From assembly GCA_903863195.1 (NCBI GenBank), contig CAIPAY010000133.1, forward strand, positions 1 to 64,000: a DNA stretch of 64,000 bases, in the 5' to 3' direction. This document shows positions 1 to 64,000 of this stretch, piece after piece. The DNA is from an uncultured Holophagaceae bacterium. Lineage in GTDB: Bacteria > Acidobacteriota > Holophagae > Holophagales > Holophagaceae. Below the pieces are notes generated by a model, which saw only the letters and a list, made by a program, of their open reading frames with translations, was not told the DNA's origin and ran no database searches. Every line of letters starts with the position of its first letter. Within the stretch, counting starts at the first letter, position 1. Position numbers and translations under genes: made by a program.

Positions 1-525
1 CACAACTTCCTTGCCCGTGCCGCTCTCGCCGGTGAGCAGCACCGTGGTGTCGGCCCGGGAGACCTTGCCGATGAGGGCGTTGATCTTGCGCATCATCGGG
101 CCGACGCCCACCAGCTCACCCAGGTCCTGGGGCGGCGGCGCTTCGGGCTCGGTGGCGGCCAGCAGCCCCTTCAGGGTGGCGATCAGGTCCTCGTGCTTGA
201 AGGGCTTGGTGATGAAGTCCACCGCCCCCTGGTTGAGGGCCTGCACCGTGGTCTCCGTGGTGGCGTAGGCGGTCATGATGACCACCGGTGTCTCCAGAGC
301 CTGCTCCTTCATCCAGGTGAGCAGCTCGATGCCGGAGCCATCCTTGAGCTTGAGGTCCGAGAGCACCCCGTCGAAGGTGGCCTCCCGCAGGGCCCGCTGG
401 GCTTCCTGGATGCCCGGGGTGGCTTCGCACTGGAACCCCGCCCCCTCCAGGGCCAGGGTGAGCACCTCCCGGAGGCTGGGTTCATCCTCTACCAGCAGGA
501 TCCGTTGGGTCGAGGCAAGAGACAT
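1..525 (-). CDS. Sigma-54-dependent response regulator, NtrC family (partial)
   Basis: The minus-strand reading frame from ATG 525 stays open to the window edge and is missing from the ORF track because it has no stop here. Residues 1-120 form a receiver domain: an acidic pair in LLVEDEP, the phosphoacceptor Asp at 57 in VLSDLK, and the conserved Lys in ITKPF. The AAA+ sigma-54 activator domain follows and is cut in the Walker A motif GESGTGKE. Such proteins activate RpoN-dependent promoters after phosphorylation by a partner kinase. The effector and DNA-binding parts lie outside the window. It is divergent from the glycosyltransferase at 623. Target genes are unknown, although a sigma-54-like promoter precedes a pilin gene near 49.6 kb. 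Confidence 0.9.
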   Translation of the reverse strand, partial: MSLASTQRILLVEDEPSLREVLTLALEGAGFQCEATPGIQEAQRALREATFDGVLSDLKLKDGSGIELLTWMKEQALETPVVIMTAYATTETTVQALNQGAVDFITKPFKHEDLIATLKGLLAATEPEAPPPQDLGELVGVGPMMRKINALIGKVSRADTTVLLTGESGTGKEVV

Positions 526-622
526 GGCAACCTGTGAGTGTGACGTGCTGGGTCAGCCATCCTATCCTGAACCCATCTCCGCCTTGCATCCATTCCGAAG
601 TCAAACCCTCCCCTGGAGTCCC

Positions 623-1726
623 GTGAAGCATGTCGTGTTCGCCCACCGGAAGCTGTCCTTCGGGGGCGGCGAGCGGGTGCTCATCGAGCAGGTGGCGGCG
701 CTGGCCGGGCTGCCCGTCAAGGTGACCGTGCTCTTCCGGAAGGAGCCAGGCAGGCGGGACATCGAGCCGGAGCTGCGGGCGCGGAACCCGAACGTGGCGG
801 AAGTGGTCCACCTGCCCGGAGCCCTGGGCGCCTTCCTCTGGCTCTGGCGGAACCAGCCCGACCTGCTGGTGCTGTGCAACCACAAGGGCGTGCAGCGGGC
901 CCTGCCCTGGCTGGCCCGGCTGGGCGTGCGGCTGCCCACGGTCCTCACCCTCCACGAGCACTACGAGCGCCACCTGCGCAAGTACCGGGGCGTCCGGAAT
1001 CTCGTGGACCGCTGGCTCTGCACCTACGACTTCACCGCCACCGTCCGGGAGCACCTCAGCGGCGCCCCCTGCAGCATCATCCACCCCCTCTATCCACGGC
1101 CCGAAGCGGCTGCCGCCACCCCGGCAGAGCGGGGCGCGGCCCGACGGCAGCTGGGCCTACCCGAGGACGCCACCGTGGTGGGCTACGTGGGGCAGATCGA
1201 CGCCCGCAAGGACCCCCTGGGCGTGGTCCGGTTCGCCGAGACTCTCGGCCCGGTCCACCTGCTCTTCGCGGGGCGGGAGGACACCGCCACCGCAGCCGAC
1301 CTGGCGGCCCGCCTGGCGGCCTCGCCCCTGCGGGACCGCACCCTCCGCCTGGGTCCCCAGGCCGACCTCGGTCCCGCCTTTGCCGCCCTCGACCTCTATG
1401 TGATGACCAGCAAGAACGAAGGCTTCTTCCCCCTGGCCCTCATCGAGGCCATGGAGCGCGGTGTTCCCGTGCTGGCGCCCAGCGTCGGCGGCATCGGCAC
1501 CGTCCTCCGGGACGGCGAGGGCGCCTTCCTCATTGCCAAGCCCGACGACCGGCGCCCCATCGACGAGGCCCTGCTGGTGGCCGCCGCGGACCGCGTCCGG
1601 CCCCTCCTGGCCGACCCCGCAGCCTGGGAGGACCAGCGCCGGCAGGCCCATGCCTTCGGCACCGCCCTCACCCGCGGCTATGACGCCGCCGCGGCCTTCC
1701 GCGAGGCGGTGGCGCCGTGGCTGTGA
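623..1726 (+). CDS. Glycosyltransferase family 1 (GT-B)
   Basis: The protein is about 367 residues and has the family 1/4 GT-B fold signature: an N-terminal HRKLSFGGGERV glycine-rich loop, and a C-terminal nucleotide-sugar half with VGYVGQIDARKDP and the acidic motif KNEGFFPLALIEAMERGVPVLA. It probably transfers a sugar during LPS or other envelope glycan synthesis in the cytoplasm. I chose GTG 623, which has GGAG about five bases upstream; the track's earlier start at 275 runs antisense through the regulator gene. Its stop overlaps the next glycosyltransferase start, so the two are translationally coupled. Donor and acceptor cannot be told from sequence. Confidence 0.88.
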   Translation: MKHVVFAHRKLSFGGGERVLIEQVAALAGLPVKVTVLFRKEPGRRDIEPELRARNPNVAEVVHLPGALGAFLWLWRNQPDLLVLCNHKGVQRALPWLARLGVRLPTVLTLHEHYERHLRKYRGVRNLVDRWLCTYDFTATVREHLSGAPCSIIHPLYPRPEAAAATPAERGAARRQLGLPEDATVVGYVGQIDARKDPLGVVRFAETLGPVHLLFAGREDTATAADLAARLAASPLRDRTLRLGPQADLGPAFAALDLYVMTSKNEGFFPLALIEAMERGVPVLAPSVGGIGTVLRDGEGAFLIAKPDDRRPIDEALLVAAADRVRPLLADPAAWEDQRRQAHAFGTALTRGYDAAAAFREAVAPWL

Positions 1727-2694
1727 TCCCCCACCACGCGACCTGGCTCCGCTTCCCCAGGTTTGTTGGGGACGCCGCCATGCAGCTGCCGGTGCTGCGG
1801 CTGCTGCGGCAGCTCGGCGAGGGTCCCCTGGTGGTCTGGGGACCGCAGACCACCGTGGGCCTGGTGGAGGCCACCTGGTTCTGCGATGCCACCCTGCCCG
1901 ACGTGGGCAAGCCCGGCCCCCTGGCCATGGCCCGGGTGCTGCGGGAGCACCAGGCCGCTCGCAGCATCCACTTCCCCAAGTCCCTGCGCCCGGCCCTGGC
2001 GGCCTGGCTGGCGCGGGTGCCCGAGCGCATCGGCGTGGACGAGAGCCTCGCCGGTTCCTTCAACACCCACAGCGGCCCCTTCTGGGATGCGCCGGGTCCC
2101 TTCCTGCTGCGGTACCACGCGGTGCTGAAGCGGCGCTGGCCGGACCTGCCCCCCATGCCCTTCGCGGACTTCGATCCGGGCGTGACCGTGGACCTGCCCG
2201 GGCAGCGCCACCTCTGCCTCATGCCCGGGTCCACCTGGCCCTCCAAGGCCTGGCCCGTGGCCCACTACCGGACCCTGCTGCTGCGGGCCCGGGCGGAGGG
2301 CTTCGCCGTGGCGGTGCTGGGCACCCCGGATGAAGCTGCCACCTGTGCGGCTGTGGCCGGCAGCGAGGGAATCAACCTCTGCGGCCGCACGACCCTGAAG
2401 GAAGCCGCCGCCTGGATGCGGGCCGCCACGGCAGTGCTGGGCAACGACTCGGGCCTCAGCCATCTGGCGGCCGCCTGCGGGGTCCCGGTGCTGGCCCTCT
2501 ACGGCGCCACGGATCCCGGCGGCTCCACCCCCTGGGGACCCCACAGCCGGGGCCTCCGCAAGGAGGGCGTGCCCTGCGCGCCCTGCTTCAAGCCCGCCTG
2601 CTTCACCCCGGGACACCCGTGCCTGGAAGGCATCGGACCGGAGCAAGTCTGGACCGAGCTGCTGGCGACCCTGCCGGCGCATCCCGGTCCCTGA
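1717..2694 (+). CDS. Glycosyltransferase family 9 (heptosyltransferase-like)
   Basis: 325 residues, GTG start overlapping the previous stop. It resembles ADP-heptose:LPS heptosyltransferases: an N-terminal FVGDAAMQLPVLRLL segment, a central MPGSTWPSKAWP (the GS..KxWP donor-binding loop), and a C-terminal LGNDSGLSHLAAACGVPVLALYGATDP, which is the family signature. A Cys-rich tail (PCAPCFKPAC) is typical of WaaF-type members. The likely role is adding heptose to the LPS inner core. The nearby hldD gene makes the ADP-heptose donor, which supports the call. Whether it is the first or second heptosyltransferase is not decided. Confidence 0.88.
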   Translation: MAVIPHHATWLRFPRFVGDAAMQLPVLRLLRQLGEGPLVVWGPQTTVGLVEATWFCDATLPDVGKPGPLAMARVLREHQAARSIHFPKSLRPALAAWLARVPERIGVDESLAGSFNTHSGPFWDAPGPFLLRYHAVLKRRWPDLPPMPFADFDPGVTVDLPGQRHLCLMPGSTWPSKAWPVAHYRTLLLRARAEGFAVAVLGTPDEAATCAAVAGSEGINLCGRTTLKEAAAWMRAATAVLGNDSGLSHLAAACGVPVLALYGATDPGGSTPWGPHSRGLRKEGVPCAPCFKPACFTPGHPCLEGIGPEQVWTELLATLPAHPGP

Positions 2695-2757
2695 GGGTCC
2701 GCGCGAGCCGGGACTGGGGCTAGAATCGTTGGATCCTTCACCTGCGAGGTCATCTTG

Positions 2758-3723
2758 ATGCGATTCCGGTACCTGCTCCCCTTCGTGGTCCCCGCCCTGC
2801 TGCTGGCCCAGACTCCCGCCATCACCTTCGACAAGACGCACCACAACTTCGGCCGCATCACGCCGGACCGGAAGGTCGCAGCCAAGTACCACGTGACGAA
2901 CACCGGCAACGCCTTCCTGAACATCACCCAGCTGCGCCCGGCCTGCGGCTGCACGTACACCATGCTGGGCAAGTGGTCCCTGGCTCCGGGCGAGTCCACG
3001 GACATCGAGGCCACCTTCGATCCCAAGGGCATGCGGGGCGCGGTGCGGAAGTCCATCACGGTGGTCTCCGACGACCCCAAGAACCAGGCGGCCAGCCTCA
3101 CGCTGGAAGCCGAGGTGGTCCAGGAGATCATGCCCTCCGTGGAGACGGTCTACTTCTTCCAGGCGCCCAAGTCCGGCACGACCCGCAGCGTGGTCCGCTA
3201 CGCCACCGGCAACGGTGAGCCCGTGCAGATCGTGGATGTGAAGGCCCCGGGCGCGGCGTTCCTCACCTTCACCCACAAGGCGGAGGGCAAGGACCAGGTG
3301 CTGGAGGTCGTGCTGGACGGCCGCAAGGTGCCCACCGGCCAGCTGCGCGGCGTCGAGCAGGCCACGGTGCGCTTCACGAACCCCCGCCTGGCCCAGCTGC
3401 CCCTGAACATCCAGTGGGACCTGAAGCCGTCGATCCTGGCCACGCCCGCGGAGCTGGTCTTCCAGGAGGCCGCCGGTAAAGAGGTGCGCCAGAAGCTCAA
3501 CCTCAAGCAGGCCGAGGGCCGGGCCTTCCGCGTGACCTCCGCCCAGCCCTCCCTGGCGGGCATGCGGGTGGAGGGCCTGAACCAGAAGGCCGGCGCCCAG
3601 GACCTGACCGTGGTCCTGCCCGCCTCCCTCAAGCCCGGCCGCTACAACGAGCTGCTGGTGCTCGCCACGGACGATCCCGATCAGCCCGAGCTGACGGTTC
3701 GCGTCGTGGCCATCCTGAAATAG
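2758..3723 (+). CDS. DUF1573 domain exported protein
   Basis: 321 residues. An N-terminal hydrophobic signal peptide (RYLLPFVVPALLLAQ) is followed by a DUF1573 domain at about 25-130: HHNFGRI, NTGNAFLNI, and a central Cys pair in ACGCT, all typical of these Ig-like ASH-type beta domains. The second half (about 220-320) looks like one or two further beta-sandwich repeats. It is probably periplasmic or outer-membrane associated; no enzymatic function is indicated. I prefer ATG 2758 over the track's TTG 2755 because it directly begins a normal signal peptide. Its link to the flanking LPS genes may only be positional. Confidence 0.82.
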   Translation: MRFRYLLPFVVPALLLAQTPAITFDKTHHNFGRITPDRKVAAKYHVTNTGNAFLNITQLRPACGCTYTMLGKWSLAPGESTDIEATFDPKGMRGAVRKSITVVSDDPKNQAASLTLEAEVVQEIMPSVETVYFFQAPKSGTTRSVVRYATGNGEPVQIVDVKAPGAAFLTFTHKAEGKDQVLEVVLDGRKVPTGQLRGVEQATVRFTNPRLAQLPLNIQWDLKPSILATPAELVFQEAAGKEVRQKLNLKQAEGRAFRVTSAQPSLAGMRVEGLNQKAGAQDLTVVLPASLKPGRYNELLVLATDDPDQPELTVRVVAILK

Positions 3724-3746
3724 CCCCCCCGGGTTAGCCTGGAGGG

Positions 3747-4697
3747 ATGCCGGATTCCCGCCGTTCCCACCTGACCGCCGTCCTGGCCCTCGCGGCCATC
3801 GCCCTGGTGTGGGCGGGCGGCTTTCCGGCGGCCAAGTATTCCCTGCAGGCGGGGCTGTCCGTGGGCGCCCTGCTGAGCATCCGCTTCGCCATCGGCGCCG
3901 CCGGGCTGGGCTTCATGCTGCTACTCCTGAAGATCCCCATCCGCCGGCAGGACGCCATGGACGGGCTCTGGCTGGGCCTGATCCTGGTCAGCCTGTTCTG
4001 GCTCCAGACCGACGGCCTGCGCTTCACCAGCACCTCGAAGTCCGGCTTCATCACCGGCCTCTACGTGATCTTCACGCCCATCGTGGCCCTGCTGGTGGGC
4101 GATCGGCTGCGGCTCTTCCACGGCCTGGGCGCCCTGGTGGCCCTGGCCGGCCTGACCCTCCTGGTGCGCGAGCCCGGCGCCGCCTGGGGCGGCTGGAACC
4201 GGGGCGACTCGGAGACCCTGCTGGCGGCCATCCTCTGCGGCTTCCACATCGTCATGACCGGACACTTCTCCCGCCGGTCCTCTGGCTGGGTGCTGGCCTT
4301 CATGCAGGTGGCCGTGACCGGGGCCGTGTCCCTGGCCATCACCCTCGCCCTGCCCGCCCCCTACGGCTTCCAGAGCGCCGGCCCGGCCCTCGCGCAGCCG
4401 GGCACCTGGGTGGCCCTCGGCTTCATGGGGCTGCTGGCGACGACCCTGGCCTTCTATGTGCAGAGCACCTTCCAGTCGCGGGTGGGCGCCACGGAGTGCG
4501 GCGTGATCTTCTCCATGGAGCCCGTCTGGACGGCGCTGCTGGCCATCAGCGGCTGGGTGCCGGGCATCCGGGAACACCTCAGCCCGGTCCAGTTCCTGGG
4601 GGGCGGCCTCATCCTGGCGGCCACCTTCGTGGCGGAGCTGGGTCCAAGGCTGCTGCGCAAGGCCGCGGCCACCGAGACCGAAGAGATCATCGGTTAG
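3747..4697 (+). CDS. EamA/DMT family transporter
   Basis: 316 residues with about ten hydrophobic helices arranged as two EamA repeats. The first repeat has LVWAGGFPAAKYSLQAG and the second ends in the diagnostic VGATECGVIFSMEPVWTALLA region. These drug/metabolite transporters sit in the inner membrane and export or exchange small metabolites; the substrate cannot be assigned. The start has a good GGAGG just upstream. It lies 23 bases after the DUF1573 gene and 31 before hldD, so it is probably co-transcribed. Confidence 0.87.
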   Translation: MPDSRRSHLTAVLALAAIALVWAGGFPAAKYSLQAGLSVGALLSIRFAIGAAGLGFMLLLLKIPIRRQDAMDGLWLGLILVSLFWLQTDGLRFTSTSKSGFITGLYVIFTPIVALLVGDRLRLFHGLGALVALAGLTLLVREPGAAWGGWNRGDSETLLAAILCGFHIVMTGHFSRRSSGWVLAFMQVAVTGAVSLAITLALPAPYGFQSAGPALAQPGTWVALGFMGLLATTLAFYVQSTFQSRVGATECGVIFSMEPVWTALLAISGWVPGIREHLSPVQFLGGGLILAATFVAELGPRLLRKAAATETEEIIG

Positions 4698-4728
4698 CCG
4701 GTATCCTGGAGCAGTCGGGGGAGCAGAC

Positions 4729-5667
4729 ATGTTCATCGTCACGGGCGGCGCGGGATTCGTGGGCAGCAACCTGGTGCGGGAGCTGAACCGGCGCGGGCAC
4801 ACCGACATCCTCCTGGTGGACAACCTCACCCGGGGCGAGAAGTCCCGGAACCTGGCGGACCTGACGATCTCCGACTACATGGACAAGCGGGAGTTCCGGG
4901 CCCGGCTCGACGCCTTCACGCTGGACCTGAACCCGGAAGCCGTGTTCCACAACGGCGCCTGCTCGGACACCATGGAGGCCGACGGCCGCTACATGATGGA
5001 GAACAACTTCGGGGACTCCCGCGCCCTGCTCCACTGGTGTCTGGCCCGGAAGGCGCCGCTGGTCTACGCGAGCAGCGCAGCCACCTACGGCGGCAGCCCC
5101 GACTTCGAGCCTGTGCCGAGGAATGAAGGCCCCCTGAACGTCTATGGCTACTCGAAGCTGGCCTTTGACCAGCACGTACGCAGCCTGATGCCCGCCATCC
5201 AGAGCCCCGTGGTGGGCCTCCGCTACTTCAACGTGTTCGGCCCCCGGGAGCACCACAAGGGCCGGATGATGTCCGTGCTGCACCAGCTGCTGCGGCAGCT
5301 CAAGGAGGAGGGCGTCTGCCGCCTCTTCCGCGGCACCGAGGGCTACGGGGATGGTGAGCAGCAGCGGGACTTCATCTACGTGGGCGACATCGTCGCCATC
5401 AACCTCCACTTCGGCGCCGGGGGCATGGCCAAGGCCATCGTGAACGCGGGCACCGGCCGGGCCCGCAGCTTCAACGACATCGCCAAGACCCTCATCGCCC
5501 ACCTGGGCCGGGGCCGCATCGACTACATCCCCTTCCCCGACGAGCTGCGCGGCAAGTACCAGAGCTTCACCCAGGCCGATGTCCGCAGCCTGCGCGCGGC
5601 GGGCTACACCGCCCCCTTCACCGAGCTGGAAGCCGGCATTGCCGCCACCCTGGCCGAGATCAGCTAG
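4729..5667 (+). CDS. hldD: ADP-L-glycero-D-manno-heptose 6-epimerase
   Basis: 312 residues, the usual HldD length. It has the Rossmann motif TGGAGFVGSN at the N terminus, DNLTRGEK, and the catalytic YxxxK pair (Tyr139, Lys143 in NVYGYSKLAFD). SSAATYG and FNVFGPREHHKGRM are close matches to the HldD subfamily. The enzyme epimerises ADP-D-glycero- to ADP-L-glycero-D-manno-heptose, the donor for LPS inner-core heptosyltransferases such as the one at 1717. It is the last gene of the plus-strand run and meets the convergent phosphatase gene with only seven bases between. Confidence 0.95.
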   Translation: MFIVTGGAGFVGSNLVRELNRRGHTDILLVDNLTRGEKSRNLADLTISDYMDKREFRARLDAFTLDLNPEAVFHNGACSDTMEADGRYMMENNFGDSRALLHWCLARKAPLVYASSAATYGGSPDFEPVPRNEGPLNVYGYSKLAFDQHVRSLMPAIQSPVVGLRYFNVFGPREHHKGRMMSVLHQLLRQLKEEGVCRLFRGTEGYGDGEQQRDFIYVGDIVAINLHFGAGGMAKAIVNAGTGRARSFNDIAKTLIAHLGRGRIDYIPFPDELRGKYQSFTQADVRSLRAAGYTAPFTELEAGIAATLAEIS

Positions 5668-5674
5668 GGTCCGT

Positions 5675-6841
5675 TCACTCCATCCGGTCGAGGATCACCA
5701 GGGTCACGTCGTCCACGAAGGGCACGGGGCTGTTGAAGGCCCGGGTCTGGGCGATCACCATGTCCGCGGATTCCTCGGCTCCGGCGGGCAGCTCTGCGCA
5801 GATTCGGCGCAGCCCGGCCTCCTCGAGCATGGAGCGGTCCTCCCGCTCCACCTCGACCAGGCCGTCCGTGTAGAGCACCAGCCGATCGCCGGGCAGGAAC
5901 TCGGACTCGTGCTCGCTGAAGGGCAGCTGCGGGTCCAGCCCCAGCATGAAGCCCTTGCCCCGCAGCACCTCAGACCGCTGGAGGCCCCCCCGGGAGCCCC
6001 CGACGATGCGGAACGGCGCGCAGTGGCCGGCCACCACGTAGCGCAGCCGGTTGGTGAGCGGGTCGAGCCGGCCCAGCCAGGCGGTGGCGAACTGCTCGGC
6101 CAGGGTGGAGCGGCAGAGGTCCTCGTTCATGCCCTCGGCCCAGTCCAGGGGACCGCCGCCCAGGCGCACCTGGTTCTCGAAGGAGGTCTTCACCATGGCG
6201 GAGATCAAAGCCGCGGTGACGCCGTGGCCGCTCACGTCGGCGATCATCATGCCGGTACAGCCCCGGGGTAGCTGCACGACGGCGTAGATGTCGCCGCCGA
6301 TGCCCGCCGCCGGCAGGTAGCGGTGCGTATAGCGCGCACCCATAACCTCGCCCGGGAGCTTGGGCAGCAGTCCCATCTGGAGGGCGGCGGCCAGCTCCAT
6401 CTCCTCCTGTACCCGCTGCTGGAAGGAGGTCAGCTCCTTGTTCTGGCGCTTGATCTCCTTCTGCATCTCGATGAGGCGGAAGGTGGAGTCCACCTTCGCC
6501 AGCACCTCTTGCGCGTGGAAGGGCTTGGGGATCATGTCGTCTGCGCCCAGGGCTAGGCCGCCGATGCGCGAGGCGGTGCCGTCCAGGGCCGAGAGGATGA
6601 TGAAGTAGATGTCGCGGGTGGCCGGATCCGACTTGACGCGCTTGCAGAGCTCGTCACCCGGCATCTCGGGCATGCGCAGGTCGGAGATGATGAGATCAGG
6701 CCGTGAGCGGTCCATCTCGGCCAGGGCCTCCAAGCCGTTGGCTGCAGTCAGGACCTGGTAGCCCGCCCGCTTGAGATAGAAGCTGAGTATGTCCCGGATG
6801 GGGGCTTCGTCATCCACCACCAGGACCAGGCCCTTGGCCAT
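5675..6841 (-). CDS. Response regulator with PP2C-type (SpoIIE/RsbU) phosphatase domain
   Basis: 388 residues. Residues 1-120 are a receiver domain with Asp54 (IISDLRMP) as likely phosphoacceptor and the IPKPF lysine. A short coiled linker (about 130-165, KEIKRQNKELTSFQQRVQEE) leads to a PPM/PP2C serine phosphatase domain with metal-ligand motifs GGDIYA, MMIADVSGHG, LVLYTDGLVE and VDDVTLVIL. Such proteins dephosphorylate STAS anti-anti-sigma factors, and the STAS gene lies immediately upstream. So a two-component signal would reset a partner switch. The cognate kinase is not adjacent. No RsbW-type anti-sigma kinase is visible in the window. Confidence 0.93.
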   Translation of the reverse strand: MAKGLVLVVDDEAPIRDILSFYLKRAGYQVLTAANGLEALAEMDRSRPDLIISDLRMPEMPGDELCKRVKSDPATRDIYFIILSALDGTASRIGGLALGADDMIPKPFHAQEVLAKVDSTFRLIEMQKEIKRQNKELTSFQQRVQEEMELAAALQMGLLPKLPGEVMGARYTHRYLPAAGIGGDIYAVVQLPRGCTGMMIADVSGHGVTAALISAMVKTSFENQVRLGGGPLDWAEGMNEDLCRSTLAEQFATAWLGRLDPLTNRLRYVVAGHCAPFRIVGGSRGGLQRSEVLRGKGFMLGLDPQLPFSEHESEFLPGDRLVLYTDGLVEVEREDRSMLEEAGLRRICAELPAGAEESADMVIAQTRAFNSPVPFVDDVTLVILDRME

Positions 6842-6854
6842 GGTGAGGGGCCGC

Positions 6855-7193
6855 TCAGGAGCCGCGGAGGGCGTCCTGCTCCGTGGCGAAGATGGAGAAG
6901 TAGTTGGTGAGGTTGGTCTGGTCGAAGGTCTTCTTCACCGTCGCGGGCAGACAGCAGAGGTGCAGCTTGCCCCCGGACTTGTCCACGCTGTTGCGCGCGG
7001 CGACCAGCAGGCCGAGACCCGAGGAGTCGATGAAGCTGACCCCCTCCAGGTTGATCGTCAGGAGCTTGGGCTGCACCGTGGCCACGGTTTCGCGGATCAC
7101 GTCCCGGAGCTGCGCAGTCACCTCGAAATTGACCTTGCCCTGGATGGACACGACCGACGCGTTGCCTTCTTGGCGCGTCTGGATGTTCAACAT
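6855..7193 (-). CDS. STAS domain anti-sigma factor antagonist
   Basis: 112 residues, a single STAS domain of SpoIIAA/RsbV type. The regulatory serine region is SFIDSSGLGLLVAARN (Ser57 is the expected phosphorylation site by alignment to SpoIIAA). These proteins bind and sequester a serine kinase/anti-sigma factor when unphosphorylated. Its start overlaps the stop of the upstream RelA/SpoT-like gene by 7 bp, and the phosphatase gene follows 13 bp downstream, so the three are almost certainly one operon. The partner kinase and the output are not visible here. Confidence 0.93.
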   Translation of the reverse strand: MLNIQTRQEGNASVVSIQGKVNFEVTAQLRDVIRETVATVQPKLLTINLEGVSFIDSSGLGLLVAARNSVDKSGGKLHLCCLPATVKKTFDQTNLTNYFSIFATEQDALRGS

Positions 7194-8356
7194 GGATCCT
7201 CCTGAAGAATTCCCTTTAGCACTCGTCGCCGGGCGGCATCCCGCTGGCGCTGTTTGTATTCGATGTGTGATGCCGGACCTGAGAGTGAACTTTGGAATCC
7301 TGATTGTTCCATCACTTGGACTTCATGTGCGAAGAAGAAAGTAAATTCCTCCTGATCCTGGATCAAGTCCGGGATGCCAGCAAGGTCGGATAATTCCGTG
7401 TCGCCCATGGTCTGGAGCCGCTCCTGGAGGATCTCCAGAGCTCGCGTGGCGGGGCTGGGCAGGCGCACCAGGGTCCGGGCGGTGAACTGGATCGCCGCGT
7501 AATCCTTGCTGGAAAATGGGTTCTTCTCCTTGCCCTGGGCCTTCCGGGACAGGGAGTGGCTGAGGGCGCTCCGCTCGGCGGGGTCCATATCCTGAAGACA
7601 GAAGGCTGGCGGCAGCTCCTCCATCCAGGCCTGGAGGGCCTCCATGTCGATCATGAGGTTCCGGCTCCGGCTGGGCTTGATGTGGGTGGGCATGAGCACG
7701 TGGTGGTCCAGCAGAAATCGGATGACCATGAGCACGCCCAGATGGTCTTCGGCCACCAGCCGGATGCCGATCTGGTCATAGATGGTCTCTGCCACGTTCT
7801 CGGGCTTGTGAAGCATCTTGAGCAGCATGGACACCCGGTCCTTGTTCTCCTTGCGCTCCACCGCCAGCAGGGGCACTTCGTAGGCGCCCCGCAGGCACCA
7901 GCGGCCCTCCTCGCAGACCAGGAACTGGTCGTAGCGGCTGAAGACCTGGTGTTGGATCTCCGGCAGGTAGCGCAGGTTCACGTTGTGATCCACGTGGAAG
8001 AGGGTATGCATGAGCCGGAGGATGGCGCAGGACCAGCGCGCCCGGAGGTCCTGGGGACGCTCCGAGGCCCAGACCAGCAAGTCCAGCGGATCCTGGAGAT
8101 CCCGTACGTCCAGGGGCACATGGAGCTCGGTCCCGTCCAGGATCACGCCCTCCAGGAAGTCCACCGCATCCTCATAGACCCGCAGCACGGCGGCCCTCTG
8201 GACCGGCACGGCCATGTCATAGCCGTAGTTCAGTGCAAAGGACCAGGCCTCGTCCGGCGACTGGATGCGGAGCCCATCCAGATCGATGGGCGAGCCTCCC
8301 CCGAGGATCAGCTGAGTGACCTCCAGGGGCATGGGGAACAGCGCGAGGTTTTTCAT
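7187..8356 (-). CDS. Uncharacterised protein with RelA/SpoT-like nucleotidyltransferase core
   Basis: The product is about 389 residues; numbering below follows the 402-residue ORF. I think it belongs to an uncharacterised family found in Holophagae and myxobacteria (TIGR04552-like; from memory, not searched). The centre reads like a RelA/SpoT synthetase fold: a basic RKENKDRVSMLLK stretch (181-193), ETIYDQIGIRLVAED (203-217, with a possible metal Asp207), DYAAIQFT (298-305) and the strand HEVQV (357-361, Glu358), matching the order of K..S..K, D..aiR, gYqsih and iEIQiR in RelA proteins. No HD hydrolase motif is seen. ATG 8395 abuts the T-run of the atpE terminator, so ATG 8356 is preferred. 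Activity and substrate are unknown. Confidence 0.72.
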   Translation of the reverse strand: MKNLALFPMPLEVTQLILGGGSPIDLDGLRIQSPDEAWSFALNYGYDMAVPVQRAAVLRVYEDAVDFLEGVILDGTELHVPLDVRDLQDPLDLLVWASERPQDLRARWSCAILRLMHTLFHVDHNVNLRYLPEIQHQVFSRYDQFLVCEEGRWCLRGAYEVPLLAVERKENKDRVSMLLKMLHKPENVAETIYDQIGIRLVAEDHLGVLMVIRFLLDHHVLMPTHIKPSRSRNLMIDMEALQAWMEELPPAFCLQDMDPAERSALSHSLSRKAQGKEKNPFSSKDYAAIQFTARTLVRLPSPATRALEILQERLQTMGDTELSDLAGIPDLIQDQEEFTFFFAHEVQVMEQSGFQSSLSGPASHIEYKQRQRDAARRRVLKGILQEDPC

Positions 8357-8395
8357 GACTTCCAGATTCTCTATCGGGCCATTGCGGGAAAGCAT

Positions 8396-8429
8396 AAAAA
8401 AACGGGGCGCCCGGTCAGAGGGCGCCCCG
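8396..8429 (-). terminator. Intrinsic terminator after atpE
   Basis: A perfect 10-bp GC-rich stem (CGGGGCGCCC / GGGCGCCCCG) with a 7-nt loop is followed on the minus strand by seven T residues. It lies just after the atpE stop and closes the nuo/atp transcription run. It touches the longest possible start of the next gene. Confidence 0.93.
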
Positions 8430-8445
8430 CTGGAACCGGATCAGC

Positions 8446-8742
8446 CTACTTGATGGCGAAGGCGGCGACGAGCACGTAGATCACGAGGGCCTCGATGAGG
8501 GCCAGGCCGATGATCATGGTGGTGCGGATGTTACCGGCAGCCTGGGGGTTGCGGGCGACGCCTTCGCAGGCGGCCATCACAGCCTTGCCCTGGCCCAGAC
8601 CGCAGCCGGCGGCGGCGATGGCGAGCGAGAGGTGAGCGACGTACTGGCCTTCGAAGAGGCTCTTCTGCACGACGGGGGCGCCCTGGGCGAACGCAACGGC
8701 AGCCAGGGTGAAGAGGAAGGCGGTGGTGAGGAACTTCTTCAT
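8446..8742 (-). CDS. atpE: ATP synthase Fo subunit c
   Basis: 98 residues, longer than the usual 75-90 because of an N-terminal signal-like segment (KKFLTTAFLFTLAAVAFAQG) before the two-helix hairpin. Helix 1 has the glycine pattern AIAAAGCGLGQG, the loop is ARNPQ, and helix 2 carries the ion-binding Glu84 in LIEALVIY. The proteolipid forms the rotor ring of Fo in the inner membrane. Gln51 resembles the Na+ ligand of sodium-type c subunits, but the residue after Glu84 is Ala instead of Ser, which favours proton coupling. It ends the atpZ-atpI-atpB-atpE run and is followed by a strong terminator. Confidence 0.96.
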   Translation of the reverse strand: MKKFLTTAFLFTLAAVAFAQGAPVVQKSLFEGQYVAHLSLAIAAAGCGLGQGKAVMAACEGVARNPQAAGNIRTTMIIGLALIEALVIYVLVAAFAIK

Positions 8743-8904
8743 GGTGGTGCTCCTGTGAGGTTGTCCAGGGGGTTCGGAATCCCCAGAACGGTTAGAGAAA
8801 AGAAAGAATCGAGAGGAGGGCGAGGAGACCAGGCTCAGCCTGGGCGACGAGCGGGGGGTCCCGGGGGGGCCGTTGCGAGCGCAGCTCGCACCCCCCGGAC
8901 AGCG

Positions 8905-9636
8905 TTAATGCTCGTGTGAGACGGCGCCGCTCAGGTAGATGGTCGTGAGCATCGTGAACACGAAGGTCTGGATCAGGCCGAAGAAGAGGCCCAGGAACAT
9001 CATGGGCACCGGCAGCAGGATCGGCATCAGGCCGAAGAAGATGCCCGCCACCACGTGCTCACCGGCGATGTTGCCGAAGAGACGCAGAGAGTGGCTGAGG
9101 ATGCGGCTGAGCAGTCCCAGGATCTCCAGGGGGAACAGCAGCGGGGCCAGCCACCAGATGGGCCCCATGAAGTGCGCCCAGTACTTGAGGAAGCCCTGCT
9201 CCCGCATGCCGTGGAAGTTGTAGTAGCCGAAGACCACCAGCGCGGACCCGAGGGTGATGTTCCAGTTGCTGGTGCCCGGGCTCAGGGCCGGGATCAGGCC
9301 GAAGAAGTTGTTGAAGAACACGAACAGCGCCATGGTGCCGATGAACGGCAGGTAGCGCTCGCCATGGTGGGCGATGTTGTCGTTGATCATTTCCTTCAGG
9401 CCCTCGACGACGCCCTCGAAGATCTGCTGCAGGGGGCCGGGGATGCGGGCGAGGTTCTTGCGGACCAGGGCCGTGATGAGCATGGCCGTCAGGGCCGCCA
9501 GGGCCGCGTTCAGCAAGTGGTCATAGCGCTCCAGAACCGACAGGGGCGCTCCATGGGCGAAGCCGAGCCAGGCGTGCCGGGAGAGCCCCAGCACCTGGGT
9601 GAGCCATTGGGCGAGCAGCGATGCGTGATGTTCCAT
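8905..9636 (-). CDS. atpB: ATP synthase Fo subunit a
   Basis: 243 residues, five to six hydrophobic helices. The essential stator arginine lies in SHSLRLFGNIAGEH (Arg185). FFNNFFGLIPALSPGTSNWNITLG and the C-terminal FGLIQTFVFTMLTTIYL match the family. Subunit a forms the two half channels that feed protons to the c ring. It lies 13 bp after atpI. The 162 bases between it and atpE hold a GC-rich, poly-G/C stretch but no gene. The F1 genes and the b subunit are not in this window. Confidence 0.96.
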   Translation of the reverse strand: MEHHASLLAQWLTQVLGLSRHAWLGFAHGAPLSVLERYDHLLNAALAALTAMLITALVRKNLARIPGPLQQIFEGVVEGLKEMINDNIAHHGERYLPFIGTMALFVFFNNFFGLIPALSPGTSNWNITLGSALVVFGYYNFHGMREQGFLKYWAHFMGPIWWLAPLLFPLEILGLLSRILSHSLRLFGNIAGEHVVAGIFFGLMPILLPVPMMFLGLFFGLIQTFVFTMLTTIYLSGAVSHEH

Positions 9637-9648
9637 CTCGGTCAGACC

Positions 9649-10050
9649 TCAATCAGGCGGGGTGTCTTCAGGTTTCTCGAAGCCCAGACGCAGGGCCTCG
9701 AGGAGAATGCCGGCCACGAAGAGAAGGACCCCCAAGGCCAGCGGTAAGGCTTCCGCCGGGTATAGGGCTATCATCCCACGCAACACCAGTGCGATCAACG
9801 CCAGTTTGCCCAGGGACAGGAACCCGTAGACCCACCGGAGGCGGACCGAGGGGGTCAGCATCCGGCCAGTCAGCACCCGATGCAGCCCCCAGAAGCCGAA
9901 GCTGGTCAGGCAGCCCACTCCGAAGGCCAGAGCGGCGGTCCAGGAGCGGAACAGCCCCCACAGGAGCACCCCCAGGAGGCCCACCGCGAGCATGGCCTGG
10001 GTGATCCGCCGCAGATGGTGCTCACCCTCGTCCATGGGGGTCCTTGCCAT
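9649..10050 (-). CDS. atpI: ATP synthase subunit I-like protein
   Basis: 133 residues with four predicted membrane helices and a charged C-terminal tail. Size, topology and position directly before atpB fit the ATP synthase I chain, an accessory membrane protein implicated in c-ring assembly. Sequence is weakly conserved in this family, so the call rests mainly on hydropathy and gene order. Its start overlaps the upstream atpZ-like gene by 29 bp. Confidence 0.78.
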   Translation of the reverse strand: MARTPMDEGEHHLRRITQAMLAVGLLGVLLWGLFRSWTAALAFGVGCLTSFGFWGLHRVLTGRMLTPSVRLRWVYGFLSLGKLALIALVLRGMIALYPAEALPLALGVLLFVAGILLEALRLGFEKPEDTPPD

Positions 10051-10324
10051 CCGGCTGATTCGCCTCCAGCTTGCGCAGCTCCTCCGCGTCCCGCCGGGCC
10101 ATGCGCCGGTTCAGCTTGTAGAGCTCCCAGAAGGCGGCGCCGATGCCCCAGATGAGGCCCACCCACTGCCCCCGGGTGGCATTGCCGAACCACCCGCCGA
10201 TCCAGCGGCCCAGGAAGAAGCCCAGGGCGATGCAGAGTGGAAAGGAGATGCCCAGGGACATGAGGTCCCCCCAGAGCGCCCGCTCCCCGGGGTCGGCGTC
10301 TTCCTTGCCCGGCTTCAGGATCAC
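10022..10324 (-). CDS. AtpZ/AtpI-like ATP synthase accessory protein
   Basis: 100 residues, GTG start with GGGAG upstream. Two membrane helices (MSLGISFPLCIALGFFLGRWI and WVGLIWGIGAAFWELYKL) followed by a charged tail match the small F0F1-ATPase gene 1 family that heads many atp operons. It is probably an inner-membrane assembly or ion-handling partner of Fo. It is the first gene of the Fo run and lies after the hairpins that follow nuoN. Confidence 0.8.
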   Translation of the reverse strand: MILKPGKEDADPGERALWGDLMSLGISFPLCIALGFFLGRWIGGWFGNATRGQWVGLIWGIGAAFWELYKLNRRMARRDAEELRKLEANQPDGKDPHGRG

Positions 10325-10341
10325 CCGTCACTCCCATGAAA

Positions 10342-10375
10342 GACTTAAGGCGCGGGTGGCCCCGCGCCTTAAGTC
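10342..10375 (-). terminator. Perfect hairpin after nuoN
   Basis: A 15-bp perfect inverted repeat (GACTTAAGGCGCGGG / CCCGCGCCTTAAGTC) with a 4-nt loop lies between nuoN and the atpZ-like gene. A second repeat, CTAGGTCA / TGACCTAG at 10375-10404, overlaps the nuoN stop. There is no T-run, so it may attenuate or stabilise the 3' end and not fully terminate. Confidence 0.7.
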
Positions 10376-10400
10376 TAGGTCAGGAAACCCCGGATATGAC

Positions 10401-11864
10401 CTAGGCTAGGAAGATCTTGCCAGCCCAGTCGAGCAGCCAGGGGCCGAAGGCCGTGCCGACCAGGACCAGGACACAGGCCAGGGTCACGATGAACACCGAG
10501 ACGGCGCCCATGGGGATGGCCTCGCCTTCGGGCTCGCGGAAGTACATCTGGCTGACCACGCCCAGGTAGTAATAGGCGCTCACGGCACTGGTCAGCAGGG
10601 CGAGGACCGTCAGGGTGACGTAGCCCTGCTCGATGGCCAGCTTGAACAGGTAGAACTTCCCGAAGAAGCCCACCAGCGGGGGGATGCCCGCCAGGCTCAG
10701 GAGGAACACCATCATGGCGAAGGCCAGCACCGGGCGCTTGCGGCCCAGGCCCTTGAAGTCCTCAATGCGCTCACCCTCGCCCTGGCCCTGCAGGTAGATC
10801 ACCACGGCGAAGGCGCCCGTGTTCATGACGATGTAGATGGCCATGTAGAGCCAGACCGCCTGGGCGCCTGCCTGGGGATCGCCCGAGAGCACACCCAGCA
10901 GCATGTAGCCCACGTGGGCGATGCTGGAGTAGGCGAGCAGGCGCTTCATGCTCTGCTGGTTCACCGCCGCGATGTTGCCGAGGATCATGCTCGCTCCGGC
11001 AATGTAGCTGAGCGGCAGCACCCAGTCGCTGGACACCCCGTGGAAGCCCGTGCCGAAGACCCGCAGGATGGCGGCCAGACCGGCGGCCTTGGGAGCCGTG
11101 GCCATGAGGGTGGTGATGGGGGTCGGGGCGCCCTCGTAGGCGTCCGGCGACCACATGTGGAAGGGCACCGCAGCCACCTTGAAGCCCATGCCCACCAGCA
11201 CCATCAGGACCCCGGAGAAGACCAGCAGGCTGCTGGACTTGGGGGTGAGGGCCAGGGCCTGGTTCAGGTCCGCCAGGTTGGTGGTCGTGCCACCGGCCGC
11301 CCCGTAGAGCAGGCTGATGCCGTAGACGAGGATGCCGCTGGAGAAGGCTCCCAGCAGGAAGTACTTCATGCCGGCTTCCACGCTGGTGGCACGGTCCCGC
11401 AGGTAGGCCACCAGGATGTAGATGCAGATGGCCATCAGCTCGACGCTGAAGTAGATCGAGATCAGGTCCGAGGCGCCGCAGAGGAACAGCATGCCCGAGA
11501 GGGAGAACAGGATCAGGGCGTAGTACTCCACGGTCTGCTGCTTGAGGCTGTCCAGCAGCCGCACGCTCAGTGCCACCGCGCCGGCACAGCCGAGCACGCA
11601 GAGCATCTGGAAGCCCCGGGTGAGGCCGTCCATGCGGAACATGCGGGAGAAGCCCTCACCTTCCGTGGTCCGGGTCACCAGCACGGCCGTGATGGCGAGC
11701 ACCAGCAGGGTGATGGGCGCCCACTTGTGCTTCTCAGCCCGACTGAACATCAGGTCCCCGGGCCAGAGCATGAGCGTGGCCACGGTCATCAGGAAGAGTT
11801 GGGGCAGGATCAGATGCGTGTCCCGAAGGAGCGCATCCAAGAGCCCCTGAGAGAAGCCGGTCAT
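10401..11864 (-). CDS. nuoN: NADH-quinone oxidoreductase subunit N
   Basis: 487 residues, about 14 membrane helices, one of three antiporter-like proton-pumping subunits of complex I. Family motifs include MKYFLLGAFSSGILVYGISLLYG, PFHMWSPDAYEGAPTPITTLMA and KRLLAYSSIAHVGYMLLG. The start overlaps the nuoM stop by 4 bp (ATGA). It is the last gene of the nuo operon and is followed by two hairpins. Confidence 0.97.
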   Translation of the reverse strand: MTGFSQGLLDALLRDTHLILPQLFLMTVATLMLWPGDLMFSRAEKHKWAPITLLVLAITAVLVTRTTEGEGFSRMFRMDGLTRGFQMLCVLGCAGAVALSVRLLDSLKQQTVEYYALILFSLSGMLFLCGASDLISIYFSVELMAICIYILVAYLRDRATSVEAGMKYFLLGAFSSGILVYGISLLYGAAGGTTTNLADLNQALALTPKSSSLLVFSGVLMVLVGMGFKVAAVPFHMWSPDAYEGAPTPITTLMATAPKAAGLAAILRVFGTGFHGVSSDWVLPLSYIAGASMILGNIAAVNQQSMKRLLAYSSIAHVGYMLLGVLSGDPQAGAQAVWLYMAIYIVMNTGAFAVVIYLQGQGEGERIEDFKGLGRKRPVLAFAMMVFLLSLAGIPPLVGFFGKFYLFKLAIEQGYVTLTVLALLTSAVSAYYYLGVVSQMYFREPEGEAIPMGAVSVFIVTLACVLVLVGTAFGPWLLDWAGKIFLA

Positions 11865-13576
11865 TGGTGCCCCCCTCCGTGGGCTGGTGCGCCGTGGGCG
11901 GGCTCAGCGTGGGGCGCGGCATGGCCCTCGTGGCCGGCGGGAGCAGCCTCATGGCCAGCGGGGGCTGCGTTGTGGTGGGCGGCCGGAGCGGCCATGCCCT
12001 GCATGCCGATCTTGGCGGCGATGGCCTGCTTGACGGCCAGGTCCTGGGCGGCATGGAAGCCGGGGTTGACCTGCTCGACCAGCTTACGGACCGGGGCGTC
12101 CATGACGGCCATGATCGGTCCGGGATAGAGGCCGATCCAGAAGGCGGCGACGACCAGCGGGGCAAAGTAGAGGATCTCCCGCAGGTTGAGGTCTTCCATC
12201 TTCTCGTTCACCTCGGTGATGGGTCCAAACATGACGCGCTGGAACATCCAGAGCATGTAGGCGGCGCCGAGGATGATGCCGAGGGTGGCGACCACCGCGG
12301 CCCAGGGGAAGGCCTGGAAGGAGCCCATGAGGATGACGCCCTCACCGATGAAGCCGTTGAGCAGCGGCAGGCCGATGCTGCTCATGGTCATGATCATGAA
12401 GATGGTGGCGAAGATCGGCATGCTCTTCGAGAGCCCGCCGAAGTCCGCGATCATGCGGGTGTGCCGGCGCTCGTAGACGATACCCACCGCGAGGAAGAGC
12501 CCGCTGGTGCTGATGCCGTGATTGATCATCTGGAAGAGGCCGCCCTTGATGCCGTAGGGGTTCAGGGCGAACAGGCCGAGCATGCAGAGGCCGAGGTGAC
12601 TCACGGAGGAGTAGGCCACCAGCTTCTTCATGTCCTTCTGGATCATGGCCACAAGGGCGCCGTAGATGATGCCGATCAGGGACAGGCCGATGAACCAGGG
12701 CAGCAGCTCCTTGGTGGCGGTCGGCATGATGGGCAGCAGGAAGCGCACGAAGCCGTAGGTGCCCATCTTCAGGAGGATGGCGGCGAGGATGACGGAACCG
12801 GCCGTGGGTGCCTGCACGTGGGCGTCCGGCAGCCAGGTGTGGAAGGGGAACATCGGCACCTTGATGGCGAAGCCGACGAAGAAGGCCAGGGCCATGAGGG
12901 TCTGGTAGCTCTTGCTCTGCTGGGCGATGACGGGAGCCATGGCCTGGAAGCTGGCCAGGGAGAAGTCATAGACGCCCGTGGTCTGGTGCTGGAGGAAATA
13001 GATGGCGAGCAGCGCGACCAGCATCAGGACGGAACCGGCCAGGGTGTAGAGGAACAGCTTGATGGCGGCGTAGAGCTTCTGGGGGCCGCCCCAGATGGCG
13101 ATGAGGAAATACATCGGGACGAGCATGACTTCCCAGAACAGGTAGAAGAGGAACATGTCCTGGGTGATGAAGACGCCCAGCATGGCGGTCTGCAGCACCA
13201 GCATCCAGATGTAGTACTCCTTGTGGCGCTCGAGGATGGCGCTGAAGGAGCAGGCGATGGCAATGGGCCCGATGAAGGTCGTCAGCAGCCAGAGCAGGAG
13301 GCTGATGCCGTCCATGCCCACGCTGAACTTGACGCCCAGGGCGGGGATCCAGCTCCAGGCCCCGGCCCACTGGACCGCATCGCTGGCCCGGTCGTAGCCG
13401 AACCAGAAGGGCAGGCTCAGCAGGAGGCTGGCGATCATGATCAGGAGCGAGCCGATCTCGAAGACCCGGCGCTGGTCCTTGGGCACGAGGAGCAGGACCA
13501 ACGCGCCCAGGACGGGCAGGAAGGTCGCCACCAGCATCAGTGTCGTGTTTGCGGTGAACATGGGGACTCCAACCAA
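11861..13576 (-). CDS. nuoM: NADH-quinone oxidoreductase subunit M, His-rich tail
   Basis: 571 residues; typical NuoM is about 500. Antiporter-like subunit with the expected motifs FFVGFAIKVPMFPFHTWLPDAHVQAPTAGSVILA and KKLVAYSSVSHLGLCMLG. The extra length is a C-terminal tail of about 50 residues rich in His, Ala, Pro and Gly (AAHHNAAPAGHEAAPAGHEGH), with nine histidines in the last 45 residues. The tail follows the last helix. A metal-binding or pH-sensing role is possible but unproven. Confidence 0.96.
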   Translation of the reverse strand: MVGVPMFTANTTLMLVATFLPVLGALVLLLVPKDQRRVFEIGSLLIMIASLLLSLPFWFGYDRASDAVQWAGAWSWIPALGVKFSVGMDGISLLLWLLTTFIGPIAIACSFSAILERHKEYYIWMLVLQTAMLGVFITQDMFLFYLFWEVMLVPMYFLIAIWGGPQKLYAAIKLFLYTLAGSVLMLVALLAIYFLQHQTTGVYDFSLASFQAMAPVIAQQSKSYQTLMALAFFVGFAIKVPMFPFHTWLPDAHVQAPTAGSVILAAILLKMGTYGFVRFLLPIMPTATKELLPWFIGLSLIGIIYGALVAMIQKDMKKLVAYSSVSHLGLCMLGLFALNPYGIKGGLFQMINHGISTSGLFLAVGIVYERRHTRMIADFGGLSKSMPIFATIFMIMTMSSIGLPLLNGFIGEGVILMGSFQAFPWAAVVATLGIILGAAYMLWMFQRVMFGPITEVNEKMEDLNLREILYFAPLVVAAFWIGLYPGPIMAVMDAPVRKLVEQVNPGFHAAQDLAVKQAIAAKIGMQGMAAPAAHHNAAPAGHEAAPAGHEGHAAPHAEPAHGAPAHGGGHQ

Positions 13577-13582
13577 TGAGGA

Positions 13583-15943
13583 CTAGGCGATGAATTTCCA
13601 GAAGGCGAACACGAGGAAGCCGATGAACATCACGAAGGCGTAGTGCTGGACCCGGCCCGTCTGGAGGCCGCGGAAGACCGCGCTGGTCTCCTGCACCATG
13701 TATTCGACTAGGTCGACGCTGCCGTCGATGAGGTACTCGTCCACCCAGTGCATGAGCTCGGCCCAGATCAGGGTCACGCGGGCGGCCCCGTTCACCATGC
13801 CGTCCACCACCCAGGTGTCGAAGCTCCAGAGCTGGGCAGAGAAGCGCTTGAGGGGCTCGATGATCGCCGCGTCGTAGAACTCGTCCACGTAGTACTTGGC
13901 ATTCACCCAGCGGAACAGGTTCGGGAAGCGCTCCACGAAGGCGATGGCGCGGCTCCAGGTGGGATCCACCTTGTAGATCCACCAGGCCAGCAGCATGGCG
14001 CCAGGAGCCCAGATCAGGGTGGCCCAGGCCATGAGCCCGTATTCCATGGCGGGCGGGATGTGCTCGCCGTGGTGGGGGGCCGAGACCTGGTAGAGCAGCG
14101 GCTCGAGCCACTTGCTGAACAGTTCCGCCGGCACGATGGGCAGGACCCGGTGCAGGCTCTCGGGGTAGTTCAGGAAGCCGCCGACCACGGCCAGACCGGC
14201 CAGGACAGCCACCGGCAGCCACATGCGCCAGGAGACCTCATGGGGGTGGTGGCCCGGGACGATGTCATGGTCCTCAGGATCGTCCACATGGTGGTCGTGG
14301 GGCTTGTCCAGCTCGTGGATGTGGTTCTCATGGGCGTGCACAGGTGCATGGGCGTCGTGCCCGTGGTCGTCATGGGCGCCATGGTCGTCGTGGCCGTGGG
14401 CCTCGGACTGGACCGTGTGCCCGTAGGGATCCTCGCCGCCGCCGCGGTAGTTGCCATAGAAGGTCATGGCGATGAGGCGGGTCATGTAGAAGGCGGTGCA
14501 GAAGGCGCCGAGCATGCCCAGGATCCAGGCCACCAGGTTCAGGGTGGGTCCGGTGTAGTGGCCGTGCTGATACCAGCCCTCGAACACCTTCCAGAGGATC
14601 TCGTCCTTCGAGAAGAAGCCGGAGAAGGGGAAGATGCCGGCGATGGCGAAGGTGGCCAGGATCATGCTCATGGCCGTGATGGGCATGAGCTTCTTGAGGC
14701 CGCCCATGTTGCGCATGTCCTGCTCGTGGTGGCAGGCCGCGATCACTGCGCCGGACCCGAGGAAGAGGCTGGCCTTGAAGAAGGCGTGCGTGAAGACGTG
14801 GAACATGCCGGCGCTGAAGGCCCCGGCGCCCATGCCCATGAACATGAAGCCCAGCTGGGACACGGTGGAGTAGGCCAACACCTTCTTGATGTCGTATTGG
14901 GCGAGGCCCATGGTGGCGGCGATGAAGGCGGTGAGGGACCCGAAGGCCAGCACCACGGCCAGGGCCAACGGGGCGTTCACGTAGATGAAGTTCAGGCGGG
15001 TGATCATGTAGAGGCCGCTGGTCACCATGGTCGCGGCATGGATCAAGGCGGACACGGGCGTCGGACCGGCCATGGCATCGGGCAGCCAGACATACAGGGG
15101 GATCTGCGCCGACTTGCCCATGGCGCCCACGAAGAGGCAGCAGCCGATGAGGTTGAACCACCAGGTGGGGGAGGCGGTGTGCCCGTAGAGGGTGATGAGC
15201 GGCAGGCTGGCGACCTCGCGGACCGAGCCCATCAGGGTGTCATAGTCGAGGCTGCCGAAGACCTGGAAGATAAGGAAGAACCCGATCATGAAGCCGAAGT
15301 CGCCGATGCGGTTGGTGACGAAAGCCTTCTTGCCTGCGGCGGCAGCGAACTCCTTCTCGAAGTAGAAGCCGATGAGCAGGTAGGAGCAGAGGCCCACCCC
15401 CTCCCAGCCCAGGAACATCATCATGATGTTGGCGCCCAGCACCAGGTTCAGCATGCTGAACACGAACAGGTTCAGGTAGGCCATGAAGCGGTAGTAGCGT
15501 CCGTCGTTGCGTTCCTCAGCCATGTAGCCGGTGCTGAAGAGGTGGATGAGGAAGCCTGCGCCTGAGACCAGGAGGGCCATGCAGCCGCTCAGGACGTCGA
15601 ACTTGTAGGCCCACTCGATCTTGTAGGTGCTCATCCCGCCCAGCACATGGGCGCCGCCCACGTTGAACCAGGTCCAGAGGCTCTGGTGCAGGGACCGGCC
15701 CCCTGGAGGCATCCCGATCAACTGGATGAAGTGCCAGAGGGTGAGGACGAAGGCGAGGCCCACGCTGCCGAGGGCGAAGAAGTCCACCACCGCTGTGTTC
15801 CGCAGCTTGCGGCCGCTGAGGCCGTTGATGAGGAATCCGAAGAAGGGCAGGAAGGGGATCAGCCAGAGCAGGCTGCTCGGCTGGGAGGCGGCGGTCGCCG
15901 CGGCGTGCGCCAGGGTCATGTCGGCACTCATGATCGTCGTCAT
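13583..15943 (-). CDS. nuoL: NADH-quinone oxidoreductase subunit L, His-rich loop
   Basis: 786 residues, longer than the usual 610-660. The start is ATG 15943, which overlaps the nuoK stop (ATGA); the track's longer ORF runs into nuoK in another frame. Motifs KSAQIPLYVWLPDAMAGPTPVSALIHAATMV and KKVLAYSTVSQLGFMFMG identify this antiporter-like subunit. Between helices at about residues 495-570 is a loop extremely rich in His and Asp (HGHDDHGAHDDHGHDAH) with 19 histidines in about 62 residues. The C-terminal lateral helix and last helix are present. Confidence 0.96.
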   Translation of the reverse strand: MTTIMSADMTLAHAAATAASQPSSLLWLIPFLPFFGFLINGLSGRKLRNTAVVDFFALGSVGLAFVLTLWHFIQLIGMPPGGRSLHQSLWTWFNVGGAHVLGGMSTYKIEWAYKFDVLSGCMALLVSGAGFLIHLFSTGYMAEERNDGRYYRFMAYLNLFVFSMLNLVLGANIMMMFLGWEGVGLCSYLLIGFYFEKEFAAAAGKKAFVTNRIGDFGFMIGFFLIFQVFGSLDYDTLMGSVREVASLPLITLYGHTASPTWWFNLIGCCLFVGAMGKSAQIPLYVWLPDAMAGPTPVSALIHAATMVTSGLYMITRLNFIYVNAPLALAVVLAFGSLTAFIAATMGLAQYDIKKVLAYSTVSQLGFMFMGMGAGAFSAGMFHVFTHAFFKASLFLGSGAVIAACHHEQDMRNMGGLKKLMPITAMSMILATFAIAGIFPFSGFFSKDEILWKVFEGWYQHGHYTGPTLNLVAWILGMLGAFCTAFYMTRLIAMTFYGNYRGGGEDPYGHTVQSEAHGHDDHGAHDDHGHDAHAPVHAHENHIHELDKPHDHHVDDPEDHDIVPGHHPHEVSWRMWLPVAVLAGLAVVGGFLNYPESLHRVLPIVPAELFSKWLEPLLYQVSAPHHGEHIPPAMEYGLMAWATLIWAPGAMLLAWWIYKVDPTWSRAIAFVERFPNLFRWVNAKYYVDEFYDAAIIEPLKRFSAQLWSFDTWVVDGMVNGAARVTLIWAELMHWVDEYLIDGSVDLVEYMVQETSAVFRGLQTGRVQHYAFVMFIGFLVFAFWKFIA

Positions 15944-16245
15944 CCCTTCAGCAGGTTGATGTCGTCCACCTGGACGGTGTCGCGCTTGCGGTAGAGGGCC
16001 ACCACCAGTGCGAGGCCCACGGCCACCTCGGCCGCGGCGAAGCCCATGACCAGCAGGGCGAAGGCCTGGCCGGAGACGGACCCGCTGTGGCGGGCGAAGG
16101 CGATGAAGTTCAGGTTGGCGGCGTTGAGCATGAGCTCCACGCACATGAGGATCACCAGGGCGTTGCGGCGAATGAGCACGCCGACAATGCCGATGGAGAA
16201 CAGCGCGAAGGAGATGAGGAGGACCGCGTTGAGGTTGACCATCAC
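15940..16245 (-). CDS. nuoK: NADH-quinone oxidoreductase subunit K
   Basis: 101 residues, three helices. The family motif IGIVGVLIRRNALVILMCVELMLNAANL contains the conserved membrane Glu. It matches MrpC/NuoK proteins in length and topology. Its start overlaps the nuoJ stop by 4 bp and its stop overlaps the nuoL start. Confidence 0.97.
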   Translation of the reverse strand: MMVNLNAVLLISFALFSIGIVGVLIRRNALVILMCVELMLNAANLNFIAFARHSGSVSGQAFALLVMGFAAAEVAVGLALVVALYRKRDTVQVDDINLLKG

Positions 16246-16793
16246 ACCCGCTCCGTCTTGGCCAGCACCACGGCGCCCACCAGGGCGACCAGCAGCACGA
16301 CGCTGAGGATCTCGAAAGGCAGCAGGTAGCCCGCGAAGAGGCCCCGGCTCACGGCCTGGGCGTTCTGCTGGGCGACGTTGAGGCCCTGGGCCAGATTCTC
16401 CGGAAGCTTCAGCGCCTGGGGAGAGGCCACGCCGAAGATGACCTTGCGGAACACCGCGGCGAAGGCCGCGACGCCCAGCAGCACCGCACCGATGGCGTAG
16501 CGGGACTGGAGCTGGAAGACCTCCTTCTCCTTGGCCTTGGTCACCTCGACGAGCATGACCACGAAGAGGAAGAGCACCACGATGCCCCCCGCGTAGACCA
16601 GGATCTGCGCCATGCCCAGGAACTCGGCCTCCAAGGAGAGGAAGCAGCCGGCGATGCAGAGCATCGCGAAGAGGAAGGCCAGCACGCTGTGCACGGCGCT
16701 CCGGGAGGCCACCACCACGGCGGCGCCGCCCAGGGCCATGACGCCAAAGATGGCGAACATGTTCCGGCCGATCGTTTCGATGAAATGTTCCAT
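16242..16793 (-). CDS. nuoJ: NADH-quinone oxidoreductase subunit J
   Basis: 183 residues, five helices. MAQILVYAGGIVVLFLFVVMLVEV is the conserved helix with the pi-bulge region of NuoJ. A short periplasmic or cytoplasmic loop separates the fourth helix from the last one. It is a membrane-arm subunit next to NuoK. The gene lies 32 bp after nuoI. Confidence 0.96.
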   Translation of the reverse strand: MEHFIETIGRNMFAIFGVMALGGAAVVVASRSAVHSVLAFLFAMLCIAGCFLSLEAEFLGMAQILVYAGGIVVLFLFVVMLVEVTKAKEKEVFQLQSRYAIGAVLLGVAAFAAVFRKVIFGVASPQALKLPENLAQGLNVAQQNAQAVSRGLFAGYLLPFEILSVVLLVALVGAVVLAKTERV

Positions 16794-16825
16794 GGGGCGT
16801 CCTCGGGTTGCTCGGAAGATGGGGG

Positions 16826-17329
16826 TCAGTCGTCAGCCACGCTGAACTTGCCCACGGGAGAGGGCTCGAACATGTTCTGGCTCAGCCCCTCCATGCCCAG
16901 CGAGAAGTCCTCCCGGTTGTAGGTGGCCAGCTCGAACTGGTGGTTCAGGATGATGGAGTCGAAGCCGCAGCTCTCCACGCAGAACTCGCAGAAGATGCAG
17001 CGCTCCATCTCGAAGTCGTAGCGCACGGGATAGGGCATCTTGCGCCCCTCCTTCTTGCCCTTCTCGATGGTGATGACCTGGGTGGGGCAGATCTTCTCGC
17101 AGGCCAGGCAGCACACGCACTTGATCTCGCCCTGCTCATCCTTCAGCAGGGTGAGGCGGCCGCGGTAGCGGGGCTGGACCTTGGCCACCACCTCGGGATA
17201 CTCCGAGACGATGTGGAAGGGCACCTTCCGGCGGTTGGCCGTGAAGAACACCTTGCAGAAGTGCTTGCCGGTGATGGCCATGCCCTTGGCGATGTCGGAG
17301 GGGATCAGGGTCCTCAGGAACTTGTTCAT
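16826..17329 (-). CDS. nuoI: NADH-quinone oxidoreductase subunit I, 2x[4Fe-4S]
   Basis: 167 residues. Two ferredoxin-type cluster motifs are seen: CVCCLACEKICP and CIFCEFCVESCG. Both keep the CxxCxxCxxxC spacing, but the second has Gly where most homologues have Pro. NuoI carries clusters N6a and N6b, which pass electrons towards NuoB. The N-terminal segment before the clusters is typical of the subunit. Confidence 0.96.
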   Translation of the reverse strand: MNKFLRTLIPSDIAKGMAITGKHFCKVFFTANRRKVPFHIVSEYPEVVAKVQPRYRGRLTLLKDEQGEIKCVCCLACEKICPTQVITIEKGKKEGRKMPYPVRYDFEMERCIFCEFCVESCGFDSIILNHQFELATYNREDFSLGMEGLSQNMFEPSPVGKFSVADD

Positions 17330-17339
17330 GGGTGACCCC

Positions 17340-18500
17340 TTAGACGGCGCAGCGGACGAAGGCCGCGAGCAGGAGGTTGACCAGCGCCAGGGGGATCAGA
17401 TACTTCCAGGCCACGCTCATGACCTGGTCATACCGGTAGCGGGGGATGGTGCCGCGGACCCAGATGTAGGTGAACAACAGGAAGATGATCTTCGCCACGA
17501 AGAAGATGGCGTGGGGCCCGGCGATCCAGGCGCCCGCGGGCAGCAGCTGGTTGGCCAGGCCCTGCAGGCCGAAAGGCAGCAGCCAGGAGCCGCCCAGGAA
17601 GAAGCCCGCAGCCAGCGCGCTGACGACGGTCATGTTGATGTACTCGGCCAGGTAGAAGAAGCCGAACTTCATGCCTGAATATTCCGTGTGGAAGCCTGCC
17701 ACCAGCTCGTTCTCGGCCTCGGGCATGTCGAAGGGCAGGCGGTTGGTCTCGGCGAAGCCGCAGGTCAGGTAGATCAGGAACCCGAAGACCTGAGGCACCA
17801 GACCCCAGGCAGACGTGCCCGTCGCCATGCGCTGGGCCATCTCGCCGAAGTTGAGGCTGCCCGTGAGGACCACCGGGGCCAGCAGGCTGATGGCCAGGGG
17901 CACTTCGTAGCTGACCATCTGGGCAGCGCTGCGCAGGCCGCCCAGCAGGGGATACTTGGAGTTGGACGCCCAGCCCGCCAGGACGATGCCGTAGACGCCG
18001 ACGCTGGCCACACCCAGGATCCAGAGCAGGCCCACATTGATGTCGGCGATGCCGCCGGAGACCGGCAGGCCCGCGAGGCCCGGGAACCAGGAGGGGAACA
18101 CGAAGAAGGTACCGGGCACGAAGGAGATGGCGGCGAACACCACCACCGCCGAGACCATGCTCAGGGCCGGGGCGATGAAGAACACGAACTTGTCAGCCTT
18201 GGCCGGGATGATGTCTTCCTTGAGGATCAGCTTCAGCACGTCCGCCAGGAGACCGGGGATGCCGCGCCAGTAGGACAGCACCGGGATGCGGCCCCACTTC
18301 CACATGCCGCGGTTCATCCAGCCAGTGACGCCGATGTGGCCGCTGGCCACGCGGGTGGAGCCCAGGCGCTGCTGCAGGTGGCCCAGCACCTTGCGCTCGG
18401 CAAACACCGTGAGAGGCACCACCACGAAGACGAAGAGCACGACCAGCACGCACTGGATGAGCGTGATCGCGATGGACTGGAGGAGGGTCGGAGTCGGCAT
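17340..18500 (-). CDS. nuoH: NADH-quinone oxidoreductase subunit H
   Basis: 386 residues, eight helices. The start is ATG 18500, giving MPTPTLLQSI; the longer track ORF adds an unlikely leader. Quinone-site signatures are present: PLTVFAERKVLGHLQQRLG, and FAETNRLPFDMPEAENELVAGFHTEYSGMKF with the acidic loop next to the quinone chamber. It anchors the peripheral arm and couples quinone reduction to proton pumping. Confidence 0.97.
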   Translation of the reverse strand: MPTPTLLQSIAITLIQCVLVVLFVFVVVPLTVFAERKVLGHLQQRLGSTRVASGHIGVTGWMNRGMWKWGRIPVLSYWRGIPGLLADVLKLILKEDIIPAKADKFVFFIAPALSMVSAVVVFAAISFVPGTFFVFPSWFPGLAGLPVSGGIADINVGLLWILGVASVGVYGIVLAGWASNSKYPLLGGLRSAAQMVSYEVPLAISLLAPVVLTGSLNFGEMAQRMATGTSAWGLVPQVFGFLIYLTCGFAETNRLPFDMPEAENELVAGFHTEYSGMKFGFFYLAEYINMTVVSALAAGFFLGGSWLLPFGLQGLANQLLPAGAWIAGPHAIFFVAKIIFLLFTYIWVRGTIPRYRYDQVMSVAWKYLIPLALVNLLLAAFVRCAV

Positions 18501-18519
18501 GGCTGTTGATCCTCGTCGG

Positions 18520-19620
18520 CTAGCGGTCGATCTCGCCGAGCACGATGTCCAGGGTCCCGATCGCGGCGACAATGTCGGCGATCAGGCCACCCTCGGCCAT
18601 CTTGGGCAGGGACTGGAGGTTGATGAAGCCGGGCGCCCGGACGTGGAAGCGGTAGGGATTGATGGAGCCCTTCTCGCCGACGAGGTAGTAGCCGATCTCA
18701 CCCTTGGGGGCTTCGGTGGCGTGGTAGACCTCGTTGACCTCAGGCTTGAGGATCTTGGGGATCTTGGCCATGACGGGCCCTTCGGGCAGGCCGTCGAGGC
18801 ACTGCTGGATGATGCGGGCGCTCTGCCGCATCTCCGCCATGCGCACCAGGTAACGGGCGTAGGTGTCGGCCGCGGTCTGGGTGGGCACCTCGAAGTCCAT
18901 CTCGGCGTAGGCGGCGTAGGGGAAGGCCTTGCGGATGTCGTAGGGTACGCCGGCGGCCCGCAGCACGGGACCGGTGACCCCCAGGGCGATGGCATCCTCG
19001 GCGCTGAGCATGGCCACGCCGACGGTGCGTTTCTTCCAGATGCGGTTCTCGCTGAGCAGGTTCTCGTATTCCTCGAGGCAGGTGGGGAACTTGGCCAGGA
19101 ACTTCCGGGCCATCTTCTCGAAGCCCGGGGGCAGGTCCTCGCGCAAGCCGCCGATGCGGAAGGCCGTGGTGGTGAGGCGGGAGCCGCAGAAGGCCTCGTT
19201 CATGTCGAGGATGTCTTCGCGCTCACGGAAGGCGTAGAGGAAGACCGTCATTGCGCCGATGTCCAGGGCGTGGGTCGCGAGCCAGATCAGGTGCGATGCC
19301 AGGCGGTTGAACTCGTTCAGAAGCGTGCGGATGTACTGGGCGCGCCGGGGCACGGTGATGCCGAACAGCTTCTCGTTGGCCTCGGCCCAGCCGAGGTTGT
19401 TGGCCACGGCAGAGCAGTAGTCCATGCGATCGGTCCAGACCTGGCCCTGGAAGAAGGTCTGGTTCTCGCAGATCTTCTCAACGCCCCGGTGGAGGTAGCC
19501 GATGACCGGCTTGCAGTGGGTGATGGTCTCGCCGTCGAGCCGCAGCTTCACCCGGAGCACGCCGTGCGTGGACGGGTGCTGCGGGCCCAGGTTGATCTCC
19601 ATTTCCTCGTTCTTGAACAT
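18520..19620 (-). CDS. nuoD: NADH-quinone oxidoreductase subunit D
   Basis: 366 residues, the 49-kDa subunit homologue. It contains the quinone-binding histidine region NLGPQHPSTHGVLRVKL, then GYLHRGVEK, and the C-terminal PKGEIGYYLV and VRAPGFINLQSL, matching the [NiFe]-hydrogenase-derived fold without nickel-site cysteines. It forms the quinone pocket with NuoB and NuoH. It is separate from NuoC (no fusion), which lies 3 bp upstream. Confidence 0.97.
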   Translation of the reverse strand: MFKNEEMEINLGPQHPSTHGVLRVKLRLDGETITHCKPVIGYLHRGVEKICENQTFFQGQVWTDRMDYCSAVANNLGWAEANEKLFGITVPRRAQYIRTLLNEFNRLASHLIWLATHALDIGAMTVFLYAFREREDILDMNEAFCGSRLTTTAFRIGGLREDLPPGFEKMARKFLAKFPTCLEEYENLLSENRIWKKRTVGVAMLSAEDAIALGVTGPVLRAAGVPYDIRKAFPYAAYAEMDFEVPTQTAADTYARYLVRMAEMRQSARIIQQCLDGLPEGPVMAKIPKILKPEVNEVYHATEAPKGEIGYYLVGEKGSINPYRFHVRAPGFINLQSLPKMAEGGLIADIVAAIGTLDIVLGEIDR

Positions 19621-19623
19621 GGA

Positions 19624-20502
19624 TCACTCCGCCTTGGGCTGCTTGAGGTTGATTCCAAGCTGACCGGCCTTCTGGAGGGCGATGCGCTCGATCATGCCGC
19701 CCCGGTCTTCCCGGAAGGCGATGTCGCGCTGACCCCAGCCCACCACGGGGTAGTCCTTGCGCAGGGCGTGACCCTCCCAGTCGTCGGGGCACAGGATGCG
19801 GGTCATGTCCGGGTGGTTCGCAAACGAGATGCCGAGCATGTCGAAGATCTCGCGCTCCATCCAGTTGGCGCTGGGATAGACGGAGCAGGCGCTCTCAGGT
19901 ACGAAGCCCTCGGGCACGAGGATCCGGAGCCGCAGACGCTTCCGGCGGCTGATGCTGGTCAGGTGGTAGACCACGCTGTAGGTGAAGTCGGCGGCCGCGG
20001 GGTAATGGGTGGCCGACTGGTCCGCAAGCATCTCGTAGCGGAGTCCCTCATGGTCCCGGCAGAGCAGCAGGGCCTCGTGGAGGGCGCCCTTCTCCAGCTG
20101 GCAGGTGAGCTCCCCGGCCTGCTCGAAGATCTCCTCGACCTTGGCGCCGAGCAGCTCCTGGAGCAGCAGCAGGTCGGCATCCTTCGCCTCCTGAGGCCAG
20201 GGGGTCTTCAGGTCGTTGTCATCCTTGCGGGGCACGGGGCGGACCGGGGGCTTGGGGGCGTCCTTCCCGTCGGCCTCGGCCTTGGCCTTGGCGGTTTCGT
20301 AGTCGGCCTGCATCTTCTTCCACTTGGCCTCGTCGGCCTCGGCGGCGGCCTGCACTTCGGCCAGGTAGGTGCGGTAGCTCGGCAGGGGCACCGTCTTGGG
20401 CATCACCACCTGCCGCTGGGGCGAGGCGGCGTAGTCGTAGACATAGGGTCCCGCAGGGGCCTCCGGCACGTCGGGGGCCTGGGGGATGATCGGTTCCGTC
20501 AT
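19624..20502 (-). CDS. nuoC: NADH-quinone oxidoreductase subunit C, extended N terminus
   Basis: 292 residues, against about 160-220 for typical free NuoC. The conserved 30-kDa domain is the C-terminal part, with MEREIFDMLGISFANHPDMTRILCPDDWEGHALRKDYP. The first 115 residues or so are an extra Pro/Ala/Glu/Lys-rich segment (AEADEAKWKKMQADYETAKAKAEADGK) predicted to be partly coiled coil. Its stop is 3 bp before nuoD; its start overlaps the nuoB stop by one base. NuoC helps hold NuoD in the peripheral arm. Confidence 0.95.
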   Translation of the reverse strand: MTEPIIPQAPDVPEAPAGPYVYDYAASPQRQVVMPKTVPLPSYRTYLAEVQAAAEADEAKWKKMQADYETAKAKAEADGKDAPKPPVRPVPRKDDNDLKTPWPQEAKDADLLLLQELLGAKVEEIFEQAGELTCQLEKGALHEALLLCRDHEGLRYEMLADQSATHYPAAADFTYSVVYHLTSISRRKRLRLRILVPEGFVPESACSVYPSANWMEREIFDMLGISFANHPDMTRILCPDDWEGHALRKDYPVVGWGQRDIAFREDRGGMIERIALQKAGQLGINLKQPKAE

Positions 20503-21011
20503 CAGCCGACCTCCTCGAAGATGTCCTTGTACCGGTCAGCCAGGCTGCTGGTCATGATCTTGTCCTGCAGCTTCATGAACCCGTAGATGAGCGACTCGGG
20601 CCGGGGGGGGCAGCCGGGAATGAAGACGTCGACGGGGATGATCTTGTCCACGCCCTGGATGGTGTGGTACGAGTCGAAGGGACCGCCGGCAGTGGCGCAG
20701 GAGCCCATGGCGATCACCCACTTGGGCTCGGGCATCTGGTCGTAGAGGGTCTTGATCACCGGGGCCATCTTGTAGGTGACGGTGCCGGCAATGATCATCA
20801 GGTCCGCCTGGCGGGGGGTGGCGCGGAAGATGCCGGCCCCGAAGCGGTCAAAGTCGAAGCGGCTGGCGCCGGCAGCCATCATCTCGATGGCGCAGCAGGC
20901 CAGGCCGAAGGTCACGGGCCACACGCTGGTGGCGCGGGACCAGTTCATGACCTTCTCAACCTTGGTGGTGATGAGGATCTGCTCGAAGGCGGAGGGCTGC
21001 ATTACTCCCAT
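20502..21011 (-). CDS. nuoB: NADH-quinone oxidoreductase subunit B
   Basis: About 169 residues. It ligates terminal cluster N2; the ligand motifs are present ([29 protein letters not shown]). Start choice: ATG 21011 has GGGAG seven bases upstream and overlaps nuoA by 10 bp; ATG 21002 forms a TAATG overlap with the nuoA stop and is the alternative (166 residues). It sits at the quinone site with NuoD. The longer ORF-track start in this frame is not supported. Confidence 0.95.
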
Positions 21012-21355
21012 GTGAGGGCTCCCTTGGACCAGATGTAGCCGTAGCCGAACAGCAGCAGGAAGAGGAAGAGGCCGAACTCGATGAAGCCGAAGACCGCCAG
21101 TTCCTTCATCTGGATCGCCCAGGGCATGAGGAACACCGTTTCCACGTCGAACACGAGGAACATCACGGCCACCAGGTAGTAGCGCACCGAGAACTTGGAC
21201 CTCGCCTCGGACGTGGGCGTGACGCCGCACTCATAGGACGAGTATTTCGCCGCGCTTGGCCAGTTGGGCCGCAGCAGCCAAGACAAATTCCAGATGATGA
21301 TTGGCAGGGCCACTGCTACCAGTATCAGCAGCAGGATGGACGCGTACCCACGCAT
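21002..21355 (-). CDS. nuoA: NADH-quinone oxidoreductase subunit A
   Basis: 117 residues, three helices, with the conserved loop [33 protein letters not shown] take ATG 21355 (MRGYAS) because GGAGG lies 4 bases upstream and the earlier ATG 21376 coincides with a candidate -10 element. It is the first gene of an 11-gene operon in the order A-B-C-D-H-I-J-K-L-M-N, with no nuoE, nuoF or nuoG. Confidence 0.95.
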
Positions 21356-21374
21356 GGAGCCTCCAGGACCAGTC

Positions 21375-21404
21375 ATTGTGGAGCCTCGGTCCCACTAAGG
21401 TCAA
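21375..21404 (-). promoter_or_regulatory. Candidate sigma-70-type promoter of the nuo operon
   Basis: Minus strand TTGACC, an 18-bp spacer, then CACAAT. Transcription would start just before the Shine-Dalgarno of nuoA. It lies in the 134-bp divergent gap shared with the GspE-like gene. Based on consensus match only. Confidence 0.4.
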
Positions 21405-21489
21405 CGCTCGAAGCCAACCCGACCGTCCTTTGTGACCCATGCCCTATTCTCAGCCATCGTCCCGGCCCCCGATCCGGTAGGATGCTTCC

Positions 21490-23121
21490 ATGTCCGTGCC
21501 GAACCCTCCGAGCCCCGCCGATTCCGCCGAGGCAGCCGATCGCGCCTTGACCGACTACAAGCCGGCCAAGGAGCTCTACCCCACCCTCGACCTCACCCGC
21601 GAGCCGGTGGACTTCGCGCTGTTCCAGGCCCTGCCCCTCGACCTGATGTTCAAGCACCACTTCGTGCCGGTGCAGGAGCGGGACGGCGCCCTCTGGCTGG
21701 CCATGGCCGACCCCCTGGATATTCCCACCCAGGACATGCTGCGCCAAAGCCTCAAGCGGCCCCTGCGCTTCGCCGGCGCCCCCCTGGCCCAGATCCAGGA
21801 AGTGCTCAAGAAGTCTGAGAGCGGCCAGAAAGTCATGGACGAGGCCGGCGAGGCCCTCAAGGTCCAGGTGCTCCGCGAGGAGGACTGGGACGACGAGGTC
21901 CTGGACCTCGAGCGCCTGACCGACAAAGACGAGGCCCCCATCGTCCGCCTGGTGGACACCACCATCTTCAACGCCCTCCAGCGCCGCGCCTCCGATATCC
22001 ACCTCGAGACCACGGCCACGGGCTTCCAGATCAAGTACCGCATCGACGGCAGCCTCTACTCCGCCGCGGACCCCATCGACCGGCGCTTCGCCTCGCCCAT
22101 CATCAGCCGCATCAAGGTCATGTCCGAGCTGGACATCGCCGAGAAGCGGAAGCCCCAGGACGGCCGCTTCAAGCTCAAGGTGCGGGGCCGGGCCATCGAC
22201 TTCCGCGTCAGCATCATGCCCACCATCCACGGCGAGGACGCGGTCATCCGCATCCTCGACAAGGAGAACCTCACCGAGGAATTCCAGTCTCTGACGCTGG
22301 AAATCCTTGGTTTTTCTGACCACGAACTGAAGCGGCTTCGCCGTTTCGCCCACGAGCCATATGGGATGTTCCTGGTGACGGGCCCCACTGGCTCGGGCAA
22401 GACCACGACCCTCTACGCGGTGCTCAGCGAGATCCGGACGCCCGAGGACAAGATCATCACCATCGAGGACCCGGTTGAGTATCAGCTCGAAGGCGTCACC
22501 CAGATCCCCGTCAACGAAAAGAAGGGCCTGACCTTCGCCCTGGGCCTGCGGTCCATCCTCCGCCACGACCCCGACAAGATCCTGGTGGGTGAGATTCGCG
22601 ACCCTGAGACCGCCCAGATAGCCATCCAGTCCGCGCTGACGGGCCACCTGGTGTTCACCACGGTCCACGCCAACAACGTCCTGGATGTGCTGGGCCGCTT
22701 CCAGCACATGGGCGTCGAGGTCTACAACTTCGTCTCGTCCCTGAACTGCATCCTGGCCCAGCGGCTCATCCGCGTCCTCTGTCCCAAGTGCAAGCGGCCG
22801 GCCCCCCCGCCGACGGCCCAGGAGCTGGAGGAGAATGACGTCGACGCAGCCTGGCTGAGTGGTGCCAAGCTGTTCGACCGCGTGGGCTGCGTGGACTGCC
22901 ACGGCACGGGGTTCCGCGGCCGCCAGGCCATCATCGAGTTCATGGGCCTCAACGACGAGCTCCGCGAGCTGCTCATCCAGCGCGCTCCGGTCCGCGAGGT
23001 CAAGGCCGCGGCCCGGCGCGGGGGCATGCAGTTCCTGCGGGACAGCGCCCTCGAGAAGGTGCGGCTGGGTCTCACCACCTTCGCCGAGATCAACAAGGTC
23101 ACCTTCCGCGACGGCGCCTGA
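21490..23121 (+). CDS. GspE/PilB-family secretion ATPase (orphan)
   Basis: 543 residues. An N-terminal T2SSE-N-like domain (about 30-110) is followed by the AAA+ core with Walker A GPTGSGKTTTL (about 297), Asp box, Walker B ILVGEIRDPET (about 363), His box TTVHANN, and a zinc-type tetracysteine element CPKCK...CVDCHGTG. Such ATPases power type II secretion or pilus assembly at the inner membrane. It stands alone: no gsp genes flank it, and the window has a separate pilB at 52868. It could be GspE of a dispersed T2SS or a second pilus motor. Its stop abuts the convergent kinase gene. Confidence 0.9.
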   Translation: MSVPNPPSPADSAEAADRALTDYKPAKELYPTLDLTREPVDFALFQALPLDLMFKHHFVPVQERDGALWLAMADPLDIPTQDMLRQSLKRPLRFAGAPLAQIQEVLKKSESGQKVMDEAGEALKVQVLREEDWDDEVLDLERLTDKDEAPIVRLVDTTIFNALQRRASDIHLETTATGFQIKYRIDGSLYSAADPIDRRFASPIISRIKVMSELDIAEKRKPQDGRFKLKVRGRAIDFRVSIMPTIHGEDAVIRILDKENLTEEFQSLTLEILGFSDHELKRLRRFAHEPYGMFLVTGPTGSGKTTTLYAVLSEIRTPEDKIITIEDPVEYQLEGVTQIPVNEKKGLTFALGLRSILRHDPDKILVGEIRDPETAQIAIQSALTGHLVFTTVHANNVLDVLGRFQHMGVEVYNFVSSLNCILAQRLIRVLCPKCKRPAPPPTAQELEENDVDAAWLSGAKLFDRVGCVDCHGTGFRGRQAIIEFMGLNDELRELLIQRAPVREVKAAARRGGMQFLRDSALEKVRLGLTTFAEINKVTFRDGA

Positions 23122-23128
23122 TCAGGCG
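23115..23128. repeat. 14-bp palindrome holding both convergent stop codons
   Basis: CGCCTGATCAGGCG is a perfect palindrome. Its centre TGATCA supplies the TGA of the GspE-like gene on one strand and the TGA of the histidine kinase on the other, so the genes meet with zero bases between them. It may act as a weak two-way hairpin. Confidence 0.75.
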
Positions 23129-25980
23129 TCCTTGCCCCGCAGTATCCCATCCAGATGCGCCTTCAGCTCCTCCAGGCTGAAGGGCTTCGCCAGGATGCTG
23201 GCCGCAGGGGTGCCCGCCACCAGCTCGGCGGCCTGCGGGGTGGCCCGACCCGTGGCCAGGACCACCGGCAGCTCTGCCCGCAGCTGGCGCAGCAGGGGCA
23301 GTGTCCCCGCTCCTCCCAGGCCCGGCATGTTCAGGTCCAGGATCACCAGGTCAAAGGGCGCTCCGGTCTCCAGCAGCGCCAGGGCCGCCTCTCCCGAATC
23401 GACGGCCTCCGGCGCGTGCCCCAGGGTCTCCAGCAAGGTGCAGAGGCTCAGCTGCAGCAGGTCATCGTCATCCACCACCAGCACCCGCAGCGGCTCGGCG
23501 TTGGGTGAAGACAGCGCGGCCACGGGGTCGGAGTCCAGCTCCCGCGCCGCCGCCGGCAGCTGGATCGTGATGCAGGTGCCCACACCCTCGGTGCTGTGCA
23601 GGGCCAGGTGCCCGCGATGGGATTTCACGGTGCCATAGACGATCGAGAGTCCCAGCCCCGTGCCCTTGCCCTGGGGCTTGGTGGTGAAGAACGGGTCCAT
23701 GGCCCTGGCCATCACCTCCGGCGGCATCCCCAGGCCTGAGTCCTGGATCTCCAGCTCTACCAGCGTGGGCCCGGCGTTCCGGGTACGCAGCGCGAGGGTG
23801 CCACCCTCGGGCATGGCATCCACCGCGTTCACGCAGAGGTTCATCAGGGCGTGACCCAGTGCGGCGGGATCCCCCAGGACCGGGGCCAGGCCCGGGTCGA
23901 GCTCCATCTCGAGGCAGACCCGCTGCAGGGTGGTGTGCTCCAGCAGGGCCGTCTGCTCCCGCACGACCTCGTTCAGGTTGACGAGCCGCTCCTCAGTGAT
24001 GCCCTGCCGGGCGAAGCCCAGCAGCCCCTGCACCAGCGTCCGGCCCCGGAGACAGGCCTTGGTGATGGTCTCCATGCTGCGCTGCTGGGAGGAGCCCTGG
24101 GGCGCCAGGGTCTCCTGGATCGAGGACAGGGCCATGATGGCCCCCAGCACGTTGTTCATGTCATGGGCCACGCCGCCGGCGAGGCTGCCGAGGCTCTCCA
24201 TCTTCTGGGCCCGCTGGAACTGGTGCTCCAGCTCCAGCCGCTCATGCTCGAGCCGCTTCCGGTCGGTCATGTCCCGGACATAGGCCACGAACTGTCCAGT
24301 GTCCGGCAGGTGGGTGGCAGAGACCTCCACGGGCAGGGTCGTGCCATCCCTCCGCCGGTGGACGGACTCGAAGATGTCCGAGCCCTTCTGGAGGATCAGC
24401 GCGAAGTGGGCCCGGGTTTCCGCCTGGCTCTCCACCGCCTCCAGGTCACCCGGGGTCTTGCCCAGGAGCTCTTCCCGGCTGTATCCCAGCATGAGGCAGG
24501 CCGCGTCGTTGACCTCGAGGATCCGGCCCTGGGCGTCCAGCAGCCAGACCGCGTCCATGGCTGTGCGCAGCATGCTGAGGTGCTGGGCCTGGCTGGCGAA
24601 AAGCGCGGCCTCCGCCTGCTTGCGCTTGGAGATGTCCACGAAGGACACCAGCACCCGCCCCCAGGTGTCCTCGAAGCCCGGCTGGATCCGCACGCTGGTG
24701 TCCAGCACCAGAGACCTGCCCTCTAGGTCGGCGAGCGGCACCTCGCCCCGGAAGAACCCGCCACCCTCCGCCAGGGTCAGGATCTCCTCCCGGAACAGCT
24801 CCAGGGACTCGGGCGTGAAGAAGGCCGGCAGCCTGGGCGCCCCCGCCTCCCGCACGAGGATGCCCAGTGCCTGGGCGCTGGCCTGGTTGACCGCCAGGAT
24901 GCGGACCAGGCCCGCCAGCGCCGCCACCTGTTCGGGGTGGGCCTCCAGATAGGCACGCAGGTCGCTGCCGTGCGCCTCGCGCAGACGGTCCAGGGCCTGC
25001 TTGAGGTCGGAAAAGTCCTCTTCGGAGATGCCGATGGGGGCATGGTCGAAGAGGGCGCGGTAGCGGCCCTCGCTGCCGAGGAGCTCCTGCTCGGTGCGCT
25101 TCTTCTCCGCGACCTCCCAGGCCAGGTCCGCGAACTGCTGGACCGTCTCCACATCCCTCGGACCGTAGGGGTCGGGCTTGTTGCCCACCCCCAGCAACGC
25201 GACGATGCGCCCCCCGCGCAGCACGGGCACCACCAGCTCCCGAAGCACCTGCGCATGACCCTCCGGCAGACCCTTGCGATGGGGGAGGCTGGGATAGTCA
25301 TTGTGGATGACCGGCACCCCCTGCCGGACCGCGTCCACCCAGACTCCGGCCTGACTCACCGGGTAGTGGAGGCCGTGGCCCTCGGCCCTGCAGAAGTCCC
25401 GGCCCGTGCGGGTGCTCCAGGCCTGGAGAGTCAGGGTCTCCTGGTCCGGGTCCATGAAGTGGTAGAAGCCGATGCAGCTGCCCGTCAGGAGCTCGGCCTC
25501 GTCCAGGGTGGCCCGCAGGATGGCCTCCAGCGTGGCCGTGGCGGCCAGATCCCCGATGCGGGTCCGAGCCGCCAGGATGGCCTGGGCATAGTAAGCCTCC
25601 GTGCGATCCTCGAAGGTCATCAACAGGCCGCCCTCGGCCAGGGGCGTCGTCGAAACCTCCAGCCAGGCATGGACCCCATCCTCCCAGCCCAGCCCGACCA
25701 TGGCCCGCGCCGGAGCGCCCTGGTCCAGGCTCTGGGTGCCGGGGAAGTCCTCCGAGGCCAGCGCCGTCCCTCCCACGGCCAGCAGACGGCAGTCCGTCCG
25801 GAACAGCCCTTGGCTCAGGAGGCCGCTCCGGTCCTGCCGAAGCAGGCGCTGGGCCACGCCATTGGCCTCGATCACCCGGCCGGTGTCGTCCAGGAGCACG
25901 ATCCCCTGGGGCAGCGCCTCCAGCAACGGATCCCACTCCTGCCGAGCAGGAGACCTGGGGTTCTGGACCGGTTCAGACAT
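23122..25980 (-). CDS. Hybrid histidine kinase: PAS-GAF-PAS-PAS-HisKA-HATPase-REC
   Basis: 952 residues, no clear membrane segments, so probably cytoplasmic. In order: a PAS domain (about 15-125), a GAF domain (about 145-300, LTGSCIGFYHFMDP), a PAS-like region (about 300-450), a second PAS (about 455-575, LDAQGRILEVNDAACLMLGYSREELLG), HisKA with the phosphoacceptor His near 605 (GGVAHDMNNVLGA), HATPase_c with DSGLGMPPE and GTGLGLSIV, and a C-terminal receiver with Asp in ILDLNMPG. It senses an unknown cytosolic signal. As the phosphate can go to its own receiver, a phosphotransfer partner elsewhere is likely. Confidence 0.92.
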   Translation of the reverse strand: MSEPVQNPRSPARQEWDPLLEALPQGIVLLDDTGRVIEANGVAQRLLRQDRSGLLSQGLFRTDCRLLAVGGTALASEDFPGTQSLDQGAPARAMVGLGWEDGVHAWLEVSTTPLAEGGLLMTFEDRTEAYYAQAILAARTRIGDLAATATLEAILRATLDEAELLTGSCIGFYHFMDPDQETLTLQAWSTRTGRDFCRAEGHGLHYPVSQAGVWVDAVRQGVPVIHNDYPSLPHRKGLPEGHAQVLRELVVPVLRGGRIVALLGVGNKPDPYGPRDVETVQQFADLAWEVAEKKRTEQELLGSEGRYRALFDHAPIGISEEDFSDLKQALDRLREAHGSDLRAYLEAHPEQVAALAGLVRILAVNQASAQALGILVREAGAPRLPAFFTPESLELFREEILTLAEGGGFFRGEVPLADLEGRSLVLDTSVRIQPGFEDTWGRVLVSFVDISKRKQAEAALFASQAQHLSMLRTAMDAVWLLDAQGRILEVNDAACLMLGYSREELLGKTPGDLEAVESQAETRAHFALILQKGSDIFESVHRRRDGTTLPVEVSATHLPDTGQFVAYVRDMTDRKRLEHERLELEHQFQRAQKMESLGSLAGGVAHDMNNVLGAIMALSSIQETLAPQGSSQQRSMETITKACLRGRTLVQGLLGFARQGITEERLVNLNEVVREQTALLEHTTLQRVCLEMELDPGLAPVLGDPAALGHALMNLCVNAVDAMPEGGTLALRTRNAGPTLVELEIQDSGLGMPPEVMARAMDPFFTTKPQGKGTGLGLSIVYGTVKSHRGHLALHSTEGVGTCITIQLPAAARELDSDPVAALSSPNAEPLRVLVVDDDDLLQLSLCTLLETLGHAPEAVDSGEAALALLETGAPFDLVILDLNMPGLGGAGTLPLLRQLRAELPVVLATGRATPQAAELVAGTPAASILAKPFSLEELKAHLDGILRGKDA

Positions 25981-26052
25981 GGGACACGTGGAGGAACTCC
26001 TGCCCCCCTCCTATCGGATCAGGTGACCTCTTGATGAATTTAGCGCGCCGGT

Positions 26053-26092
26053 CGTAACAAAACCCGACGCGGCCGCGTGGGGTTTTGTTACG
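26053..26092. repeat. 40-nt near-perfect palindrome, likely terminator hairpin
   Basis: CGTAACAAAACCC and GGGTTTTGTTACG flank a core that is itself palindromic (ACGCGGCCGCGT), so the 40 bases fold with a single mismatch per arm. It lies just past the ABC exporter stop and before the kinase start, both on the minus strand. There is no clear T-run after it. It may terminate the exporter transcript, or act as a protein-binding palindrome. Confidence 0.7.
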
Positions 26093-26102
26093 GCCTCTAA
26101 GA

Positions 26103-27854
26103 CTAGACCCCCCGGACCAGCTCTCGCTCCAGGCTCTGCAGTTTCCGCAGCCGGGCGAAGAGCCCCGGCTGGGCGGCCAGGGCTTCCGGCGTGCCCAGCT
26201 GCACCGTGCGGCCCTCCTCCAGCACCAGCACCCGGGCGCAGGTCTCGGCCACGAACACGCGGTGGGTGGCCACCAGCAGGGTGGACTTCCCCAGGAAGCC
26301 GCGCAGATTCTCCAAGATGCGGCTCTCGGTCTCGGCGTCCACCGCGGAGAGAGCGTCGTCCAGCAGGAGCAGGCGGGGGCGGCGGAGCAGGGCCCGGGCC
26401 AGGGCCGTGCGCTGGCGCTCGCCGCCGCTGAGGACCACGCCCCGCTCGCCGACCACGGTGTCCAGGCCGTCAGGAAGCCGGCGGATCAGGTCGTCCATGG
26501 CCACCACCCGGGCGATCTCCCAGAGTTCATCTTCCGTGGCCTCGGGCCGGCCCATGGCCAGGTTGACCCGCAGGGTGTCCGAGAACAGGAAGGCGTCCTG
26601 GGGCACCCAGCCCAGCCCCGCCCAGTGGCGGCGCAGGTTGGCATCGGTCAGGGGCTCGCCGTCCACCCGCATCCGGCCGGACTGGGGCTCGCGGAGCCCC
26701 GCCAGGACCTGCAGCAGCAGGGTCTTGCCGGAGCCGATGCCGCCCACCACCGCGAGGCTGTCACCCGGTGCCAGGCTGAGGTCCAGAGGTCCGAGGCCCC
26801 GGCCCGTCTCGAAGCGGTGGGTGACGCCCTCCAGCGCCAGGGAGGCGGGAGTCTCGGGCAGGGTGATGGGCTCCGCCGGCGGCAGGGGCCGCTCGGGGCT
26901 GTGCAGCAGGTAGTCCAGGCGCTCCTGCCCCGCCCGGGCCCGCTGGAAGAGGTTGGCAGACCAGCCCAGGCTCATCACCGGCCACGCCAGGGCCACCAGG
27001 AACCCGGTGAAGGCCGTGAGGTCACCCAGGGTCAGGGTGCCCTGCACCACCAGGGCACCGCCGTAGGCCACCAGCACCAGCGCCGAGGCGCCGCTCATGA
27101 AAGCGGACAGGGGGGCGTAGGCGCTGAAGATCACGGACTGCTTCATGCTCAGGGACGCGTGGCGCCGGCTGAGCGTGTCGAACTGCGCCACCCGGGCATC
27201 TTCCAACCCGAAGGCCTGCACGACCCGCTCGCCGCTGATGGTCTCGTGGCTGAAGGTGGACAGGGCCGCGAAGGCGAGCTGCAGCTTCTGCTGCACCAGG
27301 TGGCTCCACTTGCCGATCACGTAGAAGCCCATGGCCAGGAAGGAGAAGGGCAGCATCACCGCCAGGGTGAGCCGCCAGTTGGTGTGGAACATCAGGCCCA
27401 GGGTCACAGGCAGGATGGACAGCACCTGCAGGAAGCTCATGAGGCCGGGGCCGGTGGCCATGCGCACCGTGCCCACGTCGTCCCCGACGCGGCTCATCAG
27501 GTCGCCCACCCGCTGCCGCTCGTAGAAGGCGAAGGGCCGGGCCAGCAGGAACCCGTAGAGGGACTCGCGCTGCTCCCGCTCCACCTCGCGGCTGAGGCCG
27601 ATCAGCGTGTTGCGCATGAGGTAGCGCCCGATGCCTGCGATGGCCGTGAAGGCCAGCATCCAGGCCAGGTAGACCCGGGAGCCATGCCAGTCCTGGTGCT
27701 CCAGGGCGTTCACCGCCCGGCCGGACCAGTAGGGCACCACCGAAGCCGCCACGCTGCACCACACCGTGGCCAGCAGGCCCCAGTGGAGGGTGCGCCGATG
27801 GCGGGCCATCAGAGGCCACCACCACCACAGCTTCGACTTCGAAAGATCCGCCAA
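26103..27854 (-). CDS. ABC exporter, fused membrane and ATPase domains
   Basis: About 583 residues, the normal size of an MsbA/multidrug-type half transporter. Residues 1-310 hold six membrane helices (ABC type I exporter fold), followed by the nucleotide-binding domain: Walker A GGIGSGKTLLL (about 368), Q-loop, signature LSGGERQRTALARALL, Walker B LLLLDDALSAVD and the H-loop THR. The TTG start at 27854 has GGAGG five bases upstream; the longer track ORF has a non-hydrophobic leader and is not preferred. Likely a homodimer exporting lipid, peptide or drug; the substrate is unknown. Confidence 0.88.
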   Translation of the reverse strand: MADLSKSKLWWWWPLMARHRRTLHWGLLATVWCSVAASVVPYWSGRAVNALEHQDWHGSRVYLAWMLAFTAIAGIGRYLMRNTLIGLSREVEREQRESLYGFLLARPFAFYERQRVGDLMSRVGDDVGTVRMATGPGLMSFLQVLSILPVTLGLMFHTNWRLTLAVMLPFSFLAMGFYVIGKWSHLVQQKLQLAFAALSTFSHETISGERVVQAFGLEDARVAQFDTLSRRHASLSMKQSVIFSAYAPLSAFMSGASALVLVAYGGALVVQGTLTLGDLTAFTGFLVALAWPVMSLGWSANLFQRARAGQERLDYLLHSPERPLPPAEPITLPETPASLALEGVTHRFETGRGLGPLDLSLAPGDSLAVVGGIGSGKTLLLQVLAGLREPQSGRMRVDGEPLTDANLRRHWAGLGWVPQDAFLFSDTLRVNLAMGRPEATEDELWEIARVVAMDDLIRRLPDGLDTVVGERGVVLSGGERQRTALARALLRRPRLLLLDDALSAVDAETESRILENLRGFLGKSTLLVATHRVFVAETCARVLVLEEGRTVQLGTPEALAAQPGLFARLRKLQSLERELVRGV

Positions 27855-27983
27855 CGGGTCCTCCCCCCCGTAATCAGAGTAGCAACACCGATCCGCCCCT
27901 GCCGACAGATCTGGACAGGGCTCGATCGGCCTTTCCCCGGCACGCCCTCGGGCGCATCTTCGAGGATCTCCCCGGAGCCTGTC

Positions 27984-29336
27984 ATGCACCGCTTCCTGCG
28001 GGCCTTCGCCCTGGCCCTCGGCACCCTGCTCGCCCCCGCCCAGGTGGTGGAAGAGTCCCTGCAGGCCGACCCCGGCCCGCTAGACTTCATCCAGGGCGAC
28101 AGCTACGAGCAGTGGATCCTCCAGTCCCTGGCGGGGGATGCGCTGGTAGGCATCCGGCCCGACGGGTCGCTGACACCGCGCCTGGCCACCACCTGGACCC
28201 GGCATCCGGACGGCACCCTCAGCTTCACGCTGCGCAAGGACGCCCGGTTCGCGGACGGCAGCGCGGTCAGCGCCGGGGACGTGCTCTGGACTTTCCGCGA
28301 GCTCCAGCGCAACCCCCGGGCCAGCGCCACCAAGCGCGCCATCCTGGCCAGCGCCGAGTTCGGTGAGCTTCAGGGCCGCCCCTGGCTCCGCTCGCCGAAG
28401 CCCCCCGGACGGCTGCTCCTGGAGCTGGCCCGGGTGCCCATCGCCCAGCGGGGCCAGCCCGGGCAGGGCTCCGGCCCCTTCGCCTTCCACCGGGAGCCCG
28501 GCGCCTGGGTCTTCACGCGGCGGGAGCACTTCCTGCGGCCGGGCATCGACGGCCTCCGCTTCCGCCTGTTGCCCGATCCCACTGCGGTCCAGATGGCGCT
28601 CCGCAAGGGCTGGCTGACCCTGGGCGCCCCTCTGGCTGCTCCCGAGGCCGAGCCGCCCTCCACCCACCGCCGCCTGACCCAGCCCCTGCACGCGCAGTTC
28701 GTGGTGTGGAGCCGCCTGGGTCCGGGCCCGCTGCGGCTGCTGGAGCGCTGGCGCCGGGACGCCTTCCCCGCCCGGCTCCTGGGCCGGAACGCGCGCCCCA
28801 GCCGGGGCCTCTGGCCCGAGACCCTGGGCTTCCCTGTGCAAAGCATCCAGGCGAACCGCACGCCCTCACCGCCCGCGCAGCTGGTGCTGCACCACGCGGC
28901 CGGCGACGCCGCCCTCGAGCGCCTGCTCCTCGCCCTCCGGGAGCGGGCACGGCGGGACGGCTGCGACCTCCACCTGCGGCCCCTCGAGCAGGGCCTGCTC
29001 CAGGAGCGGCTCCAGAAGGGCGACTTCCAGCTGGCCGGCTCGGTGGTGTTCTTCGAGCCCCAGCCCTGGGCGGTCCTGGAATACCTAGAACCGACCGGAC
29101 CCATGAACTTCACCGGCTGGCGCCATGCGCGGCTGGAGGCCCTGACCGCCCGCCTCCGCCAGCCCGGCGACGCGGCTTGGGAGGAGCTGCAAGGCCTCTG
29201 GTCCCGGGCGCCCGCGGCCCTGCCCCTCCTGGACTTCCAGAGCGTCATCTGGGTGGACCGGCGGCTCCTGGTGGAGCCCAGCCCCGTGGGCCTCTACCTG
29301 CACACGCCAGGCGCCGCGGGCTGGCGCTGGCGATGA
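27984..29336 (+). CDS. Family 5 (peptide-type) substrate-binding protein
   Basis: 450 residues starting at ATG 27984; the huge track ORF from 26085 is an antisense read-through. A signal peptide (FLRAFALALGTLLAPAQ) is followed by the SBP_bac_5 signature: LTPRLATTWTRHPDGTLSFTLRKDARFADGSAVSAGDVLWTF. These proteins bind peptides, nickel chelates or sugars for Dpp/Opp-type importers. No lipobox Cys is visible, so it is probably soluble periplasmic. Its stop overlaps the first permease. The central region is unusually Arg/Leu/Pro-rich, which may reflect high GC. Confidence 0.82.
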   Translation: MHRFLRAFALALGTLLAPAQVVEESLQADPGPLDFIQGDSYEQWILQSLAGDALVGIRPDGSLTPRLATTWTRHPDGTLSFTLRKDARFADGSAVSAGDVLWTFRELQRNPRASATKRAILASAEFGELQGRPWLRSPKPPGRLLLELARVPIAQRGQPGQGSGPFAFHREPGAWVFTRREHFLRPGIDGLRFRLLPDPTAVQMALRKGWLTLGAPLAAPEAEPPSTHRRLTQPLHAQFVVWSRLGPGPLRLLERWRRDAFPARLLGRNARPSRGLWPETLGFPVQSIQANRTPSPPAQLVLHHAAGDAALERLLLALRERARRDGCDLHLRPLEQGLLQERLQKGDFQLAGSVVFFEPQPWAVLEYLEPTGPMNFTGWRHARLEALTARLRQPGDAAWEELQGLWSRAPAALPLLDFQSVIWVDRRLLVEPSPVGLYLHTPGAAGWRWR

Positions 29337-29974
29337 CCCGGCTGCTGCAGGGCCTGGGGATCTGGGGCCTCGGCCTGGCCCTGGCCCTGAACCTCCCGGG
29401 CTCGGCCTGGAAGGCGGCGGCGCCTCCTGCCTTCCCCTGGGCGGCCCTGGGTCCCGCGGCCCTGGCCACCGCCAGCCTCGCCCTCCTGGCGCCGCTGCTG
29501 GTCTGGCTGGGCGGCCCGGCCCTGGCTGCGCGGCGGTCCCTGGCGCTGCTGGAGGCGCCCCCGGAGCTGCTCTGGGCGGCGCTGCTGCTGGCGCTGTGGC
29601 CCCCGGCCTGGGGACCTCCGGCCCAGACCGCCTGGCTGCTGGCCTTCCTCGCCGCGGCCCTGCCCAGCGAGGTCCGCTGGCTCGCCCAGGCCCTGCCCGG
29701 GGAACACCCGCTCCCGCAGGCCTGGGGCGAGCGGGCCACGCGGCGCGTGCGGTGGCTCGTGCTGAGGCGGCTGGGGGTGCGCTGGCTCGCGGCCCGCCTG
29801 CCCGTCTGGCTTACGGCCACCCTGGTGCTGGAGCGGATGCTGGGCGTGCCGGGCCTCGGCACGGACTGGCTGACCCGCGTGGCGGGCCGGGACCACCGCG
29901 GCCTGGCGATCTGGGTGCTGTGCCTGGCCGGTCTCTGGCTCCTGACCCGGCCCTGGCACCGGGAGGCGGCGTGA
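29333..29974 (+). CDS. Short DppB-like ABC permease
   Basis: 213 residues, against about 310 for DppB. Four to five hydrophobic helices. A C-terminal stretch, LTATLVLERMLGVPGLGTDWLTRVAGRDH, matches the Dpp/OppB EAA-loop neighbourhood (ERxFxxPGLG). It overlaps the binding-protein stop by 4 bp and the next permease start by 4 bp. Its context as binding protein plus two permeases supports the role; the shortened N-terminal half is unusual. Confidence 0.68.
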   Translation: MTRLLQGLGIWGLGLALALNLPGSAWKAAAPPAFPWAALGPAALATASLALLAPLLVWLGGPALAARRSLALLEAPPELLWAALLLALWPPAWGPPAQTAWLLAFLAAALPSEVRWLAQALPGEHPLPQAWGERATRRVRWLVLRRLGVRWLAARLPVWLTATLVLERMLGVPGLGTDWLTRVAGRDHRGLAIWVLCLAGLWLLTRPWHREAA

Positions 29975-30687
29975 GCACGGTCTGGCGGCTGGCCTTCCTT
30001 GCGGCCCTGCTGCTGCCGGACCTGGCCCTCGACCCCTTCCGGGGCGGCCAGCAGGGCAGCCTCCGCCACCTCCTCGGCACCGATGAGCTGGGCCGGGACG
30101 CCCTGGTGCGGCTGCTGCTGGCTGCGGCGCGGAGCCTGGGCTTCGCCAGTGCCTGCGCCCTGCTGGCCCTGGCCCTGGGCCTGCTGCTGGCCTGGCCCGG
30201 CCGCGGCCTCGCCGGAGCCTGGTCCGCCCTGCGCGGCCTGCCGCCCCTGCTGTTTCTGCTGCCTCTGGCCGCAGCCGCCGGGGGCCTGGACCCCCTGCCC
30301 CTGGGGCTGCTGCTGGGGACCCTGCTGGCGCCGCACCTGGAGCCGGCCCTCCACACCCGGGTGGACCTCTTCCGGCGCTCCCCCGCCTGGGCCGCCGAGC
30401 GGACCCTGGGGGCGCCCTGGCCCTCGATCCTGCGCCGCTGGGCCCCCTACGGCTGGCGGCAGGCCGCCGCGCTCTTTCCCAGCGCCTGGCTGGCGGCCCT
30501 CTGGGGCGAGGCCACCCTCGGCGCCCTGGGGCTGGGGCCAGGGCCGGGCCACGACAGCCTGGGCCGCCTGCTCGCCGAAGAGCTCCCCCGCCTCAGCGCC
30601 GACCCCACCCCCCTCGCCTGGGCCGCCCTCGCCACCGTGTTGCTCCTCGCCGCCCTGAGCGCGCCGAGTAGGGGAGAGAAAGATTGA
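29971..30687 (+). CDS. Short DppC-like ABC permease
   Basis: 238 residues, GTG start overlapping the previous stop. HLLGTDELGRDALVRLLLAAARSL is the hallmark of DppC/OppC permeases (GTDxxGRDxxSR). Several Ala/Leu/Gly-rich helices follow, with AAERTLGAPWPSILRRWAPYG as an EAA-like coupling loop. No ATPase gene (DppD/F type) follows; the ATPases must be elsewhere or shared. A long inverted repeat starts about 90 bp downstream of its stop. Confidence 0.75.
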   Translation: MSTVWRLAFLAALLLPDLALDPFRGGQQGSLRHLLGTDELGRDALVRLLLAAARSLGFASACALLALALGLLLAWPGRGLAGAWSALRGLPPLLFLLPLAAAAGGLDPLPLGLLLGTLLAPHLEPALHTRVDLFRRSPAWAAERTLGAPWPSILRRWAPYGWRQAAALFPSAWLAALWGEATLGALGLGPGPGHDSLGRLLAEELPRLSADPTPLAWAALATVLLLAALSAPSRGEKD

Positions 30688-31066
30688 AAAGACAACAAAA
30701 AGGGTTCATCGCGCTTTAGCGGGGTGCCTTCCGGGTGTGTTACAGGTCTGGGCTGGGCTCCCCAACCTGGAGCGGCCCATCCCCTTCATCCCCTGCATCC
30801 CTGTTAATAAAACAAGAAGGAACAGGGATAAAGGGGATGAAGGGGATACCGACCCTGATGGCGGGAGCTGCTCCCTTGGCCTGATCTACTTGCGCTGCGG
30901 CGCAGTCGAAGGCCCCCCAACACTACGATTCCTGTCCTGGCGCCTGGGTGGCGATCGGTTTCGGGTCCTTCGCCCCGTTCCGGCGCTGGGATCTAACGAA
31001 AACCAAGGCGCCTCCCCCAGTAAAGCGCGTTGAATCAGTTGTTCTTTTCTAAGTGCACTCCGGACT
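30688..31066. other. 379-bp gap without a supported gene
   Basis: The gap lies between the convergent permease and desulfidase-family genes. It holds the long inverted repeat at 30779-30847 and a less GC-rich stretch either side of it. ORFs listed here (for example 98 aa at 30737) lack a ribosome site and recognisable sequence. I see no RNA gene. Confidence 0.6.
30779..30847. repeat. Long imperfect inverted repeat of CATCCCCT-type units
   Basis: Two 27-nt arms match at 25 positions around a 15-nt AT-rich loop (AATAAAACAAGAAGG). Each arm is made of short iterated units (ATCCCCTTCATCCCCT). It could form a very stable hairpin and may terminate both convergent transcripts. The pattern resembles dispersed iterated-unit hairpins seen between genes in several phyla. 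Confidence 0.85.
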
Positions 31067-32326
31067 TCAAGGCCTACCCAGCTTGGCCTGCATGATGGCG
31101 AGGATCTCGGTGTCGGCGCCGGCCATGCCGCGCTGGGCGAGGCGGCCCAGGTTCTCCAGGGAGGCCGCGCCCCCGGCGCCCACGATGCCATCCGTGGCGG
31201 GGATGCCGACGCCCGCCAGGGCCAGGCTGGCCGAGCGGAAGGCCGCCTCCACGCCGGTCATGGCCTTCATGGCGCAGCCGACCTTGGCGCCGTCGCAGAT
31301 GAGGCCCGCCAGGTTGCCCACCATGTTCTGGATGGCCAGGTCCAGCTGGGCCGGGCCGCCGCCGCCCAGGTGCACCAGTCCCGCCGCGATGCCGATGCCC
31401 GCGGCGTTGGAGGCGCCGCACACGGCGGAGAGGGTACCCAGCCGCTGGGTCGTGGCCGTCGTGAGGAGGCAGGCCAGGGCCAGGGCCTCCTCGATGCGCG
31501 CCTCCGGGTGCCCCTGCTCCCGCGCCCACAGGCCCAGGGCCACGGCCACGGTGATGCCCTTGTTACCGGAACCCGCCAGGGACATGACCGTGAGCGGCTC
31601 GCCGGACATGCGGCCCAGCACCCCGGCGCTCACCAGCCGCGGGATGCGCAGCCAGGGCTCGCCCCCCGGCGGGGGCACGAAGCCCGCCGGGAAGTGCGAG
31701 ACCGAGTGCTCGGCCATCGCCAGATTGAGGGCCAGACCCTCCCGGAGACGGGCCCGGTCGGCCTCGGTCAGGGTGCCCGCCAGGACCACCAGGTCCTCCA
31801 GCGACATGGCCCCCACCTGCTCGCGCACAGAGTCCGCCGCCCCGGCACCCGCCGCGGCCAGGGGCACCGGCACGGCCACGCCGTTGGCCTCCAGCAGCAC
31901 CAGCCGCGTGTGCTCCTGCTCCAGCACCGCCCGGCCCACGCCCGCCGCGCCCCCCACCGTGCAGCTGATGTAGAGCTCCGTGCGGGTCGCGTCCACCTCC
32001 ACCTGGAGGGCCTCCAGGGCAAGCAGCCGGGCCGCCTGCGCCCGCGCCTCCGGGGTGACGGACTCAAAGATCTGCAGGGCCGGCGAGGGGTCCGGCAGCA
32101 CCGCGCCCAGGGCCAGGGCCCAGAGCACGCCGGACTGGTGGCCGCTGTTGGGGATGCCCACCGCGTGGCAGTTCTTGTAGGTGCGGGCATCCAGCACCAG
32201 CTGCACCGACCGCGGGCTGCCCCCGGCCTGCCCGGCCGCGAGGCAGGCGGCGTAGGCCACGGCAGCAGGTTCCGTGCAGCCCAGCGCGGGCCGCCACTCG
32301 GCAGACAGATACTCAGTCAGGTTCAT
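31067..32326 (-). CDS. UPF0597 / L-cysteine desulfidase family protein
   Basis: 419 residues from ATG 32326. The conserved features of the YhaM/CyuA family are present: LGCTEPAAVAYA (Cys17), KNCHAVGIPNSG, LAGSGNKGI, SAVCGASNAAGIG and ICDGAKVGCAMKA. Characterised members are [4Fe-4S] enzymes that break L-cysteine down to pyruvate, ammonia and sulfide; the cysteines listed are candidate cluster ligands. It is related to iron-sulfur serine dehydratases. A serine substrate cannot be excluded. It is divergent from the peroxiredoxin gene with 74 bp between them. Confidence 0.88.
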   Translation of the reverse strand: MNLTEYLSAEWRPALGCTEPAAVAYAACLAAGQAGGSPRSVQLVLDARTYKNCHAVGIPNSGHQSGVLWALALGAVLPDPSPALQIFESVTPEARAQAARLLALEALQVEVDATRTELYISCTVGGAAGVGRAVLEQEHTRLVLLEANGVAVPVPLAAAGAGAADSVREQVGAMSLEDLVVLAGTLTEADRARLREGLALNLAMAEHSVSHFPAGFVPPPGGEPWLRIPRLVSAGVLGRMSGEPLTVMSLAGSGNKGITVAVALGLWAREQGHPEARIEEALALACLLTTATTQRLGTLSAVCGASNAAGIGIAAGLVHLGGGGPAQLDLAIQNMVGNLAGLICDGAKVGCAMKAMTGVEAAFRSASLALAGVGIPATDGIVGAGGAASLENLGRLAQRGMAGADTEILAIMQAKLGRP

Positions 32327-32400
32327 GCGCAACCTCGGGAAGCCATTCTCGCCGAATCGGACCCTGCCGCTGGTCACATGACCTGCGCTAAGCTGCCTCC

Positions 32401-32877
32401 ATGAGCGCACTCATCGGCAAACCCATCCCCGCTTTCTCCCTGCAGGACGACCAGGGCGCCACAGTCACGGCCAAGGACCTCGAGGGTCACTGGACCGTGC
32501 TCTACGCCTACCCCAAGGACAGCACCCCCGGCTGCACCACCGAGTCCTGCGACTTCCGCGACAACCTGGCCCGCGTCCAGGCCCTGGGCGCCCAGGTCTA
32601 CGGCATCAGCCGCGACAGCCAGAAGAGCCACCTGAACTTCATCGCCAAGCAGAGCCTGACCTTCCCCCTGCTGTCCGATCCCGAGTGCGCCCTGCTGGCC
32701 CCCCTCGGCGCCTTCGGCAAGAAGATCATGTACGGCAAAGAGGTGCAGGGCATCATCCGCAGCACCTTCCTCATCGACCCCAAGGGCGTCATCCGCCACG
32801 TCTGGCCCAAAGTCAGCGTCAAAGGGCACGTGCAGGATGTGCTGGAGGTCCTGGCGGGACTGCAGGAAAAGGGCTAA
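32401..32877 (+). CDS. bcp: Peroxiredoxin, Bcp/PrxQ type
   Basis: 158 residues. YPKDSTPGCTTESCDFRDN places the peroxidatic Cys at 45 and the resolving Cys at 50, the five-residue spacing diagnostic of PrxQ/BCP proteins with an intramolecular disulfide. YGISRDS and FPLLSDPE match the thioredoxin fold of the family. It reduces hydrogen peroxide and organic peroxides with thioredoxin. It is monocistronic, followed by two iterated-unit hairpins. Confidence 0.95.
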   Translation: MSALIGKPIPAFSLQDDQGATVTAKDLEGHWTVLYAYPKDSTPGCTTESCDFRDNLARVQALGAQVYGISRDSQKSHLNFIAKQSLTFPLLSDPECALLAPLGAFGKKIMYGKEVQGIIRSTFLIDPKGVIRHVWPKVSVKGHVQDVLEVLAGLQEKG

Positions 32878-32882
32878 GGACC

Positions 32883-32966
32883 TTCACCACGAAGACCACA
32901 AAGACCACGAAGGAAGACAAGGCTTTCTGTCTTTATTCTTCGTGCTCTTTCCATCTTCGTGGTGAA
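32883..32966. repeat. Inverted repeat with CCACGAAGA tandem 9-mers
   Basis: Outer arms TTCACCACGAAGA and TCTTCGTGGTGAA are perfect 13-bp complements. The left side holds three tandem 9-mers (CCACGAAGA, CCACAAAGA, CCACGAAGG), partly mirrored on the right. It sits directly after the bcp stop. Confidence 0.85.
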
Positions 32967-32988
32967 TCCGCAATTACAAGAAAGGCGG

Positions 32989-33072
32989 AACCACAAAGAA
33001 CACAAAGGGCACAAAGAAGGACCAGATTCCCAGCCCCTTCTTTTCTTTGTGTCCTTTGTGTCCTTTGTGGTT
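32989..33072. repeat. Inverted repeat with CACAAAG iterated units
   Basis: 29-nt arms (AACCACAAAGAACACAAAGG... and its complement) match at 27 positions around a 26-nt loop. Each arm has three CACAAAG copies. A T-rich run follows on the plus strand (CTTTTTTT), so it can act as a terminator between convergent bcp and fabI. Confidence 0.87.
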
Positions 33073-33110
33073 AATTATTTCTTTTTTTAACGACTTGAGC
33101 CAGCCCCGGC

Positions 33111-33890
33111 TCACCCCGCCATGATGCTGAAGCCGCCGTCGACGTAGAGCACCTGGCCGGTGACGCCGCGACCCATGTCGCTGACCAGGAACACGCCGGC
33201 GTCGCCCACTTCGAGCTGGTCCGTGTCCTTCTGCAGCGGGGTGTGGGACCGGTGGTGCTTGAGCTTGGTGCCGATCCCCGGGATGGCCGAGGCGGCCAGG
33301 GTCTTGATCGGACCGGCGGAGATGGCGTTCACGCGGATGCCCTGGGGACCCAGGTCCGCGGCCAGGTAGCGCACGCTGGCTTCCAGGGCGGCCTTGGCCA
33401 CGCCCATCACGTTGTAGCCGGGCACCACCCGCTCGGCCCCCAGGTAGCTGAGGGTCACAATGGAACCGCCCTCGGGCATGAGGGGCTGGGCCGCCTGGCT
33501 GACCGCCGCCAGGGAATAGGCGCTGATGTCATGGGCCACGCGGAAGTCCTCGCGGCTGGTATCCACGAAGCGGCCCTCCAGCGCATGGCGCGGTGCGTAG
33601 GCCACGGCGTGCACCACGAAGTCGAGCTTGCCCCACTTCTTGCGGATCTCGTCGAAGGCCATGACGATCTGGCTATCGCTGCCCACGTCCATGGGCAGGA
33701 GCAGGGGGTTCTTCAGCTCAGCCGCCAGCTCGTGGACATTCTCCCCCAGGCGCTCGTTCTGGTAGGTCAGGCAGAGCTGGGCACCGGCCTCGGACACCCG
33801 CTGCGCGATGCCCCAGGCGATGGACCGCTTGTTGGCCACGCCGATGATGAGCCCCCGCTTGCCTTCCAACAACCCGCCCTTGACCACCAT
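33111..33890 (-). CDS. fabI: Enoyl-ACP reductase (NADH)
   Basis: 259 residues. Nucleotide-binding IIGVANKRSIAWGIAQ and the catalytic set Tyr149, Tyr159 and Lys166 (YNVMGVAKAALEASVRYLA) identify FabI of the atypical SDR type. It carries out the last reduction in each fatty-acid elongation cycle. The position equivalent to E. coli Gly93, near the triclosan site, is Ala, as in several Gram-positive FabI proteins. GGAGG lies seven bases before ATG 33890. The C-terminal GQVLYVDGGFSIMA is typical. Confidence 0.96.
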   Translation of the reverse strand: MVVKGGLLEGKRGLIIGVANKRSIAWGIAQRVSEAGAQLCLTYQNERLGENVHELAAELKNPLLLPMDVGSDSQIVMAFDEIRKKWGKLDFVVHAVAYAPRHALEGRFVDTSREDFRVAHDISAYSLAAVSQAAQPLMPEGGSIVTLSYLGAERVVPGYNVMGVAKAALEASVRYLAADLGPQGIRVNAISAGPIKTLAASAIPGIGTKLKHHRSHTPLQKDTDQLEVGDAGVFLVSDMGRGVTGQVLYVDGGFSIMAG

Positions 33891-33995
33891 GCGCTTGCCT
33901 CCGAAGTCGTGTCGAAACAGTCACCCAGGATACCCGTGAACCTTGCGTCGCGGCCATACCCGGGGTCAGGTGTCTGCCTTGAGGAACTCGCCGGA

Positions 33996-34313
33996 TCAGA
34001 ATCCCGTCAGCAGCAGGTCCATGGCCGCAAGAATCTCAGCGCGATGGGCGGCGAGGTCCCCGACCACGGGCCCCAGCTCCCGCAGCGGGATGCCCGCCAC
34101 TTCGGGCACCACGGCCACCAGGGGCTGGCCCTGGAACGGCAGCACCGGGCAGAGCCGGGTGAGGGTTGGGCCACCAGCGCCCTCATGCCGGTAGAGGGGC
34201 ACCACCAGCCGGGTGCCCAGCTGGGAGAACACGTCGGATTGCACGTCCACCAGGAAGGGCACGGTGGCGCGGGTCCTTGAATTCAGGTTCTGATGGACTG
34301 AGTAGGCCACCAT
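33996..34313 (-). CDS. ccdB: CcdB-family toxin
   Basis: 105 residues. Strong CcdB likeness: VPFLVDVQSDVFSQLGTRLVVPLYR, then LCPVLPFQGQPLVAVVPEVAGIPLRELG and the C-terminal helix HRAEILAAMDLLLTGF. F-plasmid CcdB poisons DNA gyrase through its last residues Trp-Gly-Ile; here they are Thr-Gly-Phe, so the key Trp is absent. The start ATG 34313 overlaps the ccdA stop by one base (TGATG), giving translational coupling. The toxin may be attenuated or use another contact. Confidence 0.9.
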   Translation of the reverse strand: MVAYSVHQNLNSRTRATVPFLVDVQSDVFSQLGTRLVVPLYRHEGAGGPTLTRLCPVLPFQGQPLVAVVPEVAGIPLRELGPVVGDLAAHRAEILAAMDLLLTGF

Positions 34314-34558
34314 CAGAAGGACCGGAGGCCGTCGCTGAAGACCCCCGCCGCCTCGACCCGCTGGTTGTAGGTGGCAATGGCAGCCTGGTTCTCCTCCGCC
34401 CAGCGCTCCGCAAGCCGGGCGCTGACGGCGTAGGCCAGCGCCTCCTCCGCCACCGCCGACAGGTTCAGGCCCAGCTCTTTCCCCGCCTGGAGCAGGTCGG
34501 CGTCGAGGCTGAGGTTCACCGGCCGCTTGGTGCCTTCCTTGCGATTGCCACCGAACAT
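34313..34558 (-). CDS. ccdA: CcdA-family antitoxin
   Basis: 81 residues. The N-terminal half (KRPVNLSLDADLLQAGKELGLNLSAVAEEAL) is a ribbon-helix-helix DNA-binding domain; the C-terminal half (LAERWAEENQAAIATYNQRVEAAGVFSDGLRSF) matches the CcdB-binding arm with the typical W..EN..AI..YN pattern. It should neutralise CcdB and repress its own promoter. A perfect inverted repeat over the promoter begins 8 bp upstream of the start. GGAGG precedes the ATG. Confidence 0.93.
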   Translation of the reverse strand: MFGGNRKEGTKRPVNLSLDADLLQAGKELGLNLSAVAEEALAYAVSARLAERWAEENQAAIATYNQRVEAAGVFSDGLRSF

Positions 34559-34566
34559 ACAGCCTC

Positions 34567-34603
34567 CACAAATTATGCGCCTATTCTATGCGCATAATTT
34601 GTG
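34567..34603 (-). promoter_or_regulatory. ccdAB operator: perfect inverted repeat
   Basis: CACAAATTATGCGC and GCGCATAATTTGTG are perfect 14-bp arms around a 9-nt centre that contains the -10 element. This is the expected layout for autoregulation by a CcdA ribbon-helix-helix dimer or a CcdAB complex. Confidence 0.85.
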
Positions 34604-34612
34604 CGCTATCAA
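34583..34612 (-). promoter_or_regulatory. ccdAB sigma-70-type promoter
   Basis: Minus strand TTGATA, 18-bp spacer, TAGAAT; each hexamer matches five of six consensus bases. The -10 falls in the centre of the operator palindrome. One of the few clear housekeeping promoters in the window. Confidence 0.75.
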
Positions 34613-34629
34613 GCCAATTTTCATCCGTC

Positions 34630-34725
34630 AAGAATTTAGCGGCCCACATCACCAGCAATAAATTCTTTTCATCTCTTTCCTTATCAGCTTTTAATCAGCA
34701 CTTATCGGTGTTCATCGGTGGTTAA
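34630..34725. repeat. AT-richer intergenic segment with a small hairpin and degenerate decamers
   Basis: AAGAATTTA / TAAATTCTT (34630-34667) forms a 9-bp stem. From 34681 four decamers follow in register: TTATCAGCTT, TTAATCAGCA, CTTATCGGTG, TTCATCGGTG. The last two belong to the ATCGGTG-type iterated family. Far more AT-rich than its surroundings; possibly a remnant of a dispersed repeat. Confidence 0.6.
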
Positions 34726-34794
34726 AATGCTTTTCCCAACCTAGCCTGCTCAATAATCGGGTTCTACTGGTTGCCTCCCAGGTCCTGGACCCCC

Positions 34795-35874
34795 ATGCTC
34801 CCCTTCGCCGCGCCCCTGCTCCTCCTCCAGCTCCAGGCCCCGGACCCGGCCTTCCGGGCCGACCTGGACGCGGGGCGCTACCTGGCGGTGCTGGCGGAGT
34901 CCAACCGGCGCCTGGGGCAAAACCCTCGCGATGCACCGGCCCTGGCGGCCCGGTCCCAGGCCCTGTCCAGCCTGCAGCGCTTCGGCGAGGCCCTGGCCGA
35001 CGCGGACCGGGCGCTGCAGGTGAACCCCCGGCTCGCGGACGCCCTGCTGGCCCGAGGTCTGGCCCGGGCTGGTCAGGCCATCCGACAGCGGGATCTGGGC
35101 GCCCTGCGGGAGGCCCTGGGGTCCATGGATGACCTGCGGGCCGCCACCGAGGCAGACCCCAGCCTGGCCGCAGCCTGGATGAGCCTGGGCCTGGCCTACG
35201 AGCTGCTGCCCGGGTTCCTGGGCGGCTCCACCCGCAAGGCCCTCCAGTGCGCCGACCGCCTGGGCCGCCTAGTCCCGGCCCGGGGGGAGCTGCTGCGGGC
35301 CCTGATCCTGGTCGAGGAAAATCGCTGGCGGGACGCGGAGTCCGCCTTCCAGCGGGCCCTGACCCTGGCACCGGGTGATCCCGAGGTCGTCGCCCAGTGG
35401 CTGGCGGCCCTGGACTCCCGCCCCGCCAAGAAGGCCCTGGGCGAGGCGGGGAAGAACGCCCAGCTCCGGGCCGAGGCCGCCCGCCTGCTGCCCGTCGCCC
35501 GCACCCGGGCCAAGGTCGTGGCCGCCGTCAGCGACGCCTACCTGCACGCCGGCCAGCCCGAGACCGCGTGGAAGGTGGTCCAGGAGACCCTGCCTCAGGT
35601 GGACGCCCCGAGCCTGCTCCGCCTGCAGCTGGGCAAGGTGGCCGCCGTCAGCGGCCTCCACCGGCCTGAAGGCTTGGCCGCCCTGGACCAGGTGCTGCGC
35701 GAGCCCCTCGAAGGCGGCTCCGCCGGCGCTCCCGGCGCCTGGTGGCGCAAGGGCCAGATCCTGCGGGACCTCGGGAGGAATGACGAGGCCCGGAGAGCCG
35801 CCCAGGAGGCGCTGAAGCTGGATCCGAGGCACCGGGGGGCGCGGGAGCTGCTGGGCAGCGTTGGACTGAACTAG
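34795..35874 (+). CDS. Exported tetratricopeptide-repeat protein
   Basis: 359 residues from ATG 34795. A short hydrophobic N terminus (LPFAAPLLLLQLQA) is probably a signal peptide. Several TPR-like helical pairs follow, for example GEALADADRALQVNPRLADALLARGLARA, WRDAESAFQRALTLAPGDPEVVAQWL, and a last one at DEARRAAQEALKLDPRHRGARELLG. TPR domains scaffold protein complexes; no enzyme domain is seen. It lies 63 bp before rfbF on the same strand, so it may share that transcript. Function unknown. Confidence 0.8.
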   Translation: MLPFAAPLLLLQLQAPDPAFRADLDAGRYLAVLAESNRRLGQNPRDAPALAARSQALSSLQRFGEALADADRALQVNPRLADALLARGLARAGQAIRQRDLGALREALGSMDDLRAATEADPSLAAAWMSLGLAYELLPGFLGGSTRKALQCADRLGRLVPARGELLRALILVEENRWRDAESAFQRALTLAPGDPEVVAQWLAALDSRPAKKALGEAGKNAQLRAEAARLLPVARTRAKVVAAVSDAYLHAGQPETAWKVVQETLPQVDAPSLLRLQLGKVAAVSGLHRPEGLAALDQVLREPLEGGSAGAPGAWWRKGQILRDLGRNDEARRAAQEALKLDPRHRGARELLGSVGLN

Positions 35875-35937
35875 CTTCGCCAGTCCGTTCGCTCGCGGCC
35901 CGAAAGTGATAGATTCACCTCATCCACAGGAGGCTTC

Positions 35938-36711
35938 TTGAAGACCATCATCCTTGCGGGAGGCATGGGTTCTCGGCTCACGGAAGAGACCACCGTGCGC
36001 CCCAAGCCGATGGTCGAGATCGGCGGCAAGCCCATCCTCTGGCATCTCATGAACATCTATGGCGCCCAGGGGTTCCAGGAGTTCGTCGTGGCGCTGGGCT
36101 ACAAGGGCGAGGCCATCAAGGAATACTTCCTGAACTTCCGCACCTTGAACTCGGATCTGACCGTGGACCTGGCCTCGGGTGACCTCCGAGCCCGAGGCGA
36201 GGCCCCCGTGCCATGGAAGGTCCACCTGGTGGACACCGGCCTCAAGACCCAGACTGGAGGCCGTCTCAAAAGACTCGCATCCTGGCTGGAGCAGGATGAC
36301 TGCTTCTTCATGACCTACGGTGACGGTCTCGGCAACGTGGACCTGAAGGCTCTGCTGGCCTTCCACAAGCAGCACGGCAAGCGGGCCACGGTCACGGCTG
36401 TCCGTCCTCCCGCCCGGTTCGGCGGCCTGGCCCTTGATGGCCAGCGGGTGCTGCGCTTCACCGAGAAGGCCCAGGCCGGTGAAGGCTGGATCAACGGCGG
36501 CTTCTTCGTGTTGGACCGCTGCGTGCTCGACTACATCGCCGGGGATGACACCCTCTGGGAGCTGGAGCCGCTGGAACAGCTCGCTGCCGAGGGCCAGCTC
36601 ATGGCCTATCAGCACGAGGGGTTTTGGCAGCCCATGGACACCCTGCGCGAGAAGCAGATCCTCGAGAATCACTGGTCGACGGGGCAGGCCCCCTGGAAGG
36701 TGTGGTCATGA
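35938..36711 (+). CDS. rfbF: Glucose-1-phosphate cytidylyltransferase
   Basis: 257 residues, TTG start with AGGAGG six bases upstream. The nucleotidyltransferase signature ILAGGMGSRLTEETTVRPKPMVEIGGKPILWHLM, plus FFMTYGDGLGNVD and INGGFFVLDR, match RfbF/AscA. It makes CDP-glucose from CTP and glucose 1-phosphate, the first step to CDP-3,6-dideoxyhexoses. It overlaps the next gene by 4 bp. Neighbours rfbG and rfbH confirm the pathway. Confidence 0.95.
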   Translation: MKTIILAGGMGSRLTEETTVRPKPMVEIGGKPILWHLMNIYGAQGFQEFVVALGYKGEAIKEYFLNFRTLNSDLTVDLASGDLRARGEAPVPWKVHLVDTGLKTQTGGRLKRLASWLEQDDCFFMTYGDGLGNVDLKALLAFHKQHGKRATVTAVRPPARFGGLALDGQRVLRFTEKAQAGEGWINGGFFVLDRCVLDYIAGDDTLWELEPLEQLAAEGQLMAYQHEGFWQPMDTLREKQILENHWSTGQAPWKVWS

Positions 36712-37685
36712 GCTGGCGAGGCAAGGTCGTCCTGGTCACCGGTGCCACGGGTCTGGTGGGCTCCAGTCTCTGTCCCCGGCTGCTTGCCGAAGGAGCCGAG
36801 GTAGTGGTCCTGGTCCGCGACTGGGACCCCCAGAGCGAGCTGGTGCGCTCGGGCACCATCCACGCCTGCCGGGTGGTTCATGGTGCGCTGGAAGACTATG
36901 CCAGCCTAGAGCGGGCCATCAGCGAGCATGAGGTCAGTACGGTCTTCCACCTGGGGGCCCAGGCCATCGTTGGCGTCGCCCTCCGCAGCCCAATGCCCAC
37001 CTTCGAGGCAAACATCCGCGGCAGCTACAACCTGCTCGAGGCCTGCCGGGTCCACCGGGATCTCGTGGAGAGCATCGTCGTCGCCTCCAGCGACAAGGCC
37101 TATGGCGACTCGGACTTCCTGCCCTACACCGAGGACATGCCGCTGCAGGGACGGCACCCCTACGATGTCTCCAAGAGCTGCACTGATCTCCTCGCCCACA
37201 CCTACGCCCAGACCTATGGCCTGCCCGTGACGATCGCCCGCTGCGGCAACATCTATGGCGGTGGAGACCTGAACTGGAGCCGGATCGTGCCGGGCACCAT
37301 CCGGGCGGCGCTCGAAGGCCGGGCGCCCGTGCTGCGCAGCGACGGCAGCAACATCCGCGACTACATCTTCATCGGCGACGTGGTGGACGCCTACTTGAGC
37401 CTCGGCGCCCGCAGTGGTGAAGAGGGCGTGCGCGGCGAGGCCTTCAACTTCAGCCCCGAGAGCCGCGTCAGCGTGCTGGAGATCACCCGGGCCGTGCTCC
37501 GAACCATGGGCCGGGCCGACCTGGAGCCGATCATCCAGGGCAACGCCAAGGCGGAGATCCAGGACCAGTACCTGGATGGCACCAAGGCCCGGATCCGGCT
37601 GGGCTGGGACCCCACACACACCCTGGAACAGGGCCTTGCCAAGACGATTCCCTGGTACCAGGCCTTCCTGGGGGCCCAGGCGTGA
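36708..37685 (+). CDS. rfbG: CDP-glucose 4,6-dehydratase-like SDR
   Basis: 325 residues from ATG 36708, overlapping the rfbF stop. Extended [18 protein letters not shown] nucleotide loop, [13 protein letters not shown] (dehydratase Asp/Lys), and catalytic [13 protein letters not shown]. It should convert CDP-glucose to CDP-4-keto-6-deoxyglucose with bound NAD. It is slightly shorter than characterised RfbG (about 355). GDP-mannose dehydratase is a less likely reading given the rfbF and rfbH neighbours. Confidence 0.88.
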
Positions 37686-38992
37686 GCGCCGACGAGCTGC
37701 GGGCCCGCATCCTGGCACTGGTCGCGGAATACGCCACTGAGCAGTGGCCAGCCAAGGGCTTTCTCCCTGGCGTCACCCCGGTGCCCGTCAGCGGCAAAGT
37801 GTTCGATGGCACCGACGTCCAGCACCTCGTCGACGCCTCCCTGGACTTCTGGCTGACCACGGGACGGTTCGCCCGGGAGTTCGAGGCCAGCTTCGCCGCC
37901 TGGTGGGGCCTTAAACACTGTCTGCTGGTGAACTCGGGCTCCAGTGCCAACCTCCTGGCGCTCACGGCCCTGACTTCGCCCTCGCTGGGTGAGCGGCGTC
38001 TTCGGTCCGGGGACGAGGTCCTCACCTGCGCCGCCGGCTTTCCCACAACCGTCGCGCCCATCCTGCAGAACGGCCTGGTGCCCGTCTTCGTGGACGCTCA
38101 CATCCCCACCTACAACGCGGATCCCGCTGCTTTGGAGCATGCCATCGGACCCCGCACACGGGCCATCCTGTTCGCCCACACGCTTGGGAACCCCTTCGAC
38201 CTGGATCAGGTCATGGCCCTGGCCGAGAAGCACCACCTCTGGGTGATCGAGGACTGCTGCGACGCTGTCGGCGCCGAGTATCGGGGCCGCAAGGTCGGCA
38301 CCTTCGGCGACCTTGCCACCGTGAGCTTCTATCCGGCCCACCACATCACCATGGGCGAGGGCGGCGCGGTCCTGACGGATGATGCCAAGCTCAAGAAGCT
38401 CGTCGAGTCCTTCCGGGACTGGGGCCGGGACTGCTGGTGCGAGCCCGGCGTGGACAACACCTGCCACAAGCGCTTCGACTGGAAGCTGGGCGACCTGCCC
38501 CAGGGCTATGACCACAAGTACACCTACAGCCACCTGGGCTACAACCTGAAGCTGACGGACATGCAGGCGGCCGTGGGCGTCAGCCAGCTCAAGAAGCTCG
38601 ATGGCTTCATCCTCAAGCGGCGGGCGAACTTTGACTCTCTGCGGGCACGCCTGACCCCCCTGGCCTCGGCCCTCATCCTTCCGGAGGCCACACCCCACGC
38701 CAACCCGAGCTGGTTCGGCTTCCCCATCACCCTGCGCGAGGATGCGCCCGTCGATCGCAACACCCTGATCCGCCACCTCGACGCCCGCAAGATCGGCACC
38801 CGCCTGCTCTTCGGAGGCAACCTGCTGCGCCAGCCGGCCTTCAAGGACATCCCCTGCCGGGTGGTCGGAGACCTCGCCACCTCGGACCAGATCATGAACG
38901 GCACCTTCTGGGTGGGCACCTATCCCGGACTCACTGACGCGATGCTGGACTTCATCGCCGCCTCCCTCGCCGAGGGACTCGGGATGGCCTGA
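37682..38992 (+). CDS. rfbH: CDP-6-deoxy-4-keto-glucose 3-dehydrase (E1)
   Basis: 436 residues, GTG start overlapping rfbG. An aminotransferase-fold enzyme that uses PMP and a [2Fe-2S] centre to remove the C-3 hydroxyl. The diagnostic His220 replaces the usual PLP lysine ([16 protein letters not shown]). The four cluster ligands are all present with the C-X57-C-X-C-X7-C spacing known for E1: Cys193, 251, 253 and 261. A partner E3 reductase (AscD/RfbI type) is not seen in the window and must be supplied elsewhere. Confidence 0.95.
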
Positions 38993-40020
38993 TGTCCCGC
39001 CCGCTGCCCCAAGGACAACTGGCCGAAGCGGTCTCCCTGGCAGGAGACTGGTCATCCCTCCAGGGGGCGCGTCTGTTCATCACCGGTGGCACAGGTTTCT
39101 TCGGGAAGTGGCTGATGGAGACGCTGGGCGCTGCCAACCAGGCTCTGGAGTTGGGCGTGAGCGCCACCGTCCTGAGCCGTAATCCCCAGCGCTTCCAGGA
39201 CGCCGTGCCTCACTTAACCCAGGCGCCCTGGCTTCGTCTCCAACAGGGTGATATCTCAGATTTCACCTTTCCGTCTGGGGACTTCAGCCACATCCTCCAC
39301 GGCGCCGCCTCCTCGGACGCCCGGGACTACCGGCAGGAACCCGCCGCCATGCGCCGCGCCATGGTGGACGGCACCCAGCGCCTGTTGGACTTCACGGCGA
39401 GGCAGCCCGCGCCGCGCCTTCTGCTGATCAGCAGCGGCGCCGTCTACGGCCCCCAGCCGCCGGAGATCTCCCACTTCCCCGAGGACTCCCCTCTCCCACC
39501 GGATACGGATGACCCCGCCCAGGCCTATGCCCAGGGCAAGCGGGAGTCCGAACGGCTGGCCATGGCAGCGGCCGCCACCCATAGCTTCCCCTGCCCCATC
39601 GCCCGCTGCTTCGCCTTCGCCGGCCCCCACCTGCCCCTGGACCAGCACTTCGCCTTCGGCAACTTCATCCGGGATGCCATGACAGGAGGCCCCATCCGGG
39701 TCGCCGGCGACGGTACAGCCCGCCGATCCTACCTCTATGCCTCGGAGCTCTCCGCCTGGCTCTGGGCCCTCATGCTCCGCGGCAACTCGGGGCCCTATCA
39801 CGTGGGGAGCGAGGCGGACGTTAGCATCCGGGTGCTGGCCGAGACCATCGCTGCGGCGGTCGGCACTGCCGTTGAGATTGCCCAGGCGCCCCAGGACGGA
39901 ACCCCCGTCTCCCGGTATATACCTGCCGTCAGGCGGATCCCCGTGGAGTTGGGTCTCAGCCAAACCGTGAGCTTACGCGAGTCCATCGCGAGAACCCTGG
40001 ATTGGAACCATGACCGCTGA
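38992..40020 (+). CDS. NAD-dependent epimerase/reductase, likely last step of dideoxysugar synthesis
   Basis: 342 residues; start overlaps the rfbH stop (TGATG). Extended SDR with LFITGGTGFFGKWLMETL, LLISSGAVYG and the YAQGK catalytic pair. Placed after rfbF-G-H, it probably reduces the 4-keto group of the CDP-3,6-dideoxysugar (as in abequose or paratose synthases), or of a branched product (YerF-like). The sequence alone does not fix stereochemistry. Confidence 0.82.
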   Translation: MSRPLPQGQLAEAVSLAGDWSSLQGARLFITGGTGFFGKWLMETLGAANQALELGVSATVLSRNPQRFQDAVPHLTQAPWLRLQQGDISDFTFPSGDFSHILHGAASSDARDYRQEPAAMRRAMVDGTQRLLDFTARQPAPRLLLISSGAVYGPQPPEISHFPEDSPLPPDTDDPAQAYAQGKRESERLAMAAAATHSFPCPIARCFAFAGPHLPLDQHFAFGNFIRDAMTGGPIRVAGDGTARRSYLYASELSAWLWALMLRGNSGPYHVGSEADVSIRVLAETIAAAVGTAVEIAQAPQDGTPVSRYIPAVRRIPVELGLSQTVSLRESIARTLDWNHDR

Positions 40021-40047
40021 CCCCAACACTCGCGCCGAGGCCTCCCC

Positions 40048-40968
40048 TTGAAGGAAATCGAATCCTGCCCAGCTTGCGGTGGCGACCCCGTCCGAAACTG
40101 GCCTGCCATGGTGGCGCCCTTCATCACCGAGCTTGCCCTAGCCTCCCGGCCTCCAATCGGGAGGACCATGGTCTGCGGAGCCTGCGGTCTGCGCTTCACA
40201 GGCATGCGGCTGAGCGACACCGAGGTGACTCGCCTCTACAGCGGCTACCGGGGCGAGGCCTACTTCCGCTGCCGACACCAGCATGAGCCCTGGTACACCC
40301 TCAGCAGCAACTGCTCACGAGGGGGAGATCCACGGGAGATCCACCAGCGTCAGGCAGAGTTGGAGAGGCTGCTCAGGGACTCGGGCATCTGGCCGACCAT
40401 CGATTCCGTCCTGGACTATGGAGGCGACCGGGGCCAGTTCATTCCCGCGGAGCTGGCTGCGGAAAAATGGGTCTTCGAGATCTCCGGGGCCCAGCCCATG
40501 GAGGGGGTTCATGGGACTGCGGACCTTGAGTCACTCCATGGACGCACCTTCGCCCTGCTTATGGCCTGCCATATCTTTGAGCATGTGATGGATCCCAAAG
40601 CCTTCCTGGCGGAACTGGCACAATACCTGGCACCTGCAGGAACCATCTACATCGAAGTCCCACTGGAGCTGCCCGCGATTCTGTCCCTGGCGCCAGCCCT
40701 GACGAACCGCTGGTATTCTTGGTTGGAGAACCATGTCCCTCTGCTTCGTGCAGTTGATTTCGTCTCCACAGCGTCGCGCACCCAGCTGGGCTTTCTCCCT
40801 CCCTTCGGGCTGTTGAAGAGCAGTGAGCACGTGAACTTCTTCGATGTGCGGAGCCTCAGTCATCTGCTTGAGTGCGCGGGCTTCACCTGCCTCCGGATGG
40901 AGGCGGACTCGGTCCTTCGTCCTGCGGGTCGGATCGGGGTTCTCCGCTGTCTTGCCAAGCGGATGTGA
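40048..40968 (+). CDS. SAM-dependent methyltransferase with N-terminal zinc-ribbon-like motif
   Basis: 306 residues, TTG start with GAGG upstream; no near ATG. Two CxxC pairs (CPACGG at 7-10 and CGACG near 46) suggest a small zinc knuckle before a class I methyltransferase domain: motif I VLDYGGDRGQFIP, MACHIFEHVMDPKAFLAELAQYLAPAGTIYIEVP. It is probably a glycan or sugar methyltransferase of the same cluster. Its last 86 bases overlap the end of the convergent GtrA gene. Confidence 0.82.
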   Translation: MKEIESCPACGGDPVRNWPAMVAPFITELALASRPPIGRTMVCGACGLRFTGMRLSDTEVTRLYSGYRGEAYFRCRHQHEPWYTLSSNCSRGGDPREIHQRQAELERLLRDSGIWPTIDSVLDYGGDRGQFIPAELAAEKWVFEISGAQPMEGVHGTADLESLHGRTFALLMACHIFEHVMDPKAFLAELAQYLAPAGTIYIEVPLELPAILSLAPALTNRWYSWLENHVPLLRAVDFVSTASRTQLGFLPPFGLLKSSEHVNFFDVRSLSHLLECAGFTCLRMEADSVLRPAGRIGVLRCLAKRM

Positions 40969-41437
40969 GCGGGAGGTTCGCGCCACTCCCGCCCTCCGGA
41001 GGCTTCCGGCGGAAGGACAGGCGCTTGTGCAGCTGAAAGCTGGCCACCGTGGTGATGCCGAGGATCAGGGCATTGCTCGCGATCGGATGCAGGCCGCCCA
41101 CCTCCACGAGAAGCGGCATGGCGATCATCCCGAACAGCAGCAGACCCAGGTAGGAGAGGTTGAAGCGCAGGTAGTCGAGCAGCAGGTGGCCCCGGATCCG
41201 GAAGGTCACGTACCGGTGGCCCACGAACGCATTGGCCACGGCCAGAGCGTGGGCAATCAGCAGGACGATCAGGTAATGCAGACGCCCGCGCAGCCAGTAC
41301 TGGAGCAGGGAGAAGGCCAGGAAACCGAAGAGTGCGTTGTAGGCTCCCACGGACAGGAAGCGGAGGTTCTCCTGGCTGTCCCAGAACCCACGGATCCGGC
41401 CCAGCCAATCCCCTCTTTCTGGCCTGCCGTCAGTCAT
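40883..41437 (-). CDS. GtrA-family membrane protein
   Basis: 184 residues; four membrane helices in the GtrA pattern (FLSVGAYNALFGFLAFSLLQYWL, RYVTFRIRG). GtrA-type proteins help move lipid-linked sugars, made by a GtrB-type GT2, across the inner membrane. The GT2 gene lies directly upstream and overlaps it by 8 bp. The last 40 residues form a polar Pro/Ser/Gly tail encoded opposite the 3' end of the methyltransferase gene. Confidence 0.85.
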   Translation of the reverse strand: MTDGRPERGDWLGRIRGFWDSQENLRFLSVGAYNALFGFLAFSLLQYWLRGRLHYLIVLLIAHALAVANAFVGHRYVTFRIRGHLLLDYLRFNLSYLGLLLFGMIAMPLLVEVGGLHPIASNALILGITTVASFQLHKRLSFRRKPPEGGSGANLPLTSAWQDSGEPRSDPQDEGPSPPPSGGR

Positions 41438-42398
41438 CGAAGTTCAAGCGCTCCTGCTCCACCACGTGGGGCCGCTTCAGGACCTGCGTGTGGATGGCGG
41501 CGACATACTCGCCGAGGAGTCCCGTGAAGAAGAGCTGCACCGAGCCGAAGAAGAAGACGCCAATCACGAGGGGGGCCATGCCCATGCTGAACGTGTTCCA
41601 GAAGACGATCTTCAGGCTCAGGTAGGTGAGTGAGATCATAAGGCTGACGAAGGCCAGGAAGAACCCTCCCATGGTGGCTAGGCGGATGGGCACCTTGGAG
41701 TGGCTGGTGATGCCCAGCATCGCCATGTCGAACAACATGTAGAAGTTGTTCTTCGTGATCCCCCGCCTGCGCAGGGGCTGGGTGAAGGGAACCTCGAAGG
41801 GCTCGAAACCAATTTCCGCGATGATGCCCCGGAAGTAAGGATAGGGGTCCTCCAGCCCCCGGATGATCTCCACAACCTTGCGGTCATAGAGCCCGAATCC
41901 CGTGAAGTTCTGGATCACGCGGATCTCGGCGATCTTATAGAGCATCCAGTAGTAGAAGCGGCGGATGAGCCACATGGCGGGCGACTCGAGACTCTGCTTC
42001 TTGACCGCCACCACGATGCGGTGTCCTTCTTCCCAGCGGGCCAGGAACTCCCGGATCAGCTCTGGGGGATCCTGGAGGTCCGAGGCCATGGCGATGACCG
42101 CCGCCCCCTTAGCCAGCATCAAGGCATGGAAGGGGGAGCGGATAGGCCCGAAGTTGCGGGCGTTGACGATGAGCTTCACCCGCTTGTCCCGGGCGGCCAT
42201 GGCTCTTATCTTCTCGACCGTGCCGTCGGAGGAGTGGTTGTCGATGAAGATCAGCTCGTAGGTGTACTGCGGCAGCTGCTGGAAGATGGCGTCAATCTGA
42301 TCCCTCAGGCTCTCGACGTTCTCTTCTTCATTGAAGCAGCCGGTGCTGATGCTGATGAGCGTCGGCGGCCTGCCTGTCTTCTCCGCGGGTCCGTTCAA
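41430..42398 (-). CDS. Glycosyltransferase family 2, GtrB/DPM1-like
   Basis: 322 residues, TTG start (TTGA overlap with the preceding stop). GT2 domain: ISISTGCFNEEENVESL, ELIFIDNHSSDGTVEK, MASDLQDPPELI (metal-binding acidic motif), and VAVKKQ. Two C-terminal membrane helices follow (MGGFFLAFVSLMISLTYLSL, LVIGVFFFGSVQLFFTGLLGEYVA), as in polyprenyl-phosphate sugar synthases. It likely loads a sugar onto undecaprenyl phosphate for GtrA-assisted flipping. Confidence 0.92.
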   Translation of the reverse strand: MNGPAEKTGRPPTLISISTGCFNEEENVESLRDQIDAIFQQLPQYTYELIFIDNHSSDGTVEKIRAMAARDKRVKLIVNARNFGPIRSPFHALMLAKGAAVIAMASDLQDPPELIREFLARWEEGHRIVVAVKKQSLESPAMWLIRRFYYWMLYKIAEIRVIQNFTGFGLYDRKVVEIIRGLEDPYPYFRGIIAEIGFEPFEVPFTQPLRRRGITKNNFYMLFDMAMLGITSHSKVPIRLATMGGFFLAFVSLMISLTYLSLKIVFWNTFSMGMAPLVIGVFFFGSVQLFFTGLLGEYVAAIHTQVLKRPHVVEQERLNFDD

Positions 42399-43483
42399 AT
42401 GCCTCGCTCCTCGATGGATTGCCTCAGCTCCGGGACACGGGAGTAGGGGTTGTCGATGTGGTCGATCCTGAGGGGCTCATCCTTGCGGAGGGGACAGACC
42501 AGCTCCTCGCCCGAGAACAGCTCCCGGCAGCTCAGCTGCCCCTTCTGGAGAGGCACCGCTAGGTAGATGTCCGCAGCCGTGAGGCGGTGGCCTGCAGGGA
42601 GGTCCTCCTTGGCATAGGCCCCCCTCACCAGGGCATCCAGGTAGCGGATCTCCTTCTCGGGGGGGGTCCGCTTCTGCGTGCCGGGCGTCCCGCACATCGC
42701 CTTGGCCCGCTTGAACGCCTTGAACCAGAGGTCCACCTGCTCGGGCCGGGAGCAGTAGGGGCTGACCTCGATCCCGTCCGCCTCGATGTCGATGTGGCGC
42801 TCAAAGGTGCGAGCCCCCTTGGCATAGGCGATGAGGATGCTGCTCTGCCAGTCGTGGTACTCGTGGGTGCTGAAGCCGATGGTGTTCTCCGGATAGCGGT
42901 CCCGGAGGAAGTCAATCTGGTTCATCTCCAGCTCATGGTCCTCGCTCGGGTAGAGAGACACACAGTGGTTCAGGGCCAGGGGCACCTTGCGGTTGGCGAA
43001 GAAGGTCACCAGATCGTCCACATCCTTGAGGCTGCTGCCTCCGGTGCTGGCGATCACGGGCTTCCGCGTCTTGGCGATCTTCTCGATAAGGACCCAGTCA
43101 TTGAGGTCTGAGCTGGCGAGCTTGATGATCTCCACATCGAGGTCCACGCACAGGTCCACGCTGGCCTCATCGAAGGGTGTGGCCATCCGGATGCAGCCAT
43201 TGAGTCGGACCTCCTCGCTCAGGGCGGCCAGCTCCTTCACGCTCAGCTGGGTGTCGATGGTCTTCTTGATGTAGCGGATGTCCTGGCGGTCCCGGAAGTC
43301 CTTGTGGATGAACCGATCCACATCCCGCAGCTGCAGCTTGATGGCCGCGCGGACGTTGTTGTAGCGGACCACCCGGCCGAACTGATAGACGATCTCCTTG
43401 CCTCGCTCCAGGCGGCCCCAGTGGTTGTTGGCCAGTTCAAGGACGAAGAGGTCCTCGAAAGGGTTGCGGTTGATGGTGGTCAT
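42395..43483 (-). CDS. NeuB-family sialic acid synthase-like protein with SAF domain
   Basis: 362 residues from ATG 43483. The NeuB TIM barrel (about 10-260) has LELANNHWGRL, IKLASSDLNDWVLIEKIAKTRKPVIASTGGS, and GFSTHEYHDW; a C-terminal SAF antifreeze-like domain (about 285-340) has LPAGHRLTAADIYLAVPLQKGQ. These enzymes condense PEP with a C6 amino sugar to give nonulosonic acids. No NeuA or NeuC homologue is found beside it, so the product is uncertain. Confidence 0.88.
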   Translation of the reverse strand: MTTINRNPFEDLFVLELANNHWGRLERGKEIVYQFGRVVRYNNVRAAIKLQLRDVDRFIHKDFRDRQDIRYIKKTIDTQLSVKELAALSEEVRLNGCIRMATPFDEASVDLCVDLDVEIIKLASSDLNDWVLIEKIAKTRKPVIASTGGSSLKDVDDLVTFFANRKVPLALNHCVSLYPSEDHELEMNQIDFLRDRYPENTIGFSTHEYHDWQSSILIAYAKGARTFERHIDIEADGIEVSPYCSRPEQVDLWFKAFKRAKAMCGTPGTQKRTPPEKEIRYLDALVRGAYAKEDLPAGHRLTAADIYLAVPLQKGQLSCRELFSGEELVCPLRKDEPLRIDHIDNPYSRVPELRQSIEERGI

Positions 43484-43493
43484 GGATGGCCTT

Positions 43494-44675
43494 TCATGAA
43501 TTTGACGCCCCTGGGATGGCATAGCAGACAAGATCGTAGCCATCTTCTCCGTGGGACCTGACGTGAAGGGAGTGGTTCGGCAAGTGCCGGGCCAGAAAGC
43601 CGGGTATAACCCAGAAGTCCTCGGTTCGGTGATACATGGAAATGGTGTAAGTCCTGGATGAAGCATGGGGTAGAGCCAGGGAACCTTCAAGTGCCTCCAG
43701 TTCCTGGCCTTCCAGGTCCATCTTGATCCACTCCACGCGTTGTCCGTGGAGGTCCTCATCCAGGCGGACAACCTTCACCTGCAACCCGCCATCCTGAGCC
43801 ACTCTGGCGCCACTTCCCCCATCGGCCGTGAAGTGCAGCCAACCATCCCGCCCTCCGACGGCGGCGCAGCGGCAGTCAATCTTCCTCTGAAGCGCCTCGG
43901 GGAGTGTGCGTACCCAGTCCGTCATGCGAGCAAAGTTGGCAGGGTCCGGCTCATAGCCCACCATCCCTGGGGTTTCTGGACCATAGCACTCAATGTATTT
44001 GAGCAGGGTGTCCCCATCGAAGGCCCCGCAATCCACGAAGAGCCCTCGCGGGGACCCGGGCCGGAGCTCCGGGTCAAAGTACTGCGTCGTGGGATCCCCC
44101 TTCGGCAGCGCCTTGAAATCAAGGGCTAGGCGCCAGATGAGGTGCCCTTCAAACTGCCTTCGGGACTCATCATCCGAGAACAGGGCTGCGGCCTCGATGA
44201 GCTGTTCCCTTCCCGCCAGCAGCCGGGAAGGCCGATCGAAGGCGTAGTAGGGCAGGAACGCCTCCGGATATCGCCAGAAGTAGCCCTGCACAGGCAGCAC
44301 CGGTCTCGACGCGAGCGGTTGCAGAGCATGCTGAGTCTCCAGGAAGGCATGACCCGTATTGAAGACGGTGACCAGCGTGCAAGCCTCCGAGCCCCATCTC
44401 CCCAGCGCCTCCGCGGGGGAGAGCACTTGGTGCTCCCCGAGGCTCATTCCCCAGTTGGCTGGATTGCTATCGCTGACCGCAAGGATCCGACCACTCTGGG
44501 CCTGCAGGTGAGCATAGACACGGCGGCCTAGGTTGCCAGCGCCATGCAGGATCCAGGGTCCATCGCCAGCTTGGTCCTGGAGCCAGGTGCTGGCCCTCTG
44601 GTCAGCCACAGCAGGGTCCTCAGCCAGGAGCTGCTTCAGCCGTGGGCTCGCCTCGCCATGCAGGTGGTGCGACAT
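43494..44675 (-). CDS. FkbM-family methyltransferase
   Basis: 393 residues. The N-terminal part (about 1-130) is a small Rossmann-like region (WILHGAGNLGRRVYAHLQ) seen in some sugar-modifying proteins. The C-terminal FkbM methyltransferase domain has VDCGAFDGDTLLKYI and VEWIKMDLEGQELEALEGS. It probably O-methylates a sugar in the surface glycan. It lies 10 bp before the NeuB-like start and 9 bp after the ThDP-enzyme stop, in one operon. Confidence 0.88.
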   Translation of the reverse strand: MSHHLHGEASPRLKQLLAEDPAVADQRASTWLQDQAGDGPWILHGAGNLGRRVYAHLQAQSGRILAVSDSNPANWGMSLGEHQVLSPAEALGRWGSEACTLVTVFNTGHAFLETQHALQPLASRPVLPVQGYFWRYPEAFLPYYAFDRPSRLLAGREQLIEAAALFSDDESRRQFEGHLIWRLALDFKALPKGDPTTQYFDPELRPGSPRGLFVDCGAFDGDTLLKYIECYGPETPGMVGYEPDPANFARMTDWVRTLPEALQRKIDCRCAAVGGRDGWLHFTADGGSGARVAQDGGLQVKVVRLDEDLHGQRVEWIKMDLEGQELEALEGSLALPHASSRTYTISMYHRTEDFWVIPGFLARHLPNHSLHVRSHGEDGYDLVCYAIPGASNS

Positions 44676-44684
44676 CTGATTCCT

Positions 44685-46484
44685 CTAGCTCGGGCGGGAA
44701 TTGTCTAGACGGTTCGCAGCGAGTTCTTCCCGGCTCAAGGCTGGCGACATGTCGTCCAGGGGGGCACTGACCATGCGTCCATCCTCCAGGCGCCGGGAGC
44801 TGGGCTTGGGCTCGAAGGGCTGGGCGGGGTCGAGGAGGACCTCACAGACCAGGGGCCAGGGTGCCGCAAGGCAGTCGGCCAGGGTGCCTTCCATGTCCAT
44901 ATGGCTGTGGATGATGCGGTGAGGCAGCCCGAAGGCGGCGGCGACCTTTCCGAAGTCCGGGAAGCTGATGCCGGTCGCAGCGTCGAAACCCACCAGGCCA
45001 TCCGGGAAGTAGGCCGTCTGGGTCTGCCGGATGCTGTGGTAGCCACCGTTGTTGAAGAGGACGAGCAGGATGGGCAGGCGCTGATGCACGAGCGTCTGCA
45101 GTTCCTGCAGGTTCATCATCAGGCTGCCATCCCCCGCCAGGCACACCACCGGCTGGCGAGTGGAAGCGAGGCTGGCCCCCAGGGCCGCGGGCAGATCGTA
45201 GCCCATGCTGGCGCAGCCGCTGTTCGTGTAGAGGCGCTGCCCGGGCTTGAGTCGGGCCGCCTGGAACGTGGCGACGCAGGCCGTGCCGTCCCCGGTCACC
45301 ACCGTCATGTCCTCGGGCAGGTGCCGGAAGAGAGCCTCCGTGAAGACGTAGGGATTCACGGGCTGGGCCTTGGCCCGGTGCCGTTCCAGAACCACGGGGT
45401 AGCGCTCTCGCCGGGCCCGGCACCAGGCCAGGTAGTCGGCATGGTCCGGTTGGGGGGCCGGCAGACCGTGGGCGTGCAGTGCCTCGAAGAAAATCCCAAG
45501 GTCCGCCTCGATGGGGAGATCGATGGCGAGGGTCGGCTTCGCTAGCTCCAGCGGATCCACGTCCACCATGACTTTCTTCGCGGCAGGAGCCCAGGCGTCC
45601 CAGTTGTAGCCGATCTGCCGGATGTTCAATCGGCAGCCCAGGACGACGACCAGATCCGCATTCTGGACCGCGAAATTCCCCGAGCGGTCGCCCACGGTCC
45701 CCGGCCGTCCCACCAGGCAGGGGTGGTCATCCTCCAGGAGGTCGTGGGCATTGAAGGCCGTGGCCACGGGGAGTTGCAGCGCCTCGGCCAGATGGCGGAA
45801 GGGTTCCACCACGCCGGCGATGCGGATGCCGCTGCCGGGCAGCAGGACCGGACGCTTCGCCTGACGCAGCAGACTGAACAACCGGTCGATCTGGGAAGTG
45901 ATGTCAGTCGCTGCGGCCAGATCCGGCTGGAAGCCCGTGAGGGCGGCAGGATCCACCAGCGCCCCCTGGATGTCCGAAGGGACATCGATCCAGACGGGGC
46001 CGGGCCGCCCAGCCAGGGCGAGGTAAAGGGCCTTCTCCAGGTGGAAGCGGATGTCCTCCGGCCGCTCCACCAGGGCGGCGTATTTGGTGATGGGGCGCAC
46101 CACCGATACAATGTCGACCTCCTGGTCCCCCAGCTGGCGCAGCCCGCTGGGGCCTGCGGAAGCCACGAGGGTCTCGCGCTTCACCTGGCCGCTGATGACA
46201 ATCAGGCCCAGGCTGTCTGTCCAGGCCCCGTGGATCCCCGTCAGCGTGTTCAGGCCACCCGGTCCCGTGGTCACATTCACCGCTGCGAGGCGCCCGCTGT
46301 GGCGGAAATAGCTCTCGGCAGCAATGGTGCAGGCCTGCTCATGGTGGAAGCAGGTGACCGTCAGGTGGGGGTTGCGACCGAACGCATCGTTGAGATGCAT
46401 GGCCCCGCCACCCGTGACCAGGAAGACGTCCTGCAGTCCATGTTCAGCCAGGGTCTGGGCGATGTAGTCAGCGACACGGATCAT
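44685..46484 (-). CDS. ThDP-dependent enzyme, acetolactate synthase/YerE-like
   Basis: 599 residues; standard three-domain ThDP architecture. The activating Glu49 is in HHEQACTIAAESYFR, the central domain spans about 200-330, and the cofactor motif GDGSLMMNLQELQTLVHQRLPILLVLFNNGG is near 450. General biosynthetic acetolactate synthase is one reading. In a cluster with rfbF-G-H the better one is a YerE-like carboligase that adds a two-carbon unit from pyruvate to a CDP-4-keto-3,6-dideoxyhexose, giving a branched sugar. No small regulatory subunit gene follows. Confidence 0.82.
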   Translation of the reverse strand: MIRVADYIAQTLAEHGLQDVFLVTGGGAMHLNDAFGRNPHLTVTCFHHEQACTIAAESYFRHSGRLAAVNVTTGPGGLNTLTGIHGAWTDSLGLIVISGQVKRETLVASAGPSGLRQLGDQEVDIVSVVRPITKYAALVERPEDIRFHLEKALYLALAGRPGPVWIDVPSDIQGALVDPAALTGFQPDLAAATDITSQIDRLFSLLRQAKRPVLLPGSGIRIAGVVEPFRHLAEALQLPVATAFNAHDLLEDDHPCLVGRPGTVGDRSGNFAVQNADLVVVLGCRLNIRQIGYNWDAWAPAAKKVMVDVDPLELAKPTLAIDLPIEADLGIFFEALHAHGLPAPQPDHADYLAWCRARRERYPVVLERHRAKAQPVNPYVFTEALFRHLPEDMTVVTGDGTACVATFQAARLKPGQRLYTNSGCASMGYDLPAALGASLASTRQPVVCLAGDGSLMMNLQELQTLVHQRLPILLVLFNNGGYHSIRQTQTAYFPDGLVGFDAATGISFPDFGKVAAAFGLPHRIIHSHMDMEGTLADCLAAPWPLVCEVLLDPAQPFEPKPSSRRLEDGRMVSAPLDDMSPALSREELAANRLDNSRPS

Positions 46485-46626
46485 GGGGCCTCGGAGGAAC
46501 AGCGACTGGAGGTTGCAGAGTTGGCCAACCGCGATGGAGATCAGACACGAACGGAGAGGAAGGGTGACAAGTCAAAGCTGAACGTGAACGGGAAAGCGTT
46601 AGCAGCAGCGAGGTCACTCCCCCGCC

Positions 46627-49008
46627 TCACCGGGACTTGGAGGGGGGTTCCTGCTGTTCCGTGGGACTCAGGGAGACCAGCCTCTTGGGAGCATCCCGGT
46701 AGGGCCTCCCCTGCACGAACAGGGCAAGACGGAACTCCAGCGGAGCCAGCCAGGGTTCCTTCCGGTCTTTGGACTTAGATAGCGCCTCGGAGAGCACAGC
46801 GCTGGCCTCGGGGTAGCGGCCCAGCTCTGCGAGGGACACGGCCCTGAGATCCAGCAGCTCCGGTGTGCGCACCTTCTGAGTGGACAGCAACTGTTCGGAG
46901 ATCCGGAGCGCCTCCGCCCCGTTTCGCTGGGCAGCATCCCGGCTGGTAGCCAGGATCCAGGCGAGCCGCATCTGGCTCAGCACATCGCCGGGACGGAGCT
47001 GCAGAGCCCGCCTAAGACTGGAGACAGCCTCCTCATCCAGAGCATAGTCATGGAGGGCCGCACCGATATCCGCCAGCCTTTTCGCGGGGTTCTCATCGAG
47101 GAGCACCGCAGCCTGGAAGGCCTTGCGGGCTGCCGGGGCATCCTCGAGCATCAGGGCAATCACGCCGAGCTTGAAGGGGAATTCCGGATTATCCGGGTCT
47201 CGAGCGATGGCCTGCTTGATGTTATCCATCGCGCTGGCAGGCTTGTTCTGCAGCAGCAGCACCGAAGCGAGCCCGGAGTAGGAAATGGCCGCACCGGGGT
47301 TGATCTTGATCGCCTCTTGGTAGCAGATGAGCGAGCTGTCGAGAGACCCCTTGGCCAGAAGGATGCCACCCAGATTGACATAGTGGCTATGGTTCTCGGG
47401 TTCCATCTGAACCGCCAAGCGCAAGTGTTCAAGCGACTCAGGGTAGCGCCCGAGCCTCCCAAGCAGAATGCCGTAGTTGCTCTGAAAGGTTGGCATGCCT
47501 GGCGCTTGCTTGAGGGCTGCTTCGTACTCGCCGAGCGCCATGTCGGTATAGCCAGCCTTCGCGAGATAAAACGCGTAGTTGTGATGGGCTCTAGGGTTGT
47601 TCGGAGCCTTGGCGACGGCGTCGCGCCAGAGATCCATAGTGTCCTGGTAGTCTTCATTACGGAGATAGGTAAGGGCTCCAAGTGTTGAAATTATGATTGA
47701 TATTAAAATAAGCAAGATCATTTTACCTGATGATGATGCCAGCTTTTCAAGCAAATGGAGTCGGTTGAGCCCGTAACAAATACTGACCACTAGGGCCACG
47801 ATGACCAGGGCTGAGGGCAGGTACATGCGGTGCTCGACAGCTAGGTCCAGGATGGGCATCACGCTGGAGGTGGGTGCGAGGATGCAGAAGAACGAGACCC
47901 CCAGGAACGCCAGGGCTTTCCTCCTGGCGAGTGCCCAGCAGGTCAGCCCGAGCAGGGCTCCTACGATCAGCAACCCGGGCACCAACTCCCCCCAGTGCTT
48001 GGCCACCGGCCAGAAATAATCAAAATTGAGCGGGTGGGGCCAGATCACTAAACGGAGGTAGTGAAGGATGACCGAAGGCTGGTTGAGGGCGTACTTCCAC
48101 CAGGGTATGGTCAGCCCGAACCCGGCAAAACCGCGTTTGACGGGGTGGAGTTGGATGTAGACGAAGGCAATCCACGCGACCCCCAGCCCAAGATAAAAGA
48201 ATCGCCTTTTCCGCCAGGCCTCTCTGAAGGATGGGGCCAGGAAAAGACGATCGAACAGTACCAGAAGCACCGGAAGCGATACGGCCACTTCCTTGCTGCC
48301 AAGGGCCAGGGCCGTGGACAAGGACCCGAGTGCTACCCACCTAACACCCCCGCCAGATTCGGCATGGCGCAGCAGGGCATAGAGGGCCAGGAACATGAAG
48401 AGCGCCGCCAGCGACTCGTAGCGCTGGGTGATGTAGGCCACCGACTCTGTCAGCAGTGGGTGCAGGGCCCACAGAGAGGCCATGACCAAAGCGAGAGACG
48501 ACCCCTGTTCCCGGAAGGATCGATCCATGGCGGTGAGGGCAAGGGTCCGCCGGAGTACACCAAGGAACGCAAGAGAGGCGCAGGCATGGATGAGGAGGTT
48601 GGTGATGTGATAGTGGTAGGGCTTCAGGCCGCCGGTAGCATAATTGATGGCAAAGGAGAGGTTGCCAACAGGGCGCGTGGCGAAACCCCGGCCCTGGAGG
48701 AAGAAGACATCCCGCAGAGGCCAAAGGTGCCGGATTGACTGGTTTTCCAGAATGTCGCTCTGGTCATCGTACTGCCAGGGCCCATGAAGCGTGTTGGAGT
48801 AGACCAGCGCGACCGCCAGAACCAGCAGCAGGGCATGCACCCAGACCGGCCAGGCACCATCCTGGGTCTTCCAGAGGAACCGGCAGGAAGCCAGGCAGCG
48901 CAAGTACCACGTATCCGGGGCCCCCTGCCCCGGGAGCCCCGGCGATGACTCAGGCATCAACAGGTGGCCTTCGCGGGCAGCTCGGACGTCGGGATCAGGC
49001 TTCTGCAT
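46627..49008 (-). CDS. TMTC-like membrane protein: GT-C-type region plus TPR repeats
   Basis: 793 residues from ATG 49008. Residues 55-450 have about 10-11 membrane helices; an acidic first loop (YDDQSDILENQSI, about 79) and LRLVIWPHPLNFDYFWPVA resemble the TMTC DUF1736 region. From about 475 to 770 are TPR units (AKAGYTDMALGEYEAALKQAPGM, GRLGRYPESLEHLRLAVQMEPEN). Eukaryotic TMTC proteins are O-mannosyltransferases. A role in glycosylating exported proteins such as the adjacent pilin is inferred, not shown. A short AT-rich patch encodes the last helix. Confidence 0.82.
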   Translation of the reverse strand: MQKPDPDVRAAREGHLLMPESSPGLPGQGAPDTWYLRCLASCRFLWKTQDGAWPVWVHALLLVLAVALVYSNTLHGPWQYDDQSDILENQSIRHLWPLRDVFFLQGRGFATRPVGNLSFAINYATGGLKPYHYHITNLLIHACASLAFLGVLRRTLALTAMDRSFREQGSSLALVMASLWALHPLLTESVAYITQRYESLAALFMFLALYALLRHAESGGGVRWVALGSLSTALALGSKEVAVSLPVLLVLFDRLFLAPSFREAWRKRRFFYLGLGVAWIAFVYIQLHPVKRGFAGFGLTIPWWKYALNQPSVILHYLRLVIWPHPLNFDYFWPVAKHWGELVPGLLIVGALLGLTCWALARRKALAFLGVSFFCILAPTSSVMPILDLAVEHRMYLPSALVIVALVVSICYGLNRLHLLEKLASSSGKMILLILISIIISTLGALTYLRNEDYQDTMDLWRDAVAKAPNNPRAHHNYAFYLAKAGYTDMALGEYEAALKQAPGMPTFQSNYGILLGRLGRYPESLEHLRLAVQMEPENHSHYVNLGGILLAKGSLDSSLICYQEAIKINPGAAISYSGLASVLLLQNKPASAMDNIKQAIARDPDNPEFPFKLGVIALMLEDAPAARKAFQAAVLLDENPAKRLADIGAALHDYALDEEAVSSLRRALQLRPGDVLSQMRLAWILATSRDAAQRNGAEALRISEQLLSTQKVRTPELLDLRAVSLAELGRYPEASAVLSEALSKSKDRKEPWLAPLEFRLALFVQGRPYRDAPKRLVSLSPTEQQEPPSKSR

Positions 49009-49092
49009 GGGCAATCAACCGAAGGAGGCAGGACAGCTGAGGGGAGAGGCTAAAGGATAACGCCGGACCCTGTAAAACCCGGGGGCTAAACA

Positions 49093-49125
49093 ATAAAACA
49101 CCCCGAGAAGCCCGGGGTGTTTTAT
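49093..49125 (-). terminator. Intrinsic terminator after the pilin gene
   Basis: 13-bp perfect arms ATAAAACACCCCG / CGGGGTGTTTTAT with a 7-nt loop; A-tract before and T-tract within the stem, so it can work on both strands. It lies 20 bp beyond the pilin stop. Confidence 0.93.
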
Positions 49126-49144
49126 CAAACGAGTGCAGCCGCTG

Positions 49145-49591
49145 CTAGTCGAGCGCGACCACTTTCTGCAGCGATGCAGCGGTGCCACCAACCGTGTAGT
49201 AACCGGTGACGGTCACGGACTGGTAGGACAGACCGCCTACATCAACCGTGGTCCCGCCCGACACGACAACCTGGCCCGTGACGGTGCCGCTGGTGGCGTA
49301 AGCCACCTGGCCGCCATTGTAGGGGTTCTTGGCATTCGGCAGGGTGTAGTTGGAGAGGGCCAGGACGCTGGTGACGATGGTCGCGGCAGACAAGACCGAG
49401 CCCCCTTCCTTCAAGGTGTCGCTCACGCGCTGGCACTCCCCGGCGATCGCATCCACATTGGCCTGGGTGGACTTGGCCTTGGCGCGCTCGCGCTGGCCGA
49501 GCAGGGCGGGGATGGCAATGGCAGAGATGATGCCGATGATGGCAAGCACCAGCAGCAGTTCGATGAGGGTAAAGCCGGATTCCTTTTTCAT
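49145..49591 (-). CDS. Type IV prepilin (major pilin candidate)
   Basis: 148 residues from ATG 49591, with AGGAG upstream. Short leader MKKESG ends at the prepilin peptidase site before FTLIELLLVLAIIGIISAIAIPALLGQ, including the conserved Glu5 of the mature protein. The C-terminal beta region is Gly/Thr/Val-rich (YATSGTVTGQVVVSGG) and lacks a Cys pair. Own promoter of sigma-54 type and own terminator support a highly expressed monocistronic pilin. Mature length is about 142. Confidence 0.93.
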   Translation of the reverse strand: MKKESGFTLIELLLVLAIIGIISAIAIPALLGQRERAKAKSTQANVDAIAGECQRVSDTLKEGGSVLSAATIVTSVLALSNYTLPNAKNPYNGGQVAYATSGTVTGQVVVSGGTTVDVGGLSYQSVTVTGYYTVGGTAASLQKVVALD

Positions 49592-49921
49592 GTGATTCTC
49601 CTGGGGGGACATCGATCCCGTGGATTGAAGTGAAGCAGGAAGCGAGCCATTGTCGGCCGGCAGTGAGAATTGGTCTCTTTTTTCGGAAACCCACCCAGAT
49701 ACTCGCTTGGATTCTGGGCATTCACGGTGGCCTATTGATAGCCTCTCCAGTGACCCTGTTGCCCAATCGCCACCCAAGCCCCCGCAGAGGTGCCCCACTG
49801 CGTCACTCTGAGGTCTGAGTCCGTCACCCAGCCACCAGCCCGGAAGATGTCACCCCGAAGCGCGGTGAGGGCAGGCCGATGGCACCTCATCAAGGGCACC
49901 CCCCAAACCATGGCTGGCAGG
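49592..49921. other. 330-bp pilin upstream region
   Basis: The gap between the two prepilin genes holds the sigma-54-like promoter at 49633-49649 and about 270 further bases where an enhancer for an NtrC/PilR-type activator would be expected. I see no gene or clear palindromic activator site. Confidence 0.6.
49633..49649 (-). promoter_or_regulatory. Candidate sigma-54 promoter of the pilin gene
   Basis: Minus strand TGGCTCGCTTCCTGCTT fits TGGCAC-N5-TTGCW, with GG and GC at the correct 10-nt spacing. It ends about 41 bp before the ATG, leaving a leader of roughly 30 nt. Pilin genes in many bacteria use RpoN, which agrees with this match. Confidence 0.6.
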
Positions 49922-50350
49922 TCACTTCAGGCGGGCCAACTCAGCTCCCAGTTGGTTCGTCTGGTAGGCCACGGTCGTAGAACTGATGCTGGGGTCGATG
50001 ACGGTCAGGGTGTAAGCGATACCGGTGGCATCCACAGCCACAGAATAGTTCATCTTGCTGCTGCCACTAGGGTTGAAGGTTGGGATCAACGTCGACAATG
50101 TGATCACCGTGCCATCGGCCTTCCAGTCATAAGTGGTGCTGACCGCGCCATAGACCCCATTCTCGGCCTTGCGGCTCTCGAGCGCCATCTGGAGCACCTT
50201 GGCATTGGAGATGGCGTCCCCGATGACCCGGGCTCGGCGCCGCTGACCGAGGTAGTTCGGGATGGCGATGCCGCTGATAATGCCGATGATAGCAACCACC
50301 AGCATGACCTCAACCAGCGAGAAACCCTTGGTGCGGTTGGGATGACACAT
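49922..50350 (-). CDS. Type IV prepilin-like protein
   Basis: 142 residues from ATG 50350 with GGAGG five bases upstream. Leader MCHPNRTKG precedes FSLVEVMLVVAIIGIISGIAIPNYLGQRRRA, the prepilin cleavage and helix motif with Glu5. The globular part is short and has no Cys pair in the C-terminal loop. It follows pilC by 38 bp and is probably co-transcribed with pilB-T-C, in contrast with the next pilin gene, which has its own promoter. It may be a minor pilin. Confidence 0.9.
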   Translation of the reverse strand: MCHPNRTKGFSLVEVMLVVAIIGIISGIAIPNYLGQRRRARVIGDAISNAKVLQMALESRKAENGVYGAVSTTYDWKADGTVITLSTLIPTFNPSGSSKMNYSVAVDATGIAYTLTVIDPSISSTTVAYQTNQLGAELARLK

Positions 50351-50388
50351 GGCTACCTCCGGAAGTTTCAATTGCAATAATCGTGCGG

Positions 50389-51591
50389 CTAGTCCTTGCC
50401 GAAGACATTGGCCAGATTGAAGATCGGCATATACATGGCGACGACGATGAAGCCGATGATGCCGCCCAGCATGGCGATCATGACGGGTTCCATGAGGCTC
50501 GTGAGGTTGGCCACGGCGTTGTCCACCTCGTCCTCGTAGAAGTCCGCGACCTTGGCCAGCATGGCGTCCAGGGCGCCCGTGGCCTCGCCGACGCCCACCA
50601 TCTGCACAACCATGGGCGGGAAGACCTTGGTCTCCGCCAGGGGGCCGCTGATGTTGCGACCCTGCTCCACGGCGTCCTTGGACTTGAGGATGGCGTTCTG
50701 GACTACCATGTTGCCCGCCGTGCGGGCGGTGATGTCCATGCCCTCGAGGATGGGCACGCCGGAGCTGATCAAGGTGCCCAGGGTGCGGCAGAAGCGGGCC
50801 ACGGCCACCTTGCGGAGCACGTCGCCGAGGATGGGCAGCTTCAGGAAGACCGCGTCGATCTGCAGGTGGCCTTGCGGCGTCCGGTAGTATTGGCGCAACC
50901 CCACCACGACCAGCACGATGGAGATGATGATCAGCCAGCTGTAGTTGATGAGCCCGTTCGAGAGGGCCATGCAGACCAGGGTGGGGAAGGGCAGCTTGGC
51001 GCCCATGCCGTCATACATGGCCGAGAACACCGGGATCACCTTGACCATGATGACCACCACCACGGTGATGGCGATGGTGATGACCGCCACAGGGTAGGTC
51101 ATGGCCCCCTTCACCTTGGCCGTGAGCTTCACCGCCTTCTCGATGTAGGTGGACAGCCGCTGGAGGATGATGTCCAGGATGCCGCCGCTCTCGCCGGCGC
51201 CCACCATGTTCACGTAGAGGTCGTTGAAGGCCTTGGGGTGCTTGGCCAGGGCCGCCTGGAGGGTAGAGCCCTTCTCGACATCGTCCCGCACGGCCTCGAT
51301 GATCCGCTGGAAGCCCTTGTGGTCCTGCTGGGCGCCCAGGATCTCCAGGCACTGGACCAGGGGCAAACCGGCGTCGATCATGACGCTGAACTGCCGGGTG
51401 AAGATGGCCAGGGCCTTGGCAGGCACCTTGCCGAAGGACTTCTTCGCGTCCGAGGCCATGACCCGGATGGTGTTGACTTCAATGCCGTTGCGCTTGAGGG
51501 TGATGGCGGCGGCATCCCGGGAGTCCGAGACCAGGACGCCTTCCTGGACCTCCCCCATCCGGTTCTTGCCTTTCCATGCATAAGCGGGCAT
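50389..51591 (-). CDS. pilC: Type IV pilus inner-membrane platform protein
   Basis: 400 residues. Two T2SSF domains; FTRQFSVMIDAGLPLVQCLEILG and FCRTLGTLISSGVPILEGMDITARTAGN are the paired family signatures, with three membrane helices. PilC couples the PilB and PilT motors to the growing pilus. GAGG precedes the ATG by five bases. It follows pilT by 82 bp. Confidence 0.96.
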   Translation of the reverse strand: MPAYAWKGKNRMGEVQEGVLVSDSRDAAAITLKRNGIEVNTIRVMASDAKKSFGKVPAKALAIFTRQFSVMIDAGLPLVQCLEILGAQQDHKGFQRIIEAVRDDVEKGSTLQAALAKHPKAFNDLYVNMVGAGESGGILDIILQRLSTYIEKAVKLTAKVKGAMTYPVAVITIAITVVVVIMVKVIPVFSAMYDGMGAKLPFPTLVCMALSNGLINYSWLIIISIVLVVVGLRQYYRTPQGHLQIDAVFLKLPILGDVLRKVAVARFCRTLGTLISSGVPILEGMDITARTAGNMVVQNAILKSKDAVEQGRNISGPLAETKVFPPMVVQMVGVGEATGALDAMLAKVADFYEDEVDNAVANLTSLMEPVMIAMLGGIIGFIVVAMYMPIFNLANVFGKD

Positions 51592-51673
51592 GAGGACCTC
51601 GGCAGACGTCTAAGTGCGGTGCTGGCTTCAGGGTAGGGAAAAAAGCGGCTAGAGGAAAGTGCTTAGATCTGGA

Positions 51674-52855
51674 CTAGGTGTATTTGATGTTGGGGTTCCG
51701 CCCCCCCAGAGAGGGGCTGGTGGTCTGGGCCGAGGAGGCGGTGCGGCCTCCGGCAGAACCAACCCCGACCCCGCGGTTGATGAGCTCTCGCAGCTCGTCA
51801 GGGTTCGAGGAGTATTCAAAGGCCTGCTCCTGGCTGATCTCCCGCCGCATGATGAGGTCCGAGAGGCTCTGGTTGAAGGTCTGCATGCCGTACTTCGTCT
51901 GGCCGGCCTGCATCACTCCGTAGATCTGGTGGATCTTGTCCTCGCGGATGAGGTTCCGGATGGCCGGGTTGGGCAGCATGATCTCCAGCGCCAGGGCTCG
52001 GCCCTTGCCGCTGGCCTTGGGGATGAGGCTCTGGCAGATGATGCCCTCCAGCACCAAGGAGAGCTGGGCGCGGATCTGGGGCTGCTGGTGGCTGGGGAAC
52101 ACGTCGATGATGCGGTTGATGGTCTGAACCGTGCTGCTTGTGTGCAGGGTGCCGAAGGTGAGGTGGCCGGTCTCGGCGATGGTCAGCGCGGACTCGATGG
52201 TCTCCAGGTCGCGCATCTCACCCACCAGCACCACATCCGGATCCTGGCGCAGGGCTGAGCGCAGCGCCTTCTTGAAGCTGTGGGTGTCGGCGTGGATCTC
52301 GCGCTGGTTGACGAGGGCCCGCTTGTGGTGATGCACGTATTCGACCGGGTCCTCGATGGTGAGGATGTGCACGGGCTCGTCGGTGTTGATCTTGTCGACC
52401 ATGGCGGCCAGGGTAGTGGACTTGCCGGAACCGGTGACGCCCGTCACCAGCACCAGGCCTCGGGGCTTGTCGCAGAGTGCCTGCACCGAGGGAGGGAGGC
52501 CCAGCTGGTCGAAGGTGCGGATCTGCTCGGGAATCGTGCGGAAGGCGCCCGCGGTGGCGCCGCGCTGGTTGTAGACATTGGCGCGGAAGCGGGCGACGCC
52601 CTGGAGACCGAAGGAGAAGTCCACCTCGAGGTCCTCCTCCAGGCGGTGCTTCTGCTGGTCCGTCATGACGCCATAGCAGAGCCAGCGGGTCTGGGCCGCA
52701 TCCAGGGGCGGCAGCTTGAGCGGCACCATCCGGCCGTCGATGCGGATCTGCGGCGCGGAGTCTGTGGTGATGTGCAGGTCCGTCCCGCCGTATTCCACCA
52801 TGGTCTTGAGCAGCTGCTGAAGGGAAGCAACGTAGTTGGCGCCGATTTCACTCAT
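51674..52855 (-). CDS. pilT: Pilus retraction ATPase
   Basis: 393 residues. Walker A GVTGSGKSTTLAAMVDKIN (about 137), Asp box, Walker B VVLVGEMRDLETIESALTIAETGHLTFGTLHT with the His box, and the PilT-specific AIRNLIREDKIHQIYGVMQAGQTKYGMQTFNQSL. It drives pilus retraction (twitching, DNA uptake). The last 30 residues are a Gly/Ser/Thr-rich tail beyond the usual end. It lies 12 bp after pilB. Confidence 0.97.
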   Translation of the reverse strand: MSEIGANYVASLQQLLKTMVEYGGTDLHITTDSAPQIRIDGRMVPLKLPPLDAAQTRWLCYGVMTDQQKHRLEEDLEVDFSFGLQGVARFRANVYNQRGATAGAFRTIPEQIRTFDQLGLPPSVQALCDKPRGLVLVTGVTGSGKSTTLAAMVDKINTDEPVHILTIEDPVEYVHHHKRALVNQREIHADTHSFKKALRSALRQDPDVVLVGEMRDLETIESALTIAETGHLTFGTLHTSSTVQTINRIIDVFPSHQQPQIRAQLSLVLEGIICQSLIPKASGKGRALALEIMLPNPAIRNLIREDKIHQIYGVMQAGQTKYGMQTFNQSLSDLIMRREISQEQAFEYSSNPDELRELINRGVGVGSAGGRTASSAQTTSPSLGGRNPNIKYT

Positions 52856-52867
52856 GGAGCACCTCGC

Positions 52868-54700
52868 CTAGAGAACGGTCTCACGGATGATTTCCTCGAT
52901 GGTCGTGACGCCGTCGAGGACCTTGCGGCAGCCAGAGCGGCGGAGGGTGATCATGCCCTCCTTCTGGCCCTGCTCTCGCAGCTCGATGGCCGAGGCGCCG
53001 GTGAGGATCATGTCCTTGAGGGTCTCGGACATCTCCAGCACTTCGTAGAGGCCGACCCGCCCCTTGTAGCCCCGCTTGTTGCAGATCTCGCAGCCCACGG
53101 GCTTGTAGAAGGTGATGCCGCGCTGCACCTCCTCGGGCGTGAAGCCCACCTTGTAGAGGGCCTCCTCCGGATGGACGTGGGTGTCCACCGTCTTGCACTG
53201 GGCACAGAGCCGCCGTACCAGGCGCTGGGCGCAGATGATGTTCACGGAAGTGGCCACCAGGAAGGGCTCCACCCCCATGTTCATCAGGCGGTTGATGGTG
53301 CTGGGGGCGTCGTTGGTGTGCAGCGTCGACAGCACCAAGTGGCCCGTGAGGGAAGCCTTGATGGCGATCTCAGCCGTCTCGAAGTCGCGGATCTCGCCCA
53401 CCAGGATGATGTTGGGATCCTGCCGCAGGAAGGAGCGCAGCGCCGCAGCGAAGTTCAGGCCGATCTGCTCCTTCATCTGCACCTGGTTGATGCCCGGGAA
53501 GTTGAACTCCACAGGGTCCTCGGCGGTCATGATGTTGGTGTCCGAGGTGTTGAGCTTCGCGACCGAGGAATAGAGGGTGTTGGTCTTGCCGGAACCCGTG
53601 GGCCCGGTCACCAGCACCATGCCGTAGGGCTTGGAGATCTGGCGGTCCCAGCGCACGAGGCTCTCTGGCTCGAAGCCCAGCTTGGTCAGGTCCAGCATGA
53701 GCTTGTCGCTGTCCAGCAGCCGCAGCACGATCTTCTCGCCGAAGAGGGTCGGCAGGATGCTCACGCGGTAGTCGATGACCTTCTGCTTGCCGCCCATGTT
53801 CACGCGCAGCTTGATGCGCCCGTCCTGCGGCAGCCGCCGCTCGGCGATGTTGAGCTTGGCCAGGATCTTCACGCGGGAGGTGAGGGGATCCTTCAGCTTC
53901 AGGTTGGGCCGCATGACCTCCTGGAGGATGCCGTCGATGCGGAACCGGATGCGGTAGGTCTTCTCGTAGGGCTCGATGTGGATGTCGGAGGCGCCGCGCT
54001 TGATGGCGTCGATGAGCACCATGTTCACGAGCTTCACGACGGGCGCGTCCTCGCTGCCCCGCTTCAGGCTGCCGACGTTGACGCTGTCTTCCTCCTCCTC
54101 CATGGCGTCGTATTCAGCATCGGCGTCGAGTTCCTGCTCGAGCTCCGAGAGGTCGAAGTGTTCCTCCTCTTCGTTGAAGGGCTCGGCCGGGATGGCACCC
54201 GCAGGACCGACGCCGGCGCCGCCGCCCTGAGTGGAGCGGGCCGTGCTGCCGTCGGCAAGGCGGATGGCGCTGTTGCCTCCATAGTATTTCTCCACGGCCC
54301 GGGCCAGGCCCATCTCGCTCGACACGACAGGATCCACGTTGTAGCCCGTGTGGAAGCGCACATCGTCCATGGCGAAGATGTCCGTGGGATCCGACATGGC
54401 CAAGGTGAGCACGTTGCCCGTGCGCTGGAGCGGCAGCACCTTGTGCCGCTGCGCCAGATCCTTCGGAATCAGCGCGATGACGCTGGCGTCGATGGGCGGC
54501 CACTGCTCCAGATCGGCGGCCGGCACGCCATATTGCATCCCCAGGAAGCTGACAATGTCCTGATCGGAGCAGAACCCCGCACGGACCACGATGCTGCCGA
54601 GCTTGCCCCCCTCTCGTCGTTGTATTTTCATAACCTCGTCAAGCTGGCCATCAGTGATGAGCTGAGCCTTGACGAGCATTTCCCCGAGCTTGCTGACCAC
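52868..54700 (-). CDS. pilB: Pilus extension ATPase
   Basis: 610 residues, GTG start with GGAGG six bases before it. N-terminal T2SSE-N domain (about 10-150), an acidic low-complexity linker (FNEEEEHFDLSELEQELDADAEYDAMEEEED, about 170-205), then the motor: Walker A GPTGSGKTNTLYSS (about 365), Walker B IILVGEIRDFETAEIAI, and CAQC...CEICNKRG zinc cysteines. It powers pilin polymerisation. It heads the pilB-T-C-pilin run. Confidence 0.97.
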   Translation of the reverse strand: MVSKLGEMLVKAQLITDGQLDEVMKIQRREGGKLGSIVVRAGFCSDQDIVSFLGMQYGVPAADLEQWPPIDASVIALIPKDLAQRHKVLPLQRTGNVLTLAMSDPTDIFAMDDVRFHTGYNVDPVVSSEMGLARAVEKYYGGNSAIRLADGSTARSTQGGGAGVGPAGAIPAEPFNEEEEHFDLSELEQELDADAEYDAMEEEEDSVNVGSLKRGSEDAPVVKLVNMVLIDAIKRGASDIHIEPYEKTYRIRFRIDGILQEVMRPNLKLKDPLTSRVKILAKLNIAERRLPQDGRIKLRVNMGGKQKVIDYRVSILPTLFGEKIVLRLLDSDKLMLDLTKLGFEPESLVRWDRQISKPYGMVLVTGPTGSGKTNTLYSSVAKLNTSDTNIMTAEDPVEFNFPGINQVQMKEQIGLNFAAALRSFLRQDPNIILVGEIRDFETAEIAIKASLTGHLVLSTLHTNDAPSTINRLMNMGVEPFLVATSVNIICAQRLVRRLCAQCKTVDTHVHPEEALYKVGFTPEEVQRGITFYKPVGCEICNKRGYKGRVGLYEVLEMSETLKDMILTGASAIELREQGQKEGMITLRRSGCRKVLDGVTTIEEIIRETVL

Positions 54701-54780
54701 CTGTTGCCTCCAAATTGGGGTGAGGGGATGGTATCACCCTGCAAAGCCATTCAAAGTCTTAACCATTGTATGCTTTTGCC

Positions 54781-56739
54781 ATGTCCGCTCCAGGCACCCC
54801 GCCACAGAGATTGCTACTGGCCCGGCAATTGATCCGGGAAAAAGGCCTCTCCCGCACGGACCTGGCCCTGCTGGAGGACATCTTCCGGGAGGGTGCCAGG
54901 GATCTGGAACCTTTGCTGGAGGCGCCTCCCGAACGGGCCGTGGCCCGGGAAGAGTCGCCGGCCCAGGCCAGCCTCCGCCGGAGCCTTGGTTACTTCCTCG
55001 CCTTCCTGCACCAGTTCTCGCCCCGGCGGCTGGGCGAGACCCGGGCCGCCATGGGCCTGGTGCTGCTCCACAGCCTGGGGCGGCTGGGGCAGCAGGCCGA
55101 GGCCGCCCACCGCGAGCTGCTGGCGGAGCAGGCGCAGCCCGAGTGGGTGATCTGCCTGCTGGACCTGCTGGCGGCCCTCCGGGCCATGTCCCTGGCGCCC
55201 TCCGAGGACGGCAGCGACCTCCCCCAGCACTGGTCATCCTTTCTCTCCGACCACCGGGAGACCTTCCCCATGATCCTTGCGGCCCTGCAGGCCAGCGAGG
55301 CGGGCGCCGGGGCCGTGGCGGGGCTGAATACCCAGCTGAAGGCCGTGAACCGGGCTGTCCGGGGCCAGGGACGCCTGCCGGAATCCGTCACCCGCCTCGC
55401 CGAGCTGCTGGAGGCCTGCATCCCCGCCGAGATCCATGCCCGGGTGGAGCCCCTGCTGCTGCTCGAGCACGTGGTGTCCAACCTGCGCCTGAGCCTGCAG
55501 CGGCCCCTTGACCGGGGCATCCACTGGCCCGCGGTGGAACAGGTCCGGGGCAGCCTGGGCTGGCTCTGGAACCACCTCGGGTGGACCCTGCCCCGCATGG
55601 AGGGCGAGCGGTTCCTGGAGAGCATGCCACCGGCGCTGCGGCACCTGCTCGAGCAGCTCCGCGAGCAGGACCGGGCCACCTTCTCCCTGGTGGCCCGGGC
55701 CCTGGCCAGCCATATCTCCCTGCTGGGCCTCCTCGATTCCCTGGAGCCCGCCGACCAGGCCGGACTCCAGGAGCGCTACGCAGCGGTGCCCGCCTTCCTG
55801 GTGCTGGAGTCGGAGCTGGGGCGCCTGGCTGAGCGCGCCTACGACCCCGCCCAGAGCGACCGGCTCGATCCCGCTCAGCCCCAGGCCCTGAGGCTGCGGG
55901 CCTTCCTGCGGCAAGCGGTGCTCAGCCTGCACCAGGACCAGAGCACACTGAGAAGCATGCTCCTGGAGGCCCTCGCCGGGGGGGATGCCGACCGCCTGGC
56001 CCAGACCCTGGACAACCTGCGCAGCCTGCTCATCAACCACCAGAAGCAGCTCATGGGCGAGCTGGTGGGCATCTTCTCGGCCGAGGTCCAGCAGCGGCTC
56101 TTCCCCGAGTCCCCCAGCCTCATGGAAGAAGGCGAGCGGCTCCGCCTTCGCCTCCAGCGCCTCTGGGAGCAGGTGCCCCCCCTCCACGGCCAGCTGCACC
56201 TGCACTTGGAGCTCCAGGACTGGCCCCGGCTGGCCCTGGGCCTGGCCCACACCTACCGGCACCTGCTGGCCTTCCGCCAGAGCCCCGAGTTTCCGCTCAT
56301 GCGGCGGCCTGACCGGGAGGAGGCCGAGCGGCTCATCCAGGCCATGGGCCGCCTGCTGGAGTCTCCGGAGGACGTGACCCAGGCCCTGCGGGACTGCATG
56401 GACCTGCTGGGCGAGCTGCTGCGCTTCCTGGAGCTCTTCCTGCTCCGGATCAATGCTCGGGTGCCGCTGATCCGGCAAGATCTGGAAGTCACCCAGGCCG
56501 CCCTGAAGCTCATCGCCGACCTGCACCCAGGGCCCACCGGCCCCGAGCGGACCCGCCTCTCCCACAAGCTCATCCAGACCGCCCGGCGGCTGGGGGTGCG
56601 GGACACGCAGTCGCTGGTCCTCCTGAAGCGCTGGGTCCGGGCCGAGCGCAGCCAGGGGGACGGCTCCCAGCCCTCCCTGGAGCAACTGGCGGCCCACCTC
56701 GGACAGCTGGCCCGGCGCCTTGAAGCGGCGCTAGGCTAA
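54781..56739 (+). CDS. Large helical protein of unknown function
   Basis: 652 residues from ATG 54781 (no good ribosome site; a TTG at 54766 is the alternative). The sequence is almost entirely amphipathic helix, rich in Leu, Glu, Arg and Gln, without membrane segments, signal peptide or motifs I recognise. Possible coiled-coil stretches lie at about 460-480 and 520-560. It is divergent from pilB and ends 57 bp before the diguanylate cyclase start. Codon use shows strong third-position GC, so it is a real gene. A link to pili or c-di-GMP is only positional. Confidence 0.72.
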   Translation: MSAPGTPPQRLLLARQLIREKGLSRTDLALLEDIFREGARDLEPLLEAPPERAVAREESPAQASLRRSLGYFLAFLHQFSPRRLGETRAAMGLVLLHSLGRLGQQAEAAHRELLAEQAQPEWVICLLDLLAALRAMSLAPSEDGSDLPQHWSSFLSDHRETFPMILAALQASEAGAGAVAGLNTQLKAVNRAVRGQGRLPESVTRLAELLEACIPAEIHARVEPLLLLEHVVSNLRLSLQRPLDRGIHWPAVEQVRGSLGWLWNHLGWTLPRMEGERFLESMPPALRHLLEQLREQDRATFSLVARALASHISLLGLLDSLEPADQAGLQERYAAVPAFLVLESELGRLAERAYDPAQSDRLDPAQPQALRLRAFLRQAVLSLHQDQSTLRSMLLEALAGGDADRLAQTLDNLRSLLINHQKQLMGELVGIFSAEVQQRLFPESPSLMEEGERLRLRLQRLWEQVPPLHGQLHLHLELQDWPRLALGLAHTYRHLLAFRQSPEFPLMRRPDREEAERLIQAMGRLLESPEDVTQALRDCMDLLGELLRFLELFLLRINARVPLIRQDLEVTQAALKLIADLHPGPTGPERTRLSHKLIQTARRLGVRDTQSLVLLKRWVRAERSQGDGSQPSLEQLAAHLGQLARRLEAALG

Positions 56740-56796
56740 GATGCACGCTCACCGCTGGGGCCGGTCCTGCCGATGAGCCAGCCAACAGGGAGCCCC

Positions 56797-57957
56797 ATGC
56801 CTCGCATCCACTGGCTGGACGTCCACCCCTCCAAGGCGGGGGCGGCGCTTCGTGCGGCCCTGGAGCAGTGGGACTTCGAGCTCCAGGATGGGCCAGGTTC
56901 CGGGACCCTGGTGGTCGTGGCCGAGCACCCGGACCTGCGCCTGATCCCCCCCGAAGGCACCGAGATCCTCTGGTGGGTCCAGCGGGGTGACCCCGAGCAG
57001 GTCAGCGCGGTGCTTAGCGCCCGACCGGGCTGGGTGCTGCTGCAGGACCGGCCCCTGGAGGCGGCCCGGGAGGCCCTGATCCACCTCCGCCAGCGGGACC
57101 TGGGCAGCGAGGGCTGGCTGCGCCAGATGATGCACCTGGCCACCCTGGACGAGCTGCTCCGGCTGGCCCTAAGCCGGGCCATCCGCCTCTCCCAGGCCCG
57201 GGGCGGCGCCATCTGGCTGCGGCGGGAGGACCTCTTCTACCAGAAGGCCGGCGACGGGGCCTTCCCGGAAGCCCCCCTGCCCCGGGCGGTGGCGGCGGAG
57301 CTCGTCCGGCGCGGCGAGGCCTTCCTCCTCGCCCCCTCGGAGCAGCTGGGCATCGTGCGCCTGCTGGAGCCGAAGGAGGGACCCGAGGTCTTCCTCCGCG
57401 ACTTCGAGGACATGGCTCCGCTGCTGCTGAACGCCTGGCGGCTGGAGGAGAGCCGCGCGCTCAGCTTCCGGGACGACCTCACGGTGGCCCAGAACCGCCG
57501 CTGCCTGGAGGCCGAGCTGCCCGAGGCCGTGCGGTCCTCGGCGGCCAAGGCCGAGGCGCTGGCGCTGCTCTTCATCGATGTGGACGATCTCAAGCGCGTG
57601 AACACGCGGCACGGGCATCCCGCGGGCAGCCTGCTGCTGGAGACCGTGGCCCGCACCGCCCAGCGCCTCTGCCGTGCCCATGATCGGCTCTACCGCTATG
57701 GGGGTGACGAGTTCTGCATCCTGATGCCCGGAACCAGCACCCAGGGCGCCCGGAAGCTCGGAGAGCGCCTGCTCCAGGTGCTGCGGGACCACCCCATGGA
57801 GCTCGGGGGCGAGCGCCTGACGGTCTCCCTGAGCGCCGGTGTCGCGGCCTACCCCGAGAACGCCAACGGGGCCAGCCCCCTCATCGAGCAGGCCGACCGG
57901 GCCCTCCTCCGCGCCAAGCAGCAAGGCAAGGGCCGGGTGGTGGTGGCAGAAACCTGA
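56797..57957 (+). CDS. Diguanylate cyclase (GGDEF) with N-terminal sensory region
   Basis: 386 residues from ATG 56797, preferred over ATG 56773 because GGGAG lies 4 bases upstream. The N-terminal 210 residues contain a receiver-like or degenerate region and a GAF-like part (DELLRLALSRAIRLSQARGGAIWLRRE). The GGDEF domain (about 225-380) has DDLTVAQNRRCLEAEL and an intact YRYGGDEFCIL active site. The RxxD inhibitory site is not obvious. It should make c-di-GMP, which often controls pili and surface glycans, both encoded nearby. Confidence 0.9.
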   Translation: MPRIHWLDVHPSKAGAALRAALEQWDFELQDGPGSGTLVVVAEHPDLRLIPPEGTEILWWVQRGDPEQVSAVLSARPGWVLLQDRPLEAAREALIHLRQRDLGSEGWLRQMMHLATLDELLRLALSRAIRLSQARGGAIWLRREDLFYQKAGDGAFPEAPLPRAVAAELVRRGEAFLLAPSEQLGIVRLLEPKEGPEVFLRDFEDMAPLLLNAWRLEESRALSFRDDLTVAQNRRCLEAELPEAVRSSAAKAEALALLFIDVDDLKRVNTRHGHPAGSLLLETVARTAQRLCRAHDRLYRYGGDEFCILMPGTSTQGARKLGERLLQVLRDHPMELGGERLTVSLSAGVAAYPENANGASPLIEQADRALLRAKQQGKGRVVVAET

Positions 57958-57969
57958 ACGATCAGGGGT

Positions 57970-59133
57970 TCAGCTTTTGCCCTTTTTCTTGGCGCCCTTT
58001 TCTGAGCCGAAGACCTTGGCGAGGAAGCCCTCGTCCTGGCCGTCCTCGGACTCGCCGTCGAAGCTGCGGCGGAGCCGCTCCACCAGTTCCCGCTGCTCAG
58101 CGGTGAGGGACTTCGGCACCGCCACCCGCAGGTGGAGATACAGGTCCCCGCGGCCGCTGCCCTGGAGGCGCGGCACGCCGGCGTTGACCAGCTTCACCAC
58201 ATGGTCGGCGGGCGTGCCCGGCGCCAGCTTGACCTTCTCGGTGCCGTAGGGCGTCTCGGCCTCTAGGGTGCCGCCGGTCACCAGCAGCGGCCACTGGATC
58301 TCCAGCCGCCGGTGGAGGTCGCTGCCGTCCCGCTCGTAGCGGGGATCCTGCTCCACATCGAAGACGATGTAGAGATCACCGGCCCGACCGCCGGAGCGGC
58401 CCGATTCGCCCTGATTCTGGAGCCGCAGCCGGGTGCCCCGGTCCACGCCGGCCGGCACCTTGAAGCTCACCTTGGACTTCTTGTGAACCCGGCCCTCGCC
58501 CTTGCACTCGCGACAGGGCTTGGGAATGATGCGGCCCCGGCCTTCGCAGCGCGGGCAGGGCGTGAGCATCTGGAAGAAGCCCTGGCGCATGGCCACCTGC
58601 CCCGCCCCCCGGCACTGGGGGCAGGTCTCGGGGCGGGTGCCCGCCTCGCAGCCGGAGCCGTGGCAGGTCTCGCAGCCTTCGAGGCGGGGGATGGAGAGCT
58701 CCACCGCTTCCTTGCCGAACACGGCGTCCTTGAAGCTGAGCTTCAGGTTGTACTGCAGGTCCGAGCCCCGCTCCTCGCCGTTGGCGCGGCGCCGCCCACC
58801 CCCGAAGAGGTCGCCGAAGAGACCGCCCCCGAAGAAGCTGCCCAGGATGTCCTCGAAGTCCGCGAACTGGTTCGGGTCGAACTGGAACTGCTGCCCGCCG
58901 CCGCCCGCGCCACCCAGGCCTGCGTGGCCGTATTGGTCGTAGAGCTTCCGCTTCTCGGCATCCGAGAGCACGCTGTAGGCCTCGGCAGCCTCCTTGAACT
59001 TCTCCTCGGCCTCCTTGTTGCCCGGGTTGCGGTCGGGATGCAGCTCCATGGCCAGCTTGCGGTAGGCCTTCTTGAGCTCATCCGATCCGGCATCCTTGGA
59101 AATGCCCAGCACTTCGTAGTAGTCGCGTTTCAT
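57970..59133 (-). CDS. dnaJ: Chaperone DnaJ
   Basis: 387 residues. J domain with the HPD motif (LHPDRNPG), a Gly/Phe-rich linker, four zinc-finger repeats [24 protein letters not shown] and CRECKGEG, and the C-terminal substrate-binding domains. It delivers clients to DnaK and stimulates its ATPase. It is the last gene of hrcA-grpE-dnaK-dnaJ, 39 bp after dnaK. The C-terminal tail is Lys/Gly-rich. Confidence 0.97.
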
Positions 59134-59172
59134 GCACCCATCCTGGCTTCCAGGATAGCCGATGGGAACGCC

Positions 59173-61038
59173 CTAGTTGGGGCTGGCCGTTGCCTCGTCT
59201 TCCCCATCCAGGGAGGCCATCATGGCCTCGCTGGCCGCCAGCACCGCATCGGTAAGCAGGTTCTGGGTCTCCAGCAGCAGGGTTTCGCAGCCCCGGAGGG
59301 CCTCGGTGTCCTGGGCGGCCACGGCCTGGCGGGCCCGGGAGAGGACATCGCGGACCAGGCTCTGCTGGTCCTCGGAGAGGAACTTGCCGCACTCGATGAA
59401 GCTCTTGTCGCAGGAGAAGACCAGCCCCTCAGCCGAGGCGATGTACTTGAGGGAGTCCCGCTTCTTTACATCGGTTTCCGCATTGGCCAGGGCCTCGCGG
59501 ATCATGCGCTGGATCTCCAGCTCGGACAGCCCAGAGCTTGGCCGGATGCTCATGCTCTGCTCCAGCCCGGTCATCAGGTCCCGGGCCGAGACCTTGACGA
59601 TGCCGTTGGAGTCGATGTCGAAGGCCACCTCGATCTGGGGCACGCCCTTGGGCAGGGGGGGCAGGTTGATGAGGTCGAAGCGACCCAGGCTCTTGTTGTG
59701 CTCCGCCAGCTCGCGCTCGCCCTGCAGCACATGGATCTCCACCCGGCTCTGGTTGTCCGTGACCGTCGTGAAGGTGCGGGCGTCCCGGGTGGGGATGGTG
59801 GCGTTCCGCTGGATGATCTTGACGAAGCCGCCGCCCTGGGTCTCGATGCCGAGGGAGAGCGGAGTCACATCCAGCAGCACCAGGTCCTTGATGTCGCCCT
59901 TCAGTACCGCGCCCTGGATGGAGGCACCGATGGCCACCACCTCGTCGGGGTTGATGCCGCGGTTGGGCTCCTTGCCGAAGAAGTCGCGCACCAGCCGCTG
60001 TACCAGAGGCATGCGGGTCTGGCCGCCGACCAGGATCACTTCGTCCAGCTCGCGGGCCGTCTTGCCGCCCTGCTGGAGGGCGTCCTTGATGGGCACCAGG
60101 GTCTGCTCGACCAGGTCCTTGACCATGGCCTCCAGCTGCTCCCGGGTCAGTGCCGCCTCCAGGTGCTGGGGGCCCGTCGCCCCCTGGGCGATGAAGGGCA
60201 GCCGGATCTCCACCCGGTCCAGGGTGGAGAGCTCGCACTTGGCCTTCTCGCTGGCCTCCTTGAGCCGCTGCAGGGCCATGCGGTCCGCGCCCAGGTCGAT
60301 GCCGGTCTTGTCGCGGAACTGCTGGACCAGCCAGCCCTGGATGATCTGGTCGATGTCTTCGCCGCCCAGGAAGGTGTCACCGCTGGTGGCCAGCACTTCG
60401 AAGACGCCGTCGTTCATCTCCATGAGCGTGAAGTCGATGGTGCCGCCGCCGAAGTCGTAGATGCCCAGGATCTGCTTCACGCCCTTCTTGTTGAATCCGT
60501 AGGCCAAGGCCGCGGCCGTGGGCTCGTTGATGATGCGCTGGACGTTCAGTCCCGCGATCTTGCCTGCATCCTTGGTGGCCTGGCGCTGGGCATCATCGAA
60601 GTAGGCCGGGACGGTGATGACCGCGTCGGTGACCTCCTCATGCAGGAAGGCCTCTGCCGCCTGCTTGAGGGAACGCAGGACGATGGCCGAGACTTCGGGC
60701 GGCGCGTAGTCCCGCTCGCCGACCCGGAGCCACGCATCCCCATTGGGCGCCCCCACCACCGGGAAGGGCAGGCGCAGCAGAGCCTCCTGGACTCGCGGAG
60801 ACTGGAACCGCTGGCCGATGAGGCGCTTCACCGCGAACAGGGTTCGCTGGGGATTGGTCACGGCCTGCCGCTTGGCGATGTGCCCCACCAGCACGTCGCC
60901 CTTGTCGGTGAAGGCCACCACCGAGGGGGTGGTCCGGCTGCCTTCGCGGTTGGGGATGACCCGGGAATCGCCGCCTTCCATGACGCAGACGCAACTGTTG
61001 GTCGTGCCCAGATCGATGCCGATCAGTTTGCCTGCCAT
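59173..61038 (-). CDS. dnaK: Chaperone DnaK
   Basis: 621 residues. ATPase domain [45 protein letters not shown]; substrate domain [31 protein letters not shown]; helical lid to about 600. Hsp70 of the main stress operon. Its C terminus does not have the EEVD-like or long Gly-rich tail but ends in EDEATASPN. The gene lies 77 bp after grpE. Confidence 0.97.
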
Positions 61039-61115
61039 ACAGAGAACTCCGGTGGGATCGCGCCTACATGGTAGTTAGTTCTCGCCAACCCTTCCAGCAC
61101 AAGGATTGAGCAATC

Positions 61116-61820
61116 CTAGGATTTTTCCGGGTCATGCACCCGATTCACCACGACCCGGGCCGCCCGCAGGAGCTGGCCCCGGAGGTTGTAGCCCCCCTCG
61201 AAGATGGCCGCCACCGAGCCATCGGGCAGGTTGGGGTCCGTGAAGGTGGTGAGCGCCTCGGCATTCAGCGCGTCGAAGGGATCCCCGACCTGCAGCGCCA
61301 GCGGCTCGACATTCAGGCGACGGAGAGCCTCCAGAAACTGCTTCCGGATCAGCTCCACCCCGGCGCGAAAGGAGTCCACGTCCTGGTAGCTGGCGCCCAG
61401 GCTGCGCTCGAAGTTGTCCAGCATCGGCAGCATCTCCAGCAGGATCTTCCGCTCGGACTGGTCCACCGCGAGGGCGATGTCCCGCTGGGCCCGGTTGCGG
61501 AAGTTGTTGAAGTCCGCCGCCAGCCGCCGCTGGTGGTCCATCAGCTCGGCCTCGCGCCGGAGCAGATCCTCCATCTGCCGCTCGGCTTCGTTCAGGGCCG
61601 ACTCCAGGTCGACCTTGCCGCCAGATCCCCTGACGGGCTCCATCTCCTCCATCTCAGGCACCACCTGGGTGTGGTATCCCGAGGCCACCTCGTCCGCCAC
61701 CGCCTGGAGATCCCCCTCGAGGCTCTCGTCCAGGGTGAGATCCACAAGGTCTTCGCCCTCGGCAGACGGCGGAAGGGGTTCGGGCTCGGGACCGGCAGGA
61801 TGATCAGTAGGCATCGCCAA
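61116..61820 (-). CDS. grpE: Nucleotide exchange factor GrpE
   Basis: 234 residues. Acidic N terminus of about 90 residues, then the long helix LMDHQRRLAADFNNFRNRAQRD and the C-terminal beta domain with GDPFDALNAEALTTFTDPNLPDGSVAAIFEGGYNLRGQLLRAARVVV, the GrpE signature. It releases ADP from DnaK. It lies between hrcA and dnaK on the minus strand. Confidence 0.95.
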   Translation of the reverse strand: MAMPTDHPAGPEPEPLPPSAEGEDLVDLTLDESLEGDLQAVADEVASGYHTQVVPEMEEMEPVRGSGGKVDLESALNEAERQMEDLLRREAELMDHQRRLAADFNNFRNRAQRDIALAVDQSERKILLEMLPMLDNFERSLGASYQDVDSFRAGVELIRKQFLEALRRLNVEPLALQVGDPFDALNAEALTTFTDPNLPDGSVAAIFEGGYNLRGQLLRAARVVVNRVHDPEKS

Positions 61821-61871
61821 AGTATAGTCAGGTCAGGCCAGCGGGGGGAAATCCGGACCTGACCCAGCAGG

Positions 61872-62921
61872 TCAGACCGAGTCCTGCCGCCGCTGGACCT
61901 GCCGGGACCACCAGCGCAAGCCGCCCATGACCCGGCCGTAGTCCATGCGTAGCGGACCCACCAGGGCGAAGGTGACGAAGCCCGCCGGACCCAGGGCCAC
62001 GGTGCTCACGGCAGTGGCCAGGGGCCAGGCGTCCAGGTAGGGGTTCTCGGTGCCGAGCAGCAGCTGGACGTCCTCGGAGGCCCGGTCCGCGAAGGCATTC
62101 AGGAGGCGGGCCAGGCGACCGTGCTCCTCAAAGGCTGCAACCAAGGCGCGGAACCGCGGCACATCGTCAAACTCCGGGAGGCCGCCGAGGCGGCCCAGAC
62201 CCGACACCAGGACCCGGGCATCGGCCCCGCCCGGCTCCTCGGGCCAGCGCTCAGCCAGCTCCTGGAGCCGGCGACAGAGGGACTCGCCCTCCTGCACCCC
62301 CACCCGCAGGGCTTCGAGCAGCCGGGCGCGCATCTCCGGCAGGGTCAGGCCGGAGAAGTGGGCCGTGGCATAGTTCCCCAGCTCCGTCAGCACCGTCTGG
62401 GAGAGGTTCCAGGGGTTCTCCATGAGCCGGTGCTCCACCTCGCCCAGGCTGCCCACCCACACCGCCACAAAGCGGCCGGGACCCACGGGCACGAACTCCA
62501 TGCGCACCAGCCGGCTCTGGGTCAGCGGCAGGGGCAGCGCCACGCAGACGCCGCCCATGACTTCCGCCAGGGTGCGGCTGGCGTGGCGGGCCCAGGACTC
62601 GGGATCCAGGTCCAGGCCATCCAGGGCCGCTGACAGGCGGCCTTCGACCTCGTGCCCCGGGGGCAGCGCCCGGAGCCAGCGGTCCACGTAGTAGCGGTAG
62701 GCCAGCTCCGTGGGCACCCGGCCGGCGGAGGTGTGGGGCTGGGCCACCATGGCCTCTTCTTCCAGGTCCGAGAGCACGCTGCGGATCGTGGCGCTGGAGA
62801 GGGTCTCGGGATACCGCTTGGCCAGCAGCCGCGACCCCACAGGCTCCCCCGCCTCGAGGTAGGTCTCGATGAGGGTGCGCAGCACGGACTCGCCGCGGGG
62901 GTTGAGGTTGGGTCGGGACAT
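61872..62921 (-). CDS. hrcA: Heat-inducible transcription repressor HrcA
   Basis: 349 residues. N-terminal winged helix with LIETYLEAGEPVGSRLLAKRYPETLSSATIRSVLSDLEEEAMVAQPHTSAGRVPTELAYRYYVD, the family signature, and a C-terminal domain ending in a region with GPLRMDYGRVMGGLRW. HrcA represses heat-shock operons by binding CIRCE. No CIRCE element is seen upstream of this operon, so control may act at groES/groEL elsewhere. It follows prfA by 35 bp. Confidence 0.95.
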   Translation of the reverse strand: MSRPNLNPRGESVLRTLIETYLEAGEPVGSRLLAKRYPETLSSATIRSVLSDLEEEAMVAQPHTSAGRVPTELAYRYYVDRWLRALPPGHEVEGRLSAALDGLDLDPESWARHASRTLAEVMGGVCVALPLPLTQSRLVRMEFVPVGPGRFVAVWVGSLGEVEHRLMENPWNLSQTVLTELGNYATAHFSGLTLPEMRARLLEALRVGVQEGESLCRRLQELAERWPEEPGGADARVLVSGLGRLGGLPEFDDVPRFRALVAAFEEHGRLARLLNAFADRASEDVQLLLGTENPYLDAWPLATAVSTVALGPAGFVTFALVGPLRMDYGRVMGGLRWWSRQVQRRQDSV

Positions 62922-62956
62922 GGAGGACTTCCCACCTCTACTATACGGCAGACGGG

Positions 62957-64000
62957 TCAGGCCTCGAGCGCCTGCAGCCGCTCGGCCTCGAAGGCGGCGC
63001 GGAGGGGCTCGATGATGGGCTCGATGGCGCCGCCCAGGAAGGCGTCAATCTGGTGGAGGGTGACGCCGATGCGGTGGTCCGTCACGCGGCCCTGGGGGAA
63101 GTTGTAGGTGCGGATCTTCTCGCTGCGGTCCCCGCTGCCCACCTGGGATTTGCGCATGGCCGAGTGCACCGCGTCGGCCTCGTCCTGGGCCTTCTGGAGC
63201 AGGCGGCTGCGGAGCACGGTCATGGCCTTGGCCATGTTCTTCAGCTGGCTGCGCTCGTCCTGGCACTGGACAACGGTATTGGTGGGCAGGTGGACGAGGC
63301 GCACGGCTGACTTGGTGGTGTTCACGCTCTGGCCGCCCTTGCCGCCGGAGCAGAAGGTATCAATCCGCAGATCGTTTGGATGGATCTCGACACCATCCAG
63401 TTCCTCGGCCTCGGGCATGACGGCCACAGTGCAGGCGGAGGTGTGGATGCGGCCCTGGGTCTCGGTCTTGGGCACCCGCTGCACGCGGTGCACGCCGCTC
63501 TCGAAGCGGAAGAGGCTGTAGGCACCCTCGCCCTGGATCTCCGCCGTGGCGTCCTTGAGTCCGCCGGCGTCAGCATCGCTCTGGTCCAGCACCGAGACCT
63601 TGAAGCCCCGCCGCTCCGCGAACCGGAGGTACATCCGGAAGATCTCCCCCGCGAACAGGGCGGCTTCCTCGCCGCCGGTGCCCGCGCGGACTTCCAGGAT
63701 CACGTTCTTGGCGTCGGCGGGGTCCTTGGGCACGAGCAGGCGCCGGATCTCGCTCTCACCTTCGGCGATGGCCTGCTTGAGGTCAGGGATCTCCAGCTCG
63801 GCCAGTTCCCGGAAGTCGGCGTCCAGGGTCTTGTCCGCCAGGATGGCTTCGGCCTCCTCCAGCTGCTTGCGCCGGCTGCGTTGGGCCTGGAAGGCCAGCA
63901 CCACGGGCTCCAGCTCCGCCCGGAGCTTGCTCAGCTCCCGAAGGCGCTTGGGGTCCGAGACCACGGCGGGATCCTGCAGCTGGGCCTCCACTTCCTGGAA
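62957..64000 (-). CDS. prfA: Peptide chain release factor 1 (partial)
   Basis: The frame is open to the window edge, so the start is missing; about 348 residues are here, nearly the full length of 355-360. VILEVRAGTGGEEAALFAGEIFRMY and the catalytic GGQ loop SGGKGGQSVNTTKSAVRLVHLPT identify a class I release factor; the RF1 type is favoured by KDPADAKNVILE. The residue after NTT is Lys where many RF1 have Asp. It terminates translation at UAA and UAG. Confidence 0.94.
   Translation of the reverse strand, partial: FQEVEAQLQDPAVVSDPKRLRELSKLRAELEPVVLAFQAQRSRRKQLEEAEAILADKTLDADFRELAELEIPDLKQAIAEGESEIRRLLVPKDPADAKNVILEVRAGTGGEEAALFAGEIFRMYLRFAERRGFKVSVLDQSDADAGGLKDATAEIQGEGAYSLFRFESGVHRVQRVPKTETQGRIHTSACTVAVMPEAEELDGVEIHPNDLRIDTFCSGGKGGQSVNTTKSAVRLVHLPTNTVVQCQDERSQLKNMAKAMTVLRSRLLQKAQDEADAVHSAMRKSQVGSGDRSEKIRTYNFPQGRVTDHRIGVTLHQIDAFLGGAIEPIIEPLRAAFEAERLQALEA

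Follow-up and report, generated by a model that had tools for sequence, protein, structure and literature searches.

A three-gene set of Holophagaceae encodes a divergent relative of the RelA/SpoT synthetases, followed directly by a STAS protein and a receiver-PP2C phosphatase. The homology of the first protein to RelA/SpoT synthetases is well supported by profile comparisons. The explanation that we favor overall, and would credit about as readily as doubt, is that this protein is a divergent RelA/SpoT-type pyrophosphotransferase that is bound by the STAS protein and, in Holophagaceae, set by the PP2C phosphatase. Somewhat more tentatively, the family may form a distinct RelA/SpoT branch that is set by direct STAS binding, in which the receiver-PP2C switch would control an alarmone that is possibly not ppGpp.

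Organization of the locus

The window (the whole stretch of 64,000 nucleotides that was analyzed, from contig CAIPAY010000133.1 of an uncultured Holophagaceae bacterium) carries the three genes on its minus strand in the order RelA/SpoT-like ORF, STAS gene, receiver-PP2C gene.

7187..8356, minus strand: RelA/SpoT-like gene (TIGR04562/TIGR04552), 389 amino acids from Met14, 402 amino acids if the start is at 8395
6855..7193, minus strand: STAS gene, 112 amino acids, phospho-serine motif FIDSSGLGL
5675..6841, minus strand: gene for a receiver plus SpoIIE-type PP2C phosphatase, 388 amino acids, metal-site motifs retained

The ORFs of the RelA/SpoT-like protein and the STAS protein overlap by 7 bp (7187–7193). 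When read as a 402-residue ORF (7187–8395, minus strand), the RelA/SpoT-like protein contains the run R181-K182-E-N-K185-D-R187-V-S189-M-L-L-K193 as well as the motifs IYDQIGIRLV with D207, DYAAIQFT (residues 298–305), and HEVQV with E358. The STAS protein matches TIGR00377 with 86 bits, and the phosphatase matches PF07228 with 138.6 bits. A preliminary description of this DNA had given the same ORF coordinates, motifs, 7-bp overlap, and succeeding receiver-PP2C gene, all of which were recovered when the ORFs were read again. It had also seen no anti-sigma kinase. Indeed, family and Pfam profile matches identify none (HATPase_c_2) among the three operon genes; candidate anti-sigma kinases are encoded elsewhere in the genome, and one occupies the corresponding slot in a related family (see below).

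The minus strand of the window carries, at 8446–16245, ORFs that look like Nuo subunits N, M, and others, followed immediately by the ATP synthase F0 genes atpE and atpB and two small atpI-like genes. Only the ATP synthase genes were confirmed by Pfam.

The true start of the RelA/SpoT-like gene is probably Met14 (8356), yielding a protein of 389 residues (a length also given in the preliminary description), because the ATG at 8395 lies immediately behind the T-tract of a terminator, a Shine-Dalgarno-like GGAAG is found just before the ATG at 8356, and the intergenic regions of most relatives align there. Two features precede this start.

8401..8431, minus strand: strong intrinsic terminator with a 12-bp stem, between atpE and the RelA/SpoT-like gene
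8372..8377, minus strand: conserved CCGATA upstream of the start, a possible promoter element

Of 47 related loci, 45 have a terminator-like hairpin at the equivalent position. Most of them (about 40) also have a CCGATA-like element, downstream of the atpE terminator and ∼20 nucleotides ahead of the start codon. This putative promoter element resembles the −10 part of sigma-28 promoters; a scan for sigma-70-type promoters upstream of the RelA/SpoT-like gene gave no site. Given the terminator after atpE and the conserved CCGATA, the three-gene set is probably transcribed from its own promoter and not by read-through from atpE.

Family membership and distribution

The RelA/SpoT-like protein is a full-length member of the NCBIfam families TIGR04562 (407 bits, cutoff 140 bits) and TIGR04552 (387 bits, cutoff 125 bits). 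NCBIfam gives no function for either (entry name “TIGR04552 family protein”), in line with the earlier description of the family as uncharacterized. Open-licence full-text literature does not mention TIGR04562 and mentions TIGR04552 a single time, where it is an indel of Bdellovibrio sp. NC01 (PMC9888234). The same literature yielded no paper that calls the family RelA/SpoT-like, none on its function, and none that links a RelA/SpoT homologue to a STAS protein.

The sampling comprised Acidobacteriota genomes and one stray contig (MW495066). Among the Acidobacteriota genomes sampled, proteins above the family cutoff occur only in the Holophagaceae (f1) and in a class-mate family, f3; sampled genomes of a second class-mate family, f2, and of the Holophagaceae genera g2 and g5 gave no family match. 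The gene is single-copy in the window genome and is found once per genome in nearly all others. No relative was detected in the viral contigs or plasmids scanned. The stray contig is a phage-collection entry labeled “Microcystis phage” (Microcystis phage MaAM05, GenBank MW495066.1, 113528–134622; locus L175), in which a TIGR04552-family gene lies amid bacterial genes (glyS, secF, secDF, gatD, acpS, and engB). Because of these neighbors, we treated it as a mislabeled bacterial contig and rejected it as a phage relative.

Homology to RelA/SpoT synthetases

The protein can be divided into an N-terminal region and a synthetase domain that is interrupted by two insertions.

7901..8326, minus strand: N-terminal helical region, residues ∼24–165, family-conserved, no Pfam match
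7211..7888, minus strand: RelA/SpoT-type synthetase domain, residues ∼170–395, from profile comparison
7535..7651, minus strand: family insertion 1 relative to Rel, residues 249–287, from profile alignment
7349..7447, minus strand: family insertion 2 relative to Rel, residues 317–349, from profile alignment

Against PF04607 alone, the window protein scores 15.3 bits (E = 0.025), which is below the Pfam gathering score of 27 bits. Divergent relatives also score below 27 bits (P0004, 24.0 bits; the protein of locus L105, 20.2 bits). P0004, which is ∼31% identical to the window protein, nevertheless covers positions 3–111 of the 113 positions of PF04607 (E = 5e-5) and contains the motifs YRSLHIT and DLVGVRLV. 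A PF04607 search of four whole genomes returned only canonical Rel, one small alarmone synthetase (SAS), and members of the TIGR04552/04562 family.

We compared a profile of 25 family relatives with 33 Rel/SAS synthetase domains from the same phylum, using 200 column shuffles as the control. The N-terminal half of the profile aligns with Rel/SAS at E = 5e-5, a value reached by 0/200 shuffles, and the alignment of the C-terminal half is reached by 3/200; each half aligns in the register expected from the motifs. When the two insertions are removed, the trimmed domain gives an alignment of 115 columns (Prob 91, E = 9e-7, score 47, 0/200 shuffles), compared with a shuffle maximum of 25.7 and scores of about 35 for block-order permutations. 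The untrimmed half-profile test is the stricter one, because the trimming was chosen after the motifs had been seen. All four lines of homology (genome search, half profiles, trimmed domain, and P0004) share sequences and are not fully independent. The RelA/SpoT synthetase homology put forward in the preliminary description is borne out by a family profile that beats the shuffles and by the match of P0004 to PF04607. On sequence grounds, we describe the window protein as a divergent RelA/SpoT relative and do not name it a (p)ppGpp synthetase, because it falls below the Pfam threshold and two of its nucleotide-site residues are changed.

Pfam gives no match to an HD hydrolase domain in the window protein, which thus looks like a small alarmone synthetase that carries a new N-terminal region. 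Sequence and profile searches against PDB chains returned no RelA/SpoT match; weak matches to Cas9 and apolipophorin were taken as chance. AlphaFold2 models are of too low confidence to be used, with a pLDDT of 46 for the full protein (32 sequences) and of 39 for residues 130–402.

Predicted active-site residues

Four codons of the synthetase domain mark the putative active site.

7843-7841, minus strand: K185
7777-7775, minus strand: D207
7501-7499, minus strand: Y299
7324-7322, minus strand: E358

In 26 relatives, the residues that match Lys, Ser, Lys, Asp, and Glu of the Rel active site never vary, and their order and register are those of Rel. Residues invariant in these 26 sequences are K185, S189, K193, D207, G210, R212, R243, N246, E358, Q360, H377, Y380, and K381, and the conserved donor-site and catalytic positions hold down to about 30% identity. 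We take K185, S189, K193, D207, and E358 to be the equivalents of K243, S247, K251, D264, and E323 of RelSeq, R243-x-R245-N246 to represent its RxKD motif, and H377..Y380-K381 to represent its AHW.YK motif. The catalytic roles proposed earlier for D207 and E358 gain support from the invariance of both residues.

The tyrosine that stacks on guanine (Y299, presumably Y308 of RelSeq) is kept in 25/26 sequences. Two positions of the Rel nucleotide site are changed. The position of Rel Arg241 is mostly occupied by Glu (18/26), and the position of His312 by Gln in 25/26 (Q303 of the window protein, which we equate with H312 of RelSeq). Therefore, ppGpp cannot be assumed as the product, and the nucleotide specificity may differ from that of Rel.

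Gene neighborhood across relatives

Each locus was counted once, giving 59 loci from Holophagaceae and five from f3, the proteins of which share 31–35% identity with the window protein. A STAS gene directly follows the RelA/SpoT-like gene in all 64 loci (59/59 and 5/5), with an identical 7-bp overlap in 54 Holophagaceae loci. The receiver-PP2C gene comes next in 59/59 Holophagaceae loci and in 0/5 f3 loci; atpE lies just upstream in 53/54 and 1/5, respectively. The STAS motif FIDSSGLGL and the metal-site motif GGDIY of the PP2C are both intact in 59/59 Holophagaceae loci, and the STAS serine is replaced in four of the five f3 partners. STAS is the slowest-evolving gene of the set. At two of the f3 loci (L103 and L105), the enzyme–STAS pair lies near DUF3014 and polynucleotide phosphorylase genes, not ATP synthase genes.

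The three regions read from genus g2 and that of G326 retain atpE-STAS-PP2C without the RelA/SpoT-like gene, which indicates that STAS-PP2C has another role too. In f2, a canonical anti-sigma kinase (HATPase_c_2) occupies the slot just upstream of STAS-PP2C and overlaps the STAS gene (L203, 2044-4128; L204, 2205-4283); the STAS-PP2C pair of this family is 37–42% identical to that of the window. STAS is thus the common element, its partners being the enzyme alone, PP2C alone, PP2C plus the enzyme, or PP2C plus a kinase.

The association with STAS and PP2C noted in the preliminary description therefore extends to the STAS gene at 64/64 loci and to the PP2C gene at 59/59 Holophagaceae loci, but not to PP2C in f3 (0/5). 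Among the relatives examined in the class, STAS is always adjacent to the RelA/SpoT-like gene, and STAS-PP2C also persists without it. Because the genomes are related, the 59 loci should not be counted as so many independent events; independent points come from the separate absences and from the two families in which the enzyme–STAS pair is kept.

A PF04607 search of the window genome found no ordinary small alarmone synthetase of the type that a congener encodes as an extra gene (G027:C1:309613-309972, locus L141; 234 amino acids).

Proposed mechanism and alternative explanations

In the mechanism that we favor, ATP would be the enzyme's pyrophosphate donor and a nucleotide, or some other compound with a hydroxyl group, its acceptor; the product would resemble (p)ppGpp or be a variant of such a compound. 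The adjacent STAS protein would serve as its regulatory partner, the binding of which switches the enzyme on or off. In Holophagaceae, whether STAS binds the enzyme would depend on the phosphorylation of its serine: the receiver-PP2C would dephosphorylate STAS upon a signal that reaches its receiver from a sensor kinase encoded elsewhere, and a serine kinase, likewise encoded elsewhere, would add the phosphate. The genome encodes candidate kinases that may act at this step. In f3, which lacks an adjacent PP2C and has another residue in place of the phospho-serine in 4/5 STAS proteins, the pair may work by binding alone. We infer the enzyme activity, the acceptor, the binding of STAS, and the direction of control from sequence and gene order.

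The homology, the invariant catalytic positions, the constant STAS neighbor (59/59 plus 5/5), and the STAS-binding type of kinase in the f2 slot all speak for this mechanism. Against it stand the Pfam score below the cutoff, the changes at the Arg241 and His312 positions, and the absence of the enzyme from g2 and G326. The persistence of STAS-PP2C in the latter two would also suit an active RelA/SpoT-like enzyme that is a neighbor through shared expression or history, with STAS/PP2C acting on a separate anti-sigma kinase and sigma factor; the kinase-STAS-PP2C arrangement of f2 and the other candidate kinases in the genome point the same way. We regard this as unlikely, albeit worth serious attention, because enzyme and STAS stay together without PP2C at 5/5 f3 loci, mostly in other surroundings, which a location beside atpE cannot explain. 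The protein might instead have kept the fold without synthetase activity and, as a sensor or scaffold that binds both nucleotides and STAS, inform the partner switch of the nucleotide status. The altered Arg241 and His312 positions, the two insertions, and the occupation of a slot used by a STAS-binding kinase are consistent with such a role, yet K185, K193, D207, and E358 do not vary among 26 sequences with identities as low as ∼30%, and we consider it distinctly improbable.

The slot shared with the f2 kinase, together with the overlap of both genes with STAS, could also mean that the protein acts in place of the module's anti-sigma kinase and modifies a macromolecule, either STAS (on its serine) or tRNA. 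However, the enzyme is still adjacent where four of five f3 STAS proteins are without the phospho-serine, and kinase candidates remain elsewhere in the genome, so that we give this reading little credence. A toxSAS-type toxin with STAS as its antitoxin would account for a small RelA/SpoT-like gene that overlaps a small partner gene. This is very hard to reconcile with the fixed chromosomal synteny beside atpE (53/54 loci), the presence of a single copy in almost every genome, an ordinary evolutionary rate, a window protein without PADLOC family match, and the lack of a plasmid relative.

Comparison with known systems

The enzyme–STAS pairing suggests an undescribed way of controlling a RelA/SpoT-like enzyme. 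If the favored mechanism holds, the family would constitute an unclassified branch of the RelA/SpoT superfamily, marked by insertions of its own and by altered residues in the nucleotide site. It would also exemplify a new control mode, the direct action of a partner switch on an alarmone-type synthase. Like PF04607 proteins and small alarmone synthetases, the window protein possesses the Lys, Ser, Lys, Asp, Tyr, and Glu residues in order and register and has no HD domain; it differs from them in its score below the cutoff, the changed Arg241 and His312 positions, the two insertions, and the extra N-terminal region. The NCBIfam entry name of TIGR04552/TIGR04562 carries neither the RelA/SpoT homology nor the STAS pairing.

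In Pseudomonas aeruginosa, the phosphorylated STAS protein HsbA binds the diguanylate cyclase HsbD (PMC5085249). The HsbR-HsbA-HsbD system likewise combines a receiver-phosphatase, a phospho-serine STAS protein, and a nucleotide-messenger synthase; in contrast to the set described here, its synthase is a diguanylate cyclase, HsbR is also a kinase, and binding is shown there and only inferred here (PMC5085249). SiaC, a small partner protein of the same species, activates SiaD by direct binding (PMC8457831). The likeness to SiaC-SiaD is that of a small partner with a nucleotide-messenger synthase, and SiaD is again a diguanylate cyclase (PMC8457831). Both systems demonstrate that small switch proteins can directly control nucleotide-messenger synthases, and the Holophagaceae set would be a RelA/SpoT counterpart of HsbA-HsbD. 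With anti-sigma kinase-STAS-PP2C modules, the set shares a STAS protein with DSSG and a SpoIIE-type phosphatase, and f2 possesses the kinase-STAS-receiver-PP2C arrangement itself; in Holophagaceae, by contrast, the operon is without a kinase, and the kinase slot is taken by the RelA/SpoT-like gene.
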